NCBI RefSeq assembly: GCF_009908315.1
Contig: NZ_JAAATW010000002.1
Span: 558,001 to 622,000 of the forward strand
Source of the DNA: Paragemmobacter ruber
Lineage (GTDB): Bacteria > Pseudomonadota > Alphaproteobacteria > Rhodobacterales > Rhodobacteraceae
DNA: 64,000 nucleotides
Direction: 5' to 3'
Of the stretch, positions 1-64,000 are shown piece after piece; position 1 is the stretch's first letter, and the number at the start of each line of letters is the position of its first letter. A program made the translations under genes and the position numbers. Below the pieces are notes generated by a model. The model did no database searches, had not been told where the DNA came from, and saw only the letters and a program-made list of their open reading frames with translations.

Positions 1-506
1 TAGGGCATGGTGGTGGTCAGCAGCGCGGACATGCCGAGGATGTCGGGTTTTTCGGCTTCCAGCGCCTCGATGTATTTTTCGACCGAGTTGTTGATGCCAA
101 GGTCGAGCACTTCGAAGCCTGCGCCTTCCATCATCATGGCGACGAGGTTCTTGCCTATGTCGTGGATGTCGCCCTTCACGGTGCCGATGACCATCTTGCC
201 CATGCGCGGGGCGCCGGTTTCCACGAGGAGCGGCTTGAGGATGGCCATGCCGGCCTTCATCGCGTTGGCGGCGAGCAGCACTTCGGGCACGAAAAGGATC
301 CCGTCGCGGAAGTCGGCGCCGACGATGGTCATCCCGGCGACGAGCGCCTTGGTGAGCACGTCATAGGGGGTCCAGCCGCGTTCGATGAGGATGTTGACGC
401 CTTCCTCGATCTCTTCCTTCAGACCGTCGTAGAGGTCGTCATGCATCTGCAGGACAAGCTCGTCATCGGAAAGCTCGGACAGGATGATCTCGTCTTCGTC
501 GGCCAT
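1..506 (-). CDS. Corrinoid (B12-binding) methyltransferase protein, 3' end outside window
   Basis: This is the N-terminal 168 residues of a corrinoid protein of the MtaC/MttC/MtbC type, which carries a methyl group on cobalamin between a substrate methyltransferase and a tetrahydrofolate methyltransferase. A helical cap domain comes first (about residues 10-90). It is followed by a Rossmann-like B12 domain with the GDIHDIGKN motif, whose histidine is the lower axial cobalt ligand in the family. The ATG at 506 has an AAAGGGA ribosome site about 9 bases upstream. The gene leaves the window at base 1, so its partner methyltransferase is not seen and the substrate (a methylamine, betaine or methanol type) cannot be decided. 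Confidence 0.85.
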   Translation of the reverse strand, partial: MADEDEIILSELSDDELVLQMHDDLYDGLKEEIEEGVNILIERGWTPYDVLTKALVAGMTIVGADFRDGILFVPEVLLAANAMKAGMAILKPLLVETGAPRMGKMVIGTVKGDIHDIGKNLVAMMMEGAGFEVLDLGINNSVEKYIEALEAEKPDILGMSALLTTTMP

Positions 507-638
507 GGTGGCGGTCCCTTTGGGGTAGAGGTTCGCATTCTGCATGATCCGAAAGCGGCATGCAGACTTATCGGTTAGCGACATGCCCCGAATGAAAGCC
601 GACAGCAAGGGGTCGCGGGTGAAAGGGGCGTGACATTT

Positions 639-653
639 GTTCATGTTATGTTC
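639..653 (+). promoter_or_regulatory. Candidate LexA SOS box (GTTC-N7-GTTC)
   Basis: GTTC, seven bases, GTTC reads directly from 639 to 653. This is an exact match to the direct-repeat LexA operator of alphaproteobacteria. It lies 12 bases before the start codon of the radical SAM gene, so LexA bound there would block its transcription. No good -35/-10 pair was separable from the box. Binding is inferred. Confidence 0.6.
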
Positions 654-665
654 TAGTTTGGCGGC

Positions 666-1748
666 ATGGAAAAGGCCGATGGGGTGTTGCCGGGGCGTCG
701 GGTGCGGGCGCGGGGGGTGCTGTCGAATGCGGCAGGGCGGTTCGAGGCGCATGGGGTGGCGGGCTTTGACGATGGGTGGGGGCCGGGGGAGGCGCGGCTG
801 GTCCGCACGGAGGTGCGGGTGGAGCGGGCGCGGTCGGCCTTGAGTTGGAACCGTTCGCCCGATCTGCCCTTTGACCGGTCGGTGAACCCCTATCGGGGGT
901 GCGAGCATGGCTGCGTCTATTGTTTTGCGCGGCCGAGCCATGCCTATCTGAACCTGTCGCCGGGGCTGGATTTCGAGACGAAGCTGATCGCGCGGCCCGG
1001 CATCGGGGCGGTGCTGGCGCGGGAGTTGCGGGCGAAGGGGTATCGCTGCGCGACCGTGGCGATCGGGACGAATACCGATCCCTACCAGCCCTGCGAGGCC
1101 GAGTGGCGCGTGATGCGCGAGGTGGTGGAGGTCTTGGCGGGCTGCGATCATCCGCTGGCGATCACCACAAAGGGGACGCTGATCGAGCGGGATCTGGACC
1201 TGCTGGCGCCGATGGCGGCGAAGGGGCTGCTCAGGGTGGGGGTGTCGGTCACCACGCTGGATGCGGGTCTCGCGCGGCGGATGGAGCCGCGCGCCGCGCT
1301 GCCCGCGCGGCGGCTGGAGGTGATCCGGCGGCTGGCGGCGGCGGGGGTGCCGGTGCGGGTGATGGTGTCGCCGGTGATTCCGGGGCTGACGGATCACGAG
1401 ATGGAGGCGATTCTGGCGGCGGCGCGGGATGCGGGGGCGGTCGGGGCGTCATGGATCATGCTGCGGTTGCCGCTGGAGGTGGCGGGGTTGTGGCGCGAAT
1501 GGCTGGCGGCGGCAGAGCCGGGGCGGGCCGCCAAGGTGATGGCGCGGGTGCGCGAAGCGCGGGGTGGCAAGGATTACGATGCCGAATGGGGCAAGCGGAT
1601 GCGGGGCGAGGGGCTGTTTGCGCGCCTGATCGCGCAGCGGTTCGACAGGGTGGTGGCCCGGCTGGGGTTGGCGCAGGCTTTGCCTCCGCTGCGTTGTGAT
1701 CTGTTCCGGCCCCCGGTGTTGCCGGGGGATCAGTTGCGGCTGTTCTAG
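666..1748 (+). CDS. PA0069-family radical SAM protein (SPL-like)
   Basis: A 360-residue protein of the PA0069 radical SAM family, annotated in many proteobacteria as spore photoproduct lyase-like. The motif [18 protein letters not shown] supplies the three cysteines (C-x3-C-x2-C, about residues 79-86) that hold the 4Fe-4S cluster, and a SAM-binding TIM-barrel follows. The N-terminal [11 protein letters not shown] and DDGWG segments and the [22 protein letters not shown] segment are typical of the family, which supports the ATG at 666. The substrate is unknown. The SOS-type operator just upstream suggests a role in the response to DNA damage. The gene is convergent with purD and the two overlap by four bases. 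Confidence 0.85.
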
Positions 1749-3007
1749 AGCGCGCGCCAGCCGATATCGCGGCGGCAGAAGCCTTCGGGCCAGTCGATGG
1801 CATCGACAATGGCATAGGCGCGCGCCTGAGCCTCGGCCAGGGTCGCGCCGCGGGCGGTGACGTTCAGGACGCGGCCCCCGGTGGCGGTGATCTGACCGTC
1901 GCGGGCGGTGGTGCCGGCGTGGAAGACCATCTGGGACGAGGTTTCGGGCAGGGCGTCGAGGCCGCGGATGGCGGAGCCTTTGCTGTAGCGGCCGGGATAG
2001 CCCTTGGTGGCCATGACGACGGTGAGGGCGTGATCATCGGCCCAGTTCACGCGCGCCTGATCGAGGCGGCCTTCGGCGCAGGCGAGAAGCAGGTCGAGCG
2101 CCTGCGCCCCGAGGCGCATCATGAGCACCTGACATTCGGGATCGCCGAAGCGGGCGTTGTATTCCACCAGCCGGGCGCGGCCCTGTTCGATCATCAGCCC
2201 GGCATAGAGGACGCCCTGATAGGGCGTGCCGCGCCGGGCCATTTCGCGGATGGTGGGCAGGACGATTTCGTCCATTGCGCGCTGGGCGATGGCATCGGTC
2301 AGGACGGGGGCGGGGGAATAGGCGCCCATGCCGCCCGTATTCGGGCCGGTGTCGCCATCGCCCACCCGCTTGTGATCCTGTGCAGTGCCGATGGGCAGGG
2401 CGTGGGTGCCATCGGTGAGGATGAAGAAGGAGGCCTCTTCGCCCTGCATGAATTCTTCGATCACCACTTCGGCGCCTGCCGCGCCGAACTCGCCGCCGAA
2501 CATGTCGTCGATGGCGGCGAGGGCCTCGTCCAGCGTCATGGCGACGATAACGCCCTTGCCTGCGGCGAGGCCGTCAGCCTTGATGACGATGGGGGCGCCT
2601 TGGGCGGTGACATAGGCGCGGGCGGGGGCGGCCTCGGTGAAGCGGGCATAGGCCGCCGTCGGGGCGGCGCAGGCGTCGCAGATTTCCTTGGTGAAGGCCT
2701 TGGACGCTTCGAGCTTTGCTGCTGCCGCCGAGGGGCCGAAGGTGAGGAGGCCGGCGGCGCGGGTGGCATCGGCCACGCCTGCGGCGAGGGGGGCCTCGGG
2801 GCCGACGATGACGAAGTCGATGGCGTTTTCTTCGCAGAAGGTGACGACGGCCTGGCCTGACAGGATGTCGATATCGGCACATTCGGCAAGCTGGGCGATG
2901 CCCGCATTGCCGGGGGCCACGATCAGGCGGTCGGTCTTGGGGTTCTGCTTGACCGCCCAGGCGAGGGCATGTTCGCGGCCACCGGAGCCGAGGATGAGGA
3001 TGTTCAT
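1745..3007 (-). CDS. purD: Phosphoribosylamine--glycine ligase
   Basis: PurD (GARS) joins glycine to 5-phosphoribosylamine using ATP in the second step of purine synthesis, in the cytoplasm. The 420-residue length is normal. Visible landmarks are the N-terminal [11 protein letters not shown] loop, the ATP-grasp core with [13 protein letters not shown]-like residues (as [14 protein letters not shown]), [22 protein letters not shown], and the metal-binding [10 protein letters not shown]. The ATG at 3007 is followed at once by the family's [14 protein letters not shown] start. It points away from xseA, with about 250 bases holding four palindromes between them. Confidence 0.97.
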
Positions 3008-3082
3008 GTGCTGCGACCCCTGCTGATGGCTGGGCTATAGGGGCGGGGGGCGTTGGGCGCAAGCGAGGTGGTGGGCGGGGGG

Positions 3083-3200
3083 CGAAATCTGACGCAGATT
3101 TCGCGGCGATTTCTGCACGCAGAAATCGGGCGTGAAGGGCGCGCGGTGGGGGGGCGGAATTTACGCCAAATTCCGCTGCGATTTCTGCGACAGAAATCGC
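3083..3200. repeat. Cluster of four consecutive perfect palindromes
   Basis: Four hairpin-forming palindromes lie in a row between purD and xseA, at 3083-3103, 3107-3128, 3154-3176 and 3178-3200. Each has 7-10 bp arms around a 2-5 base loop, for example CGAAATCT-gacgc-AGATTTCG. The first two recur, slightly decayed, at 41614-41660, and a related pair lies at 39910-39975. They look like a dispersed intergenic palindrome family and not a single terminator, because no T-run follows any of them. Confidence 0.75.
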
Positions 3201-3260
3201 TTTCGGGTTTTCGTTGTCGGGGGCGCGGCTTAATCTGCCGTGCAAGCAAGGGAGATGCGC

Positions 3261-4820
3261 ATGGACCTCTTTGAGGACGCCCCGGCCCCGCAGGGCAATC
3301 AGCCGGAATACACCGTGTCGGAGTTGTCCGGCGCGGTGAAGCGGGTGATCGAGGGGGAATTCGGTCTGGTGCGCGTGCGGGGCGAGGTGGGGCGGGTGTC
3401 GCGGCCGGCCTCGGGGCATCTGTATTTCGATCTGAAGGATGACCGCAGCGTGATTGCCGCGATCTCCTGGAAGGGGCAGTTGGCGCGGATGCAGGTGCGC
3501 CCGGAAGAAGGGATGGAAGTGGTCGCCACAGGGCGGATGACGACCTTTCCGGGGCAGTCCAAGTATCAGCTGATCGTCGAGGATGTGGCACCTGCCGGGG
3601 CGGGCGCGCTGATGGCGATGCTGGAGAAGCGGCGGGCGGCGCTGGCGGCGGAGGGGCTGTTCGATGCCGCGCGCAAGAAGGCGATCCCGTTCCTGCCGGG
3701 GGTGATCGGGGTGGTCACATCACCCAGCGGTGCGGTGATCCGCGATATCCTGCACCGCCTGCGCGATCGCTTTCCGCGCCATGTGCTGATCTGGCCCGTC
3801 GCCGTGCAGGGGCAGGATTGCGCGCCGCAGGTGGCCGCCGCGATCCGGGGGTTCAACGCGATCGAACCGGGCGGGCCGGTGCCGCGCCCGGACCTGATCA
3901 TCGTGGCGCGCGGCGGCGGGTCGCTGGAAGACCTGTGGGGGTTCAACGAGGAGATCGTGGTGCGCGCGGCGGCGGCGTCGCGCATCCCGCTGATCTCTGC
4001 CGTGGGGCATGAGACGGATACGACGCTGATCGACTTTGCCGCCGACCGGCGCGCGCCCACGCCCACTGCGGCCGCGGAGATGGCGGTGCCGGTGCGGCTG
4101 GAACTGCTGGCGGCGGTCGATGGGTTGGGCGCGCGGGCAGTGCGGGCGGCGGTGGCGGGTGTGGGTTTGCGCGGGCAGCGGCTGCGCGATCTGGCACGCG
4201 CGCTGCCGCGGGCGGAGGCCTTGACGCAAGGGGCGGCGCAGCGGCTGGATCTGTGGGGGGGGCGGCTGGGGGCCGCGCTGGGGATGGCGGCCGCGCGCAA
4301 GCGGCAGGTGTTCGAGGCGCGGGCCGGGCTGGTGCGGCCGGAGTTGCTGCTGGGATTGGTGGCGCATCGGCGGCGCGATCTGGCCGAGCGCGCGCGGGGG
4401 ATGGAGATCGCACTGGAGCGGCGGCGCGAACGCGTCGCGGCCCGGGTGGAGGTTCTGGGCGAGCGGTTGTCGCCCGCGCTGGCCCGGATGATCGCCGGGG
4501 CGGAACGGTCATCGCGCGACGGACGGGCGCGGCTGGAGGCGCTGGGGCTGCGGCTGGACGCGGCGCCTGCGGCGCGTCTGGAACGGCTGGCGCAGCGGCT
4601 GGAGGCGCTGGACCGTACGCGGGCCACGCTTGGCTATGCCGAGACGCTGCGGCGCGGCTATGCCGTGGTGCGGGGCGACGGGGCGGTGGTCACGACCAAG
4701 GCCGGGGCCGAGCGCGCGGGCGCGCTGGAGATCGAATTCGCGGACGGCCGGCTGCTGCTGGGCGGGCGGGCGCGGGCGCGGAAGTCGGGCGAGGGGCCAG
4801 AACAGGGCAGCCTGTTCTGA
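3261..4820 (+). CDS. xseA: Exodeoxyribonuclease VII large subunit
   Basis: XseA with XseB forms exonuclease VII, which degrades single-stranded DNA to oligonucleotides in repair and recombination. The 519-residue protein has an N-terminal OB-fold (about residues 12-110, with GEVGRVSRPASGHLYFDLKDD) and then the catalytic domain with the conserved VARGGGSLEDLWGFNEE and SAVGHETDTTLID motifs. A long arginine-rich helical region follows. The ATG at 3261 is chosen because AAGGGAG lies seven bases upstream and the protein then starts MDLFED. An in-frame upstream start at 3240 has no such site. No xseB is in the window. Confidence 0.95.
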   Translation: MDLFEDAPAPQGNQPEYTVSELSGAVKRVIEGEFGLVRVRGEVGRVSRPASGHLYFDLKDDRSVIAAISWKGQLARMQVRPEEGMEVVATGRMTTFPGQSKYQLIVEDVAPAGAGALMAMLEKRRAALAAEGLFDAARKKAIPFLPGVIGVVTSPSGAVIRDILHRLRDRFPRHVLIWPVAVQGQDCAPQVAAAIRGFNAIEPGGPVPRPDLIIVARGGGSLEDLWGFNEEIVVRAAAASRIPLISAVGHETDTTLIDFAADRRAPTPTAAAEMAVPVRLELLAAVDGLGARAVRAAVAGVGLRGQRLRDLARALPRAEALTQGAAQRLDLWGGRLGAALGMAAARKRQVFEARAGLVRPELLLGLVAHRRRDLAERARGMEIALERRRERVAARVEVLGERLSPALARMIAGAERSSRDGRARLEALGLRLDAAPAARLERLAQRLEALDRTRATLGYAETLRRGYAVVRGDGAVVTTKAGAERAGALEIEFADGRLLLGGRARARKSGEGPEQGSLF

Positions 4821-4930
4821 GCGATGCGATCCTGTCCCGGGAATGACCCGGGACATCCGGGCTTCGCACCCGTGGCGCGACGGGTTGGGGAAGGCGCCGG
4901 GTCAGGCGCGGGGGATCGCGGTCGGATCCG

Positions 4931-5347
4931 TCAGGCGCCGATGTCGGGGCCGGGGCAGTTGAGCGGCGTGGTGCTTTGCGCCACCTCGGACAGGGCGGTT
5001 CCGCCATCGGCGCCCATGAAGATGGCGCGCAGGCCGCCCGCTTCGCGGAAGAAGCGCCAGCACTGTGCCTCGGGGTCGTTGTCGTAGAGAAAGCAGATGT
5101 TGCCCTGATCTTCGAACCAGTGGCCGTACTGACATTCGTCTTCGGTGAAGGCCCAGATGACGCGGCGCCCGGGCAGGTATTGTTCGGACCCCCAGACCAC
5201 ACCGTCCTGCGCGAAGGAGAGGGTCTTGCCGGTGGCGTAGGCCTCGAATTCGGTGGCCGTCATCGGGGCGTCGGCGATGGGCGTGGCCTCTTGCGCAAGG
5301 GCGGGGGTCACGAGGGCAAGGCAGAGGGAGAGGGTGGCAAGGCGCAT
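4931..5347 (-). CDS. Small secreted protein of unknown function
   Basis: A 138-residue protein that I do not recognise. It begins with a clear signal peptide (MRLATLSLCLALVTPALA, cut before QEATP), so it is probably periplasmic. The mature part is acidic and has four cysteines (in DECQYGHW, NICFLYD, EAQCWRF and PLNCPG), suggesting two disulfides. Aromatic residues cluster around GRRVIWAF and GHWFEDQGN. It lies downstream of the AlkB-like gene on the same strand with a gap of about 50 bases, so the two may be co-transcribed. No catalytic motif is evident. Confidence 0.7.
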   Translation of the reverse strand: MRLATLSLCLALVTPALAQEATPIADAPMTATEFEAYATGKTLSFAQDGVVWGSEQYLPGRRVIWAFTEDECQYGHWFEDQGNICFLYDNDPEAQCWRFFREAGGLRAIFMGADGGTALSEVAQSTTPLNCPGPDIGA

Positions 5348-5400
5348 GGTGGCTCCGATCAGGCGGGGGGACCATGCCAGAGCGCGGGCGGTTTGGCGAG

Positions 5401-6459
5401 TCACGTCGCGGTGGGGGGCGGGGTGGTGAGCCGGGCGAGGTGGGGTTTCATCAGGCGGCGCCAGAGCGGCGGGATGAGCGCGAGCGTGCAGGCGACCGGC
5501 AGGGGCCAGGGCAGGCGCGGGGCATCGTCGGGCAGGCGCAGGGCGGGGTAGGGCCGGGCGGGATGGGCGTGATGGTCGGAATGGCGCGGGGCGTTGAGGA
5601 GGAGGGCGGAGGAAAACCAGTGCGCGGTGTTCCACGAGTGCCGGGCGTTCACGGGTTCGGGTCTGCCATCCGGCCCGGTGGCGCGGGTCAGGCCGTAATG
5701 CTGCACATAATCGGACAGATGGATCTGGATCTGGGCATGGGCGGCGAGGATGAGCCACAGAAGGACCCCGCTCCAGCCGCCGATCAGGGCCGCGAGGGCG
5801 AGGGCGGCGGCGGCGATGCCTGCATAGAGCGCATAAGGGTGCGGGCCGGGCTGCGCCTTGCGGCGGCGCAGGTCGGTTTCGGCGGCAAGCCCCGCCCGGA
5901 AGGCCCCGATCGAGGCGCGGGGGAGATAGCGCCAGAAGCCTGTGCCACGGCGCGCGGTGGCCGGGTCCAGCGGCGTGGCGACATGGCGGTGGTGGACAAG
6001 GCGATGGCTGGAGGCGTGGTGACCGATCAGCATCCAAGCATAGACCCAGATGCCTAGCCTGACATGGCGGCGGGCGGGGCGGTGGATCAGCTCATGCGCC
6101 GCAGGGTGGGCGATCTGGCCGAGCCAGAGGCCGGTGGCGGCGATGAGGGCAATCTTTTCGGCGGGGCTGAGGGTGGTGCCGGTGGCGCCGAGTATGGCGA
6201 GCGGCGGCAGGGCGAGGGCGAGGAAGGCCAGAAGGACAAGGAGGCTGTCGGCGGCGGGAAACTCGGCCCCTTCGGATGCGTCGCTTTCGACCAGCGGCAG
6301 AAGCTGGTCGAGGAGCGCGGAGAGGAGCGCCATGTAGGCAAGGCCCGCCCAGAGCCACAGGCCGCCCATCGCGAGTCCGAGCGCGATGAGCGCGACGGGG
6401 GCAAGGGTGGCCGCCGCGAAGGCGGCCATGGGAAGGGGGGAACGGGCAGGGCTACTCAT
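5401..6459 (-). CDS. alkB: AlkB-type membrane di-iron hydroxylase (alkane 1-monooxygenase family)
   Basis: A 352-residue integral membrane protein with six or so hydrophobic segments and the histidine boxes of the AlkB family: HELIHR, SSHRLVHHRHVATPLDP and HSDHHAHP, plus the HLSDYVQHYGL stretch before the last box. In family members these bind two irons and hydroxylate the terminal carbon of alkanes or fatty chains, using electrons from rubredoxin. The second box differs from the usual EHNRGHH form. No rubredoxin gene is in the window, so the substrate is open. The ATG at 6459 starts MSSPARSPLP ahead of the first membrane helix. Confidence 0.8.
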   Translation of the reverse strand: MSSPARSPLPMAAFAAATLAPVALIALGLAMGGLWLWAGLAYMALLSALLDQLLPLVESDASEGAEFPAADSLLVLLAFLALALPPLAILGATGTTLSPAEKIALIAATGLWLGQIAHPAAHELIHRPARRHVRLGIWVYAWMLIGHHASSHRLVHHRHVATPLDPATARRGTGFWRYLPRASIGAFRAGLAAETDLRRRKAQPGPHPYALYAGIAAAALALAALIGGWSGVLLWLILAAHAQIQIHLSDYVQHYGLTRATGPDGRPEPVNARHSWNTAHWFSSALLLNAPRHSDHHAHPARPYPALRLPDDAPRLPWPLPVACTLALIPPLWRRLMKPHLARLTTPPPTAT

Positions 6460-7402
6460 GACACGGGGAAGATAGCACCGGGGAGGGGAGGCGTCACCGG
6501 GGTGCCTTTGTCGCAGGGGCGCGGCGGGGGGGCGGGGTGTCGGGCGGCGCATGGGTATTTGGGCCAAGGTGAAAGGGCGGTCGCGAAGGCGGGCGCGTTC
6601 GGGTGGAAGGGTGTGGGACAGGCAGGCACGGGTGAGGCGTTTGCAAGATGGGGGCGGGCGCATCTGGGAAGACGGGTGCCGTTGCAGGGGCGGGCGGGGC
6701 GCCGCCCAAATGGTGGCCGTGTCGGGGTGATGGCCGGGGCAGGGGTTGGGTGTCATGGGCGGGGTGTTGTGATCCATGGGGCGGTGCAGGGCGCAGGGCG
6801 TGGCATGTGGCGACGGATTCTCTCGCGGGTCTGGTCCCTGCGCTTGGGCGGGGCGGCAAAGAGGCAGGACGGGGGCGTGCCGGTCTTTGGCCGGGATCGG
6901 AGGCGGGCGCCTGAGAGCCTTGCGTTCGAGGGTCTGGCATTTGCCTTGCGGGTTGGAACAGGGGGCTGGGTTTTGCGAGCGTAACGCTGTGCCGGGCATG
7001 GGGACGTGCACATGGATTTGGCCCCCGTGATCGCAAGTCCGGCGGATGGGTGTGTGTCCCAATCTCGCTTCGCGGCGCGATGCGCAGGTGAGAGGCCAAT
7101 GCGGGGAGCCTGATCGGAGGTGGGACGGAAGGGCGGGGATCGGCGCCATCCGGGATCGGTGTTTGCAGGCCGGTGGCCGGGGTGGCCGGCGTGATCGCCC
7201 CCGGTTTGATCCCCGCGTCGGGCGCGACGCTGGGTTGGTTTCGCGACCTCTGCCCCCCTGTGGGATGCGGGGACAGGGGAGGTTTTTGCGGATCCCGGAC
7301 TGCCCCGCGGAATTTGCCTGTGGTGCGGGGGGCGGGCCATGCTGTCCCTGCCCGGAAGGGGCGGGGCTTTCGGCAGTGGGGCTGTGGGGGAGGCTGTGCG
7401 GG
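6460..7402. other. Gene-poor, G-rich stretch of about 0.9 kb
   Basis: No convincing gene is seen here on either strand. The open frames are low-complexity proline/arginine- or glycine-rich shadows without recognisable motifs or ribosome sites. The plus strand is strikingly richer in G than C over most of the stretch. It contains one copy of a dispersed GGGTATTT element near 6551 and ends at the duplicated ftsY upstream sequence. It may be decayed coding DNA left by a rearrangement. Confidence 0.55.
6551..6575 (+). repeat. Dispersed intergenic element (ATGGGTATTT...CCAAGGTGAAA)
   Basis: This stretch matches the complements of 48893-48914 and 23676-23698 closely: ATGGGTATTT, two or three variable bases, then CCAAGGTGA. 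A weaker version is at 34268. All copies lie between genes. It looks like a short dispersed repeat of this genome; its role is unknown. Confidence 0.5.
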
Positions 7403-7606
7403 GCAGGAATTTTGCAGGCAGGCTGCGGCCCCGCTTCCGTTCACGCCCATAAGGGATTGGGTGACAAAGACGGCCACTGGCGGAAAGGGGCGGTATGTCC
7501 CTTTTCAAGAACATGTCCTTTTTCAAGACACTGCGCGACCGGATGTTCCGGTCTTCGGACAAGATCGGCTAGGGTCTGGAGGCGCTGGTCGGGGACGCGG
7601 AGAGCG
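7403..7606 (+). repeat. Direct repeat copy A: duplicated ftsY upstream region and first codons
   Basis: This stretch repeats 8243-8429, which is the leader and first 30 or so codons of ftsY, with scattered differences and one short internal duplication of the start region. The similarity begins at GCAGGAATTT and ends after GACGCGGAGAGCG. Copy A lies about 840 bases upstream of the true ftsY start. Confidence 0.85.
7495..7572 (+). pseudogene. Truncated ftsY N-terminus (25 codons, then TAG)
   Basis: The ATG at 7495 keeps the ftsY ribosome site (GGAAAGGGG). It opens a 25-residue peptide, MSLFKNMSFFKTLRDRMFRS with SDKIG following, which matches the FtsY N-terminus MSFFKKLRDRMFRS. An internal repeat of the MS-FFK start adds six residues, and TAG replaces the GAG codon of ftsY at 7570. 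It is a relic of a partial duplication. It could still be translated as a leader peptide for the gene at 7627. Confidence 0.75.
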
Positions 7607-7626
7607 CGGCGGAGAGGGGGTGGGGC

Positions 7627-8193
7627 ATGTGGCGAATTTTTCTGCTGTGGCTTGTGTCGGCGGGTGTCGGCTGGGCTGCGGAGACGTTGGAGAGGGGCAA
7701 GCCGGTCTTTGCCATGGACAGGTCATCACCCCTGAGAGCGTTCCACTTGCCCGGGGGGCTGGACCCCGGGGGGCGGCTGTTGCGGGTGCAAGTCAATTCC
7801 GGGTTTGTCGATGTGCCCACCGACGAGACATATGTGATCGTCAGCCATGCGGATGGGCGTGCCCCTGTTTTCCGGTTCGAGGCGCGGCAGATGAACATGT
7901 GGGGCAAGATGCAGCGGCGTCGGGGTGGGGAGCGGACCTTGACGGAAGCAGAGACGGCAAGGCTGCGGTCGGTTGTGGCAGAGATCGGCATTTGTGGCGC
8001 GACGGCAGAGAAGGGTGACGTTGTCGATACCGGTTCCTTCCAGCTGGAATTCGTGAATGAGGATCGCTACTGCCACCTGTCCCGCTTGCACGATGCCCCG
8101 ATAGAGGTGGATTGGAGGATCGTGGACCTGCTGGCGGAATTCGCATGGGGCGAGGACCCGGGCTATGACGATCTGGCGGCGTCGGTCCCCTGA
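7627..8193 (+). CDS. Unknown secreted protein between the two ftsY 5' copies
   Basis: A 188-residue protein that I do not recognise. It has a signal peptide (MWRIFLLWLVSAGVGWA, cut before AETLERG). The mature protein has two cysteines (GICGAT and DRYCHLS), probably one disulfide. The ATG at 7627 is preceded by a GAGAGGGGG stretch. The gene sits between a partial duplicate of the ftsY start and the real ftsY, so it is probably transcribed from a copied ftsY promoter. It may have arrived with the rearrangement that made the duplication. Confidence in the gene is fair; its function is unknown. Confidence 0.65.
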   Translation: MWRIFLLWLVSAGVGWAAETLERGKPVFAMDRSSPLRAFHLPGGLDPGGRLLRVQVNSGFVDVPTDETYVIVSHADGRAPVFRFEARQMNMWGKMQRRRGGERTLTEAETARLRSVVAEIGICGATAEKGDVVDTGSFQLEFVNEDRYCHLSRLHDAPIEVDWRIVDLLAEFAWGEDPGYDDLAASVP

Positions 8194-8242
8194 CGGCGGC
8201 GGGCTATGGTTGGCAGGACGCCGGAGGGCAGGCATTTGCTTA

Positions 8243-8429
8243 GCAGGAATTTGGAGGGCAGGCTGCGGCGCGCGCTTCCGTTCCTGCGCGTAAGGGATTA
8301 GGTGACGGGCAAGGCCATCGGCGGAAAGGGGCGGCATGTCCTTCTTCAAGAAACTGCGCGACCGGATGTTCCGGTCTTCGGACAAGATCGGCGAGGGTCT
8401 GGAGGCGCTGGTCGGGGACGCGGAGAGCG
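8243..8429 (+). repeat. Direct repeat copy B: native ftsY upstream region and first codons
   Basis: This is the native partner of the repeat at 7403-7606. It covers the ftsY leader, the GGAAAGGGGC ribosome site, the start codon and the first 31 codons. Similarity to copy A ends where the Ala/Ser/Pro-rich linker of FtsY begins. Confidence 0.85.
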
Positions 8430-9439
8430 GGGGCGCAGATGCGTCTTCCTCGGCGTCTTCCTCCGGGCCTGCCCCTGCTTCCGCCCTTCCTTCCGTCCCT
8501 GCGCCGCCCTCTGCGCCTTCCCCCGCGGCGCCGACCGCAGCAGAGGCGCCGAAGCCCGGCCTTCTGGGGCGGATCTTCGGGGGTGGCACGGCGGCGGAAG
8601 AGCCGCGGCGGCTGGTCGATGATGCGATGCTGGAGAGCCTTGAAGAGGTTCTCATTCAGGCCGACATGGGTGTGGAGACCGCCGTCCGGGTGACCGCCAA
8701 CATCGCGGAGGGGCGGTTCGGTCGGCGCATTTCGACCGCCGAGTTGAAGGCCGCGCTGGCGGGCGAGGTGGCGCGGATAATGGAGCCCGTGGCGCGGCCC
8801 CTGCCGATCTACCCCAAGCGCCCGCAGGTGGTGCTGGTGGTGGGGGTGAACGGATCGGGCAAGACCACGACGATCGGCAAGCTGGCCAGCCAGTTCAAGG
8901 CGGCGGGGAAATCGGTGGTGATTGCCGCGGGTGACACGTTCCGTGCGGCGGCGGTGGAGCAGTTGCAGATCTGGGGCACCCGGGCGGGCGTGCCGGTGCT
9001 GACGGCGCCGGAAGGATCTGATCCCGCGAGTCTTGCCTTTGACGCGCTGACACAGGCGCAGGCGCAGGGGGCGGACCTGCTGCTGATCGACACGGCGGGG
9101 CGGTTGCAGAACCGGGCCGACCTGATGGAGGAACTGGCCAAGATCGTGCGGGTGATCCGCAAGGTGGATGCGACCGCGCCGCATAACACGCTCTTGGTGC
9201 TGGATGCGACGACGGGGCAGAATGCGCTGTCCCAGGTCGAGATCTTCCGCAAGATCGCGGATGTGACCGGGCTGGTGATGACCAAGCTCGACGGCACGGC
9301 CAAGGGCGGTGTGCTGGTGGCGCTGGCGGATCGGTTCGGGCTGCCCATCCATGCCATCGGCGTGGGCGAGCAGATCGACGATCTGGCGCCCTTTGACCCC
9401 GAGGATTTCGCGCGCGCGCTGGTGGGCTTGGACGCCTAG
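8336..9439 (+). CDS. ftsY: Signal recognition particle receptor FtsY
   Basis: FtsY is the SRP receptor. It pairs with Ffh on the inner membrane so that ribosomes making membrane proteins are handed to SecYEG. The 367-residue protein starts with a basic amphipathic helix (MSFFKKLRDRMF), then a short Ser/Ala/Pro-rich linker (about residues 35-75) and the NG domain. GTPase motifs are GVNGSGKTTTIGKLA (near 170), DTFRAAAVEQL (near 198), DTAGRLQNRADL (near 251) and TKLDGTAKGG (near 315). The start region is partly duplicated upstream at 7403-7606. A DMT transporter and ispZ follow closely. Confidence 0.97.
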   Translation: MSFFKKLRDRMFRSSDKIGEGLEALVGDAESGGADASSSASSSGPAPASALPSVPAPPSAPSPAAPTAAEAPKPGLLGRIFGGGTAAEEPRRLVDDAMLESLEEVLIQADMGVETAVRVTANIAEGRFGRRISTAELKAALAGEVARIMEPVARPLPIYPKRPQVVLVVGVNGSGKTTTIGKLASQFKAAGKSVVIAAGDTFRAAAVEQLQIWGTRAGVPVLTAPEGSDPASLAFDALTQAQAQGADLLLIDTAGRLQNRADLMEELAKIVRVIRKVDATAPHNTLLVLDATTGQNALSQVEIFRKIADVTGLVMTKLDGTAKGGVLVALADRFGLPIHAIGVGEQIDDLAPFDPEDFARALVGLDA

Positions 9440-9444
9440 GAGCC

Positions 9445-10347
9445 GTGACGGACTGGCTTTTGTCCATCGCCGGAACGCCTGCCGGGATGTCGCTGGCGAT
9501 GGGCTTGGCGCTGACCTCGGCCATGGCGCATGCGGTGTTCGGGGCCTTGCAGAAGGGGCAGCATGACCCGTGGCTGTCGCGGGCGTCGATCGACATCTGG
9601 ATCATTCTGTTCAGCCTTCCCGTGGCGCTGTTTGCCGTGCCTTGGCCGCAGGGGTTTGAATGGCTGGTACTGCTGGGGGCGCTGGGCATCCATTTCGCCT
9701 ACAAGCTGACCATGGCGCTGGCCTATGAGCGGGCGGCCTATACCGTGGTCTATCCGGTGGTGCGGGGGACGGGCCCCCTCGCGACGCTGGCCTTTGCGGC
9801 GCTGTTTCTGGGCGAGGGGTATGGCGCGGTGCAATGGGGGGGCGTGGCGCTGCTGTCAGGTGCGATCCTGCTGCTGGCGGGGGTGAACCTGCGCGGCGTG
9901 CGCATTGGACGTGCGGCGCTGCGGGCGGGGCTTGGCTGGGCGCTGGCGGGGGGGCTGCTGGTGGCGGTCTATACCACATATGATGCCTGGGGCATCCGGC
10001 TGACGCCGGATCCGTTCACGTTTCTTGCGTGGTTCTTCCTGATCACGGCGGTGGATTTCCCCATGCTCATGGCCGCGCGGCTGATGCGGGGGCGGGCCGT
10101 GCTGCCGCCCCTGCGGCCCCTGATCCTGCGGGGGGTGGTGGGGGCCTTGGTGGCCTTTGTCAGCTTTGGCGGCGTGATGCTGGCCACGCGGCTGGGCCGG
10201 GTGGGCGAAGTGGCCGCGCTGCGCGAGACTTCCACCGTCTTTGCCGCGCTGATCGGCTGGGCGGTGTTGGGCGAAAAGGTGGGCGCGCTGCGGGCTGCGC
10301 TGATGGGGCTGATTGCGCTGGGGGCGATCCTGGTGCAGATCGGGTAG
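9445..10347 (+). CDS. EamA/DMT-superfamily transporter
   Basis: A 300-residue membrane protein with about ten hydrophobic segments in two similar halves, as in the EamA drug/metabolite transporter family. Visible family features are the conserved YERAAYTVVYPVVRGTGPL segment at the end of the first half and RVGEVAALRETSTVFAALIGWAVLGEKVG in the second. The GTG at 9445 follows the ftsY stop by five bases; its AGGAG is very close, so a start at one of the ATGs 18-24 codons later is possible. Substrate unknown. It lies in a ftsY-eamA-ispZ run. Confidence 0.85.
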   Translation: MTDWLLSIAGTPAGMSLAMGLALTSAMAHAVFGALQKGQHDPWLSRASIDIWIILFSLPVALFAVPWPQGFEWLVLLGALGIHFAYKLTMALAYERAAYTVVYPVVRGTGPLATLAFAALFLGEGYGAVQWGGVALLSGAILLLAGVNLRGVRIGRAALRAGLGWALAGGLLVAVYTTYDAWGIRLTPDPFTFLAWFFLITAVDFPMLMAARLMRGRAVLPPLRPLILRGVVGALVAFVSFGGVMLATRLGRVGEVAALRETSTVFAALIGWAVLGEKVGALRAALMGLIALGAILVQIG

Positions 10348-10372
10348 GACAGGAAAAGGACGGAAAGAGGCC

Positions 10373-10990
10373 ATGACCGACAGGACGCCGGAAAAGAAGG
10401 TGAACCCTGGGCTGAAGCTGGCGCTGGAACTGGGGCCGGTGGCGCTGTTCTTCGCGGGCTATGTGATGCTGAAGGACCGCGTCTTCAGCATCGGTGGCAC
10501 GGAGTATGACGGCTTCATCGTGGTGACGGCGCTGTTCATCCCGCTGATGCTGGTGACGACGGGGCTGATGTGGTGGCTGTCGGGCAAGCTGTCGAAGATG
10601 CAGGTGGCCACGGTGGTGCTGGTGGTGCTGTTCGGGGGCATGTCGGTCTGGCTGAATGACGAGCGGTTCTTCAAGATGAAGCCCACGATGATCTATCTGC
10701 TGTTCGGGGCGGTGCTGGGCTTTGGCCTGTTGCGCGGGCAGAGCTATCTGCGGCTGGTGATGGAAGAGGCGCTGGCGCTGCGGCCAGAGGGGTGGATGAT
10801 CCTGACCCGGCGGCTGTGCGCGTTCTTCTTTGCGCTGGCGGTGGCCAATGAGGCGGTGTGGCGGCTGATGTCCACCGAAGCTTGGGTGAATTTCAAGACC
10901 TTCGGGCTGACGGCGGCTTTGTTCGTCTTCTTCATGACGCAAGGCGGGCTGCTGGCGCGCTACGGGACCGAGGACGAGAAGAAGGAGTGA
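10373..10990 (+). CDS. ispZ: Septation protein A / inner membrane-spanning protein (IspZ/YciB)
   Basis: A 205-residue protein with five or six membrane segments and the IspZ family signatures KLALELGPVALFFAGYV near the N-terminus, SIYLLFG-like TMIYLLFGAVLGFGLL, and a late WRLMSTEAWVNFKTFGLT. Family members act in the inner membrane in cell envelope and division functions. The ATG at 10373 has GGAAAGAGG upstream. It closes the ftsY cluster and is followed by a long palindrome. Confidence 0.93.
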   Translation: MTDRTPEKKVNPGLKLALELGPVALFFAGYVMLKDRVFSIGGTEYDGFIVVTALFIPLMLVTTGLMWWLSGKLSKMQVATVVLVVLFGGMSVWLNDERFFKMKPTMIYLLFGAVLGFGLLRGQSYLRLVMEEALALRPEGWMILTRRLCAFFFALAVANEAVWRLMSTEAWVNFKTFGLTAALFVFFMTQGGLLARYGTEDEKKE

Positions 10991-10997
10991 GGCTCGG

Positions 10998-11053
10998 GTA
11001 GGATGGGCCACCACCGCGCCGCGGCGTCGCGGCGCGGTGGCAGCCCATCCTAC
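10998..11053. repeat. Long palindromic element GTAGGATGGGC...GCCCATCCTAC
   Basis: A 56-base imperfect inverted repeat with outer arms GTAGGATGGGC and GCCCATCCTAC and an inner arm CCACCGCGCC / GGCGCGGTGG. It lies just after ispZ. Elements with the GTAGGATGGGC / GCCCATCCTAC core are familiar as dispersed intergenic palindromes in proteobacteria. It could also act as a transcription stop, though no T-run follows. Confidence 0.7.
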
Positions 11054-11089
11054 GGGGCGTCGCTTGACGCGGCGCTCAGTGGGGCAATG

Positions 11090-11117
11090 AAAAAGGGCGG
11101 CCCGAGGGCCGCCCTTT
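11090..11117 (-). terminator. Rho-independent terminator of the cold shock gene
   Basis: Read on the minus strand, GGGCGGCCCTCGGGCCGCCC forms a stable hairpin followed by TTTTTC. It lies 20 bases after the cold shock gene's stop codon. Confidence 0.85.
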
Positions 11118-11136
11118 CCGCATCCTGTGCCGAGGC

Positions 11137-11343
11137 TCAGGCCAGGGCGAGGTTCGTTGCGGATTCGCGGCCCTGGCGATCGGTTTCCAGATCGAAGGTG
11201 ACGGCCTGGCCGTCATTCAGGCCGCGCAGGCCTGCGCGCTCCAGCGCGGTGATGTGGACGAACACGTCCTTCTTGCCGCCTTCCGGGGCGATGAAGCCGA
11301 AGCCTTTGGTTGCGTTGAACCATTTCACGGTGCCGTTGGCCAT
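11137..11343 (-). CDS. Cold shock domain protein
   Basis: A 68-residue single cold shock domain that binds single-stranded RNA or DNA as a chaperone. It carries both RNA-binding motifs, KGFGFI (residues 13-18) and DVFVHI (26-31), plus the MANGTVKWFN start. The ATG at 11343 has a GGAGA ribosome site. The leader of over 100 bases before the next gene would allow the structured 5' UTR often found on cold shock mRNAs. A strong terminator follows. Confidence 0.96.
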   Translation of the reverse strand: MANGTVKWFNATKGFGFIAPEGGKKDVFVHITALERAGLRGLNDGQAVTFDLETDRQGRESATNLALA

Positions 11344-11519
11344 CGTGAGATCTCCTGTCTTGGTGTGCCACCCGCAGGGTGCGGTGGCTTGGCTCAGGGT
11401 CGTGTCAAGGTCGCGTCTGACAGCCCGAGGGAAGACAGAAGGTCGAAAGATCGAATAAAGCCTGCAACCCATGCGCCCTTTGCCGGGGGATAGCAAGGGA
11501 ATTCGTCCCCGCGTGGCAG

Positions 11520-11545
11520 AAGGGCGGCGCTTTCGTGCCGCCCTT
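11520..11545. terminator. GC-rich hairpin after the GST gene
   Basis: AAGGGCGGC and GCCGCCCTT form a 9-bp stem around an eight-base loop. On the plus strand it is followed after six bases by TATTTTTT. On the minus strand, where the GST gene ends 28 bases earlier, no T-run follows, so termination there is less sure. Confidence 0.45.
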
Positions 11546-11572
11546 CCGTGTATTTTTTGGGGCACCTGTCGC

Positions 11573-12274
11573 TCAGCGCTTGAACAGGATTTCCTGCGCC
11601 TTGCGGTCGGTCGTGTTGTTGTTGCGCATCTCTGCGCCCACGGCGGAACCCTTCTCGAAGGCGGGGCGGGCGGCGAGTTCGTCGAGCCAGCGCTTGAAAT
11701 TGGGCTTGTCGTCCAGCGTCTGCTGCTGGCCCTGCCAGCCCATCGCCCAAGGCCAGATCGCGAAATCGGCGATGGAGAGGAAATCGCCTGCGGCGTAGCG
11801 CGTCTTGGCCAACTGCTTGTCGAGCACGCCGTAAAGCCGGCCCACCTCGCGGCGGTAGCGGTCCTTGGCGTAGGGCAGGTCATGCGGCGGGTCCATCGAC
11901 GGGGCATAGGTCAGGAAGTGATGCGCCTGTCCCGCCATGGGGCCGACGCCGCCCATCTGCCACATCAGCCATTGTTCCACCGCGGCCTGTTCGCGGGCGT
12001 TCGATCCGCCGAACTTGCCCGTCTTGCGCGCGAGGTATTGCAGGATCGCGCCGGATTCGAAGAGCGAGATGGGGGCGCCGTCGGGGCCTTCGGGATCGGT
12101 GATGGCGGGCATCCGGTTGTTCGGCGCGATGGCGAGGAATTCCGGCTTGAACTGGTCGCCCGCGCCGATGTTGACGTAGTGGACGGTGTAAGGCAGGCCC
12201 ATTTCCTCGAGCGCGATGGTGATCTTCTTGCCGTTGGGGGTGGGCCAGTAATGCAGGTCAATGGGGGCGGTCAT
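11573..12274 (-). CDS. Glutathione S-transferase family protein (Ure2/YfcG-like)
   Basis: A 233-residue glutathione S-transferase family protein. The N-terminal thioredoxin-like domain begins IDLHYWPTPNGKKITIALEE and contains GDQFKPEFLAIAPNNRMPAI, the pattern of the Ure2p/YfcG/YghU group, whose members work mainly as glutathione-dependent disulfide reductases. The helical C-terminal domain follows from about residue 95. The ATG at 12274 is chosen because AGGAG lies five bases upstream; the frame stays open further up without a better site. Confidence 0.88.
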   Translation of the reverse strand: MTAPIDLHYWPTPNGKKITIALEEMGLPYTVHYVNIGAGDQFKPEFLAIAPNNRMPAITDPEGPDGAPISLFESGAILQYLARKTGKFGGSNAREQAAVEQWLMWQMGGVGPMAGQAHHFLTYAPSMDPPHDLPYAKDRYRREVGRLYGVLDKQLAKTRYAAGDFLSIADFAIWPWAMGWQGQQQTLDDKPNFKRWLDELAARPAFEKGSAVGAEMRNNNTTDRKAQEILFKR

Positions 12275-12448
12275 GGCGGCTCCTGTTCTGTGCTTTTGAG
12301 AATGTTGCGGCTGGGGCGGGGCAGAACAAGGCGCAAAATGCGCCACACTCCTGTGCGCTGGTGCAACGTGGGGATGGGCTGGCGACGGGCTGGCTACTGG
12401 GCCGTTACTGGGCGTTGACCTTTGGCGTCGAGGGGCGTATCGGGCGGA

Positions 12449-12505
12449 TGTGGCGCTTTGTTACCGGATTGCGGGCCACGTTAAACAAGCCGCTAAAGAG
12501 GTGAG
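12449..12505 (+). promoter_or_regulatory. SAM-II riboswitch aptamer upstream of metZ
   Basis: The stretch matches the compact SAM-II aptamer. A P1 stem GTGGC (12450-12454) pairs with GCCAC (12475-12479), with the pyrimidine-rich loop and CCGGATTGC between. The invariant CGTTAAACAAGCCGCTAAAGAGG tail, of which GTTAAA and GCTAAA are the hallmark, then forms the pseudoknot. SAM-II elements control methionine genes in alphaproteobacteria by sensing S-adenosylmethionine. Its place just before metZ fits. Confidence 0.88.
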
Positions 12506-12514
12506 GGGATTTCG

Positions 12515-12547
12515 CCCCGGCACCTCTGGGTTTGCCGGGGCTTTTTC
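12515..12547 (+). terminator. Intrinsic terminator of the SAM-II leader
   Basis: CCCCGGC (12515-12521) pairs with GCCGGGG (12534-12540) and CTTTTTCTT follows. A competing hairpin, GAGGTG with CACCTC across 12498-12526, overlaps both the end of the aptamer and the 5' arm of the terminator. SAM binding could therefore free the terminator and stop transcription before metZ. Confidence 0.75.
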
Positions 12548-12567
12548 TTGGCCGGGGGCCGCAGACG

Positions 12568-13752
12568 ATGACCGAGTGGAAGACGCGCACGAAGCTGGTG
12601 CATGAGGGAAGCCGCCGCAGCCAGTATGGCGAGATGGCGGAGGCGATCTTCCTGACCCAAGGGTTCGCCTATGACAGCGCCGAGAGCGCCGAGGCGCGCT
12701 TCGTGAAGGCGGGGGAGGATGAGTTCATCTATGCCCGCTATGGCAACCCCACCACCCGGATGTTCGAGGAGCGGATCGCCGCGCTGGAGGGGACGGAGGA
12801 TGCCTTTGCCACCGCCAGCGGGATGGCGGCGGTGAACGGGGCGCTGACCGCGATGCTGCGGGCGGGGGATCACGTGGTGAGTTCCCGCGCGCTGTTCGGA
12901 TCTTGCCTGTACATTCTGGAAGAGGTGCTGACGCGCTATGGCGTGAAGGTGACCTTCGTGGACGGGGCCGATCTGGACCAGTGGCGGGCCGCCGTGGTGC
13001 CGGGGACGAAGGCGGTGTTCTTCGAATCTATGTCGAACCCGACGCTGGAACTGGTGGATATCCGCGCGGTTTCTGAGATTGCCCATGCAGTGGGTGCGGT
13101 TGTGATCGTGGACAATGTCTTTGCCACGCCGATCTTTTCGCGCGCGGTGGAGCAGGGGGCGGATGTGGTGGTCTATTCGACCACCAAGCACATCGACGGG
13201 CAGGGGCGCGCGCTGGGCGGCGTGGTCTGCGGGTCGACGGAGTGGATCCGCAAGGTGCTGGAACCCTATATGAAGCACACGGGCGGGTCGATGAGCCCGT
13301 TCACCGCTTGGATGCATCTGAACGGGATGGCGACGCTGGATCTGCGCTGCCGGGCGATGGCGGAGGCGGCCTTGCAGGTGGCGCGGGCGCTGGAGGGGGA
13401 TGACCGCGTGTCGCGCGTGATCTATCCGGGGCTGGAGAGCCATCCGCAGCACGCGCTGGCCATGGCGCAGATGGGATCGGGCGGGACGCTGGTGACCTTT
13501 GAGGTCAAGGGCGGGAAGGAGGCCGCGTTCCGTTTCATGAACGCGCTGGAGATTGCCAAGATTTCCAACAATCTGGGCGATGCCAAGACCATCGCCACCC
13601 ATCCCGCGACCACCACCCATCAGCGCCTGCCGCAGGAGCAGAAGGACGCGCTGGGGATCACGCCGGGGCTGATCCGGCTGTCGGTCGGGCTGGAAGATGC
13701 CGAAGATGTGATCGCCGATCTGCGGCAGGCCCTCGCGGCGGCGCAGGGGTGA
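12568..13752 (+). CDS. metZ: O-succinylhomoserine sulfhydrylase
   Basis: MetZ makes homocysteine from O-succinylhomoserine (or the acetyl ester) and sulfide, using pyridoxal phosphate, in methionine synthesis. The 394-residue protein has the Cys/Met metabolism PLP fold: YARYGNPTTRMFEERIAALEG, ASGMAAV, and the lysine in VVYSTTKHIDGQGRALGG that binds the cofactor. LRLSVGLE-like LIRLSVGLEDAEDVIADL closes the C-terminus. The ATG at 12568 gives MTEWKTRTKLVHEG. Upstream is a SAM-II riboswitch and terminator, so high SAM should switch the gene off. Confidence 0.95.
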   Translation: MTEWKTRTKLVHEGSRRSQYGEMAEAIFLTQGFAYDSAESAEARFVKAGEDEFIYARYGNPTTRMFEERIAALEGTEDAFATASGMAAVNGALTAMLRAGDHVVSSRALFGSCLYILEEVLTRYGVKVTFVDGADLDQWRAAVVPGTKAVFFESMSNPTLELVDIRAVSEIAHAVGAVVIVDNVFATPIFSRAVEQGADVVVYSTTKHIDGQGRALGGVVCGSTEWIRKVLEPYMKHTGGSMSPFTAWMHLNGMATLDLRCRAMAEAALQVARALEGDDRVSRVIYPGLESHPQHALAMAQMGSGGTLVTFEVKGGKEAAFRFMNALEIAKISNNLGDAKTIATHPATTTHQRLPQEQKDALGITPGLIRLSVGLEDAEDVIADLRQALAAAQG

Positions 13753-13964
13753 CGGCGCCCGCTTGACGGCGGGCGGCATGTCGGATTTGCGCGCAATTGC
13801 AGCGGCGCGTGTCATTCCTATGTGAGGGGTGGCACCCTATATTGGGCGTCAAGGCGGCCGCGTCGCAGGGCGGGGCCGGGTGATCCGGGCGGCCCTGTCC
13901 GGCGTATACCTGATGACATTGACGGCGGCCCTTGGGGCGCGGCCTGAACCGAAAGGCACTTCAC

Positions 13965-15056
13965 ATGAACATCCATACCCCCGAACTCGACCGCCAGCCG
14001 TCGCGCGAAGAGGCTGAGGCAGCGCTGGCCATCCTGCGCCGCTGGGCAGGCAAGGCGACCGATGCCGAGATCGCGCGTCTGGATTCCGCCGTGGGGTATC
14101 TTCTGCCCGGCGAGGGGTATCCGGCCCTGAGCCGCGCCTACCCTGAGGATTTCGCGGTGGATGCGGATTACAAGGAGTCGCTTCCCGATCTGCAGAACGG
14201 CCCGGCCAGCCTGATCCGGGGCGAGAAGGCGCTGATCCAGCATGTGGGGATTTCAAACTTCCGCCTGCCCATCCGCTATCGCACCCGCGACAATGGCGAG
14301 GTGATGCTGGAGACCAGCGTGACCGGCACCGTCAGCCTTGAGGCGGAAAAGAAGGGCATCAACATGAGCCGGATCATGCGGTCCTTCTATGGCCATGCCG
14401 AGCGGGATTTCAGCTTTGCCGTGATCGAGAACGCGCTGGAGGATTACAAGCGCGATCTGGAAAGCTTTGATGCGCGCATCCAGATGCGGTTCTCTTTCCC
14501 GGTGAAGATTGAATCCCTGCGGTCGGGTCTTTCCGGCTGGCAGTATTACGACATCGCGCTGGAACTGGTGGATGTGGCCGGGGTGCGCAAGAAGATCATG
14601 CATCTGGATTTCGTCTATTCGTCCACCTGCCCCTGCTCGCTGGAACTGTCGGAACATGCCCGCCGCACGCGGGGGCAACTGGCGACGCCCCATTCGCAGC
14701 GGTCGGTGGCGCGGATTTCGGTTGAGGTTCGCCCTGGCAAGCGGCTGTGGTTCGAGGATCTGATTGATCTGGCGCGCGCGGCGGTGCCGACCGAGACGCA
14801 GGTGATGGTGAAGCGCGAGGATGAGCAGGCCTTTGCCGAGCTGAACGCCGCGAACCCGATCTTTGTGGAAGATGCGGCGCGGTCTTTCTGCCAGGCGTTG
14901 AAGGGTGACGGGCGGATCGGCGATTTCCGCATCGTGGCCAGCCATCAGGAAAGCCTGCACAGCCATGATGCCGTGAGCGTGCTGACCGAAGGGCCGACCT
15001 TCGCGGCGGAAAGCCTTGATCCGCGGCTGTTCCAGACGCTGTACCACGTGGGCTGA
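13965..15056 (+). CDS. folE2: GTP cyclohydrolase I, type IB (FolE2)
   Basis: FolE2 converts GTP to dihydroneopterin triphosphate, the first step of folate synthesis. It is unrelated in sequence to FolE and can use metals other than zinc. The 363-residue protein shows VGISNFRLPI, the SSTCPCS segment with the family's metal-ligand cysteine, TPHSQRSVA with conserved histidine, and a late SHQESLHSHDAV. The ATG at 13965 opens MNIHTPELDRQPSREEAE. The folate genes folB and folP lie about 13 kb downstream. Confidence 0.94.
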   Translation: MNIHTPELDRQPSREEAEAALAILRRWAGKATDAEIARLDSAVGYLLPGEGYPALSRAYPEDFAVDADYKESLPDLQNGPASLIRGEKALIQHVGISNFRLPIRYRTRDNGEVMLETSVTGTVSLEAEKKGINMSRIMRSFYGHAERDFSFAVIENALEDYKRDLESFDARIQMRFSFPVKIESLRSGLSGWQYYDIALELVDVAGVRKKIMHLDFVYSSTCPCSLELSEHARRTRGQLATPHSQRSVARISVEVRPGKRLWFEDLIDLARAAVPTETQVMVKREDEQAFAELNAANPIFVEDAARSFCQALKGDGRIGDFRIVASHQESLHSHDAVSVLTEGPTFAAESLDPRLFQTLYHVG

Positions 15057-15078
15057 TGCCCGGCTGATGTGGTGAGGG

Positions 15079-15110
15079 AAGGCCCGGCTTGCGCCGGGCC
15101 TTGTGCTTTT
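15079..15110 (+). terminator. Rho-independent terminator after folE2
   Basis: AAGGCCCGGC and GCCGGGCCTT form a 10-bp stem around a four-base loop, followed by GTGCTTTT, 22 bases beyond the folE2 stop codon. Confidence 0.78.
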
Positions 15111-15216
15111 GCGCTGATGCGGGGGGCCGCGGCGGTGGGGGGAATGGAGAGGGTGGGCTTGCCTTGTGCCGCGCGCGTGGTATTCCCGCAGGGCAAGCAT
15201 GTAGCCAAGGCATGTC

Positions 15217-16665
15217 GTGGTTGATTTCCGGCCCATCGCCTATGTCTTCGGGCGCATCCTGATCGTTCTGGCGATCCTGATGCTGGCCCCCGCCATCGTG
15301 GATTGGAGCGCGGGGGACCGCAATGCGCAGGCCTTTGTGGTCTCTGCGCTGGTGAGCGGGGGGATCGGCGGGGCCATCGCCATGGCCACGCAGAACGGGA
15401 TGGGCGGGGCCTTCGACATCCGGCAGGCCTATCTTCTGACGGCGGTGATCTGGTTCGGGGTGCCGGGCTTTGGCGCGCTGCCCTTCATGCTGGGCGCGCC
15501 GGGGTTGCATTTCACCGAGGCCTATTTCGAGGCGGTGTCGGGCATCACCACCACGGGCGCCACGGTGATCTATGGGCTGGACACGCTGCCTGCGGGCATG
15601 AACCTGTGGCGGGGCCTGTTGAACGGGGCAGGGGGATTGGGGATCGCCTTCGTGGCGATGATCTTTCTGCCCGTGATGCGGGTGGGGGGGATGCAGTTCT
15701 TCCGCACGGAAGGGTTCGACACCTTTGGCAAGGCGCTGCCGCGGGCGACGGATATCGCCCAGCAGTTGCTGGGGGTCTATCTGGGGCTGATCGTGGTGGC
15801 GGGGCTGACCTTTTCGGCCATCGGGATGACGGCGCTGGATGCCACGGTGCATGCGATTGCGGCGATTGCGACGGGCGGGTTTTCCCCGCGCGATGCGTCT
15901 TTCAACCCCTATGCCGGGGCGGGGGAGTATTTCGGGGCGCTGTTCATGTTCCTCGGCAGCCTGCCTTATGTGCGGTATGTGCAGCTTGTGAACGGCGACA
16001 GCCGCCCGCTGTGGCAGGACAGCCAGATCCGCGCCTATGTGAAGGTGCTGGGGCTGTCGGTGGGGACGGTCACGCTGTGGCAATGGTGGACATCGGACAT
16101 GGCGTTCGAGGCTGTGTTCCGCGAAAGCCTGTTCAACCTGACCTCGATCATGTCTTCGACCGGGTTCTTTTCGGGGTCTTTCCCGGTCTGGGGCGGCTAT
16201 ATGCTGGTGGTGGCCTTTCTGATCGGGGTGATCGGGGCCTGTTCGGGATCGAGCGCGGCCGGGCTGACGGTGTTCCGGGCGCAGCTTGTCTGGGCGGCGC
16301 TGGTGCAGCAGGTGCGACGGATCATCCTGCCGGGGCGGGTGGCGCCGGTGAAATATGACGGCCGCACGGTGGAGCCTGACGTGATGGACGCGCTGATCCT
16401 GTATGTGGGCGGATATGTCTTGACGCTGGGCGTGCTGACGGTGGCGATGACGCTGACGGGGGTGGATATCACCTCGTCGCTGTTCGCGGTTTGGACGGCG
16501 CTGGGCAATATCGGCTATGGCTTTGGCCCCTTGGTGGAACGGACGGGGACCTTTGTCGATTTCCCCGATGCGGCGAAGTGGATCATGACGCTGGCCATGC
16601 TGATGGGGCGGCTTGGCCTGTTGGCGATCTTCGTGCTGGTGCTGCCGCGCTTCTGGCAGCGCTGA
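15217..16665 (+). CDS. trkH: TrkH-family potassium uptake protein, first copy
   Basis: A 482-residue membrane protein of the TrkH/KtrB family, which moves K+ through a four-fold pseudo-symmetric pore gated by cytoplasmic TrkA. Selectivity loops with their filter glycines are visible as ITTTGATV, AIATGGFSPRD, MSSTGFFSG and LGNIGYGFG. The GTG at 15217 is used because it gives the conserved VDFRPIAYVFG start; an ATG five bases earlier is out of frame. A second trkH follows after 48 bases. No trkA is in the window. Confidence 0.92.
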   Translation: MVDFRPIAYVFGRILIVLAILMLAPAIVDWSAGDRNAQAFVVSALVSGGIGGAIAMATQNGMGGAFDIRQAYLLTAVIWFGVPGFGALPFMLGAPGLHFTEAYFEAVSGITTTGATVIYGLDTLPAGMNLWRGLLNGAGGLGIAFVAMIFLPVMRVGGMQFFRTEGFDTFGKALPRATDIAQQLLGVYLGLIVVAGLTFSAIGMTALDATVHAIAAIATGGFSPRDASFNPYAGAGEYFGALFMFLGSLPYVRYVQLVNGDSRPLWQDSQIRAYVKVLGLSVGTVTLWQWWTSDMAFEAVFRESLFNLTSIMSSTGFFSGSFPVWGGYMLVVAFLIGVIGACSGSSAAGLTVFRAQLVWAALVQQVRRIILPGRVAPVKYDGRTVEPDVMDALILYVGGYVLTLGVLTVAMTLTGVDITSSLFAVWTALGNIGYGFGPLVERTGTFVDFPDAAKWIMTLAMLMGRLGLLAIFVLVLPRFWQR

Positions 16666-16713
16666 GGGGCGGGCGGTTGACACGGGCGGGCGGTCAGCCC
16701 AGTTTCACGCGCG

Positions 16714-18162
16714 ATGATTGATGTCAGACCTGTCGCCCATGTCATCGGACTGGTGATCGTTGCGCTGGGCGTGGCGATGGTTTTCCCGATGGCGCTGGAC
16801 TGGCTGGCGGGGGATCCGAACTGGCGGGCCTTCCTGAAATCGGGGGTGCTGTGCGTGATCGCGGGCGGGGCGGTGGCGCTGGCCACGGCCAATGCGCTGG
16901 CGCGCGGGCTGACCTTGCAGCAGATCTTTCTTCTGACCGTCTTCGCCTGGGTCGCGGCCTGTTTCTTTGGCGCGCTGCCCCTTGTGCTGGGCGCGCCGGG
17001 GTTGGGCTGGCTGGATGCGATCTTCGAGGCGACATCGGGGCTGACCACGACCGGGGCCACGATGATCGTGGGGTTGGACGCCCTGCCGCAGGGGGCGAAC
17101 CTGTGGCGGGCGATGCTGCACTGGCTGGGCGGCCTTGGGATCGTGATCGTGGCGATGCTGTTCCTGCCGGTGATGAAGGTGGGGGGGATGCAGTTCTTCC
17201 GGTCGGAGGGGTTTGACACGCTGGGCAAGGTGCTGCCGCGCGCCCTGGATATCTCATCGGCGCTGGTGCAGATCTATGTGGTGCTGACGGTGGCCTGCGC
17301 GGTGGCCTATGCGGCGCTGGGGATGACCGGGTTCGAGGCGGTGGTGCATGCGCTGTCGACCGTGTCGACGGGCGGATTTTCATCGTCGGACCAGTCATTC
17401 GCGAAATTCTCGGGCGTGCTGGAATATGTGGCGGTGGTGTTCATGCTGGCCGGAAGCCTGCCCTTCATCCGCTTCATCCAGGCCTGGCAGGGGGAATGGG
17501 TGCCGCTGTGGCGCGACCGGCAGGTGCGGGCCTATCTGCGCTGGAACGCCTATGCCATCGGGGCGATCGTGGCCTATGAGATGCTGACGCATGACCTGCC
17601 GCTGGAGGTGGTGCTGCGTGAGACGACCTTCAACGTGGTGTCGGTCTTTTCGGGCACCGGGTTCACCAGCGCCGACCTTGCCGGATGGGGGGCCTTTCCC
17701 TTTGTCATCCTGTTCATCACCGGGTTGATCGGGGGCTGCACGTCATCGACGGGCTGTTCGGTCAAGGTGTTCCGCTACCTGATCCTGATCGAGGCGGTGA
17801 AGCTGCAACTGCGCCGCCTGTTCGCGCCCAATGCCGTGCACACGCTGCGCTATGACGGGCGGGCGGTGGATGACGATGTGCTGAACGCGGTGATTTCCTT
17901 TTTTACCCTGTTCATGCTGAGCTTCGGGCTGCTTTCGGTGGCGCTGGCGCTGACGGGGCTGGAATTCAAGACGGCGGTCACCGCCGCATGGACGGCGATT
18001 GCCAATGTGGGCCCCGCCTTTGGCCCCGAGGTCGCGCCCACGGGGGCGCTGGGGGCCTTTCCCGATGCGGCCAAGTGGGTGATGATCTTCGGTATGCTGC
18101 TGGGACGGCTGGAGCTTATGGCCGTCTTCGTGATCCTGCTGCCGCGGTTCTGGCGGACCTGA
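16714..18162 (+). CDS. trkH: TrkH-family potassium uptake protein, second copy
   Basis: A second TrkH/KtrB protein, also 482 residues and clearly paralogous to its upstream neighbour: MIDVRPVAHVIG against VDFRPIAYVFG at the start, and a shared LPVMKVGGMQFFRSEGFDTLGK. Filter loops are LTTTGATM, TVSTGGFSSSD, FSGTGFTSAD and IANVGPAFG. The last differs from the GNIGYG of copy one, so ion selectivity or gating may differ. The pair looks like an old tandem duplication. The gene ends one base before the convergent protease-like gene. Confidence 0.92.
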   Translation: MIDVRPVAHVIGLVIVALGVAMVFPMALDWLAGDPNWRAFLKSGVLCVIAGGAVALATANALARGLTLQQIFLLTVFAWVAACFFGALPLVLGAPGLGWLDAIFEATSGLTTTGATMIVGLDALPQGANLWRAMLHWLGGLGIVIVAMLFLPVMKVGGMQFFRSEGFDTLGKVLPRALDISSALVQIYVVLTVACAVAYAALGMTGFEAVVHALSTVSTGGFSSSDQSFAKFSGVLEYVAVVFMLAGSLPFIRFIQAWQGEWVPLWRDRQVRAYLRWNAYAIGAIVAYEMLTHDLPLEVVLRETTFNVVSVFSGTGFTSADLAGWGAFPFVILFITGLIGGCTSSTGCSVKVFRYLILIEAVKLQLRRLFAPNAVHTLRYDGRAVDDDVLNAVISFFTLFMLSFGLLSVALALTGLEFKTAVTAAWTAIANVGPAFGPEVAPTGALGAFPDAAKWVMIFGMLLGRLELMAVFVILLPRFWRT

Positions 18163-19983
18163 TCACTCCCAGCAGGAAACGAGCACCGTCATCCGGGCGG
18201 CGGCCCGCGCCAGATCCTCGGGCGGGAGGGCGCCCTGGCGGGCCGCCTGCGCCAGCGTGACGCCCTGCGCCTGCAGGGTGGCGGCGATGGCGGGGCCGGT
18301 GGCGGCGAAGGCCACGCCTTCGGGCAGGATGCGGGCGGGATCGGAGGCGGCGGGCAAGAGAAGGCCCAGCACGGCGCCAGTATTGTCCACCACCGGGCCG
18401 CCCGCATCGCCGGGCAGGGCGGTGAGGGCAAGCCGTTTGACCCCCTGCTCGCCGGCCAGGCCTTCGGTCGCCTCAAGCGTGCCGAAGGTCAGGACGGGGG
18501 CAGGCAGGGCATCGCCATAGCTGTAGCCCGCGACGGCGATCTCGGCGCCGATCCGATCGGGGCCGAGCTGGAATTCGGCGGTGGCGGGCGGGCTGATGGG
18601 CGTGGTGGGCGTGATCAGCGCGATGCCGCCCGTGGGATCGGTGAAGGTGACGGTCGCCTCGGTCCCGGCGTCCAGCGTGATGCGCCCGCATTGCGCCACG
18701 GCATCGGCCGAGGTCAGCACGCGGCCCTGCGCATCAATGAAAAAGCCCGAGCGGGTGAGGCGGGGCTTGCGCACCTCGAGCCCCGACAGGAGGCCCGCCT
18801 TGGTGGCGCCATCCATCGGCACGATCCCGGGATCAAGCGCGCGGTCGCCCACGGGGCGGAAGCTGGCCTCGATGGCGGGAAGGATGCGGTCGATGGGCAG
18901 ATCGGCGGCAGGGTTCCATGTCACAATCCAGCCCTTGATCAGGCCGCGCGACAGTTCGGCATAGGCGGCCGACGTGACGGTGGCGCTTTCCCCGCGCAGG
19001 GTGAAGCTACGTTCGCCGCGTTCGCGCGGGCCGGTCATCGGCATGATCTCCAGCGTCTGGAGCATGTCGTAAAGACCATAAAGCGCCGACTGATCGCCTG
19101 GCTGGCTGATGAGCGTGATGCGCAGCGCGTCGCTGCCGTCCTTGGCCACATAATGGACGAAGGGCGGTTCGTAATGATCGAAGGCGACCAGCGCGGTGGG
19201 CAGCGTCACCTCGATCCCGGCTTCGGGTTCGGTGACGGTGGCAAGGCCGAGCGCGGCCTGTTCGGCCTGATAATTGGCCACCAGCGTATCGCGCTGGAAG
19301 GTGGTCAGGATCCCCGTCGCCTCATAGCCCATCGCCTCTTGCCATGCGGCCATGGAGGCGCGGGTCCCACGGCCGAAAGCGCCGTCGATGCCGCTGTCGT
19401 AGAAGCCGAACCATTTCAGCGCGGTTTGCAGAAGTTCACGCTCTGACTGGGACAGGAGGGATTCCGACGCGCGGGCCTGATCGGGGGTTTCATCCGGGAT
19501 CACGGGCAGGGGGGTGGTCTCGGCGGTTGCTTCGGGAGTCGCGTCGGGGGTGGGGGCGGTTTGTGCTGCCGCGGCCCCGTCGGTTGCTGTCCCGTCGGTT
19601 GTGGCGTCTTCGGTCGCGGCGTCTTCGCTCAGCGGGGTGCCGACGGGCCAGAAGCTGGCCTGAAAGCCGCGTCCATCGGTGATGAAGCTGTCGCGCGGGA
19701 CAAGGTTTTCGCGCCGGAGGCTGGTCAGCCGCGCCTCGGCATCCGGGCGGGTGAAGGGGCCAAGCGCGATGACATGCCAGCCAGAGCCAACGCGGTAGCC
19801 TTGGACATCATCGAACATCGTCTGCCAGGCGGCGGCGCGTTCCTCGGCCTCGGTCAGGTTGGGCTTGGCCTCGATCTGGATCCAGACTTGGGGTTCGGAT
19901 TGCTGGGCTGCGGCGGGGGTAGGGGACAGGAGGTTCGGACCAAGGGCAATGGTAACAAGGCAGGCAAGGACCAGACGCAGCAT
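18163..19983 (-). CDS. Secreted SPOR/peptidoglycan-binding protein with inactive trypsin-like domain
   Basis: A 606-residue exported protein (signal peptide ending near PTPAAAQQ). A SPOR-like region lies at about residues 30-110 (WIQIEAKPNLTEAEERAAAW, GSGWHVIALGPFTRPDAEARL). An acidic, threonine/alanine-rich linker follows, then a peptidoglycan-binding domain 1 repeat (about 180-230, LLQTALKWFGFYDSGIDGAFG). The C-terminal third has the shape of a trypsin-like protease (SGFFIDAQGRVLTSADAV and GDAGGPVVDNTGAVLG). The expected catalytic His is Asp and the nucleophile Ser of GDSGG is Ala, so it is probably a binding protein and not a protease. Likely periplasmic. Confidence 0.8.
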   Translation of the reverse strand: MLRLVLACLVTIALGPNLLSPTPAAAQQSEPQVWIQIEAKPNLTEAEERAAAWQTMFDDVQGYRVGSGWHVIALGPFTRPDAEARLTSLRRENLVPRDSFITDGRGFQASFWPVGTPLSEDAATEDATTDGTATDGAAAAQTAPTPDATPEATAETTPLPVIPDETPDQARASESLLSQSERELLQTALKWFGFYDSGIDGAFGRGTRASMAAWQEAMGYEATGILTTFQRDTLVANYQAEQAALGLATVTEPEAGIEVTLPTALVAFDHYEPPFVHYVAKDGSDALRITLISQPGDQSALYGLYDMLQTLEIMPMTGPRERGERSFTLRGESATVTSAAYAELSRGLIKGWIVTWNPAADLPIDRILPAIEASFRPVGDRALDPGIVPMDGATKAGLLSGLEVRKPRLTRSGFFIDAQGRVLTSADAVAQCGRITLDAGTEATVTFTDPTGGIALITPTTPISPPATAEFQLGPDRIGAEIAVAGYSYGDALPAPVLTFGTLEATEGLAGEQGVKRLALTALPGDAGGPVVDNTGAVLGLLLPAASDPARILPEGVAFAATGPAIAATLQAQGVTLAQAARQGALPPEDLARAAARMTVLVSCWE

Positions 19984-20192
19984 TCCGGGAATTCCATAAT
20001 CGTTTCAGGGGCGGAGACTAGCAGAGCGTGCCGGGGATGCACACCCCTACCTGCTGGCCCACCTGCTGACCCGAGAGGCAGCGGTGGCGGGTGGCCGCAC
20101 GGATGGCCTGCGTCGGTCTGGCCCGGCCTGCCGGCATTGACCCCATGCCGCCCGTTGCCTATGGAGAGGGCGGTTTTCAAGAGGTTCGGGCC

Positions 20193-21137
20193 ATGACTGA
20201 CAGCGCACCCCTTCCCCGCAGTTTTCAGGAGATCATCCTGCGCCTGCAGGCTTATTGGGGCGCCAAGGGCTGTGCCGTGCTGCAACCCTATGACATGGAG
20301 GTGGGTGCAGGCACCTTCCACCCGGCCACCACGCTGCGCGCGCTGGGGCCGAACGCTTGGGCCGCGGCCTATGTGCAGCCGTCGCGCCGTCCGACCGATG
20401 GCCGCTATGGCGAGAACCCCAACCGCCTGCAGCACTACTATCAGTATCAGGTGATCATCAAACCCTCGCCCCCCGATCTGCAGGATCTGTATCTGGGGTC
20501 GCTGCGGGCGATCGGGCTGGACCCGATGCTGCATGACATCCGCTTTGTCGAGGATGACTGGGAAAGCCCGACGCTGGGGGCGTGGGGCCTTGGCTGGGAA
20601 GTGTGGTGCGACGGGATGGAGGTGAGCCAGTTCACCTATTTCCAGCAGGTGGGCGGGCATGATTGCCGCCCGGTTTCGGGCGAGCTGACCTACGGGCTGG
20701 AGCGGCTGGCGATGTATGTGCTGGGGATCGACCATGTGATGGAGATGCCCTTCAACGATCCGCAATCGCCCATCCCGCTGACCTATGGCGACATCTTCCG
20801 CCAGACGGAAGAGGAATACAGCCGCCACAACTTTGACGGCGCCACGACCGAGATGCTGTTTCAGCATTTCAAGGATGCGGAAGCCGAGTGCGAGCGGCTG
20901 CTGGCCTTTGATCCCGAGGATCCCAAAGCGGCCAAGAGCATCGTGATGGCGCACCCGGCCTATGACCAGTGCATAAAGGCGAGCCATCTGTTCAACCTTT
21001 TGGATGCGCGCGGCGTGATCTCGGTCACCGAACGGCAGGCCTATATCGGGCGGGTGCGGGCCTTGGCCAAGAAATGCGCCGATGCCTTCGTGACCACTGC
21101 CGCCGGGGGTGGCGCGGGCGGGGGAGCTGTGGCGTGA
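20193..21137 (+). CDS. glyQ: Glycine--tRNA ligase alpha subunit
   Basis: GlyQ is the catalytic subunit of the bacterial alpha2-beta2 glycyl-tRNA synthetase, charging tRNA-Gly. The 314-residue protein contains the near-invariant [72 protein letters not shown] and [11 protein letters not shown]. The ATG at 20193 gives a short MTDSAPLPR lead. It starts a three-gene unit with an overlapping small gene and glyS. A glycine-rich C-terminal tail ([12 protein letters not shown]) is unusual. Confidence 0.97.
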
Positions 21138-21607
21138 ATGGCAAGATCGTCGGGGGTGGCATCGTGCTGATCGGGGCGGTTGCAGGTGTCGCGATGTGGT
21201 GGCTGCAGGTCTATGCCTTCTACGAGGAGGCGGCCTTCGTGCCGGGCGAGGAGATTCGCCTGACGCTGATCGAAGGCGGCCAGCCTGAGCCGATCATCGC
21301 CGAAGAGGTGCGCGGGATCGACAGCGAAAGCTCTCCCATCCGGTTCCGCGCCTGTTTCCGCACGCCGATGACCCAAGCCATGCTGACCGAGACCTATCAG
21401 ATCTACCCCGGTGCCGTGCCGAATGTCGCGCCCGGCTGGTTCGACTGTTTCGACGCGCAGGCCATCGGCACCGCGATCGAGCGCGGCGAGGCGATCCCCT
21501 TCCTGTCGGAAGCCAATATCCACCCCGGCGTGGACCGCGTGGTTGCGGTCTTTCCCGATGGCCGGGCCTTTGCCTGGCACCAGTTGAACGCCTCGGCGAG
21601 CGAGTGA
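21134..21607 (+). CDS. Small membrane-anchored protein between glyQ and glyS (DUF6446-like)
   Basis: A 157-residue protein with one N-terminal membrane helix (about residues 5-24, [21 protein letters not shown]) and a soluble domain that probably faces the periplasm. The domain has two cysteines (RACFRTP and WFDCFDA). I recall this gene type as a conserved Rhodobacterales family found between glyQ and glyS, but that could not be checked. Its GTG start overlaps the glyQ stop (GTGA), and glyS begins four bases after it, so the three are translationally linked. Function unknown. Confidence 0.72.
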
Positions 21608-21611
21608 CACC

Positions 21612-23669
21612 ATGCCTGATCTGCTGATCGAACTGTTTTCCGAGGAAATCCCCGCGCGGATGCAGGCCAAGGCTGCGGCCGATCTGAAGCGGCTGGTGAC
21701 AGATGGGCTGGTGGAGGCGGGGCTGACCTATGCCAGCGCCGGGGCCTTTTCGACGCCACGCCGTCTGGTGCTGTCGGTCGAGGAACTGACCGCCGAGAGC
21801 AGGCCCGTGCGGGAAGAGCGCAAAGGGCCGCGGACGGACGCGCCGGCGGCGGCGCTGGAGGGGTTCCTGCGGTCCACCGGCCTGACGAAGGACCAGCTGG
21901 AGGTGCGCGACGACAAGAAGGCGCAGGTCTATTTCGCCGTGGTCGAAAAGCCGGGGCGGAAGGCGGATGCGATCGTGGCCGAGGTGCTGGAGGGCGTGAT
22001 CCGCAATTTCCCCTGGCCCAAGTCGATGCGCTGGGGGGCGGGGTCCCTGCGCTGGGTGCGGCCGTTGCAATCCATCCTCTGCCTTATGGTGGATGAGGCG
22101 GGGGCGCGGGTGGTGCCGGTCGAGGTGGACGGGATCGCCGCAGGCAATACCACCGAAGGCCACCGCTTCATGGGGGCGGGGCGGTTTGCGGTGTCCTCGT
22201 TTGAGGATTACCGTCTGAAACTGTCGCGCGCCCGCGTGGTGCTGGATGCGGCAGAGCGCGAGGCGCAGATCTGGCAGGCGGCCACCAACATGGCCTTTGC
22301 CGCAGGGCTGGAAGTGGTCGAGGATCGCGGGCTTCTGGCGGAAGTGGCGGGGCTGGTGGAATGGCCCGTCGTGCTGATGGGACCGATCGGCGAGGAATTC
22401 ATGGGCCTGCCGGCAGAGGTTCTGCAAACCTCGATGAAAGAGCATCAGAAGTTCTTTTCTGTCCGGAACCCCAAGACAGGTCGGATCGAGCGTTTCATCA
22501 CGGTCGCCAATATCGAGGCGGCGGATGGCGGCGCGGCGATCCTGACGGGCAATCAGAAGGTGCTGCGGGCGCGACTGTCGGATGCGCGGTTCTTCTGGGA
22601 GAACGACCTGCGGGTGGCGAAGGCGGGCATGGGGGAATGGGCCGAAGGCCTGCGCGCGGTGACCTTCCACAACAAGCTGGGCAGCCAGGCGGAACGGATC
22701 GAGCGTATCGCGGCCCTGGCGCGCGAGATTGCGCCCTTGGTGGGCGCGGATGCGGGCCTCGCGGAACAGGCGGCGCGGGTGGGCAAGCTGGACCTGCGGT
22801 CGGCGATGGTGGGGGAGTTCCCCGAATTGCAGGGCGTGATGGGCCGCTATTACGCGCTGGCGGCGGGGATGCCTGCGGCGGTGGCCGATGCCGCGCGCGA
22901 CCATTACGCGCCGCTCGGGCCATCGGATGCCGTGCCGGTGGAGCCGGTATCGGTCGCCGTGGCGCTGGCCGACAAGATCGACACGCTGACCGGGTTCTGG
23001 GCGATTGATGAAAAGCCCACCGGGAGCAAGGACCCCTTCGCCCTGCGCCGCGCGGCGTTGGGGGTGATCCGGCTGGTGCTGGTGAATGGGGTGCGCGCGT
23101 CTTTGGCGGCGGTCTTTGCCAAGGCCTATCCGGGCGCGGACGGGGCTGATCTGATCGCCTTCTTCCATGACCGCCTGAAAGTCTTCCTCAAGGATCAGGG
23201 CATCCGGCATGACGTCATCGACGCCTGCCTTGCCATGCCCGGCAATGATGACCTGACGCTGCTGGTCAAGCGCGCGCAGGCGTTGCAGGCGTTCCTTGCG
23301 TCGGACGACGGCACGAACCTGCTGCAAGGCTTCAAGCGGGCGAACAACATCCTGTCTCAGGCCGAAGCGAAGGATGGCGTCGAATATTCCTTCGGCGCGG
23401 ACCCGAAATTCGCCGAAAGCGACGCGGAGCGCGCGCTGTTCAATGCGCTGGACGTGGCGGAACAGGCCATCGGTCCCGCCATGCGCGCCGAGGATTTCGC
23501 CGCCGCGATGGGCGCCATGGCGCAGCTGCGCGCGCCGATTGATGCCTTCTTCACCGCCGTCCAGATCAACACCGAAAATCAGGTCGTCCGTCGCAACCGC
23601 CTGAACCTGCTGCACCGCATCCGCGCGATCTGTTCCGGCGTGGCCGATCTGACCAAGGTGGACGGGTAA
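21612..23669 (+). CDS. glyS: Glycine--tRNA ligase beta subunit
   Basis: GlyS binds tRNA-Gly for the alpha2-beta2 glycyl-tRNA synthetase. The 685-residue protein begins MPDLLIELFSEEIPARMQ, as the family does, and contains KSMRWGAGSLRWVRPLQSI, GHRFM, LQTSMKEHQKFFSV and the HD-like region with VALADKIDTLTGFW. Its end NRLNLLHRIRAICSGVADLTKV is typical. The ATG at 21612 follows the preceding gene by four bases. A hairpin and a dispersed element follow its stop. Confidence 0.97.
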   Translation: MPDLLIELFSEEIPARMQAKAAADLKRLVTDGLVEAGLTYASAGAFSTPRRLVLSVEELTAESRPVREERKGPRTDAPAAALEGFLRSTGLTKDQLEVRDDKKAQVYFAVVEKPGRKADAIVAEVLEGVIRNFPWPKSMRWGAGSLRWVRPLQSILCLMVDEAGARVVPVEVDGIAAGNTTEGHRFMGAGRFAVSSFEDYRLKLSRARVVLDAAEREAQIWQAATNMAFAAGLEVVEDRGLLAEVAGLVEWPVVLMGPIGEEFMGLPAEVLQTSMKEHQKFFSVRNPKTGRIERFITVANIEAADGGAAILTGNQKVLRARLSDARFFWENDLRVAKAGMGEWAEGLRAVTFHNKLGSQAERIERIAALAREIAPLVGADAGLAEQAARVGKLDLRSAMVGEFPELQGVMGRYYALAAGMPAAVADAARDHYAPLGPSDAVPVEPVSVAVALADKIDTLTGFWAIDEKPTGSKDPFALRRAALGVIRLVLVNGVRASLAAVFAKAYPGADGADLIAFFHDRLKVFLKDQGIRHDVIDACLAMPGNDDLTLLVKRAQALQAFLASDDGTNLLQGFKRANNILSQAEAKDGVEYSFGADPKFAESDAERALFNALDVAEQAIGPAMRAEDFAAAMGAMAQLRAPIDAFFTAVQINTENQVVRRNRLNLLHRIRAICSGVADLTKVDG

Positions 23670-23675
23670 GCCTCT

Positions 23676-23720
23676 TCATCTTGGAAAAATACCCTGGGGG
23701 TCCGGGGGCAAGGCCCCCGG
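23676..23720. repeat. GGGTATTT element with adjoining CCGGGGGC hairpin
   Basis: On the minus strand 23676-23698 reads CAGGGTATTTTTCCAAGATG, the dispersed element also at 6551 and 48893. It is joined to a hairpin CCGGGGGC-AAG-GCCCCCGG at 23702-23720. It lies just after glyS and may serve as its transcription stop, although no T-run follows the hairpin. Confidence 0.55.
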
Positions 23721-23818
23721 CGCTTTCCACCGGCGCGCCGCCGTCATGACAGTAAATGTCAGACTTGCTTGACACCTTTTTCAGCGTATCCTGCGGGCGC
23801 AAAGGAAAGGCTGCTGCA

Positions 23819-26377
23819 GTGCAGAAGATGGACATGCTTCCCGATTTCGCCGAGATCACGCCCACGGCGCGCATCCAGACCCCGGCGCATGGCTGGCGGG
23901 CCAAGTGCCTGCAGCGCCTGATCCGGCTGGATCTGCCCGTGCCGCGCACGGTGGCGCTGCCTGCGGCCACGATCCGCGCCATTGCGGCGGGGCATGCGGT
24001 GGATGTGGCGGCGATTCTGGCGCATTTCGGGGATGCCACGCTGATTTCCGTGCGCCCCAGCCCGGAAAACCCCGATTGGGGCGGGCCGGGCACGATCCTG
24101 AACATTGGAATGAACGCGGCCCGGCATGCGGGATTGGCCCAGCGGCACGGGCAGGCGGCGGCGGATGCGCTGTATCTGCGCTTCGTGCAGGCCTATGCCA
24201 CCCATGTGGCGCGGCTGGACCCCGACATGTTCGACGCCGCCGCCCCTTCGGCGGATGCGCTGCAGGATGCGCTGCGGGTCTATGAGATCGAGATGGACGA
24301 GGCTTTTCCGCAGGATCCGGCGCGGCAGCTGGCCGAGGTGCTGCGGTCGATGGCGCGGGCCTGGGAAGGGACGACGGCGCGGCTGCTGCGCGCGGCCAAG
24401 GGGGCGCCCGACGAGGCGGCGCTGGGCCTTGTGGTGCAGGAAATGGCGCAGGGGATCGGCAAGGGCGTCTCCGGGTCGGGCGTGATCCAGTTCGTCGATC
24501 CGGTGACGGGCCTGCCGCAGGTGACGGGGCGCTATCTTGGCCAATCGCAGGGCCGGGATGCGCTGAAGCGGACAGAAGCGATCTATCTGACGCGCGATCC
24601 GCGCGGGCCGTCGCTGGAGGAACTGGCGCCGGGGCTGTTTGCGGACCTGCTGCGCTATGGTGCGGCCTGCCGGGCGCGGCTGCGCGAGGAGATGCAGATC
24701 GAGTTTACCATCGAGGACGGGCATCTGTCGGTGCTGGATGCGGTCAAGGTTGCGCGGTCCGCGCGGGCGGGGCTGAAGATCGCGGTGGCGCTGGCCGAGG
24801 ATGGGGTGATCTCTGACGCCGAGGCCGTGCTGCGGGTGGAACCCCGGGCGCTGTCGGAACTGCTGCATCCGCAGGTGGACCCGCGGGGGGCGCGGGATGT
24901 GTTCGTGCGAGGGATCGCCGCCTCGCCGGGGGCGGCGACGGGCCGGATCGTGTTTTCATCGCAGGCCGCGCAGGCCAGCGCGGCGCGGGGCGAGCCTTGC
25001 ATCCTTGTGCGGCGCGAGACCGCGCCCGAGGATATCCGGGGCATGCATTCGGCGGTGGGCGTGCTGACGGAGCGCGGGGGGATGACCTCCCATGCCGCGG
25101 TGATCGGGCGGGGCCTTGGCCTGCCCTGCATCGTGGGGGCGTCGGACCTGAAGCTGGATGCCAAGGAGCGCAAGCTGGTGGCGCCGGATGGCCGGGTGTT
25201 CCGCGAAGGCGACATCATCACCGTGGACGGCACCACGGGCGAGGCGCTGGCAGGCGCGGCGGACATGCTGGCCCCAGCGCTGGATGACAGTTTCCGCAAA
25301 CTTCTGGGCTGGGCGGACAGTTACCGCGACATCGGCATCCGCGCCAATGCCGACACACCCGCCGATGCCGCGACCGCGCGGCAGTTCGAGGCGCAGGGAA
25401 TCGGCCTGTGCCGGACGGAACACATGTTCTTCGAGGAAGACCGTCTGGTGGTGATGCGCGAGATGATCTTTGCCGATAGCGCCAAGGATCGGGCGGCCGC
25501 GCTGGCGCGGCTTTTGCCCATGCAGCGCGAGGATTTCGTGCAGCTTTTCGACATCATGCAGGGTCTGCCCGTCTGCATCCGCCTGTTCGATCCGCCCTTG
25601 CATGAATTTCTGCCCCACAGCCGCGAGGGCCTGCGCGAATTGGCCGAGGCGCTGGACAAGCCGCTGTCCGAGGTCACGCGGCGGGCCGAGGCGCTGGCCG
25701 AGTTCAACCCGATGCTGGGGATGCGGGGGGTGCGCCTAGGCGTGGTGCTGCCCGAAATCTATGACATGCAGGCACAGGCGATATTCGAGGCGACGGTCGA
25801 GATCGCCCGGCGCGGCGGATCGGTGGTGCCGGAGATCATGATCCCGCTGGTCAGCGCGCGGCGCGAGGTGGAGCTGGTCCAGACCCGGATCGAGGCGGTG
25901 GCGGCCAAGGTGCGCGCGCGCGCCGGGGCCGGGACGGATTTCGCCTACAGGTTGGGCGTGATGGTGGAAACCCCGCGTGCGGCGCTGCGTGCGGGCGAGA
26001 TCGCGCAGCATGCATCTTTCCTGTCCTTCGGCACGAATGACCTGACGCAGATGACCTATGGCCTGTCGCGCGATGATGCGGGGCGGTTCATGAACACCTA
26101 TGTGCAGCAGGGGGTGTTCCCTGAGGATCCGTTCCACATCCTGGATGTGGATGGCGTGGGCGAGCTTTTGCACATCGGTGCGGAACGGGGGCGGCGGACG
26201 CGGGGCGATCTGGTTCTGTCGATCTGCGGCGAACATGGGGGGAACCCCGAATCCATAGATTTCTGCCGCAAGGCGGGATTCGATTACGTCTCATGTTCGC
26301 CCTATCGCGTGCCGCTGGCGCGGCTGGCGGCGGCGCATCTGGCCTTGCAGGGGCGGAACGATATTCGTAAAAATTAA
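23819..26377 (+). CDS. Pyruvate, phosphate dikinase-like PEP-utilising enzyme with divergent ATP-grasp half
   Basis: An 852-residue relative of pyruvate, phosphate dikinase, which interconverts pyruvate and PEP. The middle phosphohistidine domain is intact (TERGGMTSHAAVIGRGLGLPCIVG), as is the C-terminal PEP/pyruvate barrel (GLCRTEHMFF, FGTNDLTQMTYGLSRDD, SICGEHGGNP with the catalytic Cys, YVSCSPYRVPLARLAAAHLA). The N-terminal half is unusual: the expected GGKGANL loop reads HGWRAKCL, and the SVRSG segment reads SVRPSPENPDW. The GTG at 23819 has AAAGGAAAGG eight bases upstream. An ATG at 23756 is in frame but has no such site. Confidence 0.8.
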   Translation: MQKMDMLPDFAEITPTARIQTPAHGWRAKCLQRLIRLDLPVPRTVALPAATIRAIAAGHAVDVAAILAHFGDATLISVRPSPENPDWGGPGTILNIGMNAARHAGLAQRHGQAAADALYLRFVQAYATHVARLDPDMFDAAAPSADALQDALRVYEIEMDEAFPQDPARQLAEVLRSMARAWEGTTARLLRAAKGAPDEAALGLVVQEMAQGIGKGVSGSGVIQFVDPVTGLPQVTGRYLGQSQGRDALKRTEAIYLTRDPRGPSLEELAPGLFADLLRYGAACRARLREEMQIEFTIEDGHLSVLDAVKVARSARAGLKIAVALAEDGVISDAEAVLRVEPRALSELLHPQVDPRGARDVFVRGIAASPGAATGRIVFSSQAAQASAARGEPCILVRRETAPEDIRGMHSAVGVLTERGGMTSHAAVIGRGLGLPCIVGASDLKLDAKERKLVAPDGRVFREGDIITVDGTTGEALAGAADMLAPALDDSFRKLLGWADSYRDIGIRANADTPADAATARQFEAQGIGLCRTEHMFFEEDRLVVMREMIFADSAKDRAAALARLLPMQREDFVQLFDIMQGLPVCIRLFDPPLHEFLPHSREGLRELAEALDKPLSEVTRRAEALAEFNPMLGMRGVRLGVVLPEIYDMQAQAIFEATVEIARRGGSVVPEIMIPLVSARREVELVQTRIEAVAAKVRARAGAGTDFAYRLGVMVETPRAALRAGEIAQHASFLSFGTNDLTQMTYGLSRDDAGRFMNTYVQQGVFPEDPFHILDVDGVGELLHIGAERGRRTRGDLVLSICGEHGGNPESIDFCRKAGFDYVSCSPYRVPLARLAAAHLALQGRNDIRKN

Positions 26378-26430
26378 CGCAAGATCATGTGGTTGGCGGG
26401 CGAAGCTCACATAGGGCTTTAGGATTTTTG

Positions 26431-26444
26431 GGCGGATATCCGCC
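26431..26444. repeat. Perfect 14-bp palindrome GGCGGATATCCGCC
   Basis: A perfect palindrome in the 200-base gap between the dikinase-like gene and the SleB-type hydrolase gene. It could be the core of a hairpin or a repressor site. No T-run follows. Confidence 0.45.
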
Positions 26445-26579
26445 GAAAACGGCCCGAAATCGGTTGTAATTTTGCCACATTGGTGGACACCCGCCCGATG
26501 ATTCGCATAGGTCCGGCCCTCGTCGCTGCCGGGCATTTCCGGCGGCGCGTGGCTGAAACAGACCGGGACACACGAGACC

Positions 26580-27260
26580 ATGCGCTTGCAAACAGGCTGG
26601 ATCACGGGGGCCGTTGCCGCCGTCATCCTGAATGGAGCGGCCTTCGCCGACGTGACGGTGAGCCAATCGAACGATCCGACCGCCGCCATCGGCGGCACGC
26701 TGGGCAGCCTTCTGGGGGCCGAACGGCAGGCGCTGGCCGCGCTGCCGCAGGGGCGGCTGACGGAGGTGGCCGTGGGACCCAAGGTGGAAACCCGCACCAC
26801 GCCGGGCCGGGCCGAGACGCCCGCCGTGATCCGCTATGATGACGCCTGGCTGGCCGCGCAGCCCGAACCCACGGGTGATGCCCAGTGGGAATGCCTGAGC
26901 AAGGCCATCTATTTCGAGGCGCGGGGCGAATCCCTGCGGGGCCAGTTCGCGGTGGCCGAGGTGATCCTGAACCGTGTGGACAGCCCCGATTATCCGCGCA
27001 CAATCTGCGGCGTGGTGGAACAGCGCGGCGGGGGCGGGTGCCAGTTCAGCTATGTCTGCGATGGCCGGGCCGACCGGATGCGCGACCCGGAGGCGATGTG
27101 GCGTGCCGAGCGCATCGCCCGGGCGATGATGGATGGCGCGCCGCGCGCGCTGACCATGGGGGCCACGCATTTCCATACCAAACAGGTGCGGCCCGGCTGG
27201 GCGCGGCGCTTTCCGCAGACGGCGGCCATCGGGGCGCATCTGTTCTATCGCCAGCCGTGA
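26580..27260 (+). CDS. SleB-family cell wall hydrolase
   Basis: A 226-residue exported protein (signal peptide MRLQTGWITGAVAAVILNGAAFA, cut before DVTVS). The C-terminal half, from about residue 102, is a Hydrolase_2/SleB domain. It has WECLSKAIYFEARGESLRGQ with the catalytic glutamate, VAEVILNRVDSPDYPRTICGVV, CQFSYVCDG and GATHFHT. Family members cut peptidoglycan as lytic transglycosylases or amidases; in non-spore-formers they act in wall remodelling. The ATG at 26580 is the natural start of the signal peptide. Confidence 0.9.
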   Translation: MRLQTGWITGAVAAVILNGAAFADVTVSQSNDPTAAIGGTLGSLLGAERQALAALPQGRLTEVAVGPKVETRTTPGRAETPAVIRYDDAWLAAQPEPTGDAQWECLSKAIYFEARGESLRGQFAVAEVILNRVDSPDYPRTICGVVEQRGGGGCQFSYVCDGRADRMRDPEAMWRAERIARAMMDGAPRALTMGATHFHTKQVRPGWARRFPQTAAIGAHLFYRQP

Positions 27261-27377
27261 AAAGGGCGGCCGCCCGTCGTCTTGCTTGCGGATTGTGACG
27301 GGTTCGGACATGGAAGCGTCAGCGGGCGCGGGTATCCTGCGCCCCGACATGACCTGTGCGCGCCGGGAGGCGAGACC

Positions 27378-28286
27378 ATGACCAGCGATATCCGGCTTGC
27401 CTTTGCGCATCCCGAGGAACGGGCGGTGGCGTCGGCCAGCGCCGACCCGCGCGACCGGATTTCCCTGCGCGATCACATCGTCGAGGTGGAGATCGGTGCC
27501 TTTCAGCAGGAGCGCGGGACACGCCAGCGCATCCAGTTCAACGTGGTGGTGGAGGTGCGCCCGCAGCCGCAGCCGCTGGATGACGATGTGGACAAGATCC
27601 TGAGCTATGACCGGATCACCGAGGCGATTGCGGCGGAACTGGCGGCGGAACGTCTGAACCTGCTGGAGACGCTGGCCGAACGGGTGGCCGAGCGCATCCT
27701 GGCCGAGCCGCAGGCGATGCGCGCCTTCGTGCGGGTGGAAAAGCTGGACCGTGGCCCCGGCAAGCTGGGGGTGGAGATTGCTCGGTCGCGCGCCGAGGCG
27801 CCCTTGCGCGCGGTGGGCAAGGACGGGGTGGAGGCGGCGGTGCATCCGCTGGTGGTGTATCTGGACAATGCGGCGATCCACGGGGCGGACCTGTCGGCGC
27901 GGCTGGATGCCCTGCAGGCGCGCGGCGTGCCGGTGATCCTGACCGTGGGGTTGCCCGATCTGCCCCGCCCCGAGACGGGGCACAAGCCGACACAGCGGCG
28001 GATCGACCTGCTGGCCATCGAGCAGAACGCCTGGACCTTGGCCGCGCGGGATGACCGCTGCGTGGTGGTGGCGACGCGGACCGAGATCGACTGGGCGGTG
28101 AAGCGGGGGCAGATGATCGTCTGGGCGCCGTCCAAGCTGGTGCTGGATGCGGTGGACGGGCCGCAGAGCCGCGATCCGGTGGCGCTGGCCCTGTGGCTGG
28201 CCGAGGTGATGGCGGCGGGCGGAATCGTCGTTCACGGGGATGTTGCAGTTCCGGCAGGAAGCCGCGTGCCGGTGGAGCGGGGCTGA
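27378..28286 (+). CDS. folB: Dihydroneopterin aldolase with long C-terminal extension
   Basis: The first 150 residues contain a FolB-type dihydroneopterin aldolase domain (DRISLRDHIVEVEIGAFQQERGTRQRIQFNVVVEV, SYDRITEAI, LLETLAERVAERIL, VRVEKLDRGPGKLGVEI). It acts in folate synthesis. The usual family length is about 120 residues; this protein has 302. The extra C-terminal region of about 150 residues begins near HPLVVYLDNAAIHGADLSARLDAL, looks like a Rossmann-type alpha/beta fold, and is not a kinase (HPPK) that I recognise. The ATG at 27378 has GGGAGGCGA upstream. folP and glmM follow. Confidence 0.88.
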   Translation: MTSDIRLAFAHPEERAVASASADPRDRISLRDHIVEVEIGAFQQERGTRQRIQFNVVVEVRPQPQPLDDDVDKILSYDRITEAIAAELAAERLNLLETLAERVAERILAEPQAMRAFVRVEKLDRGPGKLGVEIARSRAEAPLRAVGKDGVEAAVHPLVVYLDNAAIHGADLSARLDALQARGVPVILTVGLPDLPRPETGHKPTQRRIDLLAIEQNAWTLAARDDRCVVVATRTEIDWAVKRGQMIVWAPSKLVLDAVDGPQSRDPVALALWLAEVMAAGGIVVHGDVAVPAGSRVPVERG

Positions 28287-28334
28287 ACCGCGCGGGGCTT
28301 GCGTGGGCGCGGCGCTGCGCCTAGGCAGGCAGGT

Positions 28335-29342
28335 ATGGAATATTACCGCCCCATCGCGATGACCGATCATGCCCGGCCCCCGGGCGCCTTGCCGCTTGCC
28401 GGTGGCTGGTGCTGGTTCGCGCAGGTGGAGGTGTTGGCGCGCGGGGCGGCGCCGCAGGTGGTGGGCGTGGCCGATCTGCCGCCAGAGGTGCGTGACAGGC
28501 TGGCAGCGCCGCGCCCCGATTTCGGCGGCATGGCGATGGACAGCCCCCGGATCATGGGCATCCTGAACGTGACGCCGGACAGTTTTTCCGATGGCGGGCG
28601 TTTTCTGGCCCCTGAGGCGGCGGTGGCGCAGGCGCGGGCCATGGCCGAGGCGGCGGATGTGCTGGATATCGGCGGCGAAAGCACGCGCCCCGGCGCGGCC
28701 GAGGTGGCGGTTGACGAAGAGGTGGCGCGGACGGCCCCGGTGATTGCGGCGCTCAGGTCTGGTGGTCTGGCTTGCCCAATCTCGATCGACACGCGGAAAG
28801 CGGCCGTTGCGCGGGCGGCCCTGGCGGCGGGCGCGGGGATCGTGAACGATGTGGCGGCCATGGGGTTTGATCCTGAAATGGCGTCGGTGGTGGCGGAGAC
28901 CGGGGCGCCGGTGATCCTGATGCATTCCATCGGCACGCCTGCGACGATGCAGGACGATCCGCGTTATGAGGATGTGCTGCTGGACGTTTACGATTTCCTG
29001 AAGGCACGGATCGCTATGGCCGAGGCGGCAGGGATCGCGCGCGACCGGATCATGGTTGATCCCGGCATCGGTTTTGGCAAGACGGCGGCGCATAACCTTG
29101 CGCTGATCCGGGGGCTGAGCCTGTTCCATGATCTGGGGGTGCCGGTTCTGCTGGGGGCGTCGCGCAAGCGGTTCATCGGGGCGATCGGGGGCGCGGATGT
29201 GGCCGAGCGGCGGATGCCGGGATCGGTGGCGGTGGCCTTGTCAGGGGTGGCGCAGGGTGTGCAGGTGCTGCGCGTGCATGACGTGGTCGAGACGCGGCAG
29301 GCGCTGCGGCTGTGGCGGGCGGTGAATGGAGTGGATGGATGA
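28335..29342 (+). CDS. folP: Dihydropteroate synthase
   Basis: FolP condenses p-aminobenzoate with dihydropterin pyrophosphate; sulfonamides block this step. The 335-residue protein has [20 protein letters not shown] (pterin site), [11 protein letters not shown] (loop 2), [19 protein letters not shown] and [10 protein letters not shown]. About 60 extra N-terminal residues precede the barrel, as in many alphaproteobacteria. The ATG at 28335 has GGCAGGT just upstream. Its stop overlaps the glmM start (ATGA), so the two are translationally coupled. Confidence 0.96.
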
Positions 29343-30685
29343 CACGGAAACTGTTCGGGACCGATGGGGTGCGGGGGCGGGCGAATGCCTATCCGATGAC
29401 CGCCGAGATGGCGCTGCGCCTTGGCGCGGCGGCGGGGCGGTTCTTCCGGCGGGATGGCAAGGCGGCACATCGTGTGGTCATCGGCAAGGATACGCGGCTT
29501 TCCGGCTATATGTTGGAGAACGCGCTGACGGCGGGGCTGACCTCGACGGGGATGAATGTGCTGCTTCTGGGGCCTGTTCCGACGCCGGCGGTGGGGTTTC
29601 TGACGCGGTCGATGCGGGCGGATCTGGGGGTCATGATCTCGGCTTCGCACAATCCGCATTATGATAATGGGATCAAGTTCTTTGGCCCGGACGGATTCAA
29701 GCTTTCCGATGAGGCGGAGGCGGAGATCGAGGCGCTGCTGGAGGGCGAGATCGAGCCTGCGGCGCCTGAGGCGATCGGGCGGGCGAAGCGGATCGAGGAT
29801 GGGCGCGGGCGGTATCAGGAGTTTGTCAAGACGACGCTGCCCGCAGGCGTGCGGCTGGACGGGTTGAAGGTGGTGATCGACTGCGCGAACGGCGCGGCCT
29901 ATCGCGCGGCGCCCGAGGTGCTGTGGGAGCTGGGGGCAGAGGTGATCGCCGTGGGCGTGGCCCCTAACGGCAAGAATATCAACGAAAATTGCGGATCGAC
30001 CCATGTCCAGACGGCAGCCGAGGCGGTGGTCGCCCATGGTGCGGATGTGGGGATCGCGCTGGATGGCGATGCGGATCGGGTGATGATCCTGGATGCCAAG
30101 GGGCGGGTGGCGGATGGCGACCAGATCATGGCGCTGATGGCCACGCGCTGGGCCGAGGATGGGCGGCTGCGCGGGGGCGCGCTGGTGGCGACCGTGATGT
30201 CGAACCTTGGCCTTGAGCGGCACCTTGAAGGGCGCGGCCTGCGGTTGGAGCGGACGGCGGTGGGGGACCGCTATGTCGTTGAAAGGATGCGGGAAGGCGG
30301 GTTCAATCTGGGCGGCGAACAGTCGGGCCATATCGTGATGACGGACTATGCCACCACGGGCGACGGGCTGGTGGCGGGGCTGCAATTCCTGGCCGAGATG
30401 GCGCGGACGGGCGAGAGCGCGGCCGTGCTGGCGCGGCAGTTCGAAACGGTGCCGCAGATGTTGAAGAACGTCCGATATGCGCAAGGAAAACAACCGCTTG
30501 CCGCGCCCGAGGTGCAGGCGGTGATCGCGGCGATGGAGGGGCGCGTCGCCGGAAAAGGGCGCATCCTGATCCGAAAATCGGGGACGGAACCGCTGGTCCG
30601 CGTGATGGCGGAATGTGAGGATGCGGCGCTGCTGGACGAGGTGGTTTCTACCATTGTGAGAGCGGTGGAGAAGGCGGCGGGGTGA
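29339..30685 (+). CDS. glmM: Phosphoglucosamine mutase
   Basis: GlmM turns glucosamine-6-phosphate into glucosamine-1-phosphate for UDP-GlcNAc and the cell wall. The 448-residue protein has the standard [16 protein letters not shown] start, the phosphoserine loop [20 protein letters not shown], the metal loop [11 protein letters not shown], the sugar-binding [10 protein letters not shown] and the phosphate-binding [14 protein letters not shown]. It overlaps folP by four bases. A folB-folP-glmM order is common in alphaproteobacteria. Confidence 0.97.
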
Positions 30686-30717
30686 TTTCCGGCGTGCAGG
30701 AAAGCGTGCAGACGGGC

Positions 30718-30737
30718 GTGCATACGCGCGTATGCAC
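30718..30737. repeat. Perfect 20-bp palindrome GTGCATACGCGCGTATGCAC
   Basis: A perfect palindrome 33 bases after glmM, preceded by three GCGTGCA-like repeats. It has the size and symmetry of a dimeric repressor operator. No T-run follows, so it is not a standard terminator. Confidence 0.55.
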
Positions 30738-30862
30738 CGCCAACGGGCGCGCAGGCGCGATGGTTAACGCTTTCCCAGCGATTTCAGGCCAGAGTTTCGG
30801 GGCATGAGGCCAGATCGGGGCCGCTTGCGGGCGGCCCGGATCGGGCTGTGGCTGTACTTGCG

Positions 30863-31039
30863 TCAGTCTTCGCGGGGGGCGTTGCGGGTGGGCTCCGCCT
30901 CGGTTTCCGCTGTGTCATCCGGGGTGGGGGCGGCGGCGCGGGGGCGGTTCCAGGCGGGTTTGCGCCGCGCACCGGGGGTGGCCTTCTGCGACAGGAATTC
31001 AGCGAGGTTGAACGGTGTCTTAGGGGTGGAGATGCCCAT
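30863..31039 (-). CDS. Small basic hypothetical protein (58 aa)
   Basis: A short open frame that starts MGISTPKTPFNLAEFLSQKA and continues with a basic, proline- and threonine-rich tail (RRKPAWNRPRAAAPTPDDTAETEAEP). AAAGGA lies seven bases before the ATG at 31039, which is the main reason to believe it. There is no signal peptide or membrane segment, and I do not recognise it. It lies alone in the 600-base gap between glmM and the gene at 31288; the rest of that gap (30738-30862 and 31040-31287) shows no gene. Confidence 0.4.
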   Translation of the reverse strand: MGISTPKTPFNLAEFLSQKATPGARRKPAWNRPRAAAPTPDDTAETEAEPTRNAPRED

Positions 31040-31287
31040 GGGTCTGTCCTTTCCGGACAATCGGACCATGGGTTTCCGGCGGGGCACAAAGGCGGCCCGT
31101 TCCCCGGATCCCCGGCCCGTCACGCCCCCCGTGTTCGGAGGGCTGCAGGTGGTATGCGCCTTTTGTGGGGGGAAAGATAGGGGGGAGGAGCGACAACATT
31201 CGCTTTGCAAGTGCGCGGAATTTCTTCGCTATTTGTTTTGGAGATGTATACCGTTGGGCGATAAATGCTTTTTCATGAGGTGCGCAA

Positions 31288-31998
31288 ATGGATGGCGCTC
31301 AGGATTCTAGGTGGGATTGGAGGCTGCGACGTTTCTTTCTGGGTTCAACTGCATGGATCAGACGTACGGCTGTGTGCATCGCATTTGGATCAGTCACTGT
31401 TTTACAGCCATCGGGGGCGATGGCCGAAGAAAGTGTGTCGGCCCCGCTGGAGGAGTTTATCCTTGATGTGTTTTCTTCTATCATCTCCCCAGGGTATATG
31501 ATTAATCCGTATATGAGCTGTTTCCCGGTGCTGGAGATAGACGCCGAGCCTACGCTGTTCGATTGCAGGCATCGGAAAACAAAAATTGGTTTCTTGCTTA
31601 TCGCAGATCCCGGTAATGAATCAATTTCGGTTACCTTTAAGTATTCCCGAAACTACTCAGATGGCGCAGGCGTGGTCTCTGCAGATGGAGATCCGATTAT
31701 TGCTGGTCCGTCTGATCTGCAGTTTTGGGAGAAAGAAATTTCTAGCGCAAGAGAGAAACTAAGAGAAAGTGGATTGGCGGAGTGTGCAATCACTGAGTCA
31801 CCTGATGACCCACGGCGAATTCATGATACTTTTGCAGCGCGCAACACTTTATCAGACGGGCGAGTTTTAGTGTTTCTCGGAGAAGATGAGGCGATTTTAA
31901 CATCTGACATTGATTGGTCCTCGATTGAAGATGGGGAAATTGTGGCGACTCTGCTCATTGTAAATATGAGTGAAACGCCGTGTCAGATGATTGACTAG
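31288..31998 (+). CDS. Unknown exported protein in an AT-richer patch
   Basis: A 236-residue protein that I do not recognise. A long positively charged N-terminus (WRLRRFFLGSTAWIRRTA) leads into a hydrophobic segment ending QPSGAMA, so it is probably exported. The mature part is acidic with four or five cysteines (SCFPV, FDCRHR, AECAIT, TPCQM). The gene and its flanks (about 31200-32030) are clearly lower in GC, with many AAA, ATT and TTT codons that neighbours avoid, a sign of recent transfer. GAGGTG lies before the ATG. Confidence 0.6.
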   Translation: MDGAQDSRWDWRLRRFFLGSTAWIRRTAVCIAFGSVTVLQPSGAMAEESVSAPLEEFILDVFSSIISPGYMINPYMSCFPVLEIDAEPTLFDCRHRKTKIGFLLIADPGNESISVTFKYSRNYSDGAGVVSADGDPIIAGPSDLQFWEKEISSAREKLRESGLAECAITESPDDPRRIHDTFAARNTLSDGRVLVFLGEDEAILTSDIDWSSIEDGEIVATLLIVNMSETPCQMID

Positions 31999-32035
31999 TT
32001 CGGACTAAGTAGCAGTGGGACTGACGGCTCGGAAG

Positions 32036-32062
32036 ATAAAGGGCGGCCCGCTAGGACCGCCC
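32036..32062 (-). terminator. Terminator after ilvC
   Basis: On the minus strand AGGGCGG-TCCTAGCGGG-CCGCCCT forms a hairpin followed by TTATC, 25 bases beyond the ilvC stop codon. Confidence 0.65.
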
Positions 32063-32087
32063 TCTCTCCTTTGACTGCAAGAAAAGA

Positions 32088-33212
<1,125 letters not shown>

Positions 33213-33238
33213 TCAAGTGGCGGTTTGGTGGATGGATC

Positions 33239-33694
33239 ATGCTGGATGAGACGGATCGGCGCATCCTGCGGCAGTATCTGGCGGAACCCGGGATGGCGCG
33301 GGCGGAACTGGCGGCGCGGGCGGGGGTGACGGTGGCGACGCTGTGGCGGCGGCTGGAGCGGATGCAGGCGGCGGGGGTGATCCGGGCGGAGCAGGCGGTG
33401 ATCGACTGGCGCGCGCTGGGCTATGGGGTGGAGGTGTCCTTGCGCTTCACGCTGGACAAGACGGACCCGCGGGCCTTTGACGCCTTCATCGCGGCGGCGC
33501 GGGAGGTGCCGGAGGTTCTGGCGATCGAGACGTTTCTGGGCCGGGTCGATGTGCGGCTGAACGTGATCGCGCGGGATATGGCGCATTATCAGGAGATTTA
33601 CCGGACCCGCATCCTGACCCTGCCGCATATCGCGGAGTTGGAGGCGTTGATGCTGATCTCCACCATCAAGGAGGGGGAGGCGGTGCCGCTGTGA
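33239..33694 (+). CDS. Lrp/AsnC-family transcriptional regulator, first copy
   Basis: A 151-residue regulator of the feast/famine family: an N-terminal helix-turn-helix (MLDETDRRILRQYLAEPGMARAELAARAGV, continuing to about residue 55) and a C-terminal ligand-sensing RAM domain (from LRFTLDKTDPRAF). Such proteins bind amino acids and control their metabolism. It stands divergent from ilvC across 128 bases, so ilvC and its own gene are the likely first targets. Its stop overlaps the start of a second family member. Confidence 0.92.
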   Translation: MLDETDRRILRQYLAEPGMARAELAARAGVTVATLWRRLERMQAAGVIRAEQAVIDWRALGYGVEVSLRFTLDKTDPRAFDAFIAAAREVPEVLAIETFLGRVDVRLNVIARDMAHYQEIYRTRILTLPHIAELEALMLISTIKEGEAVPL

Positions 33695-34149
33695 TTGATC
33701 TGGATGATGTGGACCGGGCGATTTGCCGGGCGCTGGTGGAGGATGGCGGGCTGTCGGCCGGGGAGTTGGGGCGGCGGCTGGGGCTGAGCCAGCCGGCGGC
33801 CTGGCGGCGGGTGCGGCGGCTGGAGGAGGCGGGGGTGATCGCGGGGCGGCGGGTGGAGGTGGACCGCGCGGCGCTGGGGTTCGGGGTGACGGTGTTTCTG
33901 GGGGTGAAGCTGGCGGCGCGGGGGCGGGTGAGCCTTGAGGATTTCGAGCGGGCGGTGACAGCGATCCCGGAGGTGCAGGTGGTGCAGCATGTGCTGGGGC
34001 TGTTCGATTACCGCCTGCGCGTGGTGGCGCGGGATATCGCGGATTTCGAGCGGGTGCTGCGGCGGCGGATCATGACGCTGCCCGGGGTGGGGAATGTGGA
34101 GGCGAATGTGCTGTTGACCGAGGAGCGGCGGCCGGGGCCTTTGGGATAG
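33691..34149 (+). CDS. Lrp/AsnC-family transcriptional regulator, second copy
   Basis: A 152-residue Lrp/AsnC regulator with the same layout as its upstream neighbour: a helix-turn-helix (IDLDDVDRAICRALVEDGG through WRRVRRLEEAGVIAGRRVEV) and a RAM domain from about residue 65. The GTG at 33691 shares bases with the stop of the first regulator (GTGA), so they are made together and might form mixed oligomers. Sequence divergence between them is large, so the duplication is old. Confidence 0.92.
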   Translation: MIDLDDVDRAICRALVEDGGLSAGELGRRLGLSQPAAWRRVRRLEEAGVIAGRRVEVDRAALGFGVTVFLGVKLAARGRVSLEDFERAVTAIPEVQVVQHVLGLFDYRLRVVARDIADFERVLRRRIMTLPGVGNVEANVLLTEERRPGPLG

Positions 34150-34267
34150 CGGCTTGCAGGCGGAGCGGCGTGCCGCCGCGCGGTCTTTCGGTTGGCTGCG
34201 CGGCGTTGCGCTGCGCCTTATGCGCGCAGGGGGCCTGCCCCCTCTGGCCGCGGGCGGCCATTCACCC

Positions 34268-34290
34268 CCGGGATATTTGCACAACGGGGA
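34268..34290 (+). repeat. Weak copy of the GGGTATTT element
   Basis: GGGATATTTGCACAACGGGGA resembles the elements at 6551, 23676 and 48893. It lies in the 250-base gap between the second Lrp gene and the enolase-superfamily gene. The match is only partial. Confidence 0.3.
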
Positions 34291-34397
34291 AGGGGCAGGC
34301 CGGGACGGGGGAAGGGAAGCGGCGTGGCCCATGTCGGGAATGGCGCTGAACGGCGCGGGGCGGGGCTTTAGGATCGTGGCATGCAAGGGGTGGGGCG

Positions 34398-35504
34398 ATG
34401 CGGATCACGCGGCTGGAGACGTTCGGGAATGCGTTCGTCTGTTTTGTGCGGGCGACGGCGGAAGGGGGCGTGACGGGCTGGGGGCAGTTGTCCACCTATC
34501 ATGCCGATCTGACAGCGGAGGTGTTCCATCGGCAGGTGGCGCCCCATGCGCTGGGGACCGATGCGCTGGATTTCGAGGATACGCTGCGCCGCATCTATGA
34601 ACGGGAGCACAAGTTTCCCGGCAGCTATCTGCGCCGCGCCATGGCGGGGCTGGATACGGCGCTGTGGGATCTGCGCGGGAAGGTGGAGGGCAAGCCGGTC
34701 GTGTCCTTGCTGGGCGGGAGCCCGGGGCGGCTGCGCGCCTATGCCAGCAGCATGAAGCGCGACATCACGCCCGAGGATGAGGCGGCGCGGCTGTGCCGGT
34801 TGCGCGACGAGAAGGGATTTACCGCCTTCAAGTGGCGGGTGGGCGCGGAATGTGGGCGGGACGTGGATGAATGGCCGGGGCGGACAGAGGCGGTGATCCC
34901 GGTCGTGGCAAAGGCCTTGGGCGAGGGCGTTGACAAGCTGGTGGATGGCAATTCCGGCTTTTCGCCCGCGCGCGCCATCGCGGTGGGGCGGATGCTGGAG
35001 GACCATGGCATCGGGCATTTCGAGGAGCCCTGCCCCTATTGGGAGGTGGACCAGACGGCCGAGGTGCGGGCGGCGCTGTCCATTGACGTGGCGGGGGGCG
35101 AACAGGATTGCGAGTTTTCCAGCTGGCGCTTGATGATCGAGCACGGGGCGGTGGATATCCTGCAGCCGGACGTCATGTATATGGGCGGCATCCACCGCAC
35201 GCTGGAGGTGTGCCGCATGGGGGCGGCGGCGGGCCTGCCCATCACGCCGCATGCGGCCAATCTGTCACTGGTGACGATGTGCACCATGCATCTGTTGAAG
35301 GCGATCCCCAATGCGGGAAAGTATCTGGAACTGTCCATCGAGGGGCCGGATTACTATCCCTGGCAGGAGGGACTTTTCCGCGGCGCGCCCTATGATGTGA
35401 GCGACGGCTGCGTGACCGTGCCCGATGCCCCGGGCTGGGGCGTGGAGATCAACCCTGACTGGCTTGCGCGGGCAAGCCATCGTGTTTCGGAAGGAAGAGG
35501 CTGA
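34398..35504 (+). CDS. Mandelate racemase/muconate lactonising enzyme family protein
   Basis: A 368-residue enolase-superfamily member: N-terminal capping domain (residues 1-115), then a barrel. Probable metal ligands are in LVDGNSGF (Asp), FEEPCPYW (Glu) and AGGEQD (Glu). FKWRVG stands where the family has a catalytic Lys-x-Lys, and ITPHAANLS holds the His of the acid-base pair. This pattern suggests a sugar-acid dehydratase or racemase, but the substrate cannot be told. It is followed after three bases by a class V aminotransferase, so the two probably work in one catabolic path. Confidence 0.88.
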   Translation: MRITRLETFGNAFVCFVRATAEGGVTGWGQLSTYHADLTAEVFHRQVAPHALGTDALDFEDTLRRIYEREHKFPGSYLRRAMAGLDTALWDLRGKVEGKPVVSLLGGSPGRLRAYASSMKRDITPEDEAARLCRLRDEKGFTAFKWRVGAECGRDVDEWPGRTEAVIPVVAKALGEGVDKLVDGNSGFSPARAIAVGRMLEDHGIGHFEEPCPYWEVDQTAEVRAALSIDVAGGEQDCEFSSWRLMIEHGAVDILQPDVMYMGGIHRTLEVCRMGAAAGLPITPHAANLSLVTMCTMHLLKAIPNAGKYLELSIEGPDYYPWQEGLFRGAPYDVSDGCVTVPDAPGWGVEINPDWLARASHRVSEGRG

Positions 35505-35507
35505 GCG

Positions 35508-36632
35508 ATGCCCGGACTGCATGCACATATCGACCCCGAGGGGCTTGAGGAGTTTTCGGTCGTCTTCACCGACCGCAGCCTGAACCACATGTCGGCGCGG
35601 TTTCAGGGCGTGATGCGGGATGTGTCGGGCCTGCTGAAAGAGGTCTATCGGGGATCGGCGGTGGCGCTGGTGCCCGGTGGCGGGACCTATGCGATGGAGG
35701 CGGTGGCGCGGCAGTTCGGCAAGGGGTCCGTGCTGATCGTGCGGAACGGGTGGTTTTCCTTCCGCTGGACGCAGATTTTCGACGCGGGCGGGTTCACCGC
35801 GCAGACCAGCGTGGTGATGGCGCGGCAGACGGGGAATGACCCGCGCGCGCCGTATGCGCCCCCCCCGGTGGAGGAGGTCGTGGCCAAGATCCGCGAGCAG
35901 CGCCCTGATGCGGTGTTCGCGCCGCATGTGGAGACGAGCGCCGGGATCATCCTGCCCGATGACTATATCGCGCAGGTGGCGGCGGCCGCCCATGAGGTGG
36001 GGGCCATCATGGTGCTGGATTGCATCGCCTCGGGCTGTGTCTGGGTGGATATGGAGGCGACGGGGGTGGATGTGCTGATTTCCGCCCCGCAGAAGGGTTG
36101 GTCGGCCTCGCCTTCGGCCGGGGTGGTGGTGCTGTCGCCGCGCGGTGAGGAACGACTGGCCGCGACGGAGAGCAATTCCTTCGCCGTCGATCTGAAGAAA
36201 TGGCGGGCGATCATGGCGGCCTATGAAGGCGGGGGCCATGCCTATCACGCCACGATGCCCACGGATGCCATCCTGGGCTTCCGTGATGCCATGCTGGAGA
36301 CCAAGGCCATGGGATTTGACGCGGCAAAGGCCGCGCAGTGGGAATTGGGCCGAGCTGTGCGGGCGCTGATGGCACGCAAGGGCGTGCCATCGGTCGCGGC
36401 TGAGGGGTTTCAGGCACCGGGTGTGGTGGTGAGCTATACCGATCAGCCAGACATCCAGAACGGCGCCAAGTTCCGCGCGCAGGGCCTGCAGATCGCGGCG
36501 GGCGTGCCCTTGCAGGTGGGGGAGGGCGAGGCCTTCAAGACCTTCCGTCTGGGGCTGTTCGGGCTGGACAAGCTGAAAGACGTGCCGGGAACCGTGGCGC
36601 GGCTGGAGCGGGCCGTCGAGGCGGTGCTGTAG
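35508..36632 (+). CDS. Class V aminotransferase (alanine--glyoxylate/serine--pyruvate type)
   Basis: A 374-residue PLP-dependent aminotransferase of fold type I. VPGGGTYAMEAVARQF (cofactor phosphate region), HVETSAGIILPDDY, VLDCIASGC (Asp to the pyridine nitrogen) and SAPQKGWSASPSAGVVVL with the Schiff-base lysine are visible, as is the late KTFRLGLFG. It probably moves an amino group between a 2-oxo acid and alanine, serine or glycine. The gene follows the enolase-superfamily gene after three bases. The IS1595-type transposon starts within a few bases of its stop codon. Confidence 0.88.
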   Translation: MPGLHAHIDPEGLEEFSVVFTDRSLNHMSARFQGVMRDVSGLLKEVYRGSAVALVPGGGTYAMEAVARQFGKGSVLIVRNGWFSFRWTQIFDAGGFTAQTSVVMARQTGNDPRAPYAPPPVEEVVAKIREQRPDAVFAPHVETSAGIILPDDYIAQVAAAAHEVGAIMVLDCIASGCVWVDMEATGVDVLISAPQKGWSASPSAGVVVLSPRGEERLAATESNSFAVDLKKWRAIMAAYEGGGHAYHATMPTDAILGFRDAMLETKAMGFDAAKAAQWELGRAVRALMARKGVPSVAAEGFQAPGVVVSYTDQPDIQNGAKFRAQGLQIAAGVPLQVGEGEAFKTFRLGLFGLDKLKDVPGTVARLERAVEAVL

Positions 36633-36634
36633 CG

Positions 36635-36679
36635 CCCGGAAAATCTTTCTGGAAGGCGATATTATACTTGACGTACCCA
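36635..36679 (+). repeat. Left terminal inverted repeat of the transposon
   Basis: Begins CCCGGAAAATCTTTC and ends CGTACCCA. It is the inverted partner of 39859-39903 with four mismatches and no gaps. Its inner part holds the -35 of the likely transposase promoter. Confidence 0.9.
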
Positions 36680-36696
36680 CGCCAAACCCTTAGATA
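36668..36696 (+). promoter_or_regulatory. Likely transposase promoter
   Basis: TTGACG (36668-36673), 17 bases, TAGATA (36691-36696), with the transposase start 27 bases on. The -35 lies inside the left inverted repeat, so transposase bound at the end could repress its own gene. Confidence 0.5.
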
Positions 36697-36723
36697 TAAG
36701 GGGCAAGCAAGAGAGTACGCGCC

Positions 36724-37638
36724 ATGTCCATCCTGTCCCGCCCCGAGTTCCACAATGAAGAAGCCGCATACGCCTATGTGGAAGCGCGCGTTTGGGCGAA
36801 CGGTCGGGTTTGCCCGCACTGCGGCGAATGTGAGCGCACCAGCAAGATGGGCGGCAAGTCCACCCGCATCGGCACCTATAAGTGCTACTCCTGCCGCAAG
36901 CCGTTCACCGTCAAGATCGGCACGATTTTCGAGTCCAGCCACGTTCCCATGAACCTGTGGCTGCAAGCGATCTACCTGATGTGCGCCAGCAAAAAGGGCA
37001 TCAGCAGCAACCAGCTTCACCGCACCCTTGGCGTCACGCTCAAGACCGCATGGTTCATGTCTCACCGCATCCGCGAAGCTATGCGTGACGACAGCATCGG
37101 CACGTTTGGCTCTGGTGGTGGCGCTGTTGAGGTTGATGAAACCTTCATCGGTCGTGAGCCGGGCGTGGAAAAAAAGACCGCCTATCACCACAAGATGAAG
37201 GTTGTCAGCCTGTTGGACCGTGAGACGGGCCGTGCCAAGAGCATCGTTGTGGATGCGCTGACTATTGCGACCATCGCGCCGATCCTGAGCGAGAACATTG
37301 CCCGCGAAGCCACGCTCTACACGGACGAAGCCAAGCACTACCGCAAGCCCGGCAAGATGTTCGCCGCTCATGGTGTGGTCGAGCATGGCAAGGATGAATA
37401 CGTGCGCGGCGACGTCCACACCAACACGATTGAGGGTTACTTCTCCATCTTCAAGCGCGGCATGAAGGGCATCTACCAGCACTGCGGCAAGAAGCACCTG
37501 CACCGCTACATGGCGGAGTTTGATTTCCGTTACAGCAACCGTGCCGCGCTGGATGTGACTGATGCGATGCGTGCTGACATCGCCCTTAACGGGATCGTAG
37601 GGAAAAGACTGCTTTACCGGGACTCGTTGGGCGCGTAG
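36724..37638 (+). CDS. IS1595-family (ISXO2-like) transposase
   Basis: A 304-residue transposase. An N-terminal zinc ribbon (CPHCGECERT ... YKCYSCRKPF, about residues 33-62) is followed by a helix-turn-helix-like region (GISSNQLHRTLGVTLKTAWFMSHRIREAM). The ISXO2-type DDE/DDN catalytic domain comes next, with EVDETFIG, LYTDEAKHY and HTNTIEGYFSIFKRGMKGIYQH. Length and order are complete, so it may be active. The ATG at 36724 is the first in frame. It drives a transposon with unrelated passenger genes. Confidence 0.95.
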   Translation: MSILSRPEFHNEEAAYAYVEARVWANGRVCPHCGECERTSKMGGKSTRIGTYKCYSCRKPFTVKIGTIFESSHVPMNLWLQAIYLMCASKKGISSNQLHRTLGVTLKTAWFMSHRIREAMRDDSIGTFGSGGGAVEVDETFIGREPGVEKKTAYHHKMKVVSLLDRETGRAKSIVVDALTIATIAPILSENIAREATLYTDEAKHYRKPGKMFAAHGVVEHGKDEYVRGDVHTNTIEGYFSIFKRGMKGIYQHCGKKHLHRYMAEFDFRYSNRAALDVTDAMRADIALNGIVGKRLLYRDSLGA

Positions 37639-37661
37639 AATCTGCGCCGGAGGCGCAGAAA

Positions 37662-38492
37662 TTGGCACAGCATCACCATAAGGGCTTCACAGTCTACTTG
37701 AGCGGCACTGATGGTCATCAGGGCAACGTCCTTGCACATACGTACGTCGGGAAAATCAATAGGCTCATTCTGGTGATGAATCGACTGGAGCGTCTTCACG
37801 AGGGATCCAGCGTCAAGAAAACTGACTTTGAGATCATTGATGCCGATAAGAAGAATCCGACTACACTCACTCTCAAGCCCGTTCCTCGTGTGAGGGATTA
37901 CAATCCGGCACCGGCGGTCTATTGGAGTATTGCGCAGCTTGAGACTATTGACCGAGGCGAAGAACCGGATCAGCGAATACCGAGTGCTGTTCTTGGTGAG
38001 ATCGCAGAGATGGCAGCGCCAAGTAAGGACGATGGATATAAGGCGTTCTGGATCAACGGACACACTGATCCGGTGCATTTTGACAAGGATTTTCATGTGA
38101 AGGCTTTGAGCCTTGCACAGAAACGGGCTTTTGCTGAGACGCCAATTGTATGGCATTCCGGCAAGGCCATTGGAGAGGTAATTGGCGAACTCAAAAAGGT
38201 GGACGACCTGGACGCGGACAACGAAGTGGTTCTAGTTCCTGCCACTGGGCCAGACTTTATTCGCTGCACCTTCCCCGAAGCAATGAAATCCGAGATCGGA
38301 AAATACTTATTCAAGAAGGTAAAAGTAAAGGGTGTGCTGACTTATGATAGCCTTTCCCCCCACCCCAAGCGTGTGCAAATCCTTGACGATGGGATTAGTC
38401 TCTATCCAGCTTCTGTGTCCGTTGTAAAGTTCGCTGACTTGCGCGGGATATTTGCCGGTCGAAAACGTCAAGAAGTGGCTTGGGACTTATAG
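37662..38492 (+). CDS. Transposon passenger: unknown 276-aa protein paired with a PIN nuclease
   Basis: I do not recognise this protein. It begins with a short histidine run (MAQHHHKG), has mixed alpha/beta character, no signal peptide and no membrane segment. The C-terminal 80 residues are beta-rich (EVVLVPATGPDFIRCTFPEAM, LFKKVKVKGVLTYDSL), possibly a small barrel. The TTG start at 37662 is chosen because GGAGG lies nine bases upstream, within a short hairpin (CTGCGCC/GGCGCAG). Its stop is directly followed by the PIN gene start, so the two are surely co-expressed; an antitoxin or partner role is a guess. Confidence 0.72.
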   Translation: MAQHHHKGFTVYLSGTDGHQGNVLAHTYVGKINRLILVMNRLERLHEGSSVKKTDFEIIDADKKNPTTLTLKPVPRVRDYNPAPAVYWSIAQLETIDRGEEPDQRIPSAVLGEIAEMAAPSKDDGYKAFWINGHTDPVHFDKDFHVKALSLAQKRAFAETPIVWHSGKAIGEVIGELKKVDDLDADNEVVLVPATGPDFIRCTFPEAMKSEIGKYLFKKVKVKGVLTYDSLSPHPKRVQILDDGISLYPASVSVVKFADLRGIFAGRKRQEVAWDL

Positions 38493-39089
38493 ATGCCGGT
38501 GAAGAGGAAGATTTATTGGGACTCTTGCATCTTCTACGAATGGCTTGGGAAAGAGGACGTCCCGCGCGAGAAAAGCGATGGGATTAGAGAAGTGCTTGCC
38601 AGTGTTGAGGCGCAAGAGGCCATCATCTTAACCTCTTCGGCGACCCACCTTGAGGTTCTTCCTCAAAAGATGACGGAGAAGGACGCGGCTGCCGAGAGCG
38701 CTTATCTCTCGCTCTTTGATGCTGAAAAGTTCTTTGAGTATCAGATAGGGACAAATGTGATCTTGTTGGCGCGAGAGATACGCGACTACTATTATCGCCC
38801 CGCAGTTGCCGCTGTTCCAAAGTCTAAAGGCGTTACTGCTGTGCCAGCACAGCCAGCAAAGATGATGGATTTAGGCGATTGTATCCACTTAGCTACCGCA
38901 ATTATCGAAAAGGCCGACGAGTTTCACACGAGGGACGCTTCAGACAAGAAGGGGAAGATTCCGCTGTTGACGCTTTACGCATGGAGCGGAGTGCCTTCAG
39001 TTTGCGGCAAGTATCCCCTCACAATCATGTCCCCTATCGCAAAGCAGGGAACACTTGATGTCGATGTCAGGCAAACAAAGCCAGAGTGA
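38493..39089 (+). CDS. Transposon passenger: PIN-domain nuclease
   Basis: A 198-residue PIN-domain protein. The acidic metal-binding residues are in place: D10 (IYWDSCIFYEWL), E54 (ATHLEVL), D129 (MMDLGDCIHLATAI) and D148 (FHTRDAS). PIN domains cut RNA and are the toxins of VapBC pairs, but this one is longer than VapC (about 130 residues) and has an extra C-terminal tail from about residue 155. It starts on the base after the preceding gene's stop. With its partner it could be a large toxin-antitoxin-like or phage-defence pair. Confidence 0.82.
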   Translation: MPVKRKIYWDSCIFYEWLGKEDVPREKSDGIREVLASVEAQEAIILTSSATHLEVLPQKMTEKDAAAESAYLSLFDAEKFFEYQIGTNVILLAREIRDYYYRPAVAAVPKSKGVTAVPAQPAKMMDLGDCIHLATAIIEKADEFHTRDASDKKGKIPLLTLYAWSGVPSVCGKYPLTIMSPIAKQGTLDVDVRQTKPE

Positions 39090-39213
39090 CCGCTTCAAAC
39101 AGGCCGCCCGCGAACTTGGCGTAGACGAGGCCGACGACGCGCTGGATCGCGTCATGGGCAAGCTTGACCTCAAGCGGAAACCTGAGGCCAAGGAGCAGAA
39201 AAATGATAAGTGA
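39058..39213 (+). CDS. Transposon passenger: 51-aa charged protein
   Basis: A tiny, highly charged protein (MSMSGKQSQSDRFKQAARELGVDEADDALDRVMGKLDL is its core, split here by reading frame only). The SQSDRFKQAARELG part is predicted to be helical, with a lysine-rich end. It overlaps the end of the PIN gene by 32 bases in another frame and the next ORF by 11 bases. I recall similar short proteins beside other IS1595-type transposons, which could not be checked. Confidence 0.55.
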   Translation: MSMSGKQSQSDRFKQAARELGVDEADDALDRVMGKLDLKRKPEAKEQKNDK

Positions 39214-39349
39214 GCCGGTGAAGGCAGCAATTATTCTGGGGTTCGCGATAGTGCTCAGCACTTCGATCGCTACTTATTTCAGCGCGTACCACTCGTGTAT
39301 GCGCCCGTATCCGGACAACGAATTTCGCGCCCTTGAATGTGCAAGATGA
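39203..39349 (+). CDS. Transposon passenger: 48-aa single-helix membrane protein
   Basis: A short protein with one membrane helix (residues 6-26, VKAAIILGFAIVLSTSIATYF) and two cysteines after it (HSCMRP and LECAR). AAGGAG lies six bases before the ATG at 39203, inside the preceding ORF, which it overlaps by 11 bases. That arrangement suggests coupled translation. Function unknown; it could be a membrane-acting accessory of the cassette. Confidence 0.5.
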   Translation: MISEPVKAAIILGFAIVLSTSIATYFSAYHSCMRPYPDNEFRALECAR

Positions 39350-39401
39350 TTTGACGCGCCCGGGACAAAGAAAAGTGCTGCTTCGCCGTCTCTGGTATGC
39401 T

Positions 39402-39413
39402 ATGTTATAACAT
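39402..39413. promoter_or_regulatory. Perfect palindrome ATGTTATAACAT before a small ORF
   Basis: A 12-bp perfect palindrome 16 bases before the small ORF at 39430, overlapping a possible -10 region (TATGCTATGTTATAA). It is a plausible operator for autoregulation. Confidence 0.4.
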
Positions 39414-39429
39414 CACATTGGAGGCGCAC

Positions 39430-39603
39430 ATGAAAGTGGTATCCGAAAACGGGAAATTTGTGGTCACCGTGGAAACTGACGCAGAAGAACGCCACCTTGC
39501 CGCTCTCACCAGCGGCAGGGTAAGGATCACCAAGGCAAGTTGTCATCCAACCACTTGTTCACCTGTTCAGACCCCTGACCGTAATAGGGCTTTGACAGCG
39601 TAA
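39430..39603 (+). CDS. Transposon passenger: 57-aa unknown protein
   Basis: A short frame beginning MKVVSENGKFVVTVETDAEE, with GGAGG seven bases upstream and a palindromic motif in its presumed promoter. The first 45 residues look like a small beta-alpha unit; the last part overlaps the end of the convergent Cas2-like gene and may be read-through. Not recognised. It could be a small regulator. Confidence 0.4.
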   Translation: MKVVSENGKFVVTVETDAEERHLAALTSGRVRITKASCHPTTCSPVQTPDRNRALTA

Positions 39604-39799
39604 TCACATACAGTTGGTCGTTGTCGTCCAGAACTTTGGAAAACTTCGCAAACACATCATCTGCGTCCAAGTCCGTTGCGATAGCGTAGGATGACTCTGA
39701 AAGCATTGCGAAGCCGTCAAAGCCGTCTCGGATGATTTTCGTGATGTTGGGGCGTATAACCTCCCGGTTCAGATCGTAAGTCACAAGAAAGACAGCCAT
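39527..39799 (-). CDS. Transposon passenger: Cas2-like ferredoxin-fold protein ('SinR family')
   Basis: A 90-residue protein with a beta-alpha-beta-beta-alpha-beta pattern and a start, MAVFLVTYDLNRE, like that of Cas2 and VapD proteins with the acidic residue at the end of strand one. SSYAIATDLDADDVFAKFSKVLDDNDQLYVITLSKPYYGQG fits the second half. Relatives are annotated as SinR-family or Cas2-like proteins, several of them near mobile elements. No cas1 or CRISPR array is in the window. It is convergent with the other passengers and has its own start just inside the right inverted repeat. Confidence 0.65.
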   Translation of the reverse strand: MAVFLVTYDLNREVIRPNITKIIRDGFDGFAMLSESSYAIATDLDADDVFAKFSKVLDDNDQLYVITLSKPYYGQGSEQVNKWLDDNLPW

Positions 39800-39858
39800 A
39801 TCCAAATCTCCACACAAGATGATGTGTGGATCGTCTCACGGCCTACCCGATTCGGCAA

Positions 39859-39903
39859 TGGGTACGGGAAGTATAATATCGCCTTCTGGAAAGATTTTCC
39901 GGG
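39859..39903 (-). repeat. Right terminal inverted repeat of the transposon
   Basis: The inverted partner of 36635-36679; read on the minus strand it begins CCCGGAAAATCTTTC and ends CGTACCCA. Four mismatches in 45 bases, no gaps. Confidence 0.9.
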
Positions 39904-39909
39904 GCGGGG

Positions 39910-39975
39910 CCTGAAACTTTTCGTCGAAAAGTTTCAGGCGGGGGCGGCCCGAGAATTTTCGGGAAAATTCTCGGG
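39910..39975. repeat. Two long perfect palindromes after the transposon
   Basis: 39910-39938 (arms CCTGAAACTTTTC / GAAAAGTTTCAGG) and 39948-39975 (arms CCCGAGAATTTTC / GAAAATTCTCGGG) stand side by side between the transposon and the ubiH-like stop codon. Their layout resembles the palindrome cluster at 3083-3200. They may act as a terminator for the minus-strand gene or be a copy of the same element family. Confidence 0.7.
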
Positions 39976-39978
39976 TGC

Positions 39979-41175
39979 CTAGCGCACGCCGAGGCCTGCG
40001 CGCATCAGCGTCTTGCGGATCGGCGTGACGGAGTAGAGTGCGTTCAGTGCCGTGGCCCGCAGGTCGCGCAGGCCCTGCGCGCCCATCATCGAGGCGCGGT
40101 TGAGCGCGTCGATGCCGGTCACGCGGGCCTGCACCTCCAGATGGCGGGCACGGTGATAGGCGTCAAGCAGGGCTGGCGTGCCCGGATCGGCGCGGCTGCC
40201 CTGCGCGAGGTCGAGGAGCACCCGCAGGTCGGCCAGCGACATGTTCAGCCCCTGCGCGCCGATGGGCGGGACGACATGCGCGGCCTCGGCCACAAGCGCG
40301 GTGCGCTCGCCCGACATGCGGGCGGCGATCTGGCTGATGATGGGCCAGAGGGTGCGGCGGCTCACCAGCGTCAGGGGACCGAGGATCTGGCAGGAGCGGG
40401 CGTTCATCTCGGCCTCGAAGTCCGGTACGGGCAGGGCGGCGAGGCGTTCGGCATTCGGCCCGGTTTCCATCCAAACGATGGCAGAGCAGGGCATCCCGTC
40501 CCGATCGGGCAGGGGGACAAGGGTGAAGGGGCCGCCGCTGCGGTGGATTTCGGTTGATACGTTGTCGTGGGGCTTCGGGTGGGTGACGGCGAAGGCCAGC
40601 GCCTTCTGGCCGTAGCGTGTGGTCGTCACGGGAATGCTGAGTGCTTCGCGCATGGCGGAGTTGCGCCCATCGGCGGCGATGACGAGGCGGGCGGTGATGC
40701 GGGTGCTGTCGGACAGGGTGGCGATGGCCTCGGCCTCGCGCGTGAGCAGGCGCGTGGTGGAGAGGCCGGGGCGGAAGGAGACGTTGGGGAGGTCGGCAAG
40801 GCGGGCGACCATTTCGCGCCGCAGGAGCCAGTTGGGCAGGTTCCAGCCGAAGGGGTGATCCGAGATGTCGGCGGCGTCGAATTCCTTGACGATGCGGGGG
40901 GTGGGTTCCGCGCCGCCTGCGTCGATGATGCGCATGACCTGAAGGGGGGCGGCGTGGGGGGCGAGCCTGTCCCAGAGACCTGCGGCTTCCAGAACGGGGA
41001 TCGAGGGCTGCAGGAAGGCGGTCGTGCGCAGATCGGCGCCCGCGTCCTCCAATCGGGTGACGGGGGGGGTGGGATCGACGCAGATCACGCGGAACCCGGC
41101 CGTGCCAAAGGCTGCGGCCGCGGTCAGGCCTGCGACACCCCCGCCGGAGATCAGGATATCGGTGGTTTCGCGCAT
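39979..41175 (-). CDS. UbiH/UbiF/COQ6-family FAD-dependent hydroxylase
   Basis: A 398-residue flavin monooxygenase of the UbiH/UbiF/VisC family, which hydroxylates the ring during ubiquinone synthesis. FAD motifs are ILISGGGVAGLTAAAAFG (residues 8-25), the RLVIAADGRNSAMRE loop in the middle, and ALVAEAAHVVPPIGAQGLNMSLADL, which binds the ribityl chain. There the usual GDAAH reads AEAAH, a small departure. Which ring position it modifies cannot be told. The ATG at 41175 gives MRETTDILISGGG. Confidence 0.88.
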   Translation of the reverse strand: MRETTDILISGGGVAGLTAAAAFGTAGFRVICVDPTPPVTRLEDAGADLRTTAFLQPSIPVLEAAGLWDRLAPHAAPLQVMRIIDAGGAEPTPRIVKEFDAADISDHPFGWNLPNWLLRREMVARLADLPNVSFRPGLSTTRLLTREAEAIATLSDSTRITARLVIAADGRNSAMREALSIPVTTTRYGQKALAFAVTHPKPHDNVSTEIHRSGGPFTLVPLPDRDGMPCSAIVWMETGPNAERLAALPVPDFEAEMNARSCQILGPLTLVSRRTLWPIISQIAARMSGERTALVAEAAHVVPPIGAQGLNMSLADLRVLLDLAQGSRADPGTPALLDAYHRARHLEVQARVTGIDALNRASMMGAQGLRDLRATALNALYSVTPIRKTLMRAGLGVR

Positions 41176-41275
41176 CAGAGCCTCCCGTCCGTCGCCCAAG
41201 AGATACGCCTGTCGCACGGGAAGGCGAAGCGACAAAGTGCCCCCCCTCGCGCTGGATGCGGGGGGCGGGGATGCG

Positions 41276-41521
41276 TCAGGGCAGGGTGATCCAGATGAGC
41301 AGGACGAACATCACCGGCACGAAGGCCACGGCCGGCAGGACGAGGGCCGCAAGACCCCAAGTTTTGACGCCGAGGACGATGAGCGTCACGAGGATCGTGA
41401 GCAGGTAGTAGATGGTCGAGATGTCGCGGGAGACGTCGCGCGCGATGTGGCCGAGGACGGGCGTGGCATGGAGGATGCGGGAGGCGAGGCTGCGGGCAGG
41501 GGCTTCGGCGGCAAGGGACAT
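41276..41521 (-). CDS. Small two-helix membrane protein
   Basis: An 81-residue protein with two hydrophobic helices at about residues 38-55 (TIYYLLTILVTLIVLGV) and 57-79 (WGLAALVLPAVAFVPVMFVLLIWI), and an amphipathic N-terminal segment. AGGAG lies seven bases before the ATG at 41521. I do not recognise a family. It lies between the ubiH-like and 5'-nucleotidase genes on the same strand. Confidence 0.7.
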   Translation of the reverse strand: MSLAAEAPARSLASRILHATPVLGHIARDVSRDISTIYYLLTILVTLIVLGVKTWGLAALVLPAVAFVPVMFVLLIWITLP

Positions 41522-41613
41522 CTGGGACTCCTAATTTCCCTCTTCATGGTGGGGCGGCGCTTGGGCGATTCCAAGGGGTGCTTGCTGCGGTGCGGCGTCG
41601 CAGGGGGCGCGGG

Positions 41614-41660
41614 CGAAATCTGACGCAGATGCCGCGGCGGTTTCTGTGTCAGAATTCGCG
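41614..41660. repeat. Second, decayed copy of the purD-xseA palindrome pair
   Basis: The stretch GGGCGAAATCTGACGCAGAT and what follows to GGTTTCTG matches 3081-3116 at all but three or four positions, in the same order. The right palindrome (41637-41660) is worn and overlaps the last codons of the 5'-nucleotidase gene. Confidence 0.65.
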
Positions 41661-42302
41661 TGTGAGGCGGCCGAGGAATTCGGTGAGGTCTTCGGCGTGG
41701 TGGTGGATGTGATCCGCCGGTTCGGGTTCCGGCGCGATATGGACCGTGCGCATCCCCATGGCATGTGGTGCAGCGAGGTTGCGGGCATCGTCTTCGAACA
41801 TGGCGGCGGTGGTGGGATCGAGGCGGTCGAGGGCGAAGACCGTCTCGAAGGCCTGCCGTTCAGGCTTGGGGCGGTAGTTGGCGTGTTCCACCCCATAGAC
41901 GGCATCGAAGAGCCCGGTCAGGCCGCGGGCTTCCAGCACGCGCTGGGCATAGGGGGCGTCGGCATTGGTATAGACGATGCGGCGGCCGGGCAGGGCGGCG
42001 ATATGGGTGGCCAGCGCCGGATCGGGGGTCAGCACGGAAAAGTCGATGTCATGGACATCGGCGAGATAGGCCTCTGGGTCGATGCGGTGTTCGGCCATCA
42101 GGCCTGCAAGCGTGGTGCCGTAGCGTTGCCAATAGGAGGCGCGCAGATGATCGGCATGGGCGCGGTCCACCCCCAGTGCCTGCATCACCCAATTGGTCAT
42201 GCGGACCTCGATCTGATCGAAGAGACGCATCCGCGGCGGATAGAGCGTGTTGTCGAGGTCGAAGACCCAGGTACGGACGTGGTGGAAATCTTGCTGTGTC
42301 AT
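41649..42302 (-). CDS. HAD-family pyrimidine 5'-nucleotidase
   Basis: A 217-residue HAD-superfamily phosphatase of the pyrimidine 5'-nucleotidase (SDT1/YjjG-like) group. Motif I is WVFDLDNTLYPP (nucleophile Asp), motif II is RIVYTNAD, the lysine is in YRPKPERQAF, and motif IV is MFEDDARNL. It probably dephosphorylates pyrimidine nucleotides in salvage. The ATG at 42302 gives MTQQDFHHVRTWVFDLDNT. The last codons lie in a decayed palindrome element. Confidence 0.9.
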   Translation of the reverse strand: MTQQDFHHVRTWVFDLDNTLYPPRMRLFDQIEVRMTNWVMQALGVDRAHADHLRASYWQRYGTTLAGLMAEHRIDPEAYLADVHDIDFSVLTPDPALATHIAALPGRRIVYTNADAPYAQRVLEARGLTGLFDAVYGVEHANYRPKPERQAFETVFALDRLDPTTAAMFEDDARNLAAPHAMGMRTVHIAPEPEPADHIHHHAEDLTEFLGRLTREF

Positions 42303-42465
42303 GGCCAGAGGCTAGGGCGCCGGGCGGGGCAGGGCAAGGGCGGGCAGTCGGGTGGGGCAGTCAGGTGGGGCAGACGGGGGTGTTGCAGGGGCGTTGGAGT
42401 AGTGTCACAAAACGGTATGCCGCCGTATTCAATCGGGGGGCGTCGCAGCCGGGGGGGAGCGGGAC

Positions 42466-43101
42466 GTGCAGAAGGATGCCTATACGCTGATTCTGGAGGC
42501 GATTGACGCGGGGCTGTACAAGCCTGGCGACCGTCTGGTGGAATCGGAATTGGCCGAACGGCTGGGCGTGTCGCGCACCCCGGTGCGCGAGGCGTTGCAG
42601 CGGCTGGAGACGCAGGCGATGCTGACGCGCGACGGGCGCAGCCTGATCGTCGCCTCGCTGGACCACAACCAGTTGGCCGAGCTCTATGCGGTGCGCACGG
42701 AACTGGAGGGATTGGCGGCGCGGCTGGCGGCGCGCCATGCCACGGATGAGGAAATCCGCGTCCTGCGGGGGATGGTGGAGGATGACCGGGGGCTGCTTGG
42801 GGCGGATCCCAAGCTGCTCAGCCGGGCGAACAAGCGGTTCCACAAGCAGATCCATCTGGCCAGCCACAACCGGTTTCTGGTGCAGCAACTGGATCTTGTG
42901 CATCGGTCGATGGCGTTGATGGCCAATACATCCTTTGCGGCCGAGGGCCGGGACGAGGTGGCGCTGGACGAGCATGACCAGATCGTGCGCGCGATCGAGG
43001 CGCGCGATGGCGAGGGCGCCTACCAGGCCCTGCGCCAGCATATCAGCAAGGCCTTCGAGACACGGCTGCGGGTGGATGCCGGGGAAATCCGCACGCGCTA
43101 G
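42466..43101 (+). CDS. GntR-family (FadR/FCD) transcriptional regulator
   Basis: A 211-residue repressor-type protein: a winged helix-turn-helix (residues 3-65, DAGLYKPGDRLVESELAERLGVSRTPVREALQRLE) and a C-terminal FCD ligand domain with its metal-binding histidines (RFHKQIHLASHN, DEHDQIVRAI, RQHISKAFETR). FCD regulators sense organic acids, but no target is clear: it is divergent from the 5'-nucleotidase gene and convergent with the glycosyltransferase. The GTG at 42466 is the used start; it follows a GGGGGGAGCGGG stretch. Confidence 0.9.
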   Translation: MQKDAYTLILEAIDAGLYKPGDRLVESELAERLGVSRTPVREALQRLETQAMLTRDGRSLIVASLDHNQLAELYAVRTELEGLAARLAARHATDEEIRVLRGMVEDDRGLLGADPKLLSRANKRFHKQIHLASHNRFLVQQLDLVHRSMALMANTSFAAEGRDEVALDEHDQIVRAIEARDGEGAYQALRQHISKAFETRLRVDAGEIRTR

Positions 43102-45053
43102 CCTGCGGGGGGGAGGGCATCGGTCGGGCTGGCGGCGCTGTCGAAATGGCCGTGCCGTGTCTTGTCCCAGTGGAAGGGGCGGATCACAGCCTCGACCATC
43201 GCCTTGGCCGTGGCGAAGGTGTTGAGCAGCGCGTAAGGTTTCAGCAGCGGCAGCCAGAGCCAGCCGACCGGGCGGCCCGCCCGGCGCATGGCCATCGCGG
43301 CAAGGATGAAATCCAGCGCATGCACGGCGAGCATCACCGGCGCCATGGCGGCGAGGGTGGCGTGATCGAGGACATCCAGCACCGGGTGTGGCATGCCCAA
43401 GGCCACCAGCCAGAGCGACCACAGCAGCGGTGTCGCGATGCCCTGTAACAGCGCGCCGAGGATGAGGACCTGCATCGCCACAAACTGGCGGGGGCCGAGA
43501 TCGCGCCAGAGGCGGCGGGGCGCGCGCATGTGGACGAGCCATGTCATCAGATAGCCCTTGGTCCAGCGTGAGCGTTGCCGCACCCATGGCAGGGCGCGGC
43601 AGTTCGCCTCTTCCAGCGTGACGGAGGCGAGGATGTCGGTCTGCCATCCGTGGCGGGCAAGGCGCAGGCCCAGATCGGCATCTTCGGTCACGTTATGGGC
43701 ATCCCAGCCGCCCACGTCGAGCACGGCCTGACGGCGGAGGAAAAGCGTCGTGCCGCCCAGAGGCACGGGCAGGCCGAGGCGGACGAGACCCGGCAGGAAC
43801 AGCCGGAACCATGCCGCATATTCATAGGTGAAGCAGCGGGCGATCCAGTTGGTGTGGGGGTTGTAGAAATCGAGCATCCCCTGCACGCAGCCAAGGCGCG
43901 GCGGGCCCATGGCGAAGGCGGCGGCGACCTTGAGCAGCTGGTCGGGTTCAGGGGCATCTTCGGCATCGTAGATGCCGATCAGGCTGCCCCGGGTGAAATC
44001 GAGCCCGAAGTTCAGCGCGCGGGGTTTGGTGCGGATGCGCCCGTCCGGCACGGCGATCACCCGCATCCAAGGCGGCAGGTCGATCCCGGCGATGGCCGCG
44101 CAGGTGGCGGTGTCGGTCATTTCCAGCAGGACGATCACATCCAGCCGGTCGCGCGGATAATCCAGCGCCGAGAGGCGGCGGATGAGACGGGGGGCGATCT
44201 CGGCCTCGCCATAGAGGGGGACGAGGAGCGAGATGGTCGGCAGATCGGCGGGGTCGAGCGGGGGGCCAGGCGCGGGTAGCTGGCGCAGGGCGGCGATGGC
44301 GGTGGCGATCTTGAGCAGGGTGAGGCTGGTGCAGAGGCCAAGCGTCACGGCGAGGAAGAGGCCGAAGATCAGGGCGGGATGGGCGGGGATGAGGCAGACC
44401 AGCGCGGCGCAGAGGAGGAGGGCCACGAGCGTCAGCGCGGTGCGGTCCAGCGTGCGGCAACTGGCGATGGCGGGGGCGCGGAGTTCGGCGGCCTGCACGA
44501 GGCCGGGGCCGGCATGGGCGAGGAGCGCCGCCTCGATCAGCGGGCGGGGGCAGGGCAGGGGGCGCAGGCGCGCGCCGTAGAGGGCGCGCAGAAAGGCGGC
44601 ATGACGCTGGAACCCGGCGGGCGAGGCGGTGAGGATGATCGTTTCCCCCCCGCGTTCCCGCCATGGCAGCAGGCCGCGCCGCAGGGCGATGGCCGGGCCG
44701 AGGCGGTAGAGAAGATGCGGGTCGGGGGGATCGTGGCGGGGATCGACGGGAAGGGGCAGGTCGATCGGGTGGGGCAGATCGCGCGGGGGCTGCGCGTGGA
44801 TGGGCGTGGGGAGGGGCGTGGGGGCGGGGCGTGCCGGTCTGGCGGGGGCGGGTTCGAAAAGGGCGGGGGCTTCGGCCATGCCGGGGATTGGGAGCAGGGG
44901 AAAGGCGTGGGGCGCCTGCGGCCCTGCCGGGTAGACAAGGCGCGGCGCACGGGCGGTGAGGGCAAAGGGGGCAAGGCTTGGCAGGCCGGGCGTGTCGATC
45001 GCCGGGCGGCCGGTCTGGGGCGGGCCGGGCGGTCGGGGGGGGCGGACGAACAT
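43098..45053 (-). CDS. Membrane glycosyltransferase family 2 with long N-terminal region
   Basis: A 651-residue processive-type GT2 enzyme. The cytoplasmic N-terminus (1-200) is proline-rich at first and then has an MshEN-like piece (LLYRLGPAIALRRGLLPW...). Two membrane helices (about 207-250) precede the catalytic domain, with SLLVPLYGEAE, YDAEDAPEPDQL, TEDADLGLRL and QRSRWTKGY (the Q-x-x-R-W motif of cellulose synthase-like enzymes). Three or four helices follow. It should make or export a surface polysaccharide; the sugar is unknown. A perfect CtrA-type site lies 45 bases upstream of the ATG at 45053. Confidence 0.9.
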   Translation of the reverse strand: MFVRPPRPPGPPQTGRPAIDTPGLPSLAPFALTARAPRLVYPAGPQAPHAFPLLPIPGMAEAPALFEPAPARPARPAPTPLPTPIHAQPPRDLPHPIDLPLPVDPRHDPPDPHLLYRLGPAIALRRGLLPWRERGGETIILTASPAGFQRHAAFLRALYGARLRPLPCPRPLIEAALLAHAGPGLVQAAELRAPAIASCRTLDRTALTLVALLLCAALVCLIPAHPALIFGLFLAVTLGLCTSLTLLKIATAIAALRQLPAPGPPLDPADLPTISLLVPLYGEAEIAPRLIRRLSALDYPRDRLDVIVLLEMTDTATCAAIAGIDLPPWMRVIAVPDGRIRTKPRALNFGLDFTRGSLIGIYDAEDAPEPDQLLKVAAAFAMGPPRLGCVQGMLDFYNPHTNWIARCFTYEYAAWFRLFLPGLVRLGLPVPLGGTTLFLRRQAVLDVGGWDAHNVTEDADLGLRLARHGWQTDILASVTLEEANCRALPWVRQRSRWTKGYLMTWLVHMRAPRRLWRDLGPRQFVAMQVLILGALLQGIATPLLWSLWLVALGMPHPVLDVLDHATLAAMAPVMLAVHALDFILAAMAMRRAGRPVGWLWLPLLKPYALLNTFATAKAMVEAVIRPFHWDKTRHGHFDSAASPTDALPPAG

Positions 45054-45097
45054 GCAGCGGCTTCTCCGTTGATCGGGGCCAGCTTGCCGTGTGTCGG

Positions 45098-45112
45098 TTA
45101 ACGCGCGGTTAA
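45098..45112. promoter_or_regulatory. Perfect CtrA-type box (TTAA-N7-TTAA)
   Basis: TTAA at 45098-45101, seven bases, TTAA at 45109-45112: the full consensus for the alphaproteobacterial cell-cycle regulator CtrA. It is 45 bases upstream of the glycosyltransferase start. Next to it toward carA is a hairpin (45206-45223). CtrA control is inferred from the motif alone. Confidence 0.55.
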
Positions 45113-45266
45113 GCGCGGAAGGTGCGGGGCGGGGGAGGGATAATCGGGGGCGATACTTGGGGGCGCTGGTCGCGGGCGATCCTGCGAAGAGGCAGGCCGC
45201 GGGCGCGGCCCCTTGCGGGGCCGTGCGCGTGCCGGGATTGCGGGTGCCGGGGCTGCGGGGGCCGTG

Positions 45267-46421
45267 TCAGGCGGCGCGGCGGGCGCGCATCGCCTGGGCG
45301 AAGCGTTCGAAGAGATAATAGCTGTCCTGCGGGCCGGGAGAGGCCTCAGGGTGGTACTGGACCGAGAAGATCGGCTTGCCATCCACCGCGATGCCGCAAT
45401 TCGATCCGTCAAAGAGCGAGACATGTGTCTCGCTCACGCCCTTGGGCAGGGTCTGGCTGTCCACGGTGAAGCCGTGGTTCATCGAGGTGATTTCCACCTT
45501 GCCCGTGGTCAGATCCTTGACGGGGTGGTTCGCGCCATGGTGGCCGTGGTTCATCTTGACGGTCTTGCCCCCCAGCGCGAGGGCCAGCATCTGATGGCCC
45601 AGGCAGATGCCGAAAAGCGGCAGGTCCTTCTCGAGGACGCCCCGGATCATCGGCACGGCATAGGTGCCGGTCGCCGCCGGGTCGCCGGGGCCGTTCGACA
45701 GGAAGACGCCTTCGGGGTTGAGCGCCAGCACATCCTCGGCCGTGGCGGTGGCGGGCAGGACGGTGACATCGCAGCCCGCGCTGGCAAGGCAGCGCAGGAT
45801 GTTGCGTTTCGCGCCATAGTCGATGGCGACGACGCGCAGACCGTCGCCCGTGCGTTCGCTATAGCCGTCCGGCCAGGCCCAGCGCATTTCGTTCCAGCGG
45901 TAGGACTGGGTGCAGGAGACATCCTTGGCGAGGTCGAGGCCCACCAGCCCCTTCCAGGCGCGGGCGCGGGCCACCAGTGCGGCGATGTCGAAATTGCCCG
46001 CCGGATCATGGGCGAGGGCGACATGGGGGGCGCCCTGCTGGCGGATGGCGCGGGTCAGGCGGCGGGTGTCGATGCCGCCGATGCCGATGCGGCCCTTGGC
46101 GGTGAGCCACTGGGTGAGTTCGCCCGTGGCGCGCCAGTTCGATGGCTCGGTTGGGTCCCATTTCACCACCATGCCGGCGGCGACGGGGGTGCCGGTTTCA
46201 TCATCCTCGGGCGTCACGCCCACATTGCCGACATGGGGGAAGGTGAAGGTCACGACCTGCCCCGCATAGGAGGGATCGGTCATGATTTCCTGATAGCCGG
46301 TCATGGCGGTGTTGAACACAAGTTCGGCCACGGTTTCGCCCGTGGCGCCGAACCCCTTGCCGTAGAAGATCGTTCCATCGGAGAGCGCGAGGCATGCGGT
46401 CGGTTTCGCAGAAGCGGGCAT
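45267..46421 (-). CDS. carA: Carbamoyl-phosphate synthase small chain
   Basis: CarA takes ammonia from glutamine and passes it to CarB for carbamoyl phosphate, used for pyrimidines and arginine. The 384-residue protein has an N-terminal CPSase domain (ALSDGTIFYGKGFGATG, FTFPHVGNVG) and a class I amidotransferase domain with FLSNGPGDP, the nucleophile in LFGICLGHQMLALALGG, NHGFTVD and the catalytic His/Glu in VQYHPEASPGP. The ATG at 46421 has AGGAGAG seven bases upstream. carB is not in the window. Confidence 0.97.
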   Translation of the reverse strand: MPASAKPTACLALSDGTIFYGKGFGATGETVAELVFNTAMTGYQEIMTDPSYAGQVVTFTFPHVGNVGVTPEDDETGTPVAAGMVVKWDPTEPSNWRATGELTQWLTAKGRIGIGGIDTRRLTRAIRQQGAPHVALAHDPAGNFDIAALVARARAWKGLVGLDLAKDVSCTQSYRWNEMRWAWPDGYSERTGDGLRVVAIDYGAKRNILRCLASAGCDVTVLPATATAEDVLALNPEGVFLSNGPGDPAATGTYAVPMIRGVLEKDLPLFGICLGHQMLALALGGKTVKMNHGHHGANHPVKDLTTGKVEITSMNHGFTVDSQTLPKGVSETHVSLFDGSNCGIAVDGKPIFSVQYHPEASPGPQDSYYLFERFAQAMRARRAA

Positions 46422-46602
46422 GGGCGACTCTCCTATCGGCAAATTGCGCGGACACTAGTGGCGATGGGGGGCGGGGTCAAGGCTTTGCGACAAAAGGATT
46501 TTCAATGAAAATCAATGGCTTGTCGTTTCCGGCCGCGGTTGTGGCCCGGCGCGGGACAGGGTATGGTGATGCTTCGTGCCAACCTTTGGGGAAGGGTGAC
46601 AG

Positions 46603-47061
46603 ATGTCTTTGCGGGAACGCCTTCAGATCGCGCTGAAAGAGGCGATGAAGGCCAAGGAGGCCGAGCGGCTTTCGACCTTGCGGCTGATAAACGCCGCGAT
46701 CAAGGATCGCGAAATCGCTGGGCGCGGCGAGGGCGGCGAACAGGATGTGGGGGATCCCGAAATTCTGGCCATCATGGGCAAGATGGTGAAGCAGCGGCAG
46801 GAAAGCGCGCGCGCCTATGAAGAGGGCGGGCGGCTGGAACTGGCCGCGAAGGAGATCGCCGAGATCGGCGTGATCGAAGAGTTCCTGCCACGCCAGTTGA
46901 CGGCGGAAGAGATCGAGGCGGCAGTGAAGGCCGCGATCGCAGAGGCGGGGGCAACCGGCATCCGCGACATGGGCCGGGTGATGGCGGTGCTGAAGGGCCG
47001 GTATACCGGACAGATGGATTTCGGCGCGGTCGGCCCGAAGGTGAAGGACCTGCTGGCCTGA
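46603..47061 (+). CDS. GatB/YqeY domain-containing protein
   Basis: A 152-residue YqeY-like protein, resembling the tRNA-binding tail of GatB. It begins MSLRERLQIALKEAMKAKEAERLSTLRLINAAIKDREIAGRGEG, has a central KMVKQRQESARAYEEGGRLELAAKE helix, and ends with IRDMGRVMAVLKGRYTGQMDFGAVGPKVKDLL. The free-standing form's role is uncertain; it may act in tRNA-related amidation or proofreading. The ATG at 46603 follows GGGGAAGGG. It is divergent from carA, a neighbour order often seen in alphaproteobacteria. Confidence 0.93.
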   Translation: MSLRERLQIALKEAMKAKEAERLSTLRLINAAIKDREIAGRGEGGEQDVGDPEILAIMGKMVKQRQESARAYEEGGRLELAAKEIAEIGVIEEFLPRQLTAEEIEAAVKAAIAEAGATGIRDMGRVMAVLKGRYTGQMDFGAVGPKVKDLLA

Positions 47062-47067
47062 GCGTGG

Positions 47068-48069
47068 TCAGGACGGGTTTGGCGCGCTGACCCGCCCCAG
47101 ATAGCCGAGCAGGCGGGTGAGCGCCTCTTCGCCCGAGGAATCGAGCGTGAACTGGTATTCGTGGCCCAGCGGCGGCTGGTGGTCGGGCGGGAAGGTCAGG
47201 GCATCCACCGGGATGCCGCGCTGGGCCGCCACCCGGGCAAGACCTTCGGTCTGCGGCAGCAGCGGATCGGCATTTCCCGCGGTCAGGAACAGCGGCGGCA
47301 GGTTCGGCGGCACATGCGCGAAAAGCGAAAAGAGGGCCGCATCGCGCGCGGCGGCCACATCGGGCGTGCCGAGATAGGACCATTGCACCGTGTGCAGAAA
47401 GCCTTCGAAGGCGCCGGTGCTGTCCAGTTCGGACAGATCATAGATGCCGCAGAACAGCGCCAGCCCGCGCGGGCGCGTGACCGCCTGATCGGGGCGCAGG
47501 TTCAGGGCGCGGGCATAGGCCGGATCCTGCAGGGCGATGGCGGTCTGCAGGGCGATATGGCTGCCGGCACTGTCCCCGGCAAGGATGATGCGGCTGGGGT
47601 CGAGGCGGTAATCTGCGGCGACGGCCTGCACCCAGAGCAGCGCCTCGAGCATTTCCTCGGTCGGGCGGGGATGCCGGGCGGTGGGCGCGCGGGTATAGTT
47701 CGGGGCGATGGCGGCATAGCCTTGGGCCGAGACAAGGCGCAGGTAATTGCCCACATTCTCTTTCCTGCCCGCGACGAAGGCTCCGCCATGGACCCAGAAC
47801 AGGACGGGCCAGCCTTCGGGCGGGGCAGGGCCGGGCGGCAGGATCAGATCGAGCCGTTCCCGTTCGGCCGTGCCATAGGCGAGGTCGAGATGTTCGACAA
47901 GCCCGGCGGGCAGGCGCGGTTCCAGCGCGGCCATGGCGCGGGCAGCGTCACGGTCGAACAGGACGCGCAGGACGAGGACTGAAGGCCAAGGGCTTAGTCG
48001 GAACGCGGCGAACAGGACGGCGGCAAGAACGACAGTTATCAGGGCGACACGCAGGACATAGTGGCGCAT
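47068..48069 (-). CDS. Alpha/beta hydrolase (HSL-type esterase), membrane-anchored
   Basis: A 333-residue alpha/beta hydrolase of the hormone-sensitive lipase type: oxyanion-hole motif FWVHGGAF, nucleophile in LAGDSAGSHIAL, Asp in GNADPLLPQ and His in LGHEYQF. The first 30 residues form one membrane helix or uncleaved signal (VLRVALITVVLAAVLFAAF), so the enzyme probably sits on the periplasmic face. It should cleave short-chain esters. It ends six bases from the convergent YqeY gene. Confidence 0.88.
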   Translation of the reverse strand: MRHYVLRVALITVVLAAVLFAAFRLSPWPSVLVLRVLFDRDAARAMAALEPRLPAGLVEHLDLAYGTAERERLDLILPPGPAPPEGWPVLFWVHGGAFVAGRKENVGNYLRLVSAQGYAAIAPNYTRAPTARHPRPTEEMLEALLWVQAVAADYRLDPSRIILAGDSAGSHIALQTAIALQDPAYARALNLRPDQAVTRPRGLALFCGIYDLSELDSTGAFEGFLHTVQWSYLGTPDVAAARDAALFSLFAHVPPNLPPLFLTAGNADPLLPQTEGLARVAAQRGIPVDALTFPPDHQPPLGHEYQFTLDSSGEEALTRLLGYLGRVSAPNPS

Positions 48070-48229
48070 GATCGCGACCCTCCCCCCTTCAACAGCATGT
48101 CATGGTGCATCAAAGCACAGAACGCGGCATCTGGCGAGGGAAATCCCAGATCGCCCGGGCAAGAGGGGCAGGGCAAGTGGGGCAGGGCAAGGGTGGCCGG
48201 GCGAGGCTGGCCGGGCGAGGGGCGCGCGG

Positions 48230-48736
48230 TCAGCGCAGGCGGGCGAGACGGGCCTGCAATTCGTCGCAGAGCGCGATGCGCTCTGCCTCGGATAGGAAGG
48301 CGCCCAGTTCCACCTCGCGCCCGCTGCCGCGCAGGGTAAGGTAGTTGGGCACCGGCCCCCCCGTGGGATGCAGGTGGACCGACACCCAGAACGGGTTCGC
48401 CTGCCAGTCCTGCCGCCGCCCGCGCGGCCCGTGGCGGGTGAGGGACAGGCTGTCGCGGGTGAGGGTGAGATCCTCGAGGATCTCGCCATCCCGGTACGAG
48501 CGTGACAGGGCGGCCCACATCCCCCAGATGGCAAAGGCGAAGAAGGGCAGGATGCCCCACAGCACCGGGGAGCCGAGGACGGACAGCATCGGCAGGGCGA
48601 TCAGCGCGCAGGTGGCGCCGATGAAGAGGACAAAGCCGCGGCGCGGCAGGGATCGGTAGGGCCACAGATGCAGGCGGGTGGCGCCGGTCGGCGCAGGGTC
48701 TGGATCCGGGGCGGGGGGAAACCATTCGTAAGGCAT
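48230..48736 (-). CDS. DUF2244 membrane protein
   Basis: A 168-residue DUF2244 protein: two adjacent membrane helices (about residues 35-75, GFVLFIGATCALIALPML and GILPFFAFAIWGMWAALS) and a soluble beta-rich C-terminal domain (LTLTRDSLSLTRHGPRGR, WVSVHLHPTGGPVPNYLTLRGSGREVELGAFL). The family is common near cytochrome c oxidase genes in alphaproteobacteria, as here with ctaD two genes away, but its role is not known. The ATG at 48736 opens MPYEWFPPAPDPDPAP. A GGGCAAG-type short-repeat stretch (about 48155-48225) follows its stop. Confidence 0.88.
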   Translation of the reverse strand: MPYEWFPPAPDPDPAPTGATRLHLWPYRSLPRRGFVLFIGATCALIALPMLSVLGSPVLWGILPFFAFAIWGMWAALSRSYRDGEILEDLTLTRDSLSLTRHGPRGRRQDWQANPFWVSVHLHPTGGPVPNYLTLRGSGREVELGAFLSEAERIALCDELQARLARLR

Positions 48737-48892
48737 GGGGTAGGCGGGTATTCTGGTCCGGTGCAGGCATGTCTTGACGCGCGCAAGGGTAACGCGCAGG
48801 CCGGGCGTGACAAGGTGCAGGGCGGCGCGCAAAGGGGCGGCGTGCCGCCGCAGGGGGCCAGCTCTGTCGCAGGCGCGCGCTGTGACCGCTGT

Positions 48893-48914
48893 ATCACCTT
48901 GGCAAAAATACCCA
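48893..48914 (-). repeat. GGGTATTT element, copy between the lipoprotein and DUF2244 genes
   Basis: On the minus strand it reads ATGGGTATTTTTGCCAAGGTGA, almost identical to 6551-6574. The 260-base gap around it (48737-48996) holds no gene. Confidence 0.5.
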
Positions 48915-48996
48915 TGCTCCGTCGCGGCTGGCGACCGGCCGGTCCTCGGGCGCATGGGGAGGGTCCGGGAGGGGCGGGCGCCCCTCCCGGCCTGAC

Positions 48997-49251
48997 TCAG
49001 CAGGTGCCGGAAAAGAGCCAGCGGTTGCTCAGGACTTGCAGCACGAATTCGCGCGGCGGCGGGCCGCCGCAGATCTGCTGACCCACGATGCCGCGCAGCT
49101 GGGCTTCGGTGTAATCCATCCCGGCATGGCCGCTGAAGCGGCCGTTGCCGTCATTGTCAAGATCGAGGGTGTTGCTGGCCATGTCGGTCGCGGTGCAGCC
49201 GACGAGAAGGGAGGCGGCGGCGGCAAGAGCGGCGGTGCGGAAACGGATCAC
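48997..49251 (-). CDS. Small lipoprotein of unknown function
   Basis: An 84-residue protein with a lipoprotein signal (MIRFRTAALAAAASLLVGC; lipobox LVGC with Cys19 to be lipidated). The mature part contains DLDNDGNGRFSGHAGMDYTE and two further cysteines (QQICGGPP and FSGTC), so a disulfide is likely. With Thr after the Cys it should go to the outer membrane. It lies downstream of ctaD on the same strand, past ctaD's terminator. Not recognised beyond that. Confidence 0.75.
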   Translation of the reverse strand: MIRFRTAALAAAASLLVGCTATDMASNTLDLDNDGNGRFSGHAGMDYTEAQLRGIVGQQICGGPPPREFVLQVLSNRWLFSGTC

Positions 49252-49312
49252 GGGTTACTCCATGGGTCGCGGTGGGTGAGGGTGGCGGTGTCGGCCTGTC
49301 AGGCCGCCCATG

Positions 49313-49341
49313 AAAAAGGGCCCCGGATCGCTCCGGGGCCC
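49313..49341 (-). terminator. Rho-independent terminator of ctaD
   Basis: On the minus strand GGGCCCCGGA-GCGA-TCCGGGGCCC forms a strong hairpin followed by TTTTTC, 18 bases after the ctaD stop codon. Confidence 0.88.
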
Positions 49342-49358
49342 TGTTCTTTGTGCCTGCC

Positions 49359-51038
49359 TTAGTGGGCGTGGCCCTTGTCCCAATCCGACCGTTTGGGGAG
49401 CTGTTCGAAAGTGTGCTCCGGCGGCGGGGAGGTCAGGGTCCATTCCAGCGTGTCGGCATATTCGTTCCAGTAGTTGTTCTCGGTCACGCGCTTGCCGAAG
49501 AACAGGGTGTAGACGACCACGCCGATGAAGAACACGAAGGAGGCGAAGGCGATCATGGCGCCGACCGACGACCACCAGTTCCAGTAGGCGAAGGCCTCGG
49601 GGTAGTCGATGTAGCGGCGCGGCATGCCCTGACGGCCGAGGAAGTGCTGCGGGAAGAAGGTCAGGTTCGAACCGATGAACATGGCCCAGAAGTGCAGCTT
49701 GCCCGCCCATTCGGGATATTGGCGGCCCGACATCTTGCCCATCCAGTAGTAGATGCCCGCGAAGATGCCGAAGACGGCGCCGAGCGACATCACATAGTGG
49801 AAGTGCGCCACGACGTAGTAGGTGTCGTGATAGGCGCGGTCCACGCCGGCCTGCGACAGCACGATGCCCGTCACGCCGCCCACGGTGAAGAGGAACAGGA
49901 AGCCGAAGGCCCAGAGCATCGGCGTCTTGAACTCGATCGAGCCGCCCCACATCGTTGCGATCCAGGAGAAGATCTTCACGCCGGTGGGCACCGCGATCAC
50001 CATGGTGGCGACCATGAAATAGGCCTGCTGGCTGAGCGACATGCCCACCGTGTACATGTGGTGCGCCCAGACGACGAAGCCCAGCACGCCGATGGCGACC
50101 ATCGCATAGACCATCGGCAGGTAGCCGAAGATCGGCTTCTTGGAGAAGGTGGCGATGACCTGGGAAATGATCCCGAAGGCGGGCAGGATGATGATGTAGA
50201 CTTCCGGGTGACCGAAGAACCACAGAATGTGCTGATACAGCACCGGGTCACCGCCGCCCGAGGGCGTGAAGAAGGTGGTGCCGAAGTTGCGGTCGGTCAG
50301 CAGCATGGTGATGGCGCCGGCCAGAACCGGCAGGGCCAGCAGGATGAGCCAGGAGGTCACGAAGATCGACCAGGCGAAGAGCGGCACCTTGTGCATGGTC
50401 ATGCCGGGGGCGCGCATGTTCAGGAAGGTGGTGATCATGTTGATCGCGCCGAGGATCGAGGAGGCCCCCGACAGGTGCACCGCGAAGATGGCGAGGTCCA
50501 TCGCATAGCCGCCTTCGGCGGTGGTGGACAGCGGCGGGTAAAGCACCCAACCCACGCCCGCGCCGGTGCCCAGTTCGCCACCGCCACCCGGGGCGAAGAG
50601 CGAGGCCACGGCGAGCGAGGTGCCCGCGACGTAGAGCCAGTAGGACAGGTTGTTCATCCGCGGGAAGGCCATGTCCGGCGCGCCGATCTGCAGCGGCATG
50701 AAGTAGTTGCCGAAGCCGCCGAACAGCGCGGGGATGACCACGAAGAACATCATCAGGATGCCGTGGGCGGTGATCGTCACGTTCCAGATGTGGCCGTTGG
50801 GCGTGCAGGTCGCGGCGGCGTCGGCCACGAGGCGCAGGCCTTCCTGGCACATGTACTGCACGCCGGGATTCATCAGCTCCATCCGCATGTAGACGGTGAA
50901 GATGACCGAGATCAGACCGACGAGACCGCCGGTGAAGAGGTAGAGGATCCCGATGTCCTTGTGGTTTGTCGACATGAACCAGCGGATGAAGAACCCCCGC
51001 TCGTCATGATCATGGCCATGAATGGCTGCGTCCGCCAT
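49359..51038 (-). CDS. ctaD: Cytochrome c oxidase subunit I (aa3 type)
   Basis: CtaD is the catalytic subunit of aa3 oxidase: it holds heme a and the heme a3-CuB site where O2 is reduced while protons are pumped. The 559-residue protein has twelve membrane helices. Ligand motifs are ITAHGILM (heme a His), [10 protein letters not shown] (CuB His with the crosslinked Tyr), WAHHMYTVG (two CuB His) and [10 protein letters not shown] (heme a3 and heme a His). The ATG at 51038 gives [15 protein letters not shown]. Subunits II and III are elsewhere, as usual for this group. An FNR-type box lies 134 bases upstream. Confidence 0.98.
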
Positions 51039-51067
51039 TGGCGTCTCCCGTTCTTGCGCTGTCCGCG

Positions 51068-51077
51068 GGGTTAACCC
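51068..51077. promoter_or_regulatory. Palindrome GGGTTAACCC in the ctaD leader
   Basis: A perfect 10-bp palindrome 30 bases before the ctaD start codon. It could be a regulator half-site or only chance; nothing else supports it. Confidence 0.25.
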
Positions 51078-51171
51078 GTCGGCCGTGTTCCCTTGCGTCC
51101 GGCTCCGCTGGGCGGAGTCGGGGCGACAGCTTGGTGATATCCCGCAGGGGGGCGTGAGGCAACGGCGGAAA

Positions 51172-51185
51172 TTGATCTGGATCAA
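51172..51185. promoter_or_regulatory. FNR/FnrL-type box (TTGAT-CTGG-ATCAA)
   Basis: An exact TTGAT-N4-ATCAA palindrome, the consensus for the oxygen-sensing Crp/FNR regulators (FnrL in this family). It lies between the LytTR gene and ctaD, 134 bases upstream of the ctaD start. That distance would suit repression of the aerobic oxidase or control from a far-upstream promoter. Confidence 0.65.
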
Positions 51186-51268
51186 GATGAAACGTCGCAG
51201 GCAGATGCCTGTGGTGGTGCGGCGGCCGGGCGCCGGGTGGGGCCTTGTTGTCCCGCGCGCGGGCGCGG

Positions 51269-52108
51269 TCAGCGCGGCGGCAGGAGACCGGCCTGTTCCA
51301 CGGCGGGCAGGAAGCCGCGGCTGACAGGGCGTGTGCTGCCGTCGGACAGGGTTATCACGGCGCGCGGGCCGTCGCGGCGGGCGCTGGCGATCTGGTCCAG
51401 CGCAACCCAGTGCGAGCGGTGGATGCGCAGGCCGGGGGTGGGCGCGGTTTCGGCGATGGCGTCGGAGAGGCGCAGGAGCAGGCGGGCGGTGCCGTGCGCT
51501 GTCGTCACCTCGGTATAGTGGTCGGTCGCGGTGAGGGCGATGAGCGGGCCGCGCAGATGTGCGGGCAGGCGGGCGAGCAGGCGGGGTTGGGGCGGCGTGG
51601 GGCTGTGTGCGGGCGCCGGAGCGGTGGCCGGAGCAGGTGTCGGGTGCGCGGGTGATGGGGGCGCGGGGCGGGAGAAGAAAATTTCCGCCACGGCCAGCGA
51701 AACGCAGACCGAGATGACCAGAAGCGCGAGCGTGAGCGGGATGGGTCCGATCGCGAGCGCGTCCGGGGGCAGGAGGAGGCTGTTCAGTCCGTGGACCATC
51801 GCGACGATGGGCAGTCCCGCCAGCAGCCCGGACAGGACCGATGCTAGACGGCGCGGCAGGCCCCGGCCCTGCAGAACGGTCGTCATGCTGCGGCACAGGA
51901 TCAGGCCGACGCAGCCTGTGCCAAGGATCATCACGATCCAGTAGGCCAGCCTTGGCCCGAGCGGCAGCGCGGTGAAGGTGCCGAACGGCCCCGCGATGCC
52001 CAGAGCGGCGCCGCCACAGACGAGGGACAGCCAGAAGCGCGGATTGGAGAGGATGGGGCGCAGTTGCGCGAAGGCGCGGGCAAGGTCCGGGGAGAGCGTC
52101 GGGGGCAT
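51269..52108 (-). CDS. Membrane-anchored LytTR DNA-binding protein, copy one
   Basis: A 279-residue protein: four membrane helices (residues 25-145), a proline/alanine-rich linker (150-175) and a C-terminal LytTR DNA-binding domain ([45 protein letters not shown]). With no receiver domain it may sense a membrane signal and control genes directly from the membrane. A very similar gene lies upstream at 52220-53092, and the DNA of the two LytTR parts is nearly identical over 232 bases. The ATG at 52108 gives [15 protein letters not shown]. Confidence 0.88.
51359..51590. repeat. LytTR direct repeat, copy one
   Basis: These 232 bases match 52310-52541 with about nine differences (around 96 percent), whereas the membrane halves of the two genes differ widely. 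The break is sharp at the linker. Confidence 0.85.
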
Positions 52109-52219
52109 CGGGGATGGGTCAGGCGGTTTGTTGCGCGTGCGGTCGATGGCGTGCGGCGGGCAGGGGGGGACGTCGCGGGGTGGCTGTCAGGCGGGGTGGG
52201 GTGCGGGGCGGGGTTTGCC

Positions 52220-53092
52220 TCAGCGCGGCATGAGGAAGCCTGCCTCTTCGAGCTGGGGCAGGCTGCGGCGGCTTGCAGGGCGGTCGCGGCGGTCACTGAG
52301 GGTGACGATGGCGCGCGGGCCGTCGCGGCGGGCGCCGATGATCTGGTCGAGCGCGACCCAGTGCGAGCGGTGGATGCGCAGGCCGGGGGTGGGCACGGTT
52401 TCGGCGATGGCGTCGGAGAGGCGCAGGAGCAGGCGGGTTGTGCCGTGCGCTGTCGTCACCTCGGTATAGTGGTCGGTCGCGGTGAGGGCGATGAGCGGGC
52501 CGCGCAGATGCGCGGGCAGGCGGGCGAGCAGGCGGGGTTGGTTCGGATCGGGTTGGTGCGCGTTGGGCGGGGTCGGATCGGGCGGGGTCGGGTCGGCATG
52601 GGGGTGATCGGGGGTCATGCCCGCTGCCCGCGGCACTTGCGGGGCAGCCGGGGTGAGGAAGAAGGTGACGGTGGTGGCCAGCGAGATGACGGCGGACACG
52701 GCGATGATGGACAGCACGAGCGGGACGCCAGACATGGCCAGATCACCCGCCGCGAGGAAGACGGCGTTGATTGACAGCACGATGCCGCTGACGGGCAGCC
52801 CGGTGATGGCCCCGGCGAGAGGACCGGCGATCAGCTTGGGCAGGCCCATCGCATGCAGCAGGTCGCAGCCGACAAAGCCAAGCACAAAGCCGCAGGTTCC
52901 TGTGGCAAGGGTGATCGACAGCCAGTAGCAGAGGCGCCATTCCAGCGGCAATGTGGCGGCGGTCCCGTAAGGCCCGGCGATGCCAAGGACGATCCCCAGC
53001 GCGAAGAGCCCGGCCCAGAAGCCGCGGGCGCGCAGGATGGGCCACAGTTCATTAAAGCTCTGGGCGAGCAGGGGCGCGGGGGCGAGCGGCAT
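52220..53092 (-). CDS. Membrane-anchored LytTR DNA-binding protein, copy two
   Basis: A 290-residue protein with the same plan: four membrane helices (about 20-150), a proline/aspartate-rich linker (PDHPHADPTPPDPTPPNAHQ) and a LytTR domain almost identical to copy one. The end differs (SLPQLEEAGFLMPR against [14 protein letters not shown]). The ATG at 53092 is chosen because TGAGG lies six bases upstream, right after the lipB stop; a start eleven codons earlier would overlap lipB. The pair probably binds the same DNA sites but senses different signals. Confidence 0.86.
   Translation of the reverse strand: MPLAPAPLLAQSFNELWPILRARGFWAGLFALGIVLGIAGPYGTAATLPLEWRLCYWLSITLATGTCGFVLGFVGCDLLHAMGLPKLIAGPLAGAITGLPVSGIVLSINAVFLAAGDLAMSGVPLVLSIIAVSAVISLATTVTFFLTPAAPQVPRAAGMTPDHPHADPTPPDPTPPNAHQPDPNQPRLLARLPAHLRGPLIALTATDHYTEVTTAHGTTRLLLRLSDAIAETVPTPGLRIHRSHWVALDQIIGARRDGPRAIVTLSDRRDRPASRRSLPQLEEAGFLMPR
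52310..52541. repeat. LytTR direct repeat, copy two
   Basis: The partner of 51359-51590. The similarity covers the DNA-binding domain only, which suggests recent gene conversion and not a recent whole-gene duplication. Confidence 0.85.
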
Positions 53093-53099
53093 GGACGCC

Positions 53100-53804
53100 T
53101 CAGACCGCGCAGACCGGGCGGCCATCGGCCGTGCCCTGCACGTTGATCCCGCCTTCGGCCGGAAAGAAGCACGGGAACGTGGCCATCAGCGCGGCATCGA
53201 GATCGGCCATGGTGACGGGCAGGCCCAGATCGACAAGGCTGGTCACGCCGTGATCGCGGATGCCGCAGGGGATGATGCCGTCGAAATGCCCAAGGTCGGG
53301 TTCGACGTTGATCGAGATGCCATGAAAGCTGATCCAGCGGCGCAGCTTCACGCCGATGGCGGCGATCTTCGCCTCATGCGGGGTGCCGTCGGGGTTGGGG
53401 GCGCGGTCGGGGCGGGTGACCCAGACGCCGACGCGGCCGGGGCGGATCTCGCCCTTGATGTTGAATTCGGCGAGGGTGGCGATCACCCAATTTTCAAGCG
53501 CGCGGACAAAGCAGCGCACGTCGCGCCCGCGCGCGCCCACATCGAGCATGGCATAGACCACGCGCTGGCCGGGGCCGTGATAGGTGTATTGCCCGCCGCG
53601 GCCCGTCTGGTGGACGGGGAAGCGGTCGGGCTGGACGAGATCGGCCGGATTGGCCGATGTGCCCGCGGTGTAGAGGGGGGGATGTTCCAGAAGCCAGACT
53701 GCCTCGGTTCCCTGGCCTTGCGCCATGGCTTCGACATGGGCCTCCATCGCGGCAAGCGTGGGCAAATAGGGGCTAAGGCCCGGCAGATGCGTCCAGTTCA
53801 CCAT
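53100..53804 (-). CDS. lipB: Octanoyltransferase (lipoate biosynthesis)
   Basis: LipB moves octanoate from acyl carrier protein onto the lipoyl domains of 2-oxo acid dehydrogenases. The 234-residue protein shows [16 protein letters not shown], the lipoyl-binding [21 protein letters not shown], the catalytic lysine in [16 protein letters not shown] and the cysteine in [14 protein letters not shown]. The ATG at 53804 starts MVNWTHLPG. It lies directly upstream of the second LytTR gene. Confidence 0.96.
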
Positions 53805-54070
53805 GGCTGATAACGATACCTCCCCGCCCCCTTGTTGAAATAGGGGAAAGACGGGCGGAAGTCACGTCTGCATCGGGGGCGGATGGTGCGGCGGATTGGG
53901 GTGTTCGGGAGGGGGAGGAGGCTTCGGGCAGAGCTTCGGGGCGGCCGCAAAAAATCCGCCGACAGGTCGCTGTCGGGCTTGCGCGCCGCGCCCGCGGGGG
54001 TGATATCCCGCAGCACGGTGACAGGGGCGCGGGCGATCTGGGAAACAGCGGCCCAAGGCGGGGGGATGGC

Positions 54071-55051
54071 GTGTCGGTGGCTTGTTCGTTTTGTGGTGGC
54101 GTGTCCTTTGAGGTGGTTTCGCGGAAGGACCGGCATGGAGAGCCGCTGACCACGGTGCTGTGCGGCGGCTGCGGGATGCTGCGCAACGATCCCGTGCCGA
54201 GCGAGGCCGACCTCGCGGCCTTTTACAAGTCGCGCTATCGCGAGAGCTACAAGGGCGCTTCGGAGCCCCGGCGTCGGCAGGTCTGGCGCAACTTTCGCCG
54301 GGTGAGTGATCACATCGTGGCCTATCGCGATGTCTATGCCCGGGGCGGCGACTGGCTGGATCTGGGCGCGGGCAGCTGCGAGTTCACCTTTCTAGCGGGG
54401 CGGCTGGGCGCGCGCGTGACGGCGGTGGAGCCGCATAGCGGCTATGCCGCCTATGCGGCGCAGCGGTTGGGTGTGCAGGTGCTGGCGCAGCGGCTGGAGG
54501 ACTGCGATTTTGCGGGGCCGAGCTTTGATCTGATCCGGCTGAGCCATGTGCTGGAGCATATGCGCGACCCGGTGGCCGCGCTGCGGCAGTTGGCCGGGTG
54601 GTTGCGCCCGGGGGGCGTTCTCTATGTCGAGGTGCCCGACATCGAGGCCGATGCGCGCAACAAGGTGCGCGGGCGGCTGTTCCATTTCGGCCATATCCAC
54701 AATTTCAACCCGGTCCTTCTGCGCCATGTGGCCGGGCTGGCGGGGCTGGTCGAGTTGCCGCAGACGGCGGCGCGGTCGGCCGGGCGCTGCGGGGTGTTTC
54801 TGGTGGTGGGCGAGGGCGGCCAATGCGATGCCGCAGCGCTGGCCGCCAATGCCGCGCGGATGCGCGCCGCGATGGCGGCGCATAACGCCCGCACGATCCC
54901 CGAGCCTGCGCAGGGCACGGCGGCGGGGCGCTTTTTGCTGACGCTGCGGGCGCGGGCGCAGGAGCAGTTGGCGGGGATGCTGGGAGGGTCGCCGCGCAAG
55001 ATCGCGGAGGCGGCCTCGGCGCGGTTGGAGCGCAGCGTTCTGGCGGGCTGA
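54071..55051 (+). CDS. Class I SAM-dependent methyltransferase with N-terminal zinc-binding motif
   Basis: A 326-residue protein. Four cysteines in CSFCGG and CGGCG (residues 5-35) probably bind zinc, as in the Methyltransf_13/C-methyltransferase group of sugar methyltransferases. The methyltransferase core has DWLDLGAGSCEFTFLAGRLGARVTAVEPH (SAM site, about 95-125), DLIRLSHVLEHMRDPVAALRQL and LRPGGVLYVEVPD. A C-terminal helical region follows. Substrate unknown; a surface sugar is possible. The GTG at 54071 gives MSVACSFCGG. Confidence 0.85.
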   Translation: MSVACSFCGGVSFEVVSRKDRHGEPLTTVLCGGCGMLRNDPVPSEADLAAFYKSRYRESYKGASEPRRRQVWRNFRRVSDHIVAYRDVYARGGDWLDLGAGSCEFTFLAGRLGARVTAVEPHSGYAAYAAQRLGVQVLAQRLEDCDFAGPSFDLIRLSHVLEHMRDPVAALRQLAGWLRPGGVLYVEVPDIEADARNKVRGRLFHFGHIHNFNPVLLRHVAGLAGLVELPQTAARSAGRCGVFLVVGEGGQCDAAALAANAARMRAAMAAHNARTIPEPAQGTAAGRFLLTLRARAQEQLAGMLGGSPRKIAEAASARLERSVLAG

Positions 55052-55165
55052 GGGGCGGGGTGAGGGCCGCGTGAAGGTGGCGGGGCTCAAGGGGGGAGTG
55101 GGGACGATTTTTCCTCTTTCCTTCGCGGATGGGCTTCGCTACACAGCCGCCACCAACCGAAACGT

Positions 55166-55252
55166 GCGGATGTGGCGGAATTGGTAGACGCGCAGCGTTG
55201 AGGTCGCTGTGGGGTAACTCCCGTGAAGGTTCGAGTCCTTTCATCCGCACCA
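55166..55252 (+). tRNA. tRNA-Leu (anticodon GAG)
   Basis: A class II tRNA: acceptor GCGGATG (55166-55172) pairs with CATCCGC (55242-55248). The D-arm follows TGGCGGAATTGGTAGACGCG. The anticodon stem CAGCG/CGCTG encloses TTGAGGT, which gives anticodon GAG. There is a long variable arm and the T-loop GGTTCGAGTCC. The CCA end is encoded (55250-55252). Confidence 0.96.
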
Positions 55253-55423
55253 CTTTCCCGACATGGGTAGTCCGAGATGCGCGCCCCGCCGGGGCGGGCT
55301 TTGGCGTGCCGAGACGGCGCTGCGGACGGGGTGAGTCCCGGGGGCCACGTTTTGCCTGTCCGGCCCGAAATTGTGGCGCGATTCCAGCAAGATGGCGCGT
55401 TTGCCACAATTCCGCCACAATTG

Positions 55424-55444
55424 GCATCCTTAAGGATGCGGTAA
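55424..55444. promoter_or_regulatory. Palindrome and CtrA-like half-consensus upstream of RTX gene one
   Basis: GCATCCTTAAGGATGC (55424-55439) is a perfect palindrome. Overlapping it, TTAA-N7-GTAA (55430-55444) matches seven of eight bases of the CtrA consensus. A similar site precedes the second RTX gene at 59266. Confidence 0.35.
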
Positions 55445-55511
55445 CCCCGGCGTAAGACCGGGTTCATGCCCGGACCGGCGCAAGATCGGACGGGCTGGCG
55501 CGAGCGGTGCT

Positions 55512-58500
55512 ATGCCTACATTTGTGATCGACGGCTACGCCGTCGGCAGTGTCGTTGTGACTGGCGGTGGCACGCCTGCCACTGGATCCACCTTCCGGCT
55601 GGATCCGAACTGGTCTGCGTCCAGCGCGGCGCTGACCATCACCGTGACGGATGACGATACCGGCTTTTCGGGATCGGCGGCCACGGTTCTGGATGGCAAC
55701 CAGACCGGGGTGGTGATCACCGCCACGGGGGCGACGGTCGGGTCTGGGGTGATCCGGCTGGGCAACGGTTTTGCCGTCAGCGATCCGGTGGCGGGCACGG
55801 TCACGCTGTATCAGGTGATGATCGGGTCCACGGTGGTGGGCTATGTCTCGACCGCGCCGTTGCAGCCGGGTGTCCTGTATACGGTGGGCAGCACGACGGC
55901 GACGACAGCGGGGGGCGTTCCCTATGGCTCGCTTGCGCTGCTGGATTACGAGCAGGGCGACGACAACAGCCTGACCGGCGGGACGGGGGCGGATTCGCTG
56001 CGCGGCGGGGCGGGCAACGATACGCTGTCGGGTGGGGCGGGCAACGACACGATCCTTGGCGGGACGGGCAACGATGTCATCACCGGCGGGGCGGGCAATG
56101 ACAGCCTGTCGGGCGAGGAGGGCGATGACGTCTTCATCGTGACGACCGGCAGCGCGGCGGATTCGATCTTTGGCGGCACCGGCAATGACACGATCCGCTA
56201 TGACGGGGCGACGGTCGGGGCGAATGTCGTCTTTTCCGGCACGGGCAGCGGCACGCAGAACCTTGTGGGTGTCGCGGGCGTGGCCTTCAGCGGCATCGAA
56301 GGGATCGAAGGCACCGAGTTCAACGACACGCTGAACGGTGCGGCAAGCGCGGGCAGTGTCACCCTGTCGGGGCGGGGCGGGGCGGATACGATCGCGGGCG
56401 GGTCGGTGGCGGATGCGCTGTTCGGCGGCACGGGCGCCGACACGATCGCGGGCAATGCGGGCAATGACCTGATCGACGGCGGGGCCGACAGTGACCAGTT
56501 GTTCGGCGGGACCGGCGACAACACGATCTTTGGCGGCACCGGCAATGACCGGCTGGAGGCGACGACCGGCGCTGACCAGTTGTTCGGCGGCGCAGGGATC
56601 GACAGCCTGTTCGGGGGGGATGGGGCCGACACGCTGGAAGGTGGGGCGGATGCGGATTCGCTCTATGGCGGGACCGGGAACGATGTCCTGCGCGGCGATG
56701 AGGGCAATGACCTGCTGGATGGCGGGACGGGCAATGACACGCTGGTGGGCGGGGCGGGGAATGACTCGCTGACCGGGCAGGCCGGCGACGACACCTTCCT
56801 GATCGGGGATGCCGAGGGGACCGACACCATCGTCGGCGGCGCGGATGGCACGCTGGGCGATGTGATCGACACAAGCCTTGCGACCGGCGGCGTCACGATC
56901 ACCTTCACCGCTGACGAGACGGGCACCATCACCGCTGCCGGGACCAACATCAACTTTTCGTCGATCCTGCGGGTGCAGGGCGGGGCGGGGAATGACAGCG
57001 TCTTTGGCGGGGCAGGCGAGGAAAGCGTTGATGGCGGGGCGGGCGACGACCTGCTGTCGGGCGGATCGGACACCGATACGCTGGCAGGGGGGGACGGCAA
57101 CGACACGCTGATCGGCGGCACGGACAGCGACACGCTGTTCGGCGGGGCGGGCGATGACCGCTTTGTGATCAACGCGGGCGATGGATCGGATTCATCCGTC
57201 GGCGGCACGGGCAATGACATTCTGGATCTGTCGGGCTTTACCTCGGCGGTGACGGTCGGCTTTTCGGGGGCGGGGGCGGGCAGCGTCTCGGGCAGCGGGA
57301 TCGGCGGGTCCTTCCAGCAGATGGAGGTGCTGCAGACCGGGTCGGGCAATGACACGATCACCGGGGCGGGCGGCAACGAGATCGTCTATTCCGGCGCGGG
57401 CAATGACCGTGTGTTCGGCGGCGCGGGCGCGGACAGCCTGTTCGGCGGTCTGGGGCAGGATTCGCTGGAGGGCGGATCGGGCAACGATCTGCTGGAGGGC
57501 GAGGCGGGCAACGACACGCTGATCGGCGGCGACGGGGCGGATCTGGCCTTCGGCGGCGACGGCAATGACGTGATCGACGGCGGGGACGAGGCCGACACGC
57601 TGTTTGGCGGGGTGGGCAACGATTCCGTCTATGGCGGGGCGGGCGCGGACCGGCTGGAGGGCGGCGACGGGCGCGACCTGCTGGAGGGCGGGGACGAGAA
57701 CGACACGCTGGTGGGCGGGGCCGGGGCGGACACGCTAATCGGGAATACCGATCTGGACGTGGTGGATTATTCGGCCAGCGACGCGGCGGTGAATGTCAAC
57801 CTGCGGACGATGACCGGGCAGGGCGGACATGCCGAAGGCGATGTCATGTCCGGCATCGACGGGGTGATCGGGTCGGCCTTCAATGACACGATCATCGGCT
57901 TTGATGACGAAGGCACGACCTCGGCCGACTTCTACTACAACATGTTCGAAGGCGGTGCCGGGAACGATGTGCTGGAAGGCCGGGGCGGCAGCGATGCGCT
58001 GTTCGGCGGGGCCGATAATGACACGGTTCTGGGCGGCGACGGCAATGACACGGTCGATGGCGGGGATGGCAATGACCTGCTGTCCGGGGATGCCGGGAAC
58101 GACACGATGTCGGGCGGGTCCGGCAATGACACGATGTCGGGCGGGATCGGCAATGATGTCATGGACGGCGGCAGCGGCGCCGACGTCATGGATGGCGGCA
58201 TCGGCAACGACAGCCTGAGCGGCGGGATCGGCAATGACACGATCCTTGGCGGGACGGGCAATGACACGCTGACCGGGGGGGCGGGGCGCGATATCTTTGC
58301 CTTTGCGGCGGGCAGCGGGGCGGATGTTGTCACCGATCTGGACCTGACGCTGGTGGACGGGCAGTTCACCGACCGGTTCGACGTGTCGGGCTTGCGCGAT
58401 GCGCAGGGCAACCCGGTCAACTGGGCGGATGCCACGGTTACGTCGGACGGTGCCGGGGGGGCGCTGGTCCGCTTTCCGGGCGGCGAGACGATCCGGCTGG

Positions 58501-59159
58501 TGGGGATCGACCCGGCGCTGATCTCGACGCGGTCGGCGCTGGTGGCGCTGGGCGTGCCCTGTTTCGGGACCGGGACGCTGATCCTGACCGAGCGGGGCGA
58601 GGTGCCGGTGGAGGCGATCCGCGCGGGCGACCGGGTGATGACGCTGGATCACGGGTTGCAGGCGGTGGTCTGGGCAGGCGGGCGGCATCTGGACCGCGCC
58701 GCGCTGGAGGCAGAGCCGTTGATGCGGCCGGTCTTGATCCGCGACGGGGCGATGGGCAACCGGGGCGATGTGCTGGTGTCGCCCAACCATGCGGTGCTGG
58801 CCGAGGTGGACGGGGCTGAGATGCTGGTGCGGGCCAAGCATCTGGCCGAGATGGGCGATGCGCGGTTCCGCATCGCCAAGGGGCGGCGCGAGGTGGGCTA
58901 TCACCACATCCTGTTGGAGCGGCATGGCATCGTCTTTGCCCAAGGGATGGCGACCGAGACGATGTATCCCGGGCCGATGGCGGTGGCGGCGCTGGGCCCG
59001 GCCGTAGCGGCCGAGATTGCCGCGGCGTTCCCGTTGCTGGCACCCGTGCTGGCAGGCATCGCTGACGCGGCCGAGATCTATGGTCCGACGGCGCGCCCCG
59101 TGGCCAAGCGGCGCGCGCTGATGGCCGGACCCAACCCGCGGCAGAGGGCGGTGGCCTGA
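55512..59159 (+). CDS. Large RTX (hemolysin-type Ca-binding) protein with C-terminal Hint domain, one
   Basis: A 1215-residue protein built in four parts. Residues 1-150 are a beta-rich domain (FVIDGYAVGSVVVTGGG..., DDDTGFSGS) shared only with the next gene. About 155-940 contain dozens of GGxGxDxLxGG nonapeptides, which bind calcium. Residues 940-1010 are serralysin-like (RDIFAFAAGSGADVVTDLD). From 1015 a Hint_2 domain starts at Cys in VPCFGTGTLI, with SPNHAVLAEV. No N-terminal signal; type I export is expected. No secretion genes are near. Probably a surface or released protein. Confidence 0.92.
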   Translation: MPTFVIDGYAVGSVVVTGGGTPATGSTFRLDPNWSASSAALTITVTDDDTGFSGSAATVLDGNQTGVVITATGATVGSGVIRLGNGFAVSDPVAGTVTLYQVMIGSTVVGYVSTAPLQPGVLYTVGSTTATTAGGVPYGSLALLDYEQGDDNSLTGGTGADSLRGGAGNDTLSGGAGNDTILGGTGNDVITGGAGNDSLSGEEGDDVFIVTTGSAADSIFGGTGNDTIRYDGATVGANVVFSGTGSGTQNLVGVAGVAFSGIEGIEGTEFNDTLNGAASAGSVTLSGRGGADTIAGGSVADALFGGTGADTIAGNAGNDLIDGGADSDQLFGGTGDNTIFGGTGNDRLEATTGADQLFGGAGIDSLFGGDGADTLEGGADADSLYGGTGNDVLRGDEGNDLLDGGTGNDTLVGGAGNDSLTGQAGDDTFLIGDAEGTDTIVGGADGTLGDVIDTSLATGGVTITFTADETGTITAAGTNINFSSILRVQGGAGNDSVFGGAGEESVDGGAGDDLLSGGSDTDTLAGGDGNDTLIGGTDSDTLFGGAGDDRFVINAGDGSDSSVGGTGNDILDLSGFTSAVTVGFSGAGAGSVSGSGIGGSFQQMEVLQTGSGNDTITGAGGNEIVYSGAGNDRVFGGAGADSLFGGLGQDSLEGGSGNDLLEGEAGNDTLIGGDGADLAFGGDGNDVIDGGDEADTLFGGVGNDSVYGGAGADRLEGGDGRDLLEGGDENDTLVGGAGADTLIGNTDLDVVDYSASDAAVNVNLRTMTGQGGHAEGDVMSGIDGVIGSAFNDTIIGFDDEGTTSADFYYNMFEGGAGNDVLEGRGGSDALFGGADNDTVLGGDGNDTVDGGDGNDLLSGDAGNDTMSGGSGNDTMSGGIGNDVMDGGSGADVMDGGIGNDSLSGGIGNDTILGGTGNDTLTGGAGRDIFAFAAGSGADVVTDLDLTLVDGQFTDRFDVSGLRDAQGNPVNWADATVTSDGAGGALVRFPGGETIRLVGIDPALISTRSALVALGVPCFGTGTLILTERGEVPVEAIRAGDRVMTLDHGLQAVVWAGGRHLDRAALEAEPLMRPVLIRDGAMGNRGDVLVSPNHAVLAEVDGAEMLVRAKHLAEMGDARFRIAKGRREVGYHHILLERHGIVFAQGMATETMYPGPMAVAALGPAVAAEIAAAFPLLAPVLAGIADAAEIYGPTARPVAKRRALMAGPNPRQRAVA
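58581..58661 (+). repeat. 81-bp stretch identical in both RTX-Hint genes, copy one
   Basis: Identical base for base to 62746-62826. It codes for ILTERGEVPVEAIRAGDRVM and the seven residues that follow in the Hint domain. Confidence 0.9.
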
Positions 59160-59265
59160 CCGCGCCCGCCGGGGGCGCGGCATCCCTCCCATCCGTTTGG
59201 ATGGGCAGGGCTAAAACGGATGCCAAATGAATCGTTAATCGACGTTAATTCGCCATCCCAATGCC

Positions 59266-59280
59266 TTAAGGGATGGTTAG
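59266..59280. promoter_or_regulatory. CtrA-like site upstream of RTX gene two
   Basis: TTAA-N7-TTAG at 59266-59280, seven of eight CtrA consensus bases, with TTAA-N6-TTAA a little upstream (59235-59248). The 163-base gap also holds a CCCATCC/GGATGGG hairpin just after the first RTX gene. Confidence 0.35.
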
Positions 59281-59322
59281 CGACGCATGAACCGATCCGA
59301 TTAGCCGAAAGCCCCCCATCCT

Positions 59323-62300
59323 ATGCCGGTCTATACCCTGACGGGATTTGCTGTCTCGAGCCTTGTCGTGCAGGGCGGCGGCGCGTTGCAGAACGGATCG
59401 AACGCGATGATCGATCCGGGGTTTTCGGCCAGCCGGGACCGGCTGACCTTTACCATCAACGACGACGACAGCGGCTTTTCCGGCAGCCGGGGCAGCCAGC
59501 TGGACGGCAACCAGACGGGCACGGTCACCAATGCCGCGGGCCAGACGCTGGCGAACGGGGCGATCCGGCTGGGCAATGCCTATACGTTCGCGAACGGGGT
59601 TTCGACCGTCGTTCTGTATGAGGTGTACGTCGGCAATACGCTGGTGGGGTATGTGTCGAACAGCGACCTGATCCCCGGGGTCAGTGCGACCGTCACCTCG
59701 GTTCAGGACACGAACTCTGGCGGTGTGGCCTATTCGAACATGGCCAACCAGACCTATGATCCCAATGCCGCCAATTCCGTGCCGGGCGGATCGGGCAATG
59801 ACAGCGTGCGCGCCGGGGCGGGCGATGACGCGGTGGCGACCTATGGTGGGTCGGACACGATTGATGGCGGCACCGGGGCCGATTACATCGAAGGCGGGTC
59901 GGGCAACGACAGCATCCTGGGCGGCAGTGGCAATGACACGCTGCTGGGCCAAGAGGGCAATGACACGATCTTTGGCGGCGATGGCGACGACCGCATCTTC
60001 GTGGGCAACTCGGGCGGCACCGACACGGTTTCCGGCGGGGCTGGGACCGACACGCTGGAGGCGAGTTCGCTTGGCGGCGGGGCGACTCTGACCTTCACCG
60101 GGAACGGGGCGGGCACGCTGAACGGCGGCGGGACAGTCGTCAATTTCAGCGAGATGGAAGCCTACACGCTGGGATCGGGCAATGACACGATCAATGGCGC
60201 GGCGCAGACGGCAGGCTTCAACGCCAATGCGGGCGGCGGGAATGACACGGTTACGGGTGGGTCTGGCAATGACACGCTAAGCGGCGGGGCGGGGGACGAT
60301 TCGCTTTCGGGCGGGGCGGGGGATGACCGGTTCATCCTTGGCGCGTCGGACGGGACGGATACGATCACCGGCGGGGCGGGGACCGACACGCTGGATGCGA
60401 GCGCGGTCACGGGCAATACGACGCTGGGCTTCACGTCGAACGGCACCGGTACGCTGACCGGCGGCAGCAGCGCGGCCAGCTTTTCGCAGATGGAAAGCTA
60501 TGTGCTGGGTTCGGGCAATGACTCGGTCAACGGGGGGGCGCAGACGGCGGCCTTCACCGCCGATGGCGGGGCCGGCAATGACAGCCTGACCGGGGGCAGC
60601 GGCAATGATCTGCTGATCGGCGGGGCGGGCAATGACACGCTGATCGGCAATGCGGGCGATGACACGCTGCGCGGCGGGGCGGGCGCGGACAGCCTGTCGG
60701 GCGGAAGCGGGCGCGACCTTGCGGATTATTCCGATGCGACAAGCGCGGTTTCGGTCAATCTCGGTTCGGGGGCCACGTCGGGCGGGACGGGTGGCGACAC
60801 GCTGAGCGGCATGGAGGATGTGCAGGGGTCGGCGTTCAATGACACGCTGGCCGGGTCGGAAGGCGCGAACCAGATGTTCGGCGGGGATGGTGCCGACACG
60901 CTGGACGGTCTTGGCGGCAATGACGTCCTGTCGGGGGGGGCGGGCGCGGACTCGCTGGATGGCGGTGGAGGCGACGACACGCTGATCGGCGGGGCGGGGG
61001 CGGATACGTTGCGGGGGTCCTCGGGGCTGGACACCGCAGACTATTCGGCCAGCGATGCGGCGGTGAACGTGAACCTTGTGGATGGCACCGCGTCGGGCGG
61101 CCACGCGCAGGGCGATGTGCTGAGCGGCGTGGACATCGTGATCGGGTCGGCCTTCAGCGATACGCTGGTCGGCTATGACATGGAATGGACCAGCACGTCG
61201 GATGTGTTCTGGAACGAGCTTCATGGCGGGGCCGGGAACGATTCCATCGACGGGCGGGCGGGCACGGATGCGCTGTATGGCGGCGCGGACAATGACACCA
61301 TCTTTGGCGGCGCGGGCGGGGATTTCCTGGACGGCGGCGAGGGCAATGACAGCCTGCTGGGCGGGACCGGGCAAGACACGATTACGGGTGGCCTCGGCAA
61401 TGACACGGTGCTGGGCGGTGATGACGCGGACCTGATCCAGGGCGGGGACGGGGCGGATTCGCTGATGGGCGAGGCCGGTGACGATACGCTTGCGGGCGAT
61501 GCGGGCAACGATACGCTGGTGGGCGGGACGGGCAATGACAGCCTGTCGGGCGGCACGGGGCGCGACAGCCTGATCGGGGGCGCGGGCGATGACAGCTTTG
61601 CCGGCGGCGCGGATGATGATGTCATTGATGCCGGGGACGGCAATGACGTGGCCGTGGGCGATGCAGGCAACGACACGCTGGCGGGGTGGCTGGGCGATGA
61701 CCGGCTGGAGGGCGGCGACGGCGATGACAGCATCCTGAGCGGGGATGGCAACGATGTCGCCTTTGGCGGGGCGGGGGGGGACCGGCTGCATGGCGATGCG
61801 GGCAATGACACGCTGGATGGCGGGACGGGGGCGGATGTCCTGTTCGGGGGCGCGGGGCGCGACAGCCTGACCGGGGGCAGCGACAACGACACCATTCAGG
61901 GCGGCGACGACAATGATGTGGTCGATGGCGGGGATGGGGCGGACTCGCTGTTCGGGGATGCGGGGCGCGACACCATCACCGGCGGGGCCGGCACCGACAC
62001 GCTGTTCGGCGGGCTCGACGACGACCAGATGGATGGCGGGGGTGATGCCGACTCGCTCATGGGGGATGCGGGGCGCGACACGATCACCGGCGGGACCGGC
62101 AATGACACGGTGTTCGGCGGCGACGGGGACGACCAGATCGACGCGGGGGCTGACCGGGATTTCGTCTTTGGCGATGTGGGCCGCGATACGCTGCTCGGGG
62201 GTGCCGGGAACGACACCATGTTCGGCGGGGCCGATGCCGACCTGATGGATGGTGGCGAGGATGCCGATTCGCTTATGGGCGATGCGGGCAACGACACGAT

Positions 62301-63324
62301 TTCTGGCGGGGCGGGCAATGACAGCCTGTTCGGCGGGAACGAGGACGACCAGATCGACGGCGGCATCGGCAACGATTCGTTGTCCGGCGATGTGGGCAAT
62401 GACCGGCTGACGGGCGGGGTGGGCAACGACACGCTGACGGGCGGGTCGGGGCGTGATGTGTTCGTGCTGGGTGCGGGCAGCGGTGCGGATGTCATCACCG
62501 ACTTCGACACCTCGGTCGTGAATGGCGTCTATGCGGACCAGCTGGATGTGTCGGCGCTGCGCGATGCGCAGGGCAATCGCATCAACTGGCGCGATGTCAG
62601 CGTTTCGTCGGATGGGCAGGGTGGCACGATCCTGACCTTCCCGCAGGGCGAGACGCTTCGCTTGTCCTGGATCCAGCCCAGCGCGGTGGAAGGGTCTGCC
62701 GCGATGGCGCGGATGGGGATTCCCTGTTTCGTGACCGGGACGCGCATCCTGACCGAGCGGGGCGAGGTGCCGGTGGAGGCGATCCGCGCGGGCGACCGGG
62801 TGATGACGCTGGATCACGGGTTGCAGCCGGTGATCTGGGCGGGCGGGCGGTATCTGGACCGTGACGATCTGGCGGCGGCGCCCATGCTGCGCCCGGTCGT
62901 GATCCGCAGCGGGGCGCTGGGGAACCGGGGCGATGTGCTGGTATCGCCCAACCATGCCGTGCTGGCAGAGGTGGAGGGGCAGCAGATGCTGGTGCGGGCC
63001 AAGCATCTGGCCGAGATGGGCGATGCCCGGTTCCGCGTGGCGCGCGGGCGGCGGCGGGTGGGGTATCACCACATCCTGTTGGAGCGGCATGGCATCGTCT
63101 TTGCCCAAGGCCTGGCGAGCGAGACGATGTATCCCGGGCCTGTGGCGATGGCGGCTTTGGGGCCTGAGGTGGCGGCCGAGATTGCGGCGGCCTTTCCCCG
63201 GCTGGCGCCGGTACTGGCGGGCGAGGCCGATGCGGCGGCGATCTATGGCCCGACCGCGCGCCCGATGACGCGGCGGCGGGTGCTTCTGTCGGGGCCGAAC
63301 CCGCGACAGTCGGCGGCGGCCTGA
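59323..63324 (+). CDS. Large RTX protein with C-terminal Hint domain, two
   Basis: A 1333-residue paralog of the upstream gene with the same order of parts: the beta-rich N-terminal domain (VYTLTGFAVSSLVVQGGG, DDDSGFSGS), RTX repeats (about 155-1050), a serralysin-like segment (RDVFVLGAGSGADVITDFD) and a Hint_2 domain from about residue 1132 (IPCFVTGTRIL, SPNHAVLAEV). Short non-repeat units (ADYSASDAAVNVNLVDGTASGGHAQ) interrupt the repeats in both proteins. Copy number of repeats differs between the two. The Hint regions share an 81-bp identical stretch. Type I export is inferred. Confidence 0.92.
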   Translation: MPVYTLTGFAVSSLVVQGGGALQNGSNAMIDPGFSASRDRLTFTINDDDSGFSGSRGSQLDGNQTGTVTNAAGQTLANGAIRLGNAYTFANGVSTVVLYEVYVGNTLVGYVSNSDLIPGVSATVTSVQDTNSGGVAYSNMANQTYDPNAANSVPGGSGNDSVRAGAGDDAVATYGGSDTIDGGTGADYIEGGSGNDSILGGSGNDTLLGQEGNDTIFGGDGDDRIFVGNSGGTDTVSGGAGTDTLEASSLGGGATLTFTGNGAGTLNGGGTVVNFSEMEAYTLGSGNDTINGAAQTAGFNANAGGGNDTVTGGSGNDTLSGGAGDDSLSGGAGDDRFILGASDGTDTITGGAGTDTLDASAVTGNTTLGFTSNGTGTLTGGSSAASFSQMESYVLGSGNDSVNGGAQTAAFTADGGAGNDSLTGGSGNDLLIGGAGNDTLIGNAGDDTLRGGAGADSLSGGSGRDLADYSDATSAVSVNLGSGATSGGTGGDTLSGMEDVQGSAFNDTLAGSEGANQMFGGDGADTLDGLGGNDVLSGGAGADSLDGGGGDDTLIGGAGADTLRGSSGLDTADYSASDAAVNVNLVDGTASGGHAQGDVLSGVDIVIGSAFSDTLVGYDMEWTSTSDVFWNELHGGAGNDSIDGRAGTDALYGGADNDTIFGGAGGDFLDGGEGNDSLLGGTGQDTITGGLGNDTVLGGDDADLIQGGDGADSLMGEAGDDTLAGDAGNDTLVGGTGNDSLSGGTGRDSLIGGAGDDSFAGGADDDVIDAGDGNDVAVGDAGNDTLAGWLGDDRLEGGDGDDSILSGDGNDVAFGGAGGDRLHGDAGNDTLDGGTGADVLFGGAGRDSLTGGSDNDTIQGGDDNDVVDGGDGADSLFGDAGRDTITGGAGTDTLFGGLDDDQMDGGGDADSLMGDAGRDTITGGTGNDTVFGGDGDDQIDAGADRDFVFGDVGRDTLLGGAGNDTMFGGADADLMDGGEDADSLMGDAGNDTISGGAGNDSLFGGNEDDQIDGGIGNDSLSGDVGNDRLTGGVGNDTLTGGSGRDVFVLGAGSGADVITDFDTSVVNGVYADQLDVSALRDAQGNRINWRDVSVSSDGQGGTILTFPQGETLRLSWIQPSAVEGSAAMARMGIPCFVTGTRILTERGEVPVEAIRAGDRVMTLDHGLQPVIWAGGRYLDRDDLAAAPMLRPVVIRSGALGNRGDVLVSPNHAVLAEVEGQQMLVRAKHLAEMGDARFRVARGRRRVGYHHILLERHGIVFAQGLASETMYPGPVAMAALGPEVAAEIAAAFPRLAPVLAGEADAAAIYGPTARPMTRRRVLLSGPNPRQSAAA
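62746..62826 (+). repeat. 81-bp stretch identical in both RTX-Hint genes, copy two
   Basis: Identical to 58581-58661, while flanking codons of the Hint domain differ at several places. This suggests gene conversion. Confidence 0.9.
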
Positions 63325-63658
63325 CCGGGACGCGGCGGCGACGGCGATCCTGATCGCGGCTGCGGGGGCAGCTATAGGCGTGGCCACAGGGGTGGGGCGC
63401 GTGGCGGCGGCATCGCTGCGCTGCGGCATGGCCCGGCAGGGCGCGGCAGGGCGCGTTTCCCGCGAGGAAGGCTTTTTTCCTGCCAGCAAGCCCAGACCTG
63501 CCGCTTTGATTGGCGAACGGGTCGCAAACTGGCCTATTTTCCCGCATTCGCGGATGATACCCCCTGACGGGGACAAGCCAGTTGCAATGCAGCAGGGCTT
63601 TGGATTTATTGAAATCAAGACGAGCGGGCAAACCGCCGACAAGACCGGGGAGACGAAT
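63325..63658. other. 334-base gap before the ABC ATPase
   Basis: No gene is evident. The first half is GC-rich. The second half is more AT-rich, with TTTTTTCC and ATTTATTGAAATC, and probably holds the promoter of the transport operon that begins at the window's end. The ATPase frame is open further upstream (to about 63586), but without a better ribosome site. Confidence 0.5.
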
Positions 63659-64000
63659 TTGGCTGCTACGATGGCTGCGAAGAGCCAAAGCGATGTATTT
63701 GTCGTGTTTGATCACGTTCAGAAAAGCTACGACGGCGTGTCGCTGGTCGTGAAGGACCTGAACCTGTCTATCGGCAAGGGCGAATTCCTGACGATGCTGG
63801 GGCCTTCGGGCAGTGGCAAGACGACCTGCCTGATGATGCTGGCGGGTTTCGAGACGGCTACGAATGGCGAGATCCTGCTGGATGGCCGCCCGATCAACCA
63901 GGTGCCGCCGCACAAACGCGGAATCGGCATGGTCTTCCAGAACTACGCGCTGTTTCCCCACATGACGGTGGGCGAGAATCTGGCCTTCCCCTTGGAAGTG
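63659..64000 (+). CDS. ABC transporter ATP-binding protein (PotA type), 3' end outside window
   Basis: The first 114 residues of an ABC ATPase of the spermidine/putrescine and Fe/sulfate importer group (PotA-like). VFDHVQKSYDGVSLVVKDLNLSIGKGEF leads to the Walker A motif GPSGSGKTT; the Q-loop is VFQNYALFPHMTVGENL. It should power import of a small solute, polyamine-type judging from sequence, with permease genes beyond the window. The TTG at 63659 is used because GGGGAG lies six bases upstream; an ATG at 63671 is the alternative. Confidence 0.88.
   Translation, partial: MAATMAAKSQSDVFVVFDHVQKSYDGVSLVVKDLNLSIGKGEFLTMLGPSGSGKTTCLMMLAGFETATNGEILLDGRPINQVPPHKRGIGMVFQNYALFPHMTVGENLAFPLEV

What the first reader, a model, noticed from the sequence alone, without database searches (positions are those of the whole stretch)
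36635..39903. IS1595-type transposon carrying an unknown protein, a PIN nuclease and a Cas2-like protein
The sequence shows 45-bp inverted repeats, a complete ISXO2-type transposase and a passenger cassette: a 276-aa unknown protein, an end-to-end PIN nuclease with all four acidic residues, three tiny ORFs (one membrane helix) and a convergent Cas2/VapD-like protein. IS1595-family elements are known to carry passengers, but I do not know this combination. A PIN nuclease joined to a large partner, with tiny ORFs and a Cas2-like fold, would fit a mobile defence or addiction module. This is inference.
Basis: partly seen in the sequence, partly recalled or inferred. Interest (0 to 1): 0.78.

Follow-up and report, generated by a model that had tools for sequence, protein, structure and literature searches.

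The report
Jumping gene carrying nuclease-partner module
A small bacterial jumping gene carries a two-gene package, an RNA-cutting-type enzyme plus a tightly linked partner protein that the family databases do not name, and relatives of the package occur in ten bacterial phyla, often inside related jumping genes that elsewhere carry genes resembling known anti-virus or poison-antidote genes.

Summary
The element is real, but its borders need correcting. It is a 3,229-bp IS1595 (ISXO2-type) transposon, 36655-39883, with 25-bp inverted repeats and a perfect 8-bp duplication (TTCTGGAA). The "45-bp repeat" is that repeat plus the duplication plus 12-bp arms of a host palindrome, which stands unbroken in 5 of 18 congeners. 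The core cargo is a conserved pair: U (276 aa; confident AlphaFold model with a C-terminal OB-like fold; no Pfam family) and a PIN nuclease (D10, E54, D129, D148 invariant in 77 sequences). U lies directly upstream of PIN in 83 of 88 loci; 65 of 66 measured pairs overlap or lie within 20 nt. Of 69 loci with enough flank, 28 have an IS1595 transposase just upstream. On the tree that label is as scattered as shuffled labels, so the pair moves in and out of these elements. Sister transposons instead carry DUF3800, SocA/Panacea, DUF1828, methylase or BstA-like genes. A small protein, S, goes with the transposon, not with the pair. The Cas2-like gene is a separate, rarer passenger. Best reading: a PIN toxin held by an OB-fold partner, as addiction or abortive-infection cargo. 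That function is inferred, not tested.

The parts
36635..36646 (.). left arm of the host palindrome that was the insertion target (not part of the transposon)
   Evidence: joined flanks give CCCGGAAAATCTTTCTGGAAAGATTTTCCGGG; a palindrome with the same arms stands unbroken in L150, L154, L155, L156, L157, i.e. 5 of 18 congeners
36647..36654 (.). left copy of the 8-bp target-site duplication TTCTGGAA
   Evidence: 8/8 identical to 39884-39891; swapped-flank control 0 of 114
36655..36679 (+). left terminal inverted repeat (25 bp)
   Evidence: consensus shared with other IS1595 copies
36724..37638 (+). IS1595/ISXO2 transposase, 304 aa
   Evidence: PF12762, PF12760, NF033547; motifs DETFIG, LYTDEAKHY, HTNTIEGYFSIFK between residues 135 and 250
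37662..38492 (+). U, 276-aa partner protein (TTG start): alpha/beta N-terminal part, OB-like C-terminal domain, less certain tail
   Evidence: family of 73 aligned sequences, AlphaFold pLDDT 91.0, pTM 0.72, OB-fold matches
38493..39089 (+). PIN nuclease, 198 aa, starting directly after the U stop codon
   Evidence: relative
39058..39213 (+). S, about 51-aa charged small protein overlapping the PIN 3' end; recurrent component of this IS1595 clade
39164..39349 (+). small ORF with a possible membrane helix (ATG at 39203); no family
39397..39603 (+). small ORF, uncertain; no significant family
39527..39817 (-). Cas2-like small protein (90-96 aa), convergent; separate passenger
   Evidence: phrog_1090 4.8e-12, PADLOC Cas2 4.4e-4, relatives in 7 plasmid and 6 phage records
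39859..39883 (-). right terminal inverted repeat (25 bp)
39884..39891 (.). right copy of the target-site duplication TTCTGGAA
39892..39903 (.). right arm of the host target palindrome (not part of the transposon)

Best explanation
An IS1595 transposon carries a two-gene nuclease module. PIN is an RNase-type toxin and U is its obligatory, closely coupled partner. U binds nucleic acid through its OB-like domain and holds PIN inactive. When U is lost or diverted, by loss of the element or by a phage nucleic acid bound by the OB domain, PIN cleaves cellular RNA. The pair then acts as an addiction or abortive-infection cargo that the transposon spreads and benefits from. Shown: the transposon and its ends, the pair and its conservation, the fold model of U, the invariant catalytic residues, the changing cargo of sister elements. 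Inferred: PIN activity, inhibition by U, the sensing role, the benefit.
For: U directly upstream of PIN in 83 of 88 non-redundant loci; 65 of 66 measured pairs overlap or lie within 20 nt, median overlap 8 nt, with start codons chosen by rule. PIN D10, E54, D129, D148 invariant in 77 sequences; the profile matches VapC 7by2. U model pLDDT 91.0 with strands at 167-247 that Foldseek matches to OB folds (enterotoxin OB domains, SSB, LysRS, CST, Teb1). Ten named phyla, transposase-linked in five; on a quick tree 25 label changes against shuffled means of 24.9 and 25.1, at least 15 forced by starred branches. In sister transposons the place behind the transposase holds, by my reading, DUF3800, SocA_Panacea or DUF1828 genes, and in more distant ones methylase or BstA-like genes; some U-PIN elements add Mrr_N, KilA-N or methylase genes farther on.
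Against: No experiment. U (237-287 aa) is large for an antidote and matches no antitoxin family. The C-terminal Arg/Trp tail that looks like an inhibitor element is in only 26 of 73 U proteins, not in the window's own, and in none of 26 members of one large sub-group. Foldseek PDB hits have E of 0.004 or more and TM about 0.2 over the query; the first three rows are enterotoxin OB domains, so only the fold is supported. The ORFs beside transposase-free pairs are varied and gave no clear defence-island signal. My estimate was lowered from 0.5 after the tail was counted.
Confidence: 0.46

Rival explanations
1. U is not an antidote but a targeting subunit: its OB-like domain recruits PIN to particular RNA or single-stranded DNA of invaders, a restriction-like two-subunit nuclease.
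For: OB folds often bind nucleic acids (general knowledge); U is large and two-domain; structural matches to phage proteins, one labelled DUF6575, and DUF6575 is named as an anti-phage domain in PMC9519451 (passages); methylase and BstA-like genes in related elements.
Against: The upstream, overlapping position is usual for antidote genes (general knowledge); U does not match DUF6575 by sequence; no substrate evidence.
Confidence: 0.27
2. The pair controls the transposon itself, for instance by cutting the transposase message or limiting copy number.
For: In transposase-linked loci it lies behind the transposase gene in the same direction.
Against: 41 of 69 loci with enough flank have no IS1595 transposase, and 11 of the 13 nearest full-length sister transposons do without the pair.
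Confidence: 0.1
3. A host-type RNA-processing or stress-response gene pair that hitch-hikes by chance.
For: Some ORFs beside transposase-free pairs match metabolic enzymes.
Against: Patchy distribution: 1 of 248 sampled genomes of the family by single-sequence search, the window's own, 5 of 385 of the class by profile; repeated association with IS1595.
Confidence: 0.1

Closest known systems
IS1595 family transposons with passenger genes (ISXO2-type)
   Same: transposase family, zinc ribbon, terminal repeats, 8-bp duplications, passenger genes
   Different: no listing seen in the searches describes a U-PIN cargo or this changing cargo place; the founding 2009 paper could not be read
VapBC and other PIN-type toxin-antitoxin pairs
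   Same: PIN enzyme with four acidic residues, partner gene upstream and touching or overlapping
   Different: partner is 237-287 aa with an OB-like domain, not a small antitoxin of a known family
DUF6575 anti-phage protein
   Same: Foldseek links the U model to a phage protein labelled DUF6575 (E 1.9e-7)
   Different: no match of 73 U proteins to PF20215 at E up to 0.1; whether DUF6575 genes have a PIN neighbour was not tested
Tn7-like transposons with defence cargo
   Same: a transposon with exchangeable defence cargo (PMC8649781, search listing only)
   Different: much smaller element, one DDE transposase, few cargo genes
Cas2 / VapD-like small proteins (phrog_1090)
   Same: profile similarity and size of the convergent ORF
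   Different: below the Pfam cut-off, no Cas1 or repeat array found in 36000-40500

Membership tests
IS1595 transposon family | ISXO2-like DDE transposase with N-terminal zinc ribbon | tested here: met
   PF12762 115.2 bits (cut-off 27), PF12760 40.3 (25.4), NF033547 195.9 (75)
IS1595 transposon family | terminal inverted repeats and 8-bp target duplication | tested here: met
   25-bp ends and TTCTGGAA 8/8; 8-bp A/T-rich repeats are reported for ISApl4 of the IS1016 subgroup in PMC12561309 (passages)
VapBC toxin-antitoxin | PIN toxin with four acidic residues | tested here: met
VapBC toxin-antitoxin | small upstream antitoxin of a known antitoxin family | tested here: not met
   U is 276 aa and has no match in Pfam, NCBIfam or PADLOC at E up to 1; no antitoxin family recurs among 73 members (one single VbhA match at 0.038)
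VapBC toxin-antitoxin | toxicity neutralised by the partner | not testable with these tools
   needs bench work
Cas2 (CRISPR adaptation) | Pfam Cas2 above cut-off | tested here: not met
   13.7 bits against 23.8
Cas2 (CRISPR adaptation) | Cas1 and a CRISPR array alongside | tested here: not met
   not among the scanned ORFs or repeats of 36000-40500; the rest of the window was not searched for it
DUF6575 | match to PF20215 | tested here: not met
   not among the 22 families with E up to 0.1 for 73 U proteins
DUF6575 | same fold | tested here: inconclusive
   Foldseek E 1.9e-7 but TM 0.37 over the query; no DUF6575 sequences could be obtained for a profile comparison

The most novel reading that the evidence does not exclude
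U-PIN is an undescribed class of nucleic-acid-sensing toxin pair: an OB-fold inhibitor that detects invader nucleic acid and releases a PIN RNase. It is carried by IS1595 transposons that act as shuttles for small defence cargo (U-PIN, BstA-like, SocA/Panacea, DUF3800, methylase genes), with S as a transposon helper protein.
Probability: 0.28. Interest if true: 0.78.

Novelty: new variant of a known kind. Interest (0 to 1): 0.62.

Why it matters
It gives a widespread gene pair without a family name (ten named phyla) a definition, a fold model, invariant catalytic residues and a natural vehicle. It also suggests that very small transposons can shuttle single defence or addiction genes through an exchangeable cargo place, as larger Tn7-like elements do. 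That place is practical ground for finding further uncharacterised defence genes, such as the DUF3800 proteins seen there.

Tried and rejected
45-bp transposon ends: rejected; 25 bp plus duplication plus host palindrome.

A general preference for hairpin targets: a folding test on the 18 elements with enough control windows (of 38 with a good duplication) found none (mean rank 0.57; 3 of 18 at 0.1 or below). A simpler test for palindromes centred on the duplication gave p of 0.05 or less in 8 of 40 elements, the window strongest, where about 2 are expected, so a mild preference is not excluded. In 18 of 38 joined sites the junction lies in a stop-free frame of at least 150 codons; not followed up.

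Cas2-like gene as a constant part: rejected. U-PIN-S as one unit: rejected, S follows the transposon. The C-terminal tail of U as the general inhibitor: rejected; 26 of 73 have it, the window's U does not.

Single-sequence fold of U: useless (pLDDT 32.5). Single-sequence searches of U in plasmids, phages, viral contigs and genome contigs: no relative. Rfam over 36000-40500: no match. Defence-island test for transposase-free pairs: 146 flanking ORFs of 39 loci (L091 and L052 left out by me); no PADLOC family matched more than 2 of 146 ORFs (25 of 184 families shown), and there was no control set, so no conclusion. Search for DUF6575 proteins to compare profiles: none found.

Biases: the 80 genome loci are the best of 157 candidates, ranked by similarity to a transposon-borne PIN. 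Three loci (L015, L016, L018) were dropped before counting because their contig lengths and genes are those of L077, L063, L055. Many records are metagenome bins, so single phylum labels may be wrong. The tree is of the quick kind; it leaves out three loci with short PIN matches and adds L130 and L135. For the cargo scan I gave 60 of the 81 ORFs that a script listed, leaving out 21 that looked spurious, and added six.
Full report
What is there. The stretch holds one complete IS1595-family transposon. Its transposase (36724-37638) matches the ISXO2-like DDE domain, the zinc ribbon and NCBI's IS1595 model far above their cut-offs. In sister copies the ends are repeats of about 25 bp near GGCGATATTATACTTGACAAACCCA, with 8-bp duplications outside. 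In the window this places the element at 36655-39883 with TTCTGGAA on both sides. Of 40 elements with scored ends, 37 have an 8/8 duplication, one 7/8 and two fail; none of 114 swapped-flank controls reached 8/8. The outer 12 nt on each side are arms of a host palindrome. All 18 congeners examined have the right-hand neighbour gene, with the aminotransferase gene on the same fetched stretch (partial matches in two, L166 and L167). In 5 of the 18 (L150, L154-L157) a palindrome with the same arms stands unbroken downstream of the neighbour gene; others have altered palindromes or none. The element is poorer in G+C than its surroundings (0.49-0.59 inside, 0.66-0.71 outside; cargo lower than transposase).

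The conserved pair. Single-sequence searches of U in plasmids, phages, viral contigs and genome contigs found no relative, and in 248 genomes of the family only the own genome rang. In 398 genomes of the phylum one other rang. It showed the pattern: a U homologue overlapping a PIN gene, behind a broken IS1595 transposase. The U alignment then found matches in 5 of 385 genomes of the class, the window's included. The PIN alignments found 5 viral contigs and 157 candidates in genome contigs, of which the best 80 were kept. Profile searches over these loci gave 88 non-redundant loci after dropping three duplicates. U lies directly upstream of PIN in 83; an IS1595 transposase, whole or broken, lies within 2.5 kb upstream on the same strand in 32; S is present in 26. 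Of the 69 loci with at least 2.2 kb upstream and 0.7 kb downstream, 28 have the transposase and 41 do not. Of 66 pairs with measurable ends, 65 overlap or lie within 20 nt, median -8. The five PIN loci without U are two contig ends, two broken genes and one very distant match.

The proteins. In 77 aligned PIN proteins D10, E54, D129 and D148 are invariant, with H132. The profile finds a solved VapC (7by2, E 7.7e-6). The window's U has no match in Pfam, NCBIfam or PADLOC. Among 73 members the most frequent weak Pfam match is an OB-fold family (3 members, best 0.0025). With 73 sequences AlphaFold gives pLDDT 91.0 and pTM 0.72: residues 9-160 alpha/beta, 167-247 mostly strands, then a less certain end with a helix at 269-275. 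Among the 50 PDB rows that Foldseek shows, most are OB-fold proteins (enterotoxin OB domains first, then CST, LysRS, SSB, Teb1), with high probability but E of 0.004 or more and low TM over the query. This supports an OB-like domain and nothing more specific. Against viral models four hits have E under 0.001, one labelled DUF6575. DUF6575 is named among the new anti-phage domains in PMC9519451 (passages); this is a lead only. Twenty-six of 73 U proteins end in a tail with conserved Arg and Trp beside the PIN start. The window's U does not, and none of the 26 aligned members of one large sub-group does.

Mobility of the pair. A quick tree of 87 loci built on U plus PIN needs 25 changes of the label transposase/no transposase, against shuffled means of 24.9 and 25.1; starred branches force at least 15. 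The pair has therefore probably moved between transposons and other places many times. The named records cover ten phyla (54 Pseudomonadota of 87 rows, 13 rows without a phylum name), transposase-linked in five. One copy (L013) sits in a viral contig as an IS1595 remnant with perfect ends and duplication, in which the front of the transposase is joined in frame to U.

The changing cargo. Of 248 genomes of the window's family, 47 have a transposase relative at E 1e-20 or better, the own genome included. I took 20 of the listed places. In the 13 nearest full-length ones (58-76% identical), U-PIN is present in two (L130, L135) and S in eleven. By my reading of the ORFs the others carry DUF3800-type proteins (five), a SocA/Panacea gene with a partner (L134), a DUF1828 protein (L137), or no clear cargo. 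Pfam over 66 cargo ORFs, drawn from U-PIN elements and sisters together, found DUF3800 in 5, KTSC in 3, N6_N4_Mtase in 2, and single Peptidase_M78, KilA-N, DUF1828, Mrr_N, SocA_Panacea, P63C and T5orf172 matches (25 of 30 families shown). Ten were re-scanned singly, which places DUF1828 in L137, SocA_Panacea in L134, Mrr_N in L076 and KilA-N in L020. PADLOC found BstA in 3 of 66, best 2.2e-119. That call does not name the members; I take them to be the 342-347-aa ORFs behind the transposases of L146-L148 (38-39% identical transposases). I recall BstA as a prophage-encoded abortive-infection protein. S is in 20 of 28 transposase-linked loci and 1 of 41 others (p 4.8e-10), so it goes with the transposon. 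ORFs with a Cas2-like look appear in four elements; the window's resembles those of L048 and L148 only weakly.

How it most likely works. The arrangement (partner first, PIN second, touching or overlapping), the constant pairing, the invariant active site, the mobility and the company in sister elements point to a toxin pair with an OB-fold partner, used as addiction or abortive-infection cargo. The steps from conserved active site to RNA cleavage, from coupling to inhibition, and from OB fold to sensing are inference. The strongest rival is a targeting-subunit model in which U guides PIN.

Literature. Searches for IS1595 with toxin-antitoxin and PIN terms, with passenger genes, with DUF3800, with BstA and with anti-phage terms, and for OB-fold antitoxins, returned no paper whose listing describes this pair or this cargo place. 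I saw listings only, except for passages of PMC9519451, PMC12561309, PMC2701414 and PMC12888890 (its carrier is an IS66 element). The library holds open-licence papers only; the 2009 paper on the IS1595 family is cited in PMC12561309 and PMC12888890 and was not read. PMC2701414, a survey of toxin-antitoxin families, has no occurrence of 'OB-fold' or 'OB fold' in its main text. PMC8649781 reports defence cargo on Tn7-like transposons (listing only).

Noticed in passing
window 39909-39968, and downstream of the same gene in L150-L167: Two further long palindromes stand beside the target palindrome, between two convergent genes; several congeners (for example L150, L154, L157, L158, L159) keep three palindromes there with changed letters but paired arms, which suggests a maintained hairpin series.
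   Followed up: partly
L146, L147, L148: More distant IS1595 elements seem to carry, right behind the transposase, ORFs matching PADLOC BstA (3 of 66 scanned, best 2e-119; members inferred), i.e. a likely abortive-infection gene as transposon cargo.
   Followed up: partly
L131, L133, L136, L138, L139: DUF3800-type genes on the opposite strand are the commonest cargo of the 13 nearest sister transposons (five, by my reading); their function is unknown to me.
   Followed up: no
L134 (sister transposon): A SocA/Panacea antitoxin-domain gene followed by a 92-aa ORF sits behind the transposase of an IS1595 element.
   Followed up: no
L056 1260-5118: Three full U genes and a partial fourth lie in a row with a single PIN gene.
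   Followed up: no
L032 179-3440: Two copies of a unit of U (C-terminal part) plus PIN, with equal profile scores, lie about 2.3 kb apart.
   Followed up: no
L013 2916-5331: IS1595 remnant with perfect ends and duplication in a viral contig; transposase front joined in frame to U, followed by PIN, S and, by eye, an ImmA/IrrE-type peptidase.
   Followed up: partly
L029, L043, L048, L075 and window 39164-39349: Short ORFs that look like membrane proteins recur between the PIN gene and the right end; their similarity to each other was not tested.
   Followed up: no
L046, L047: Transposase-free U-PIN pairs lie beside a very large ORF (about 1,180 aa); some ORFs of the flanking set match helicases of defence systems, but one search does not name which.
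   Followed up: no
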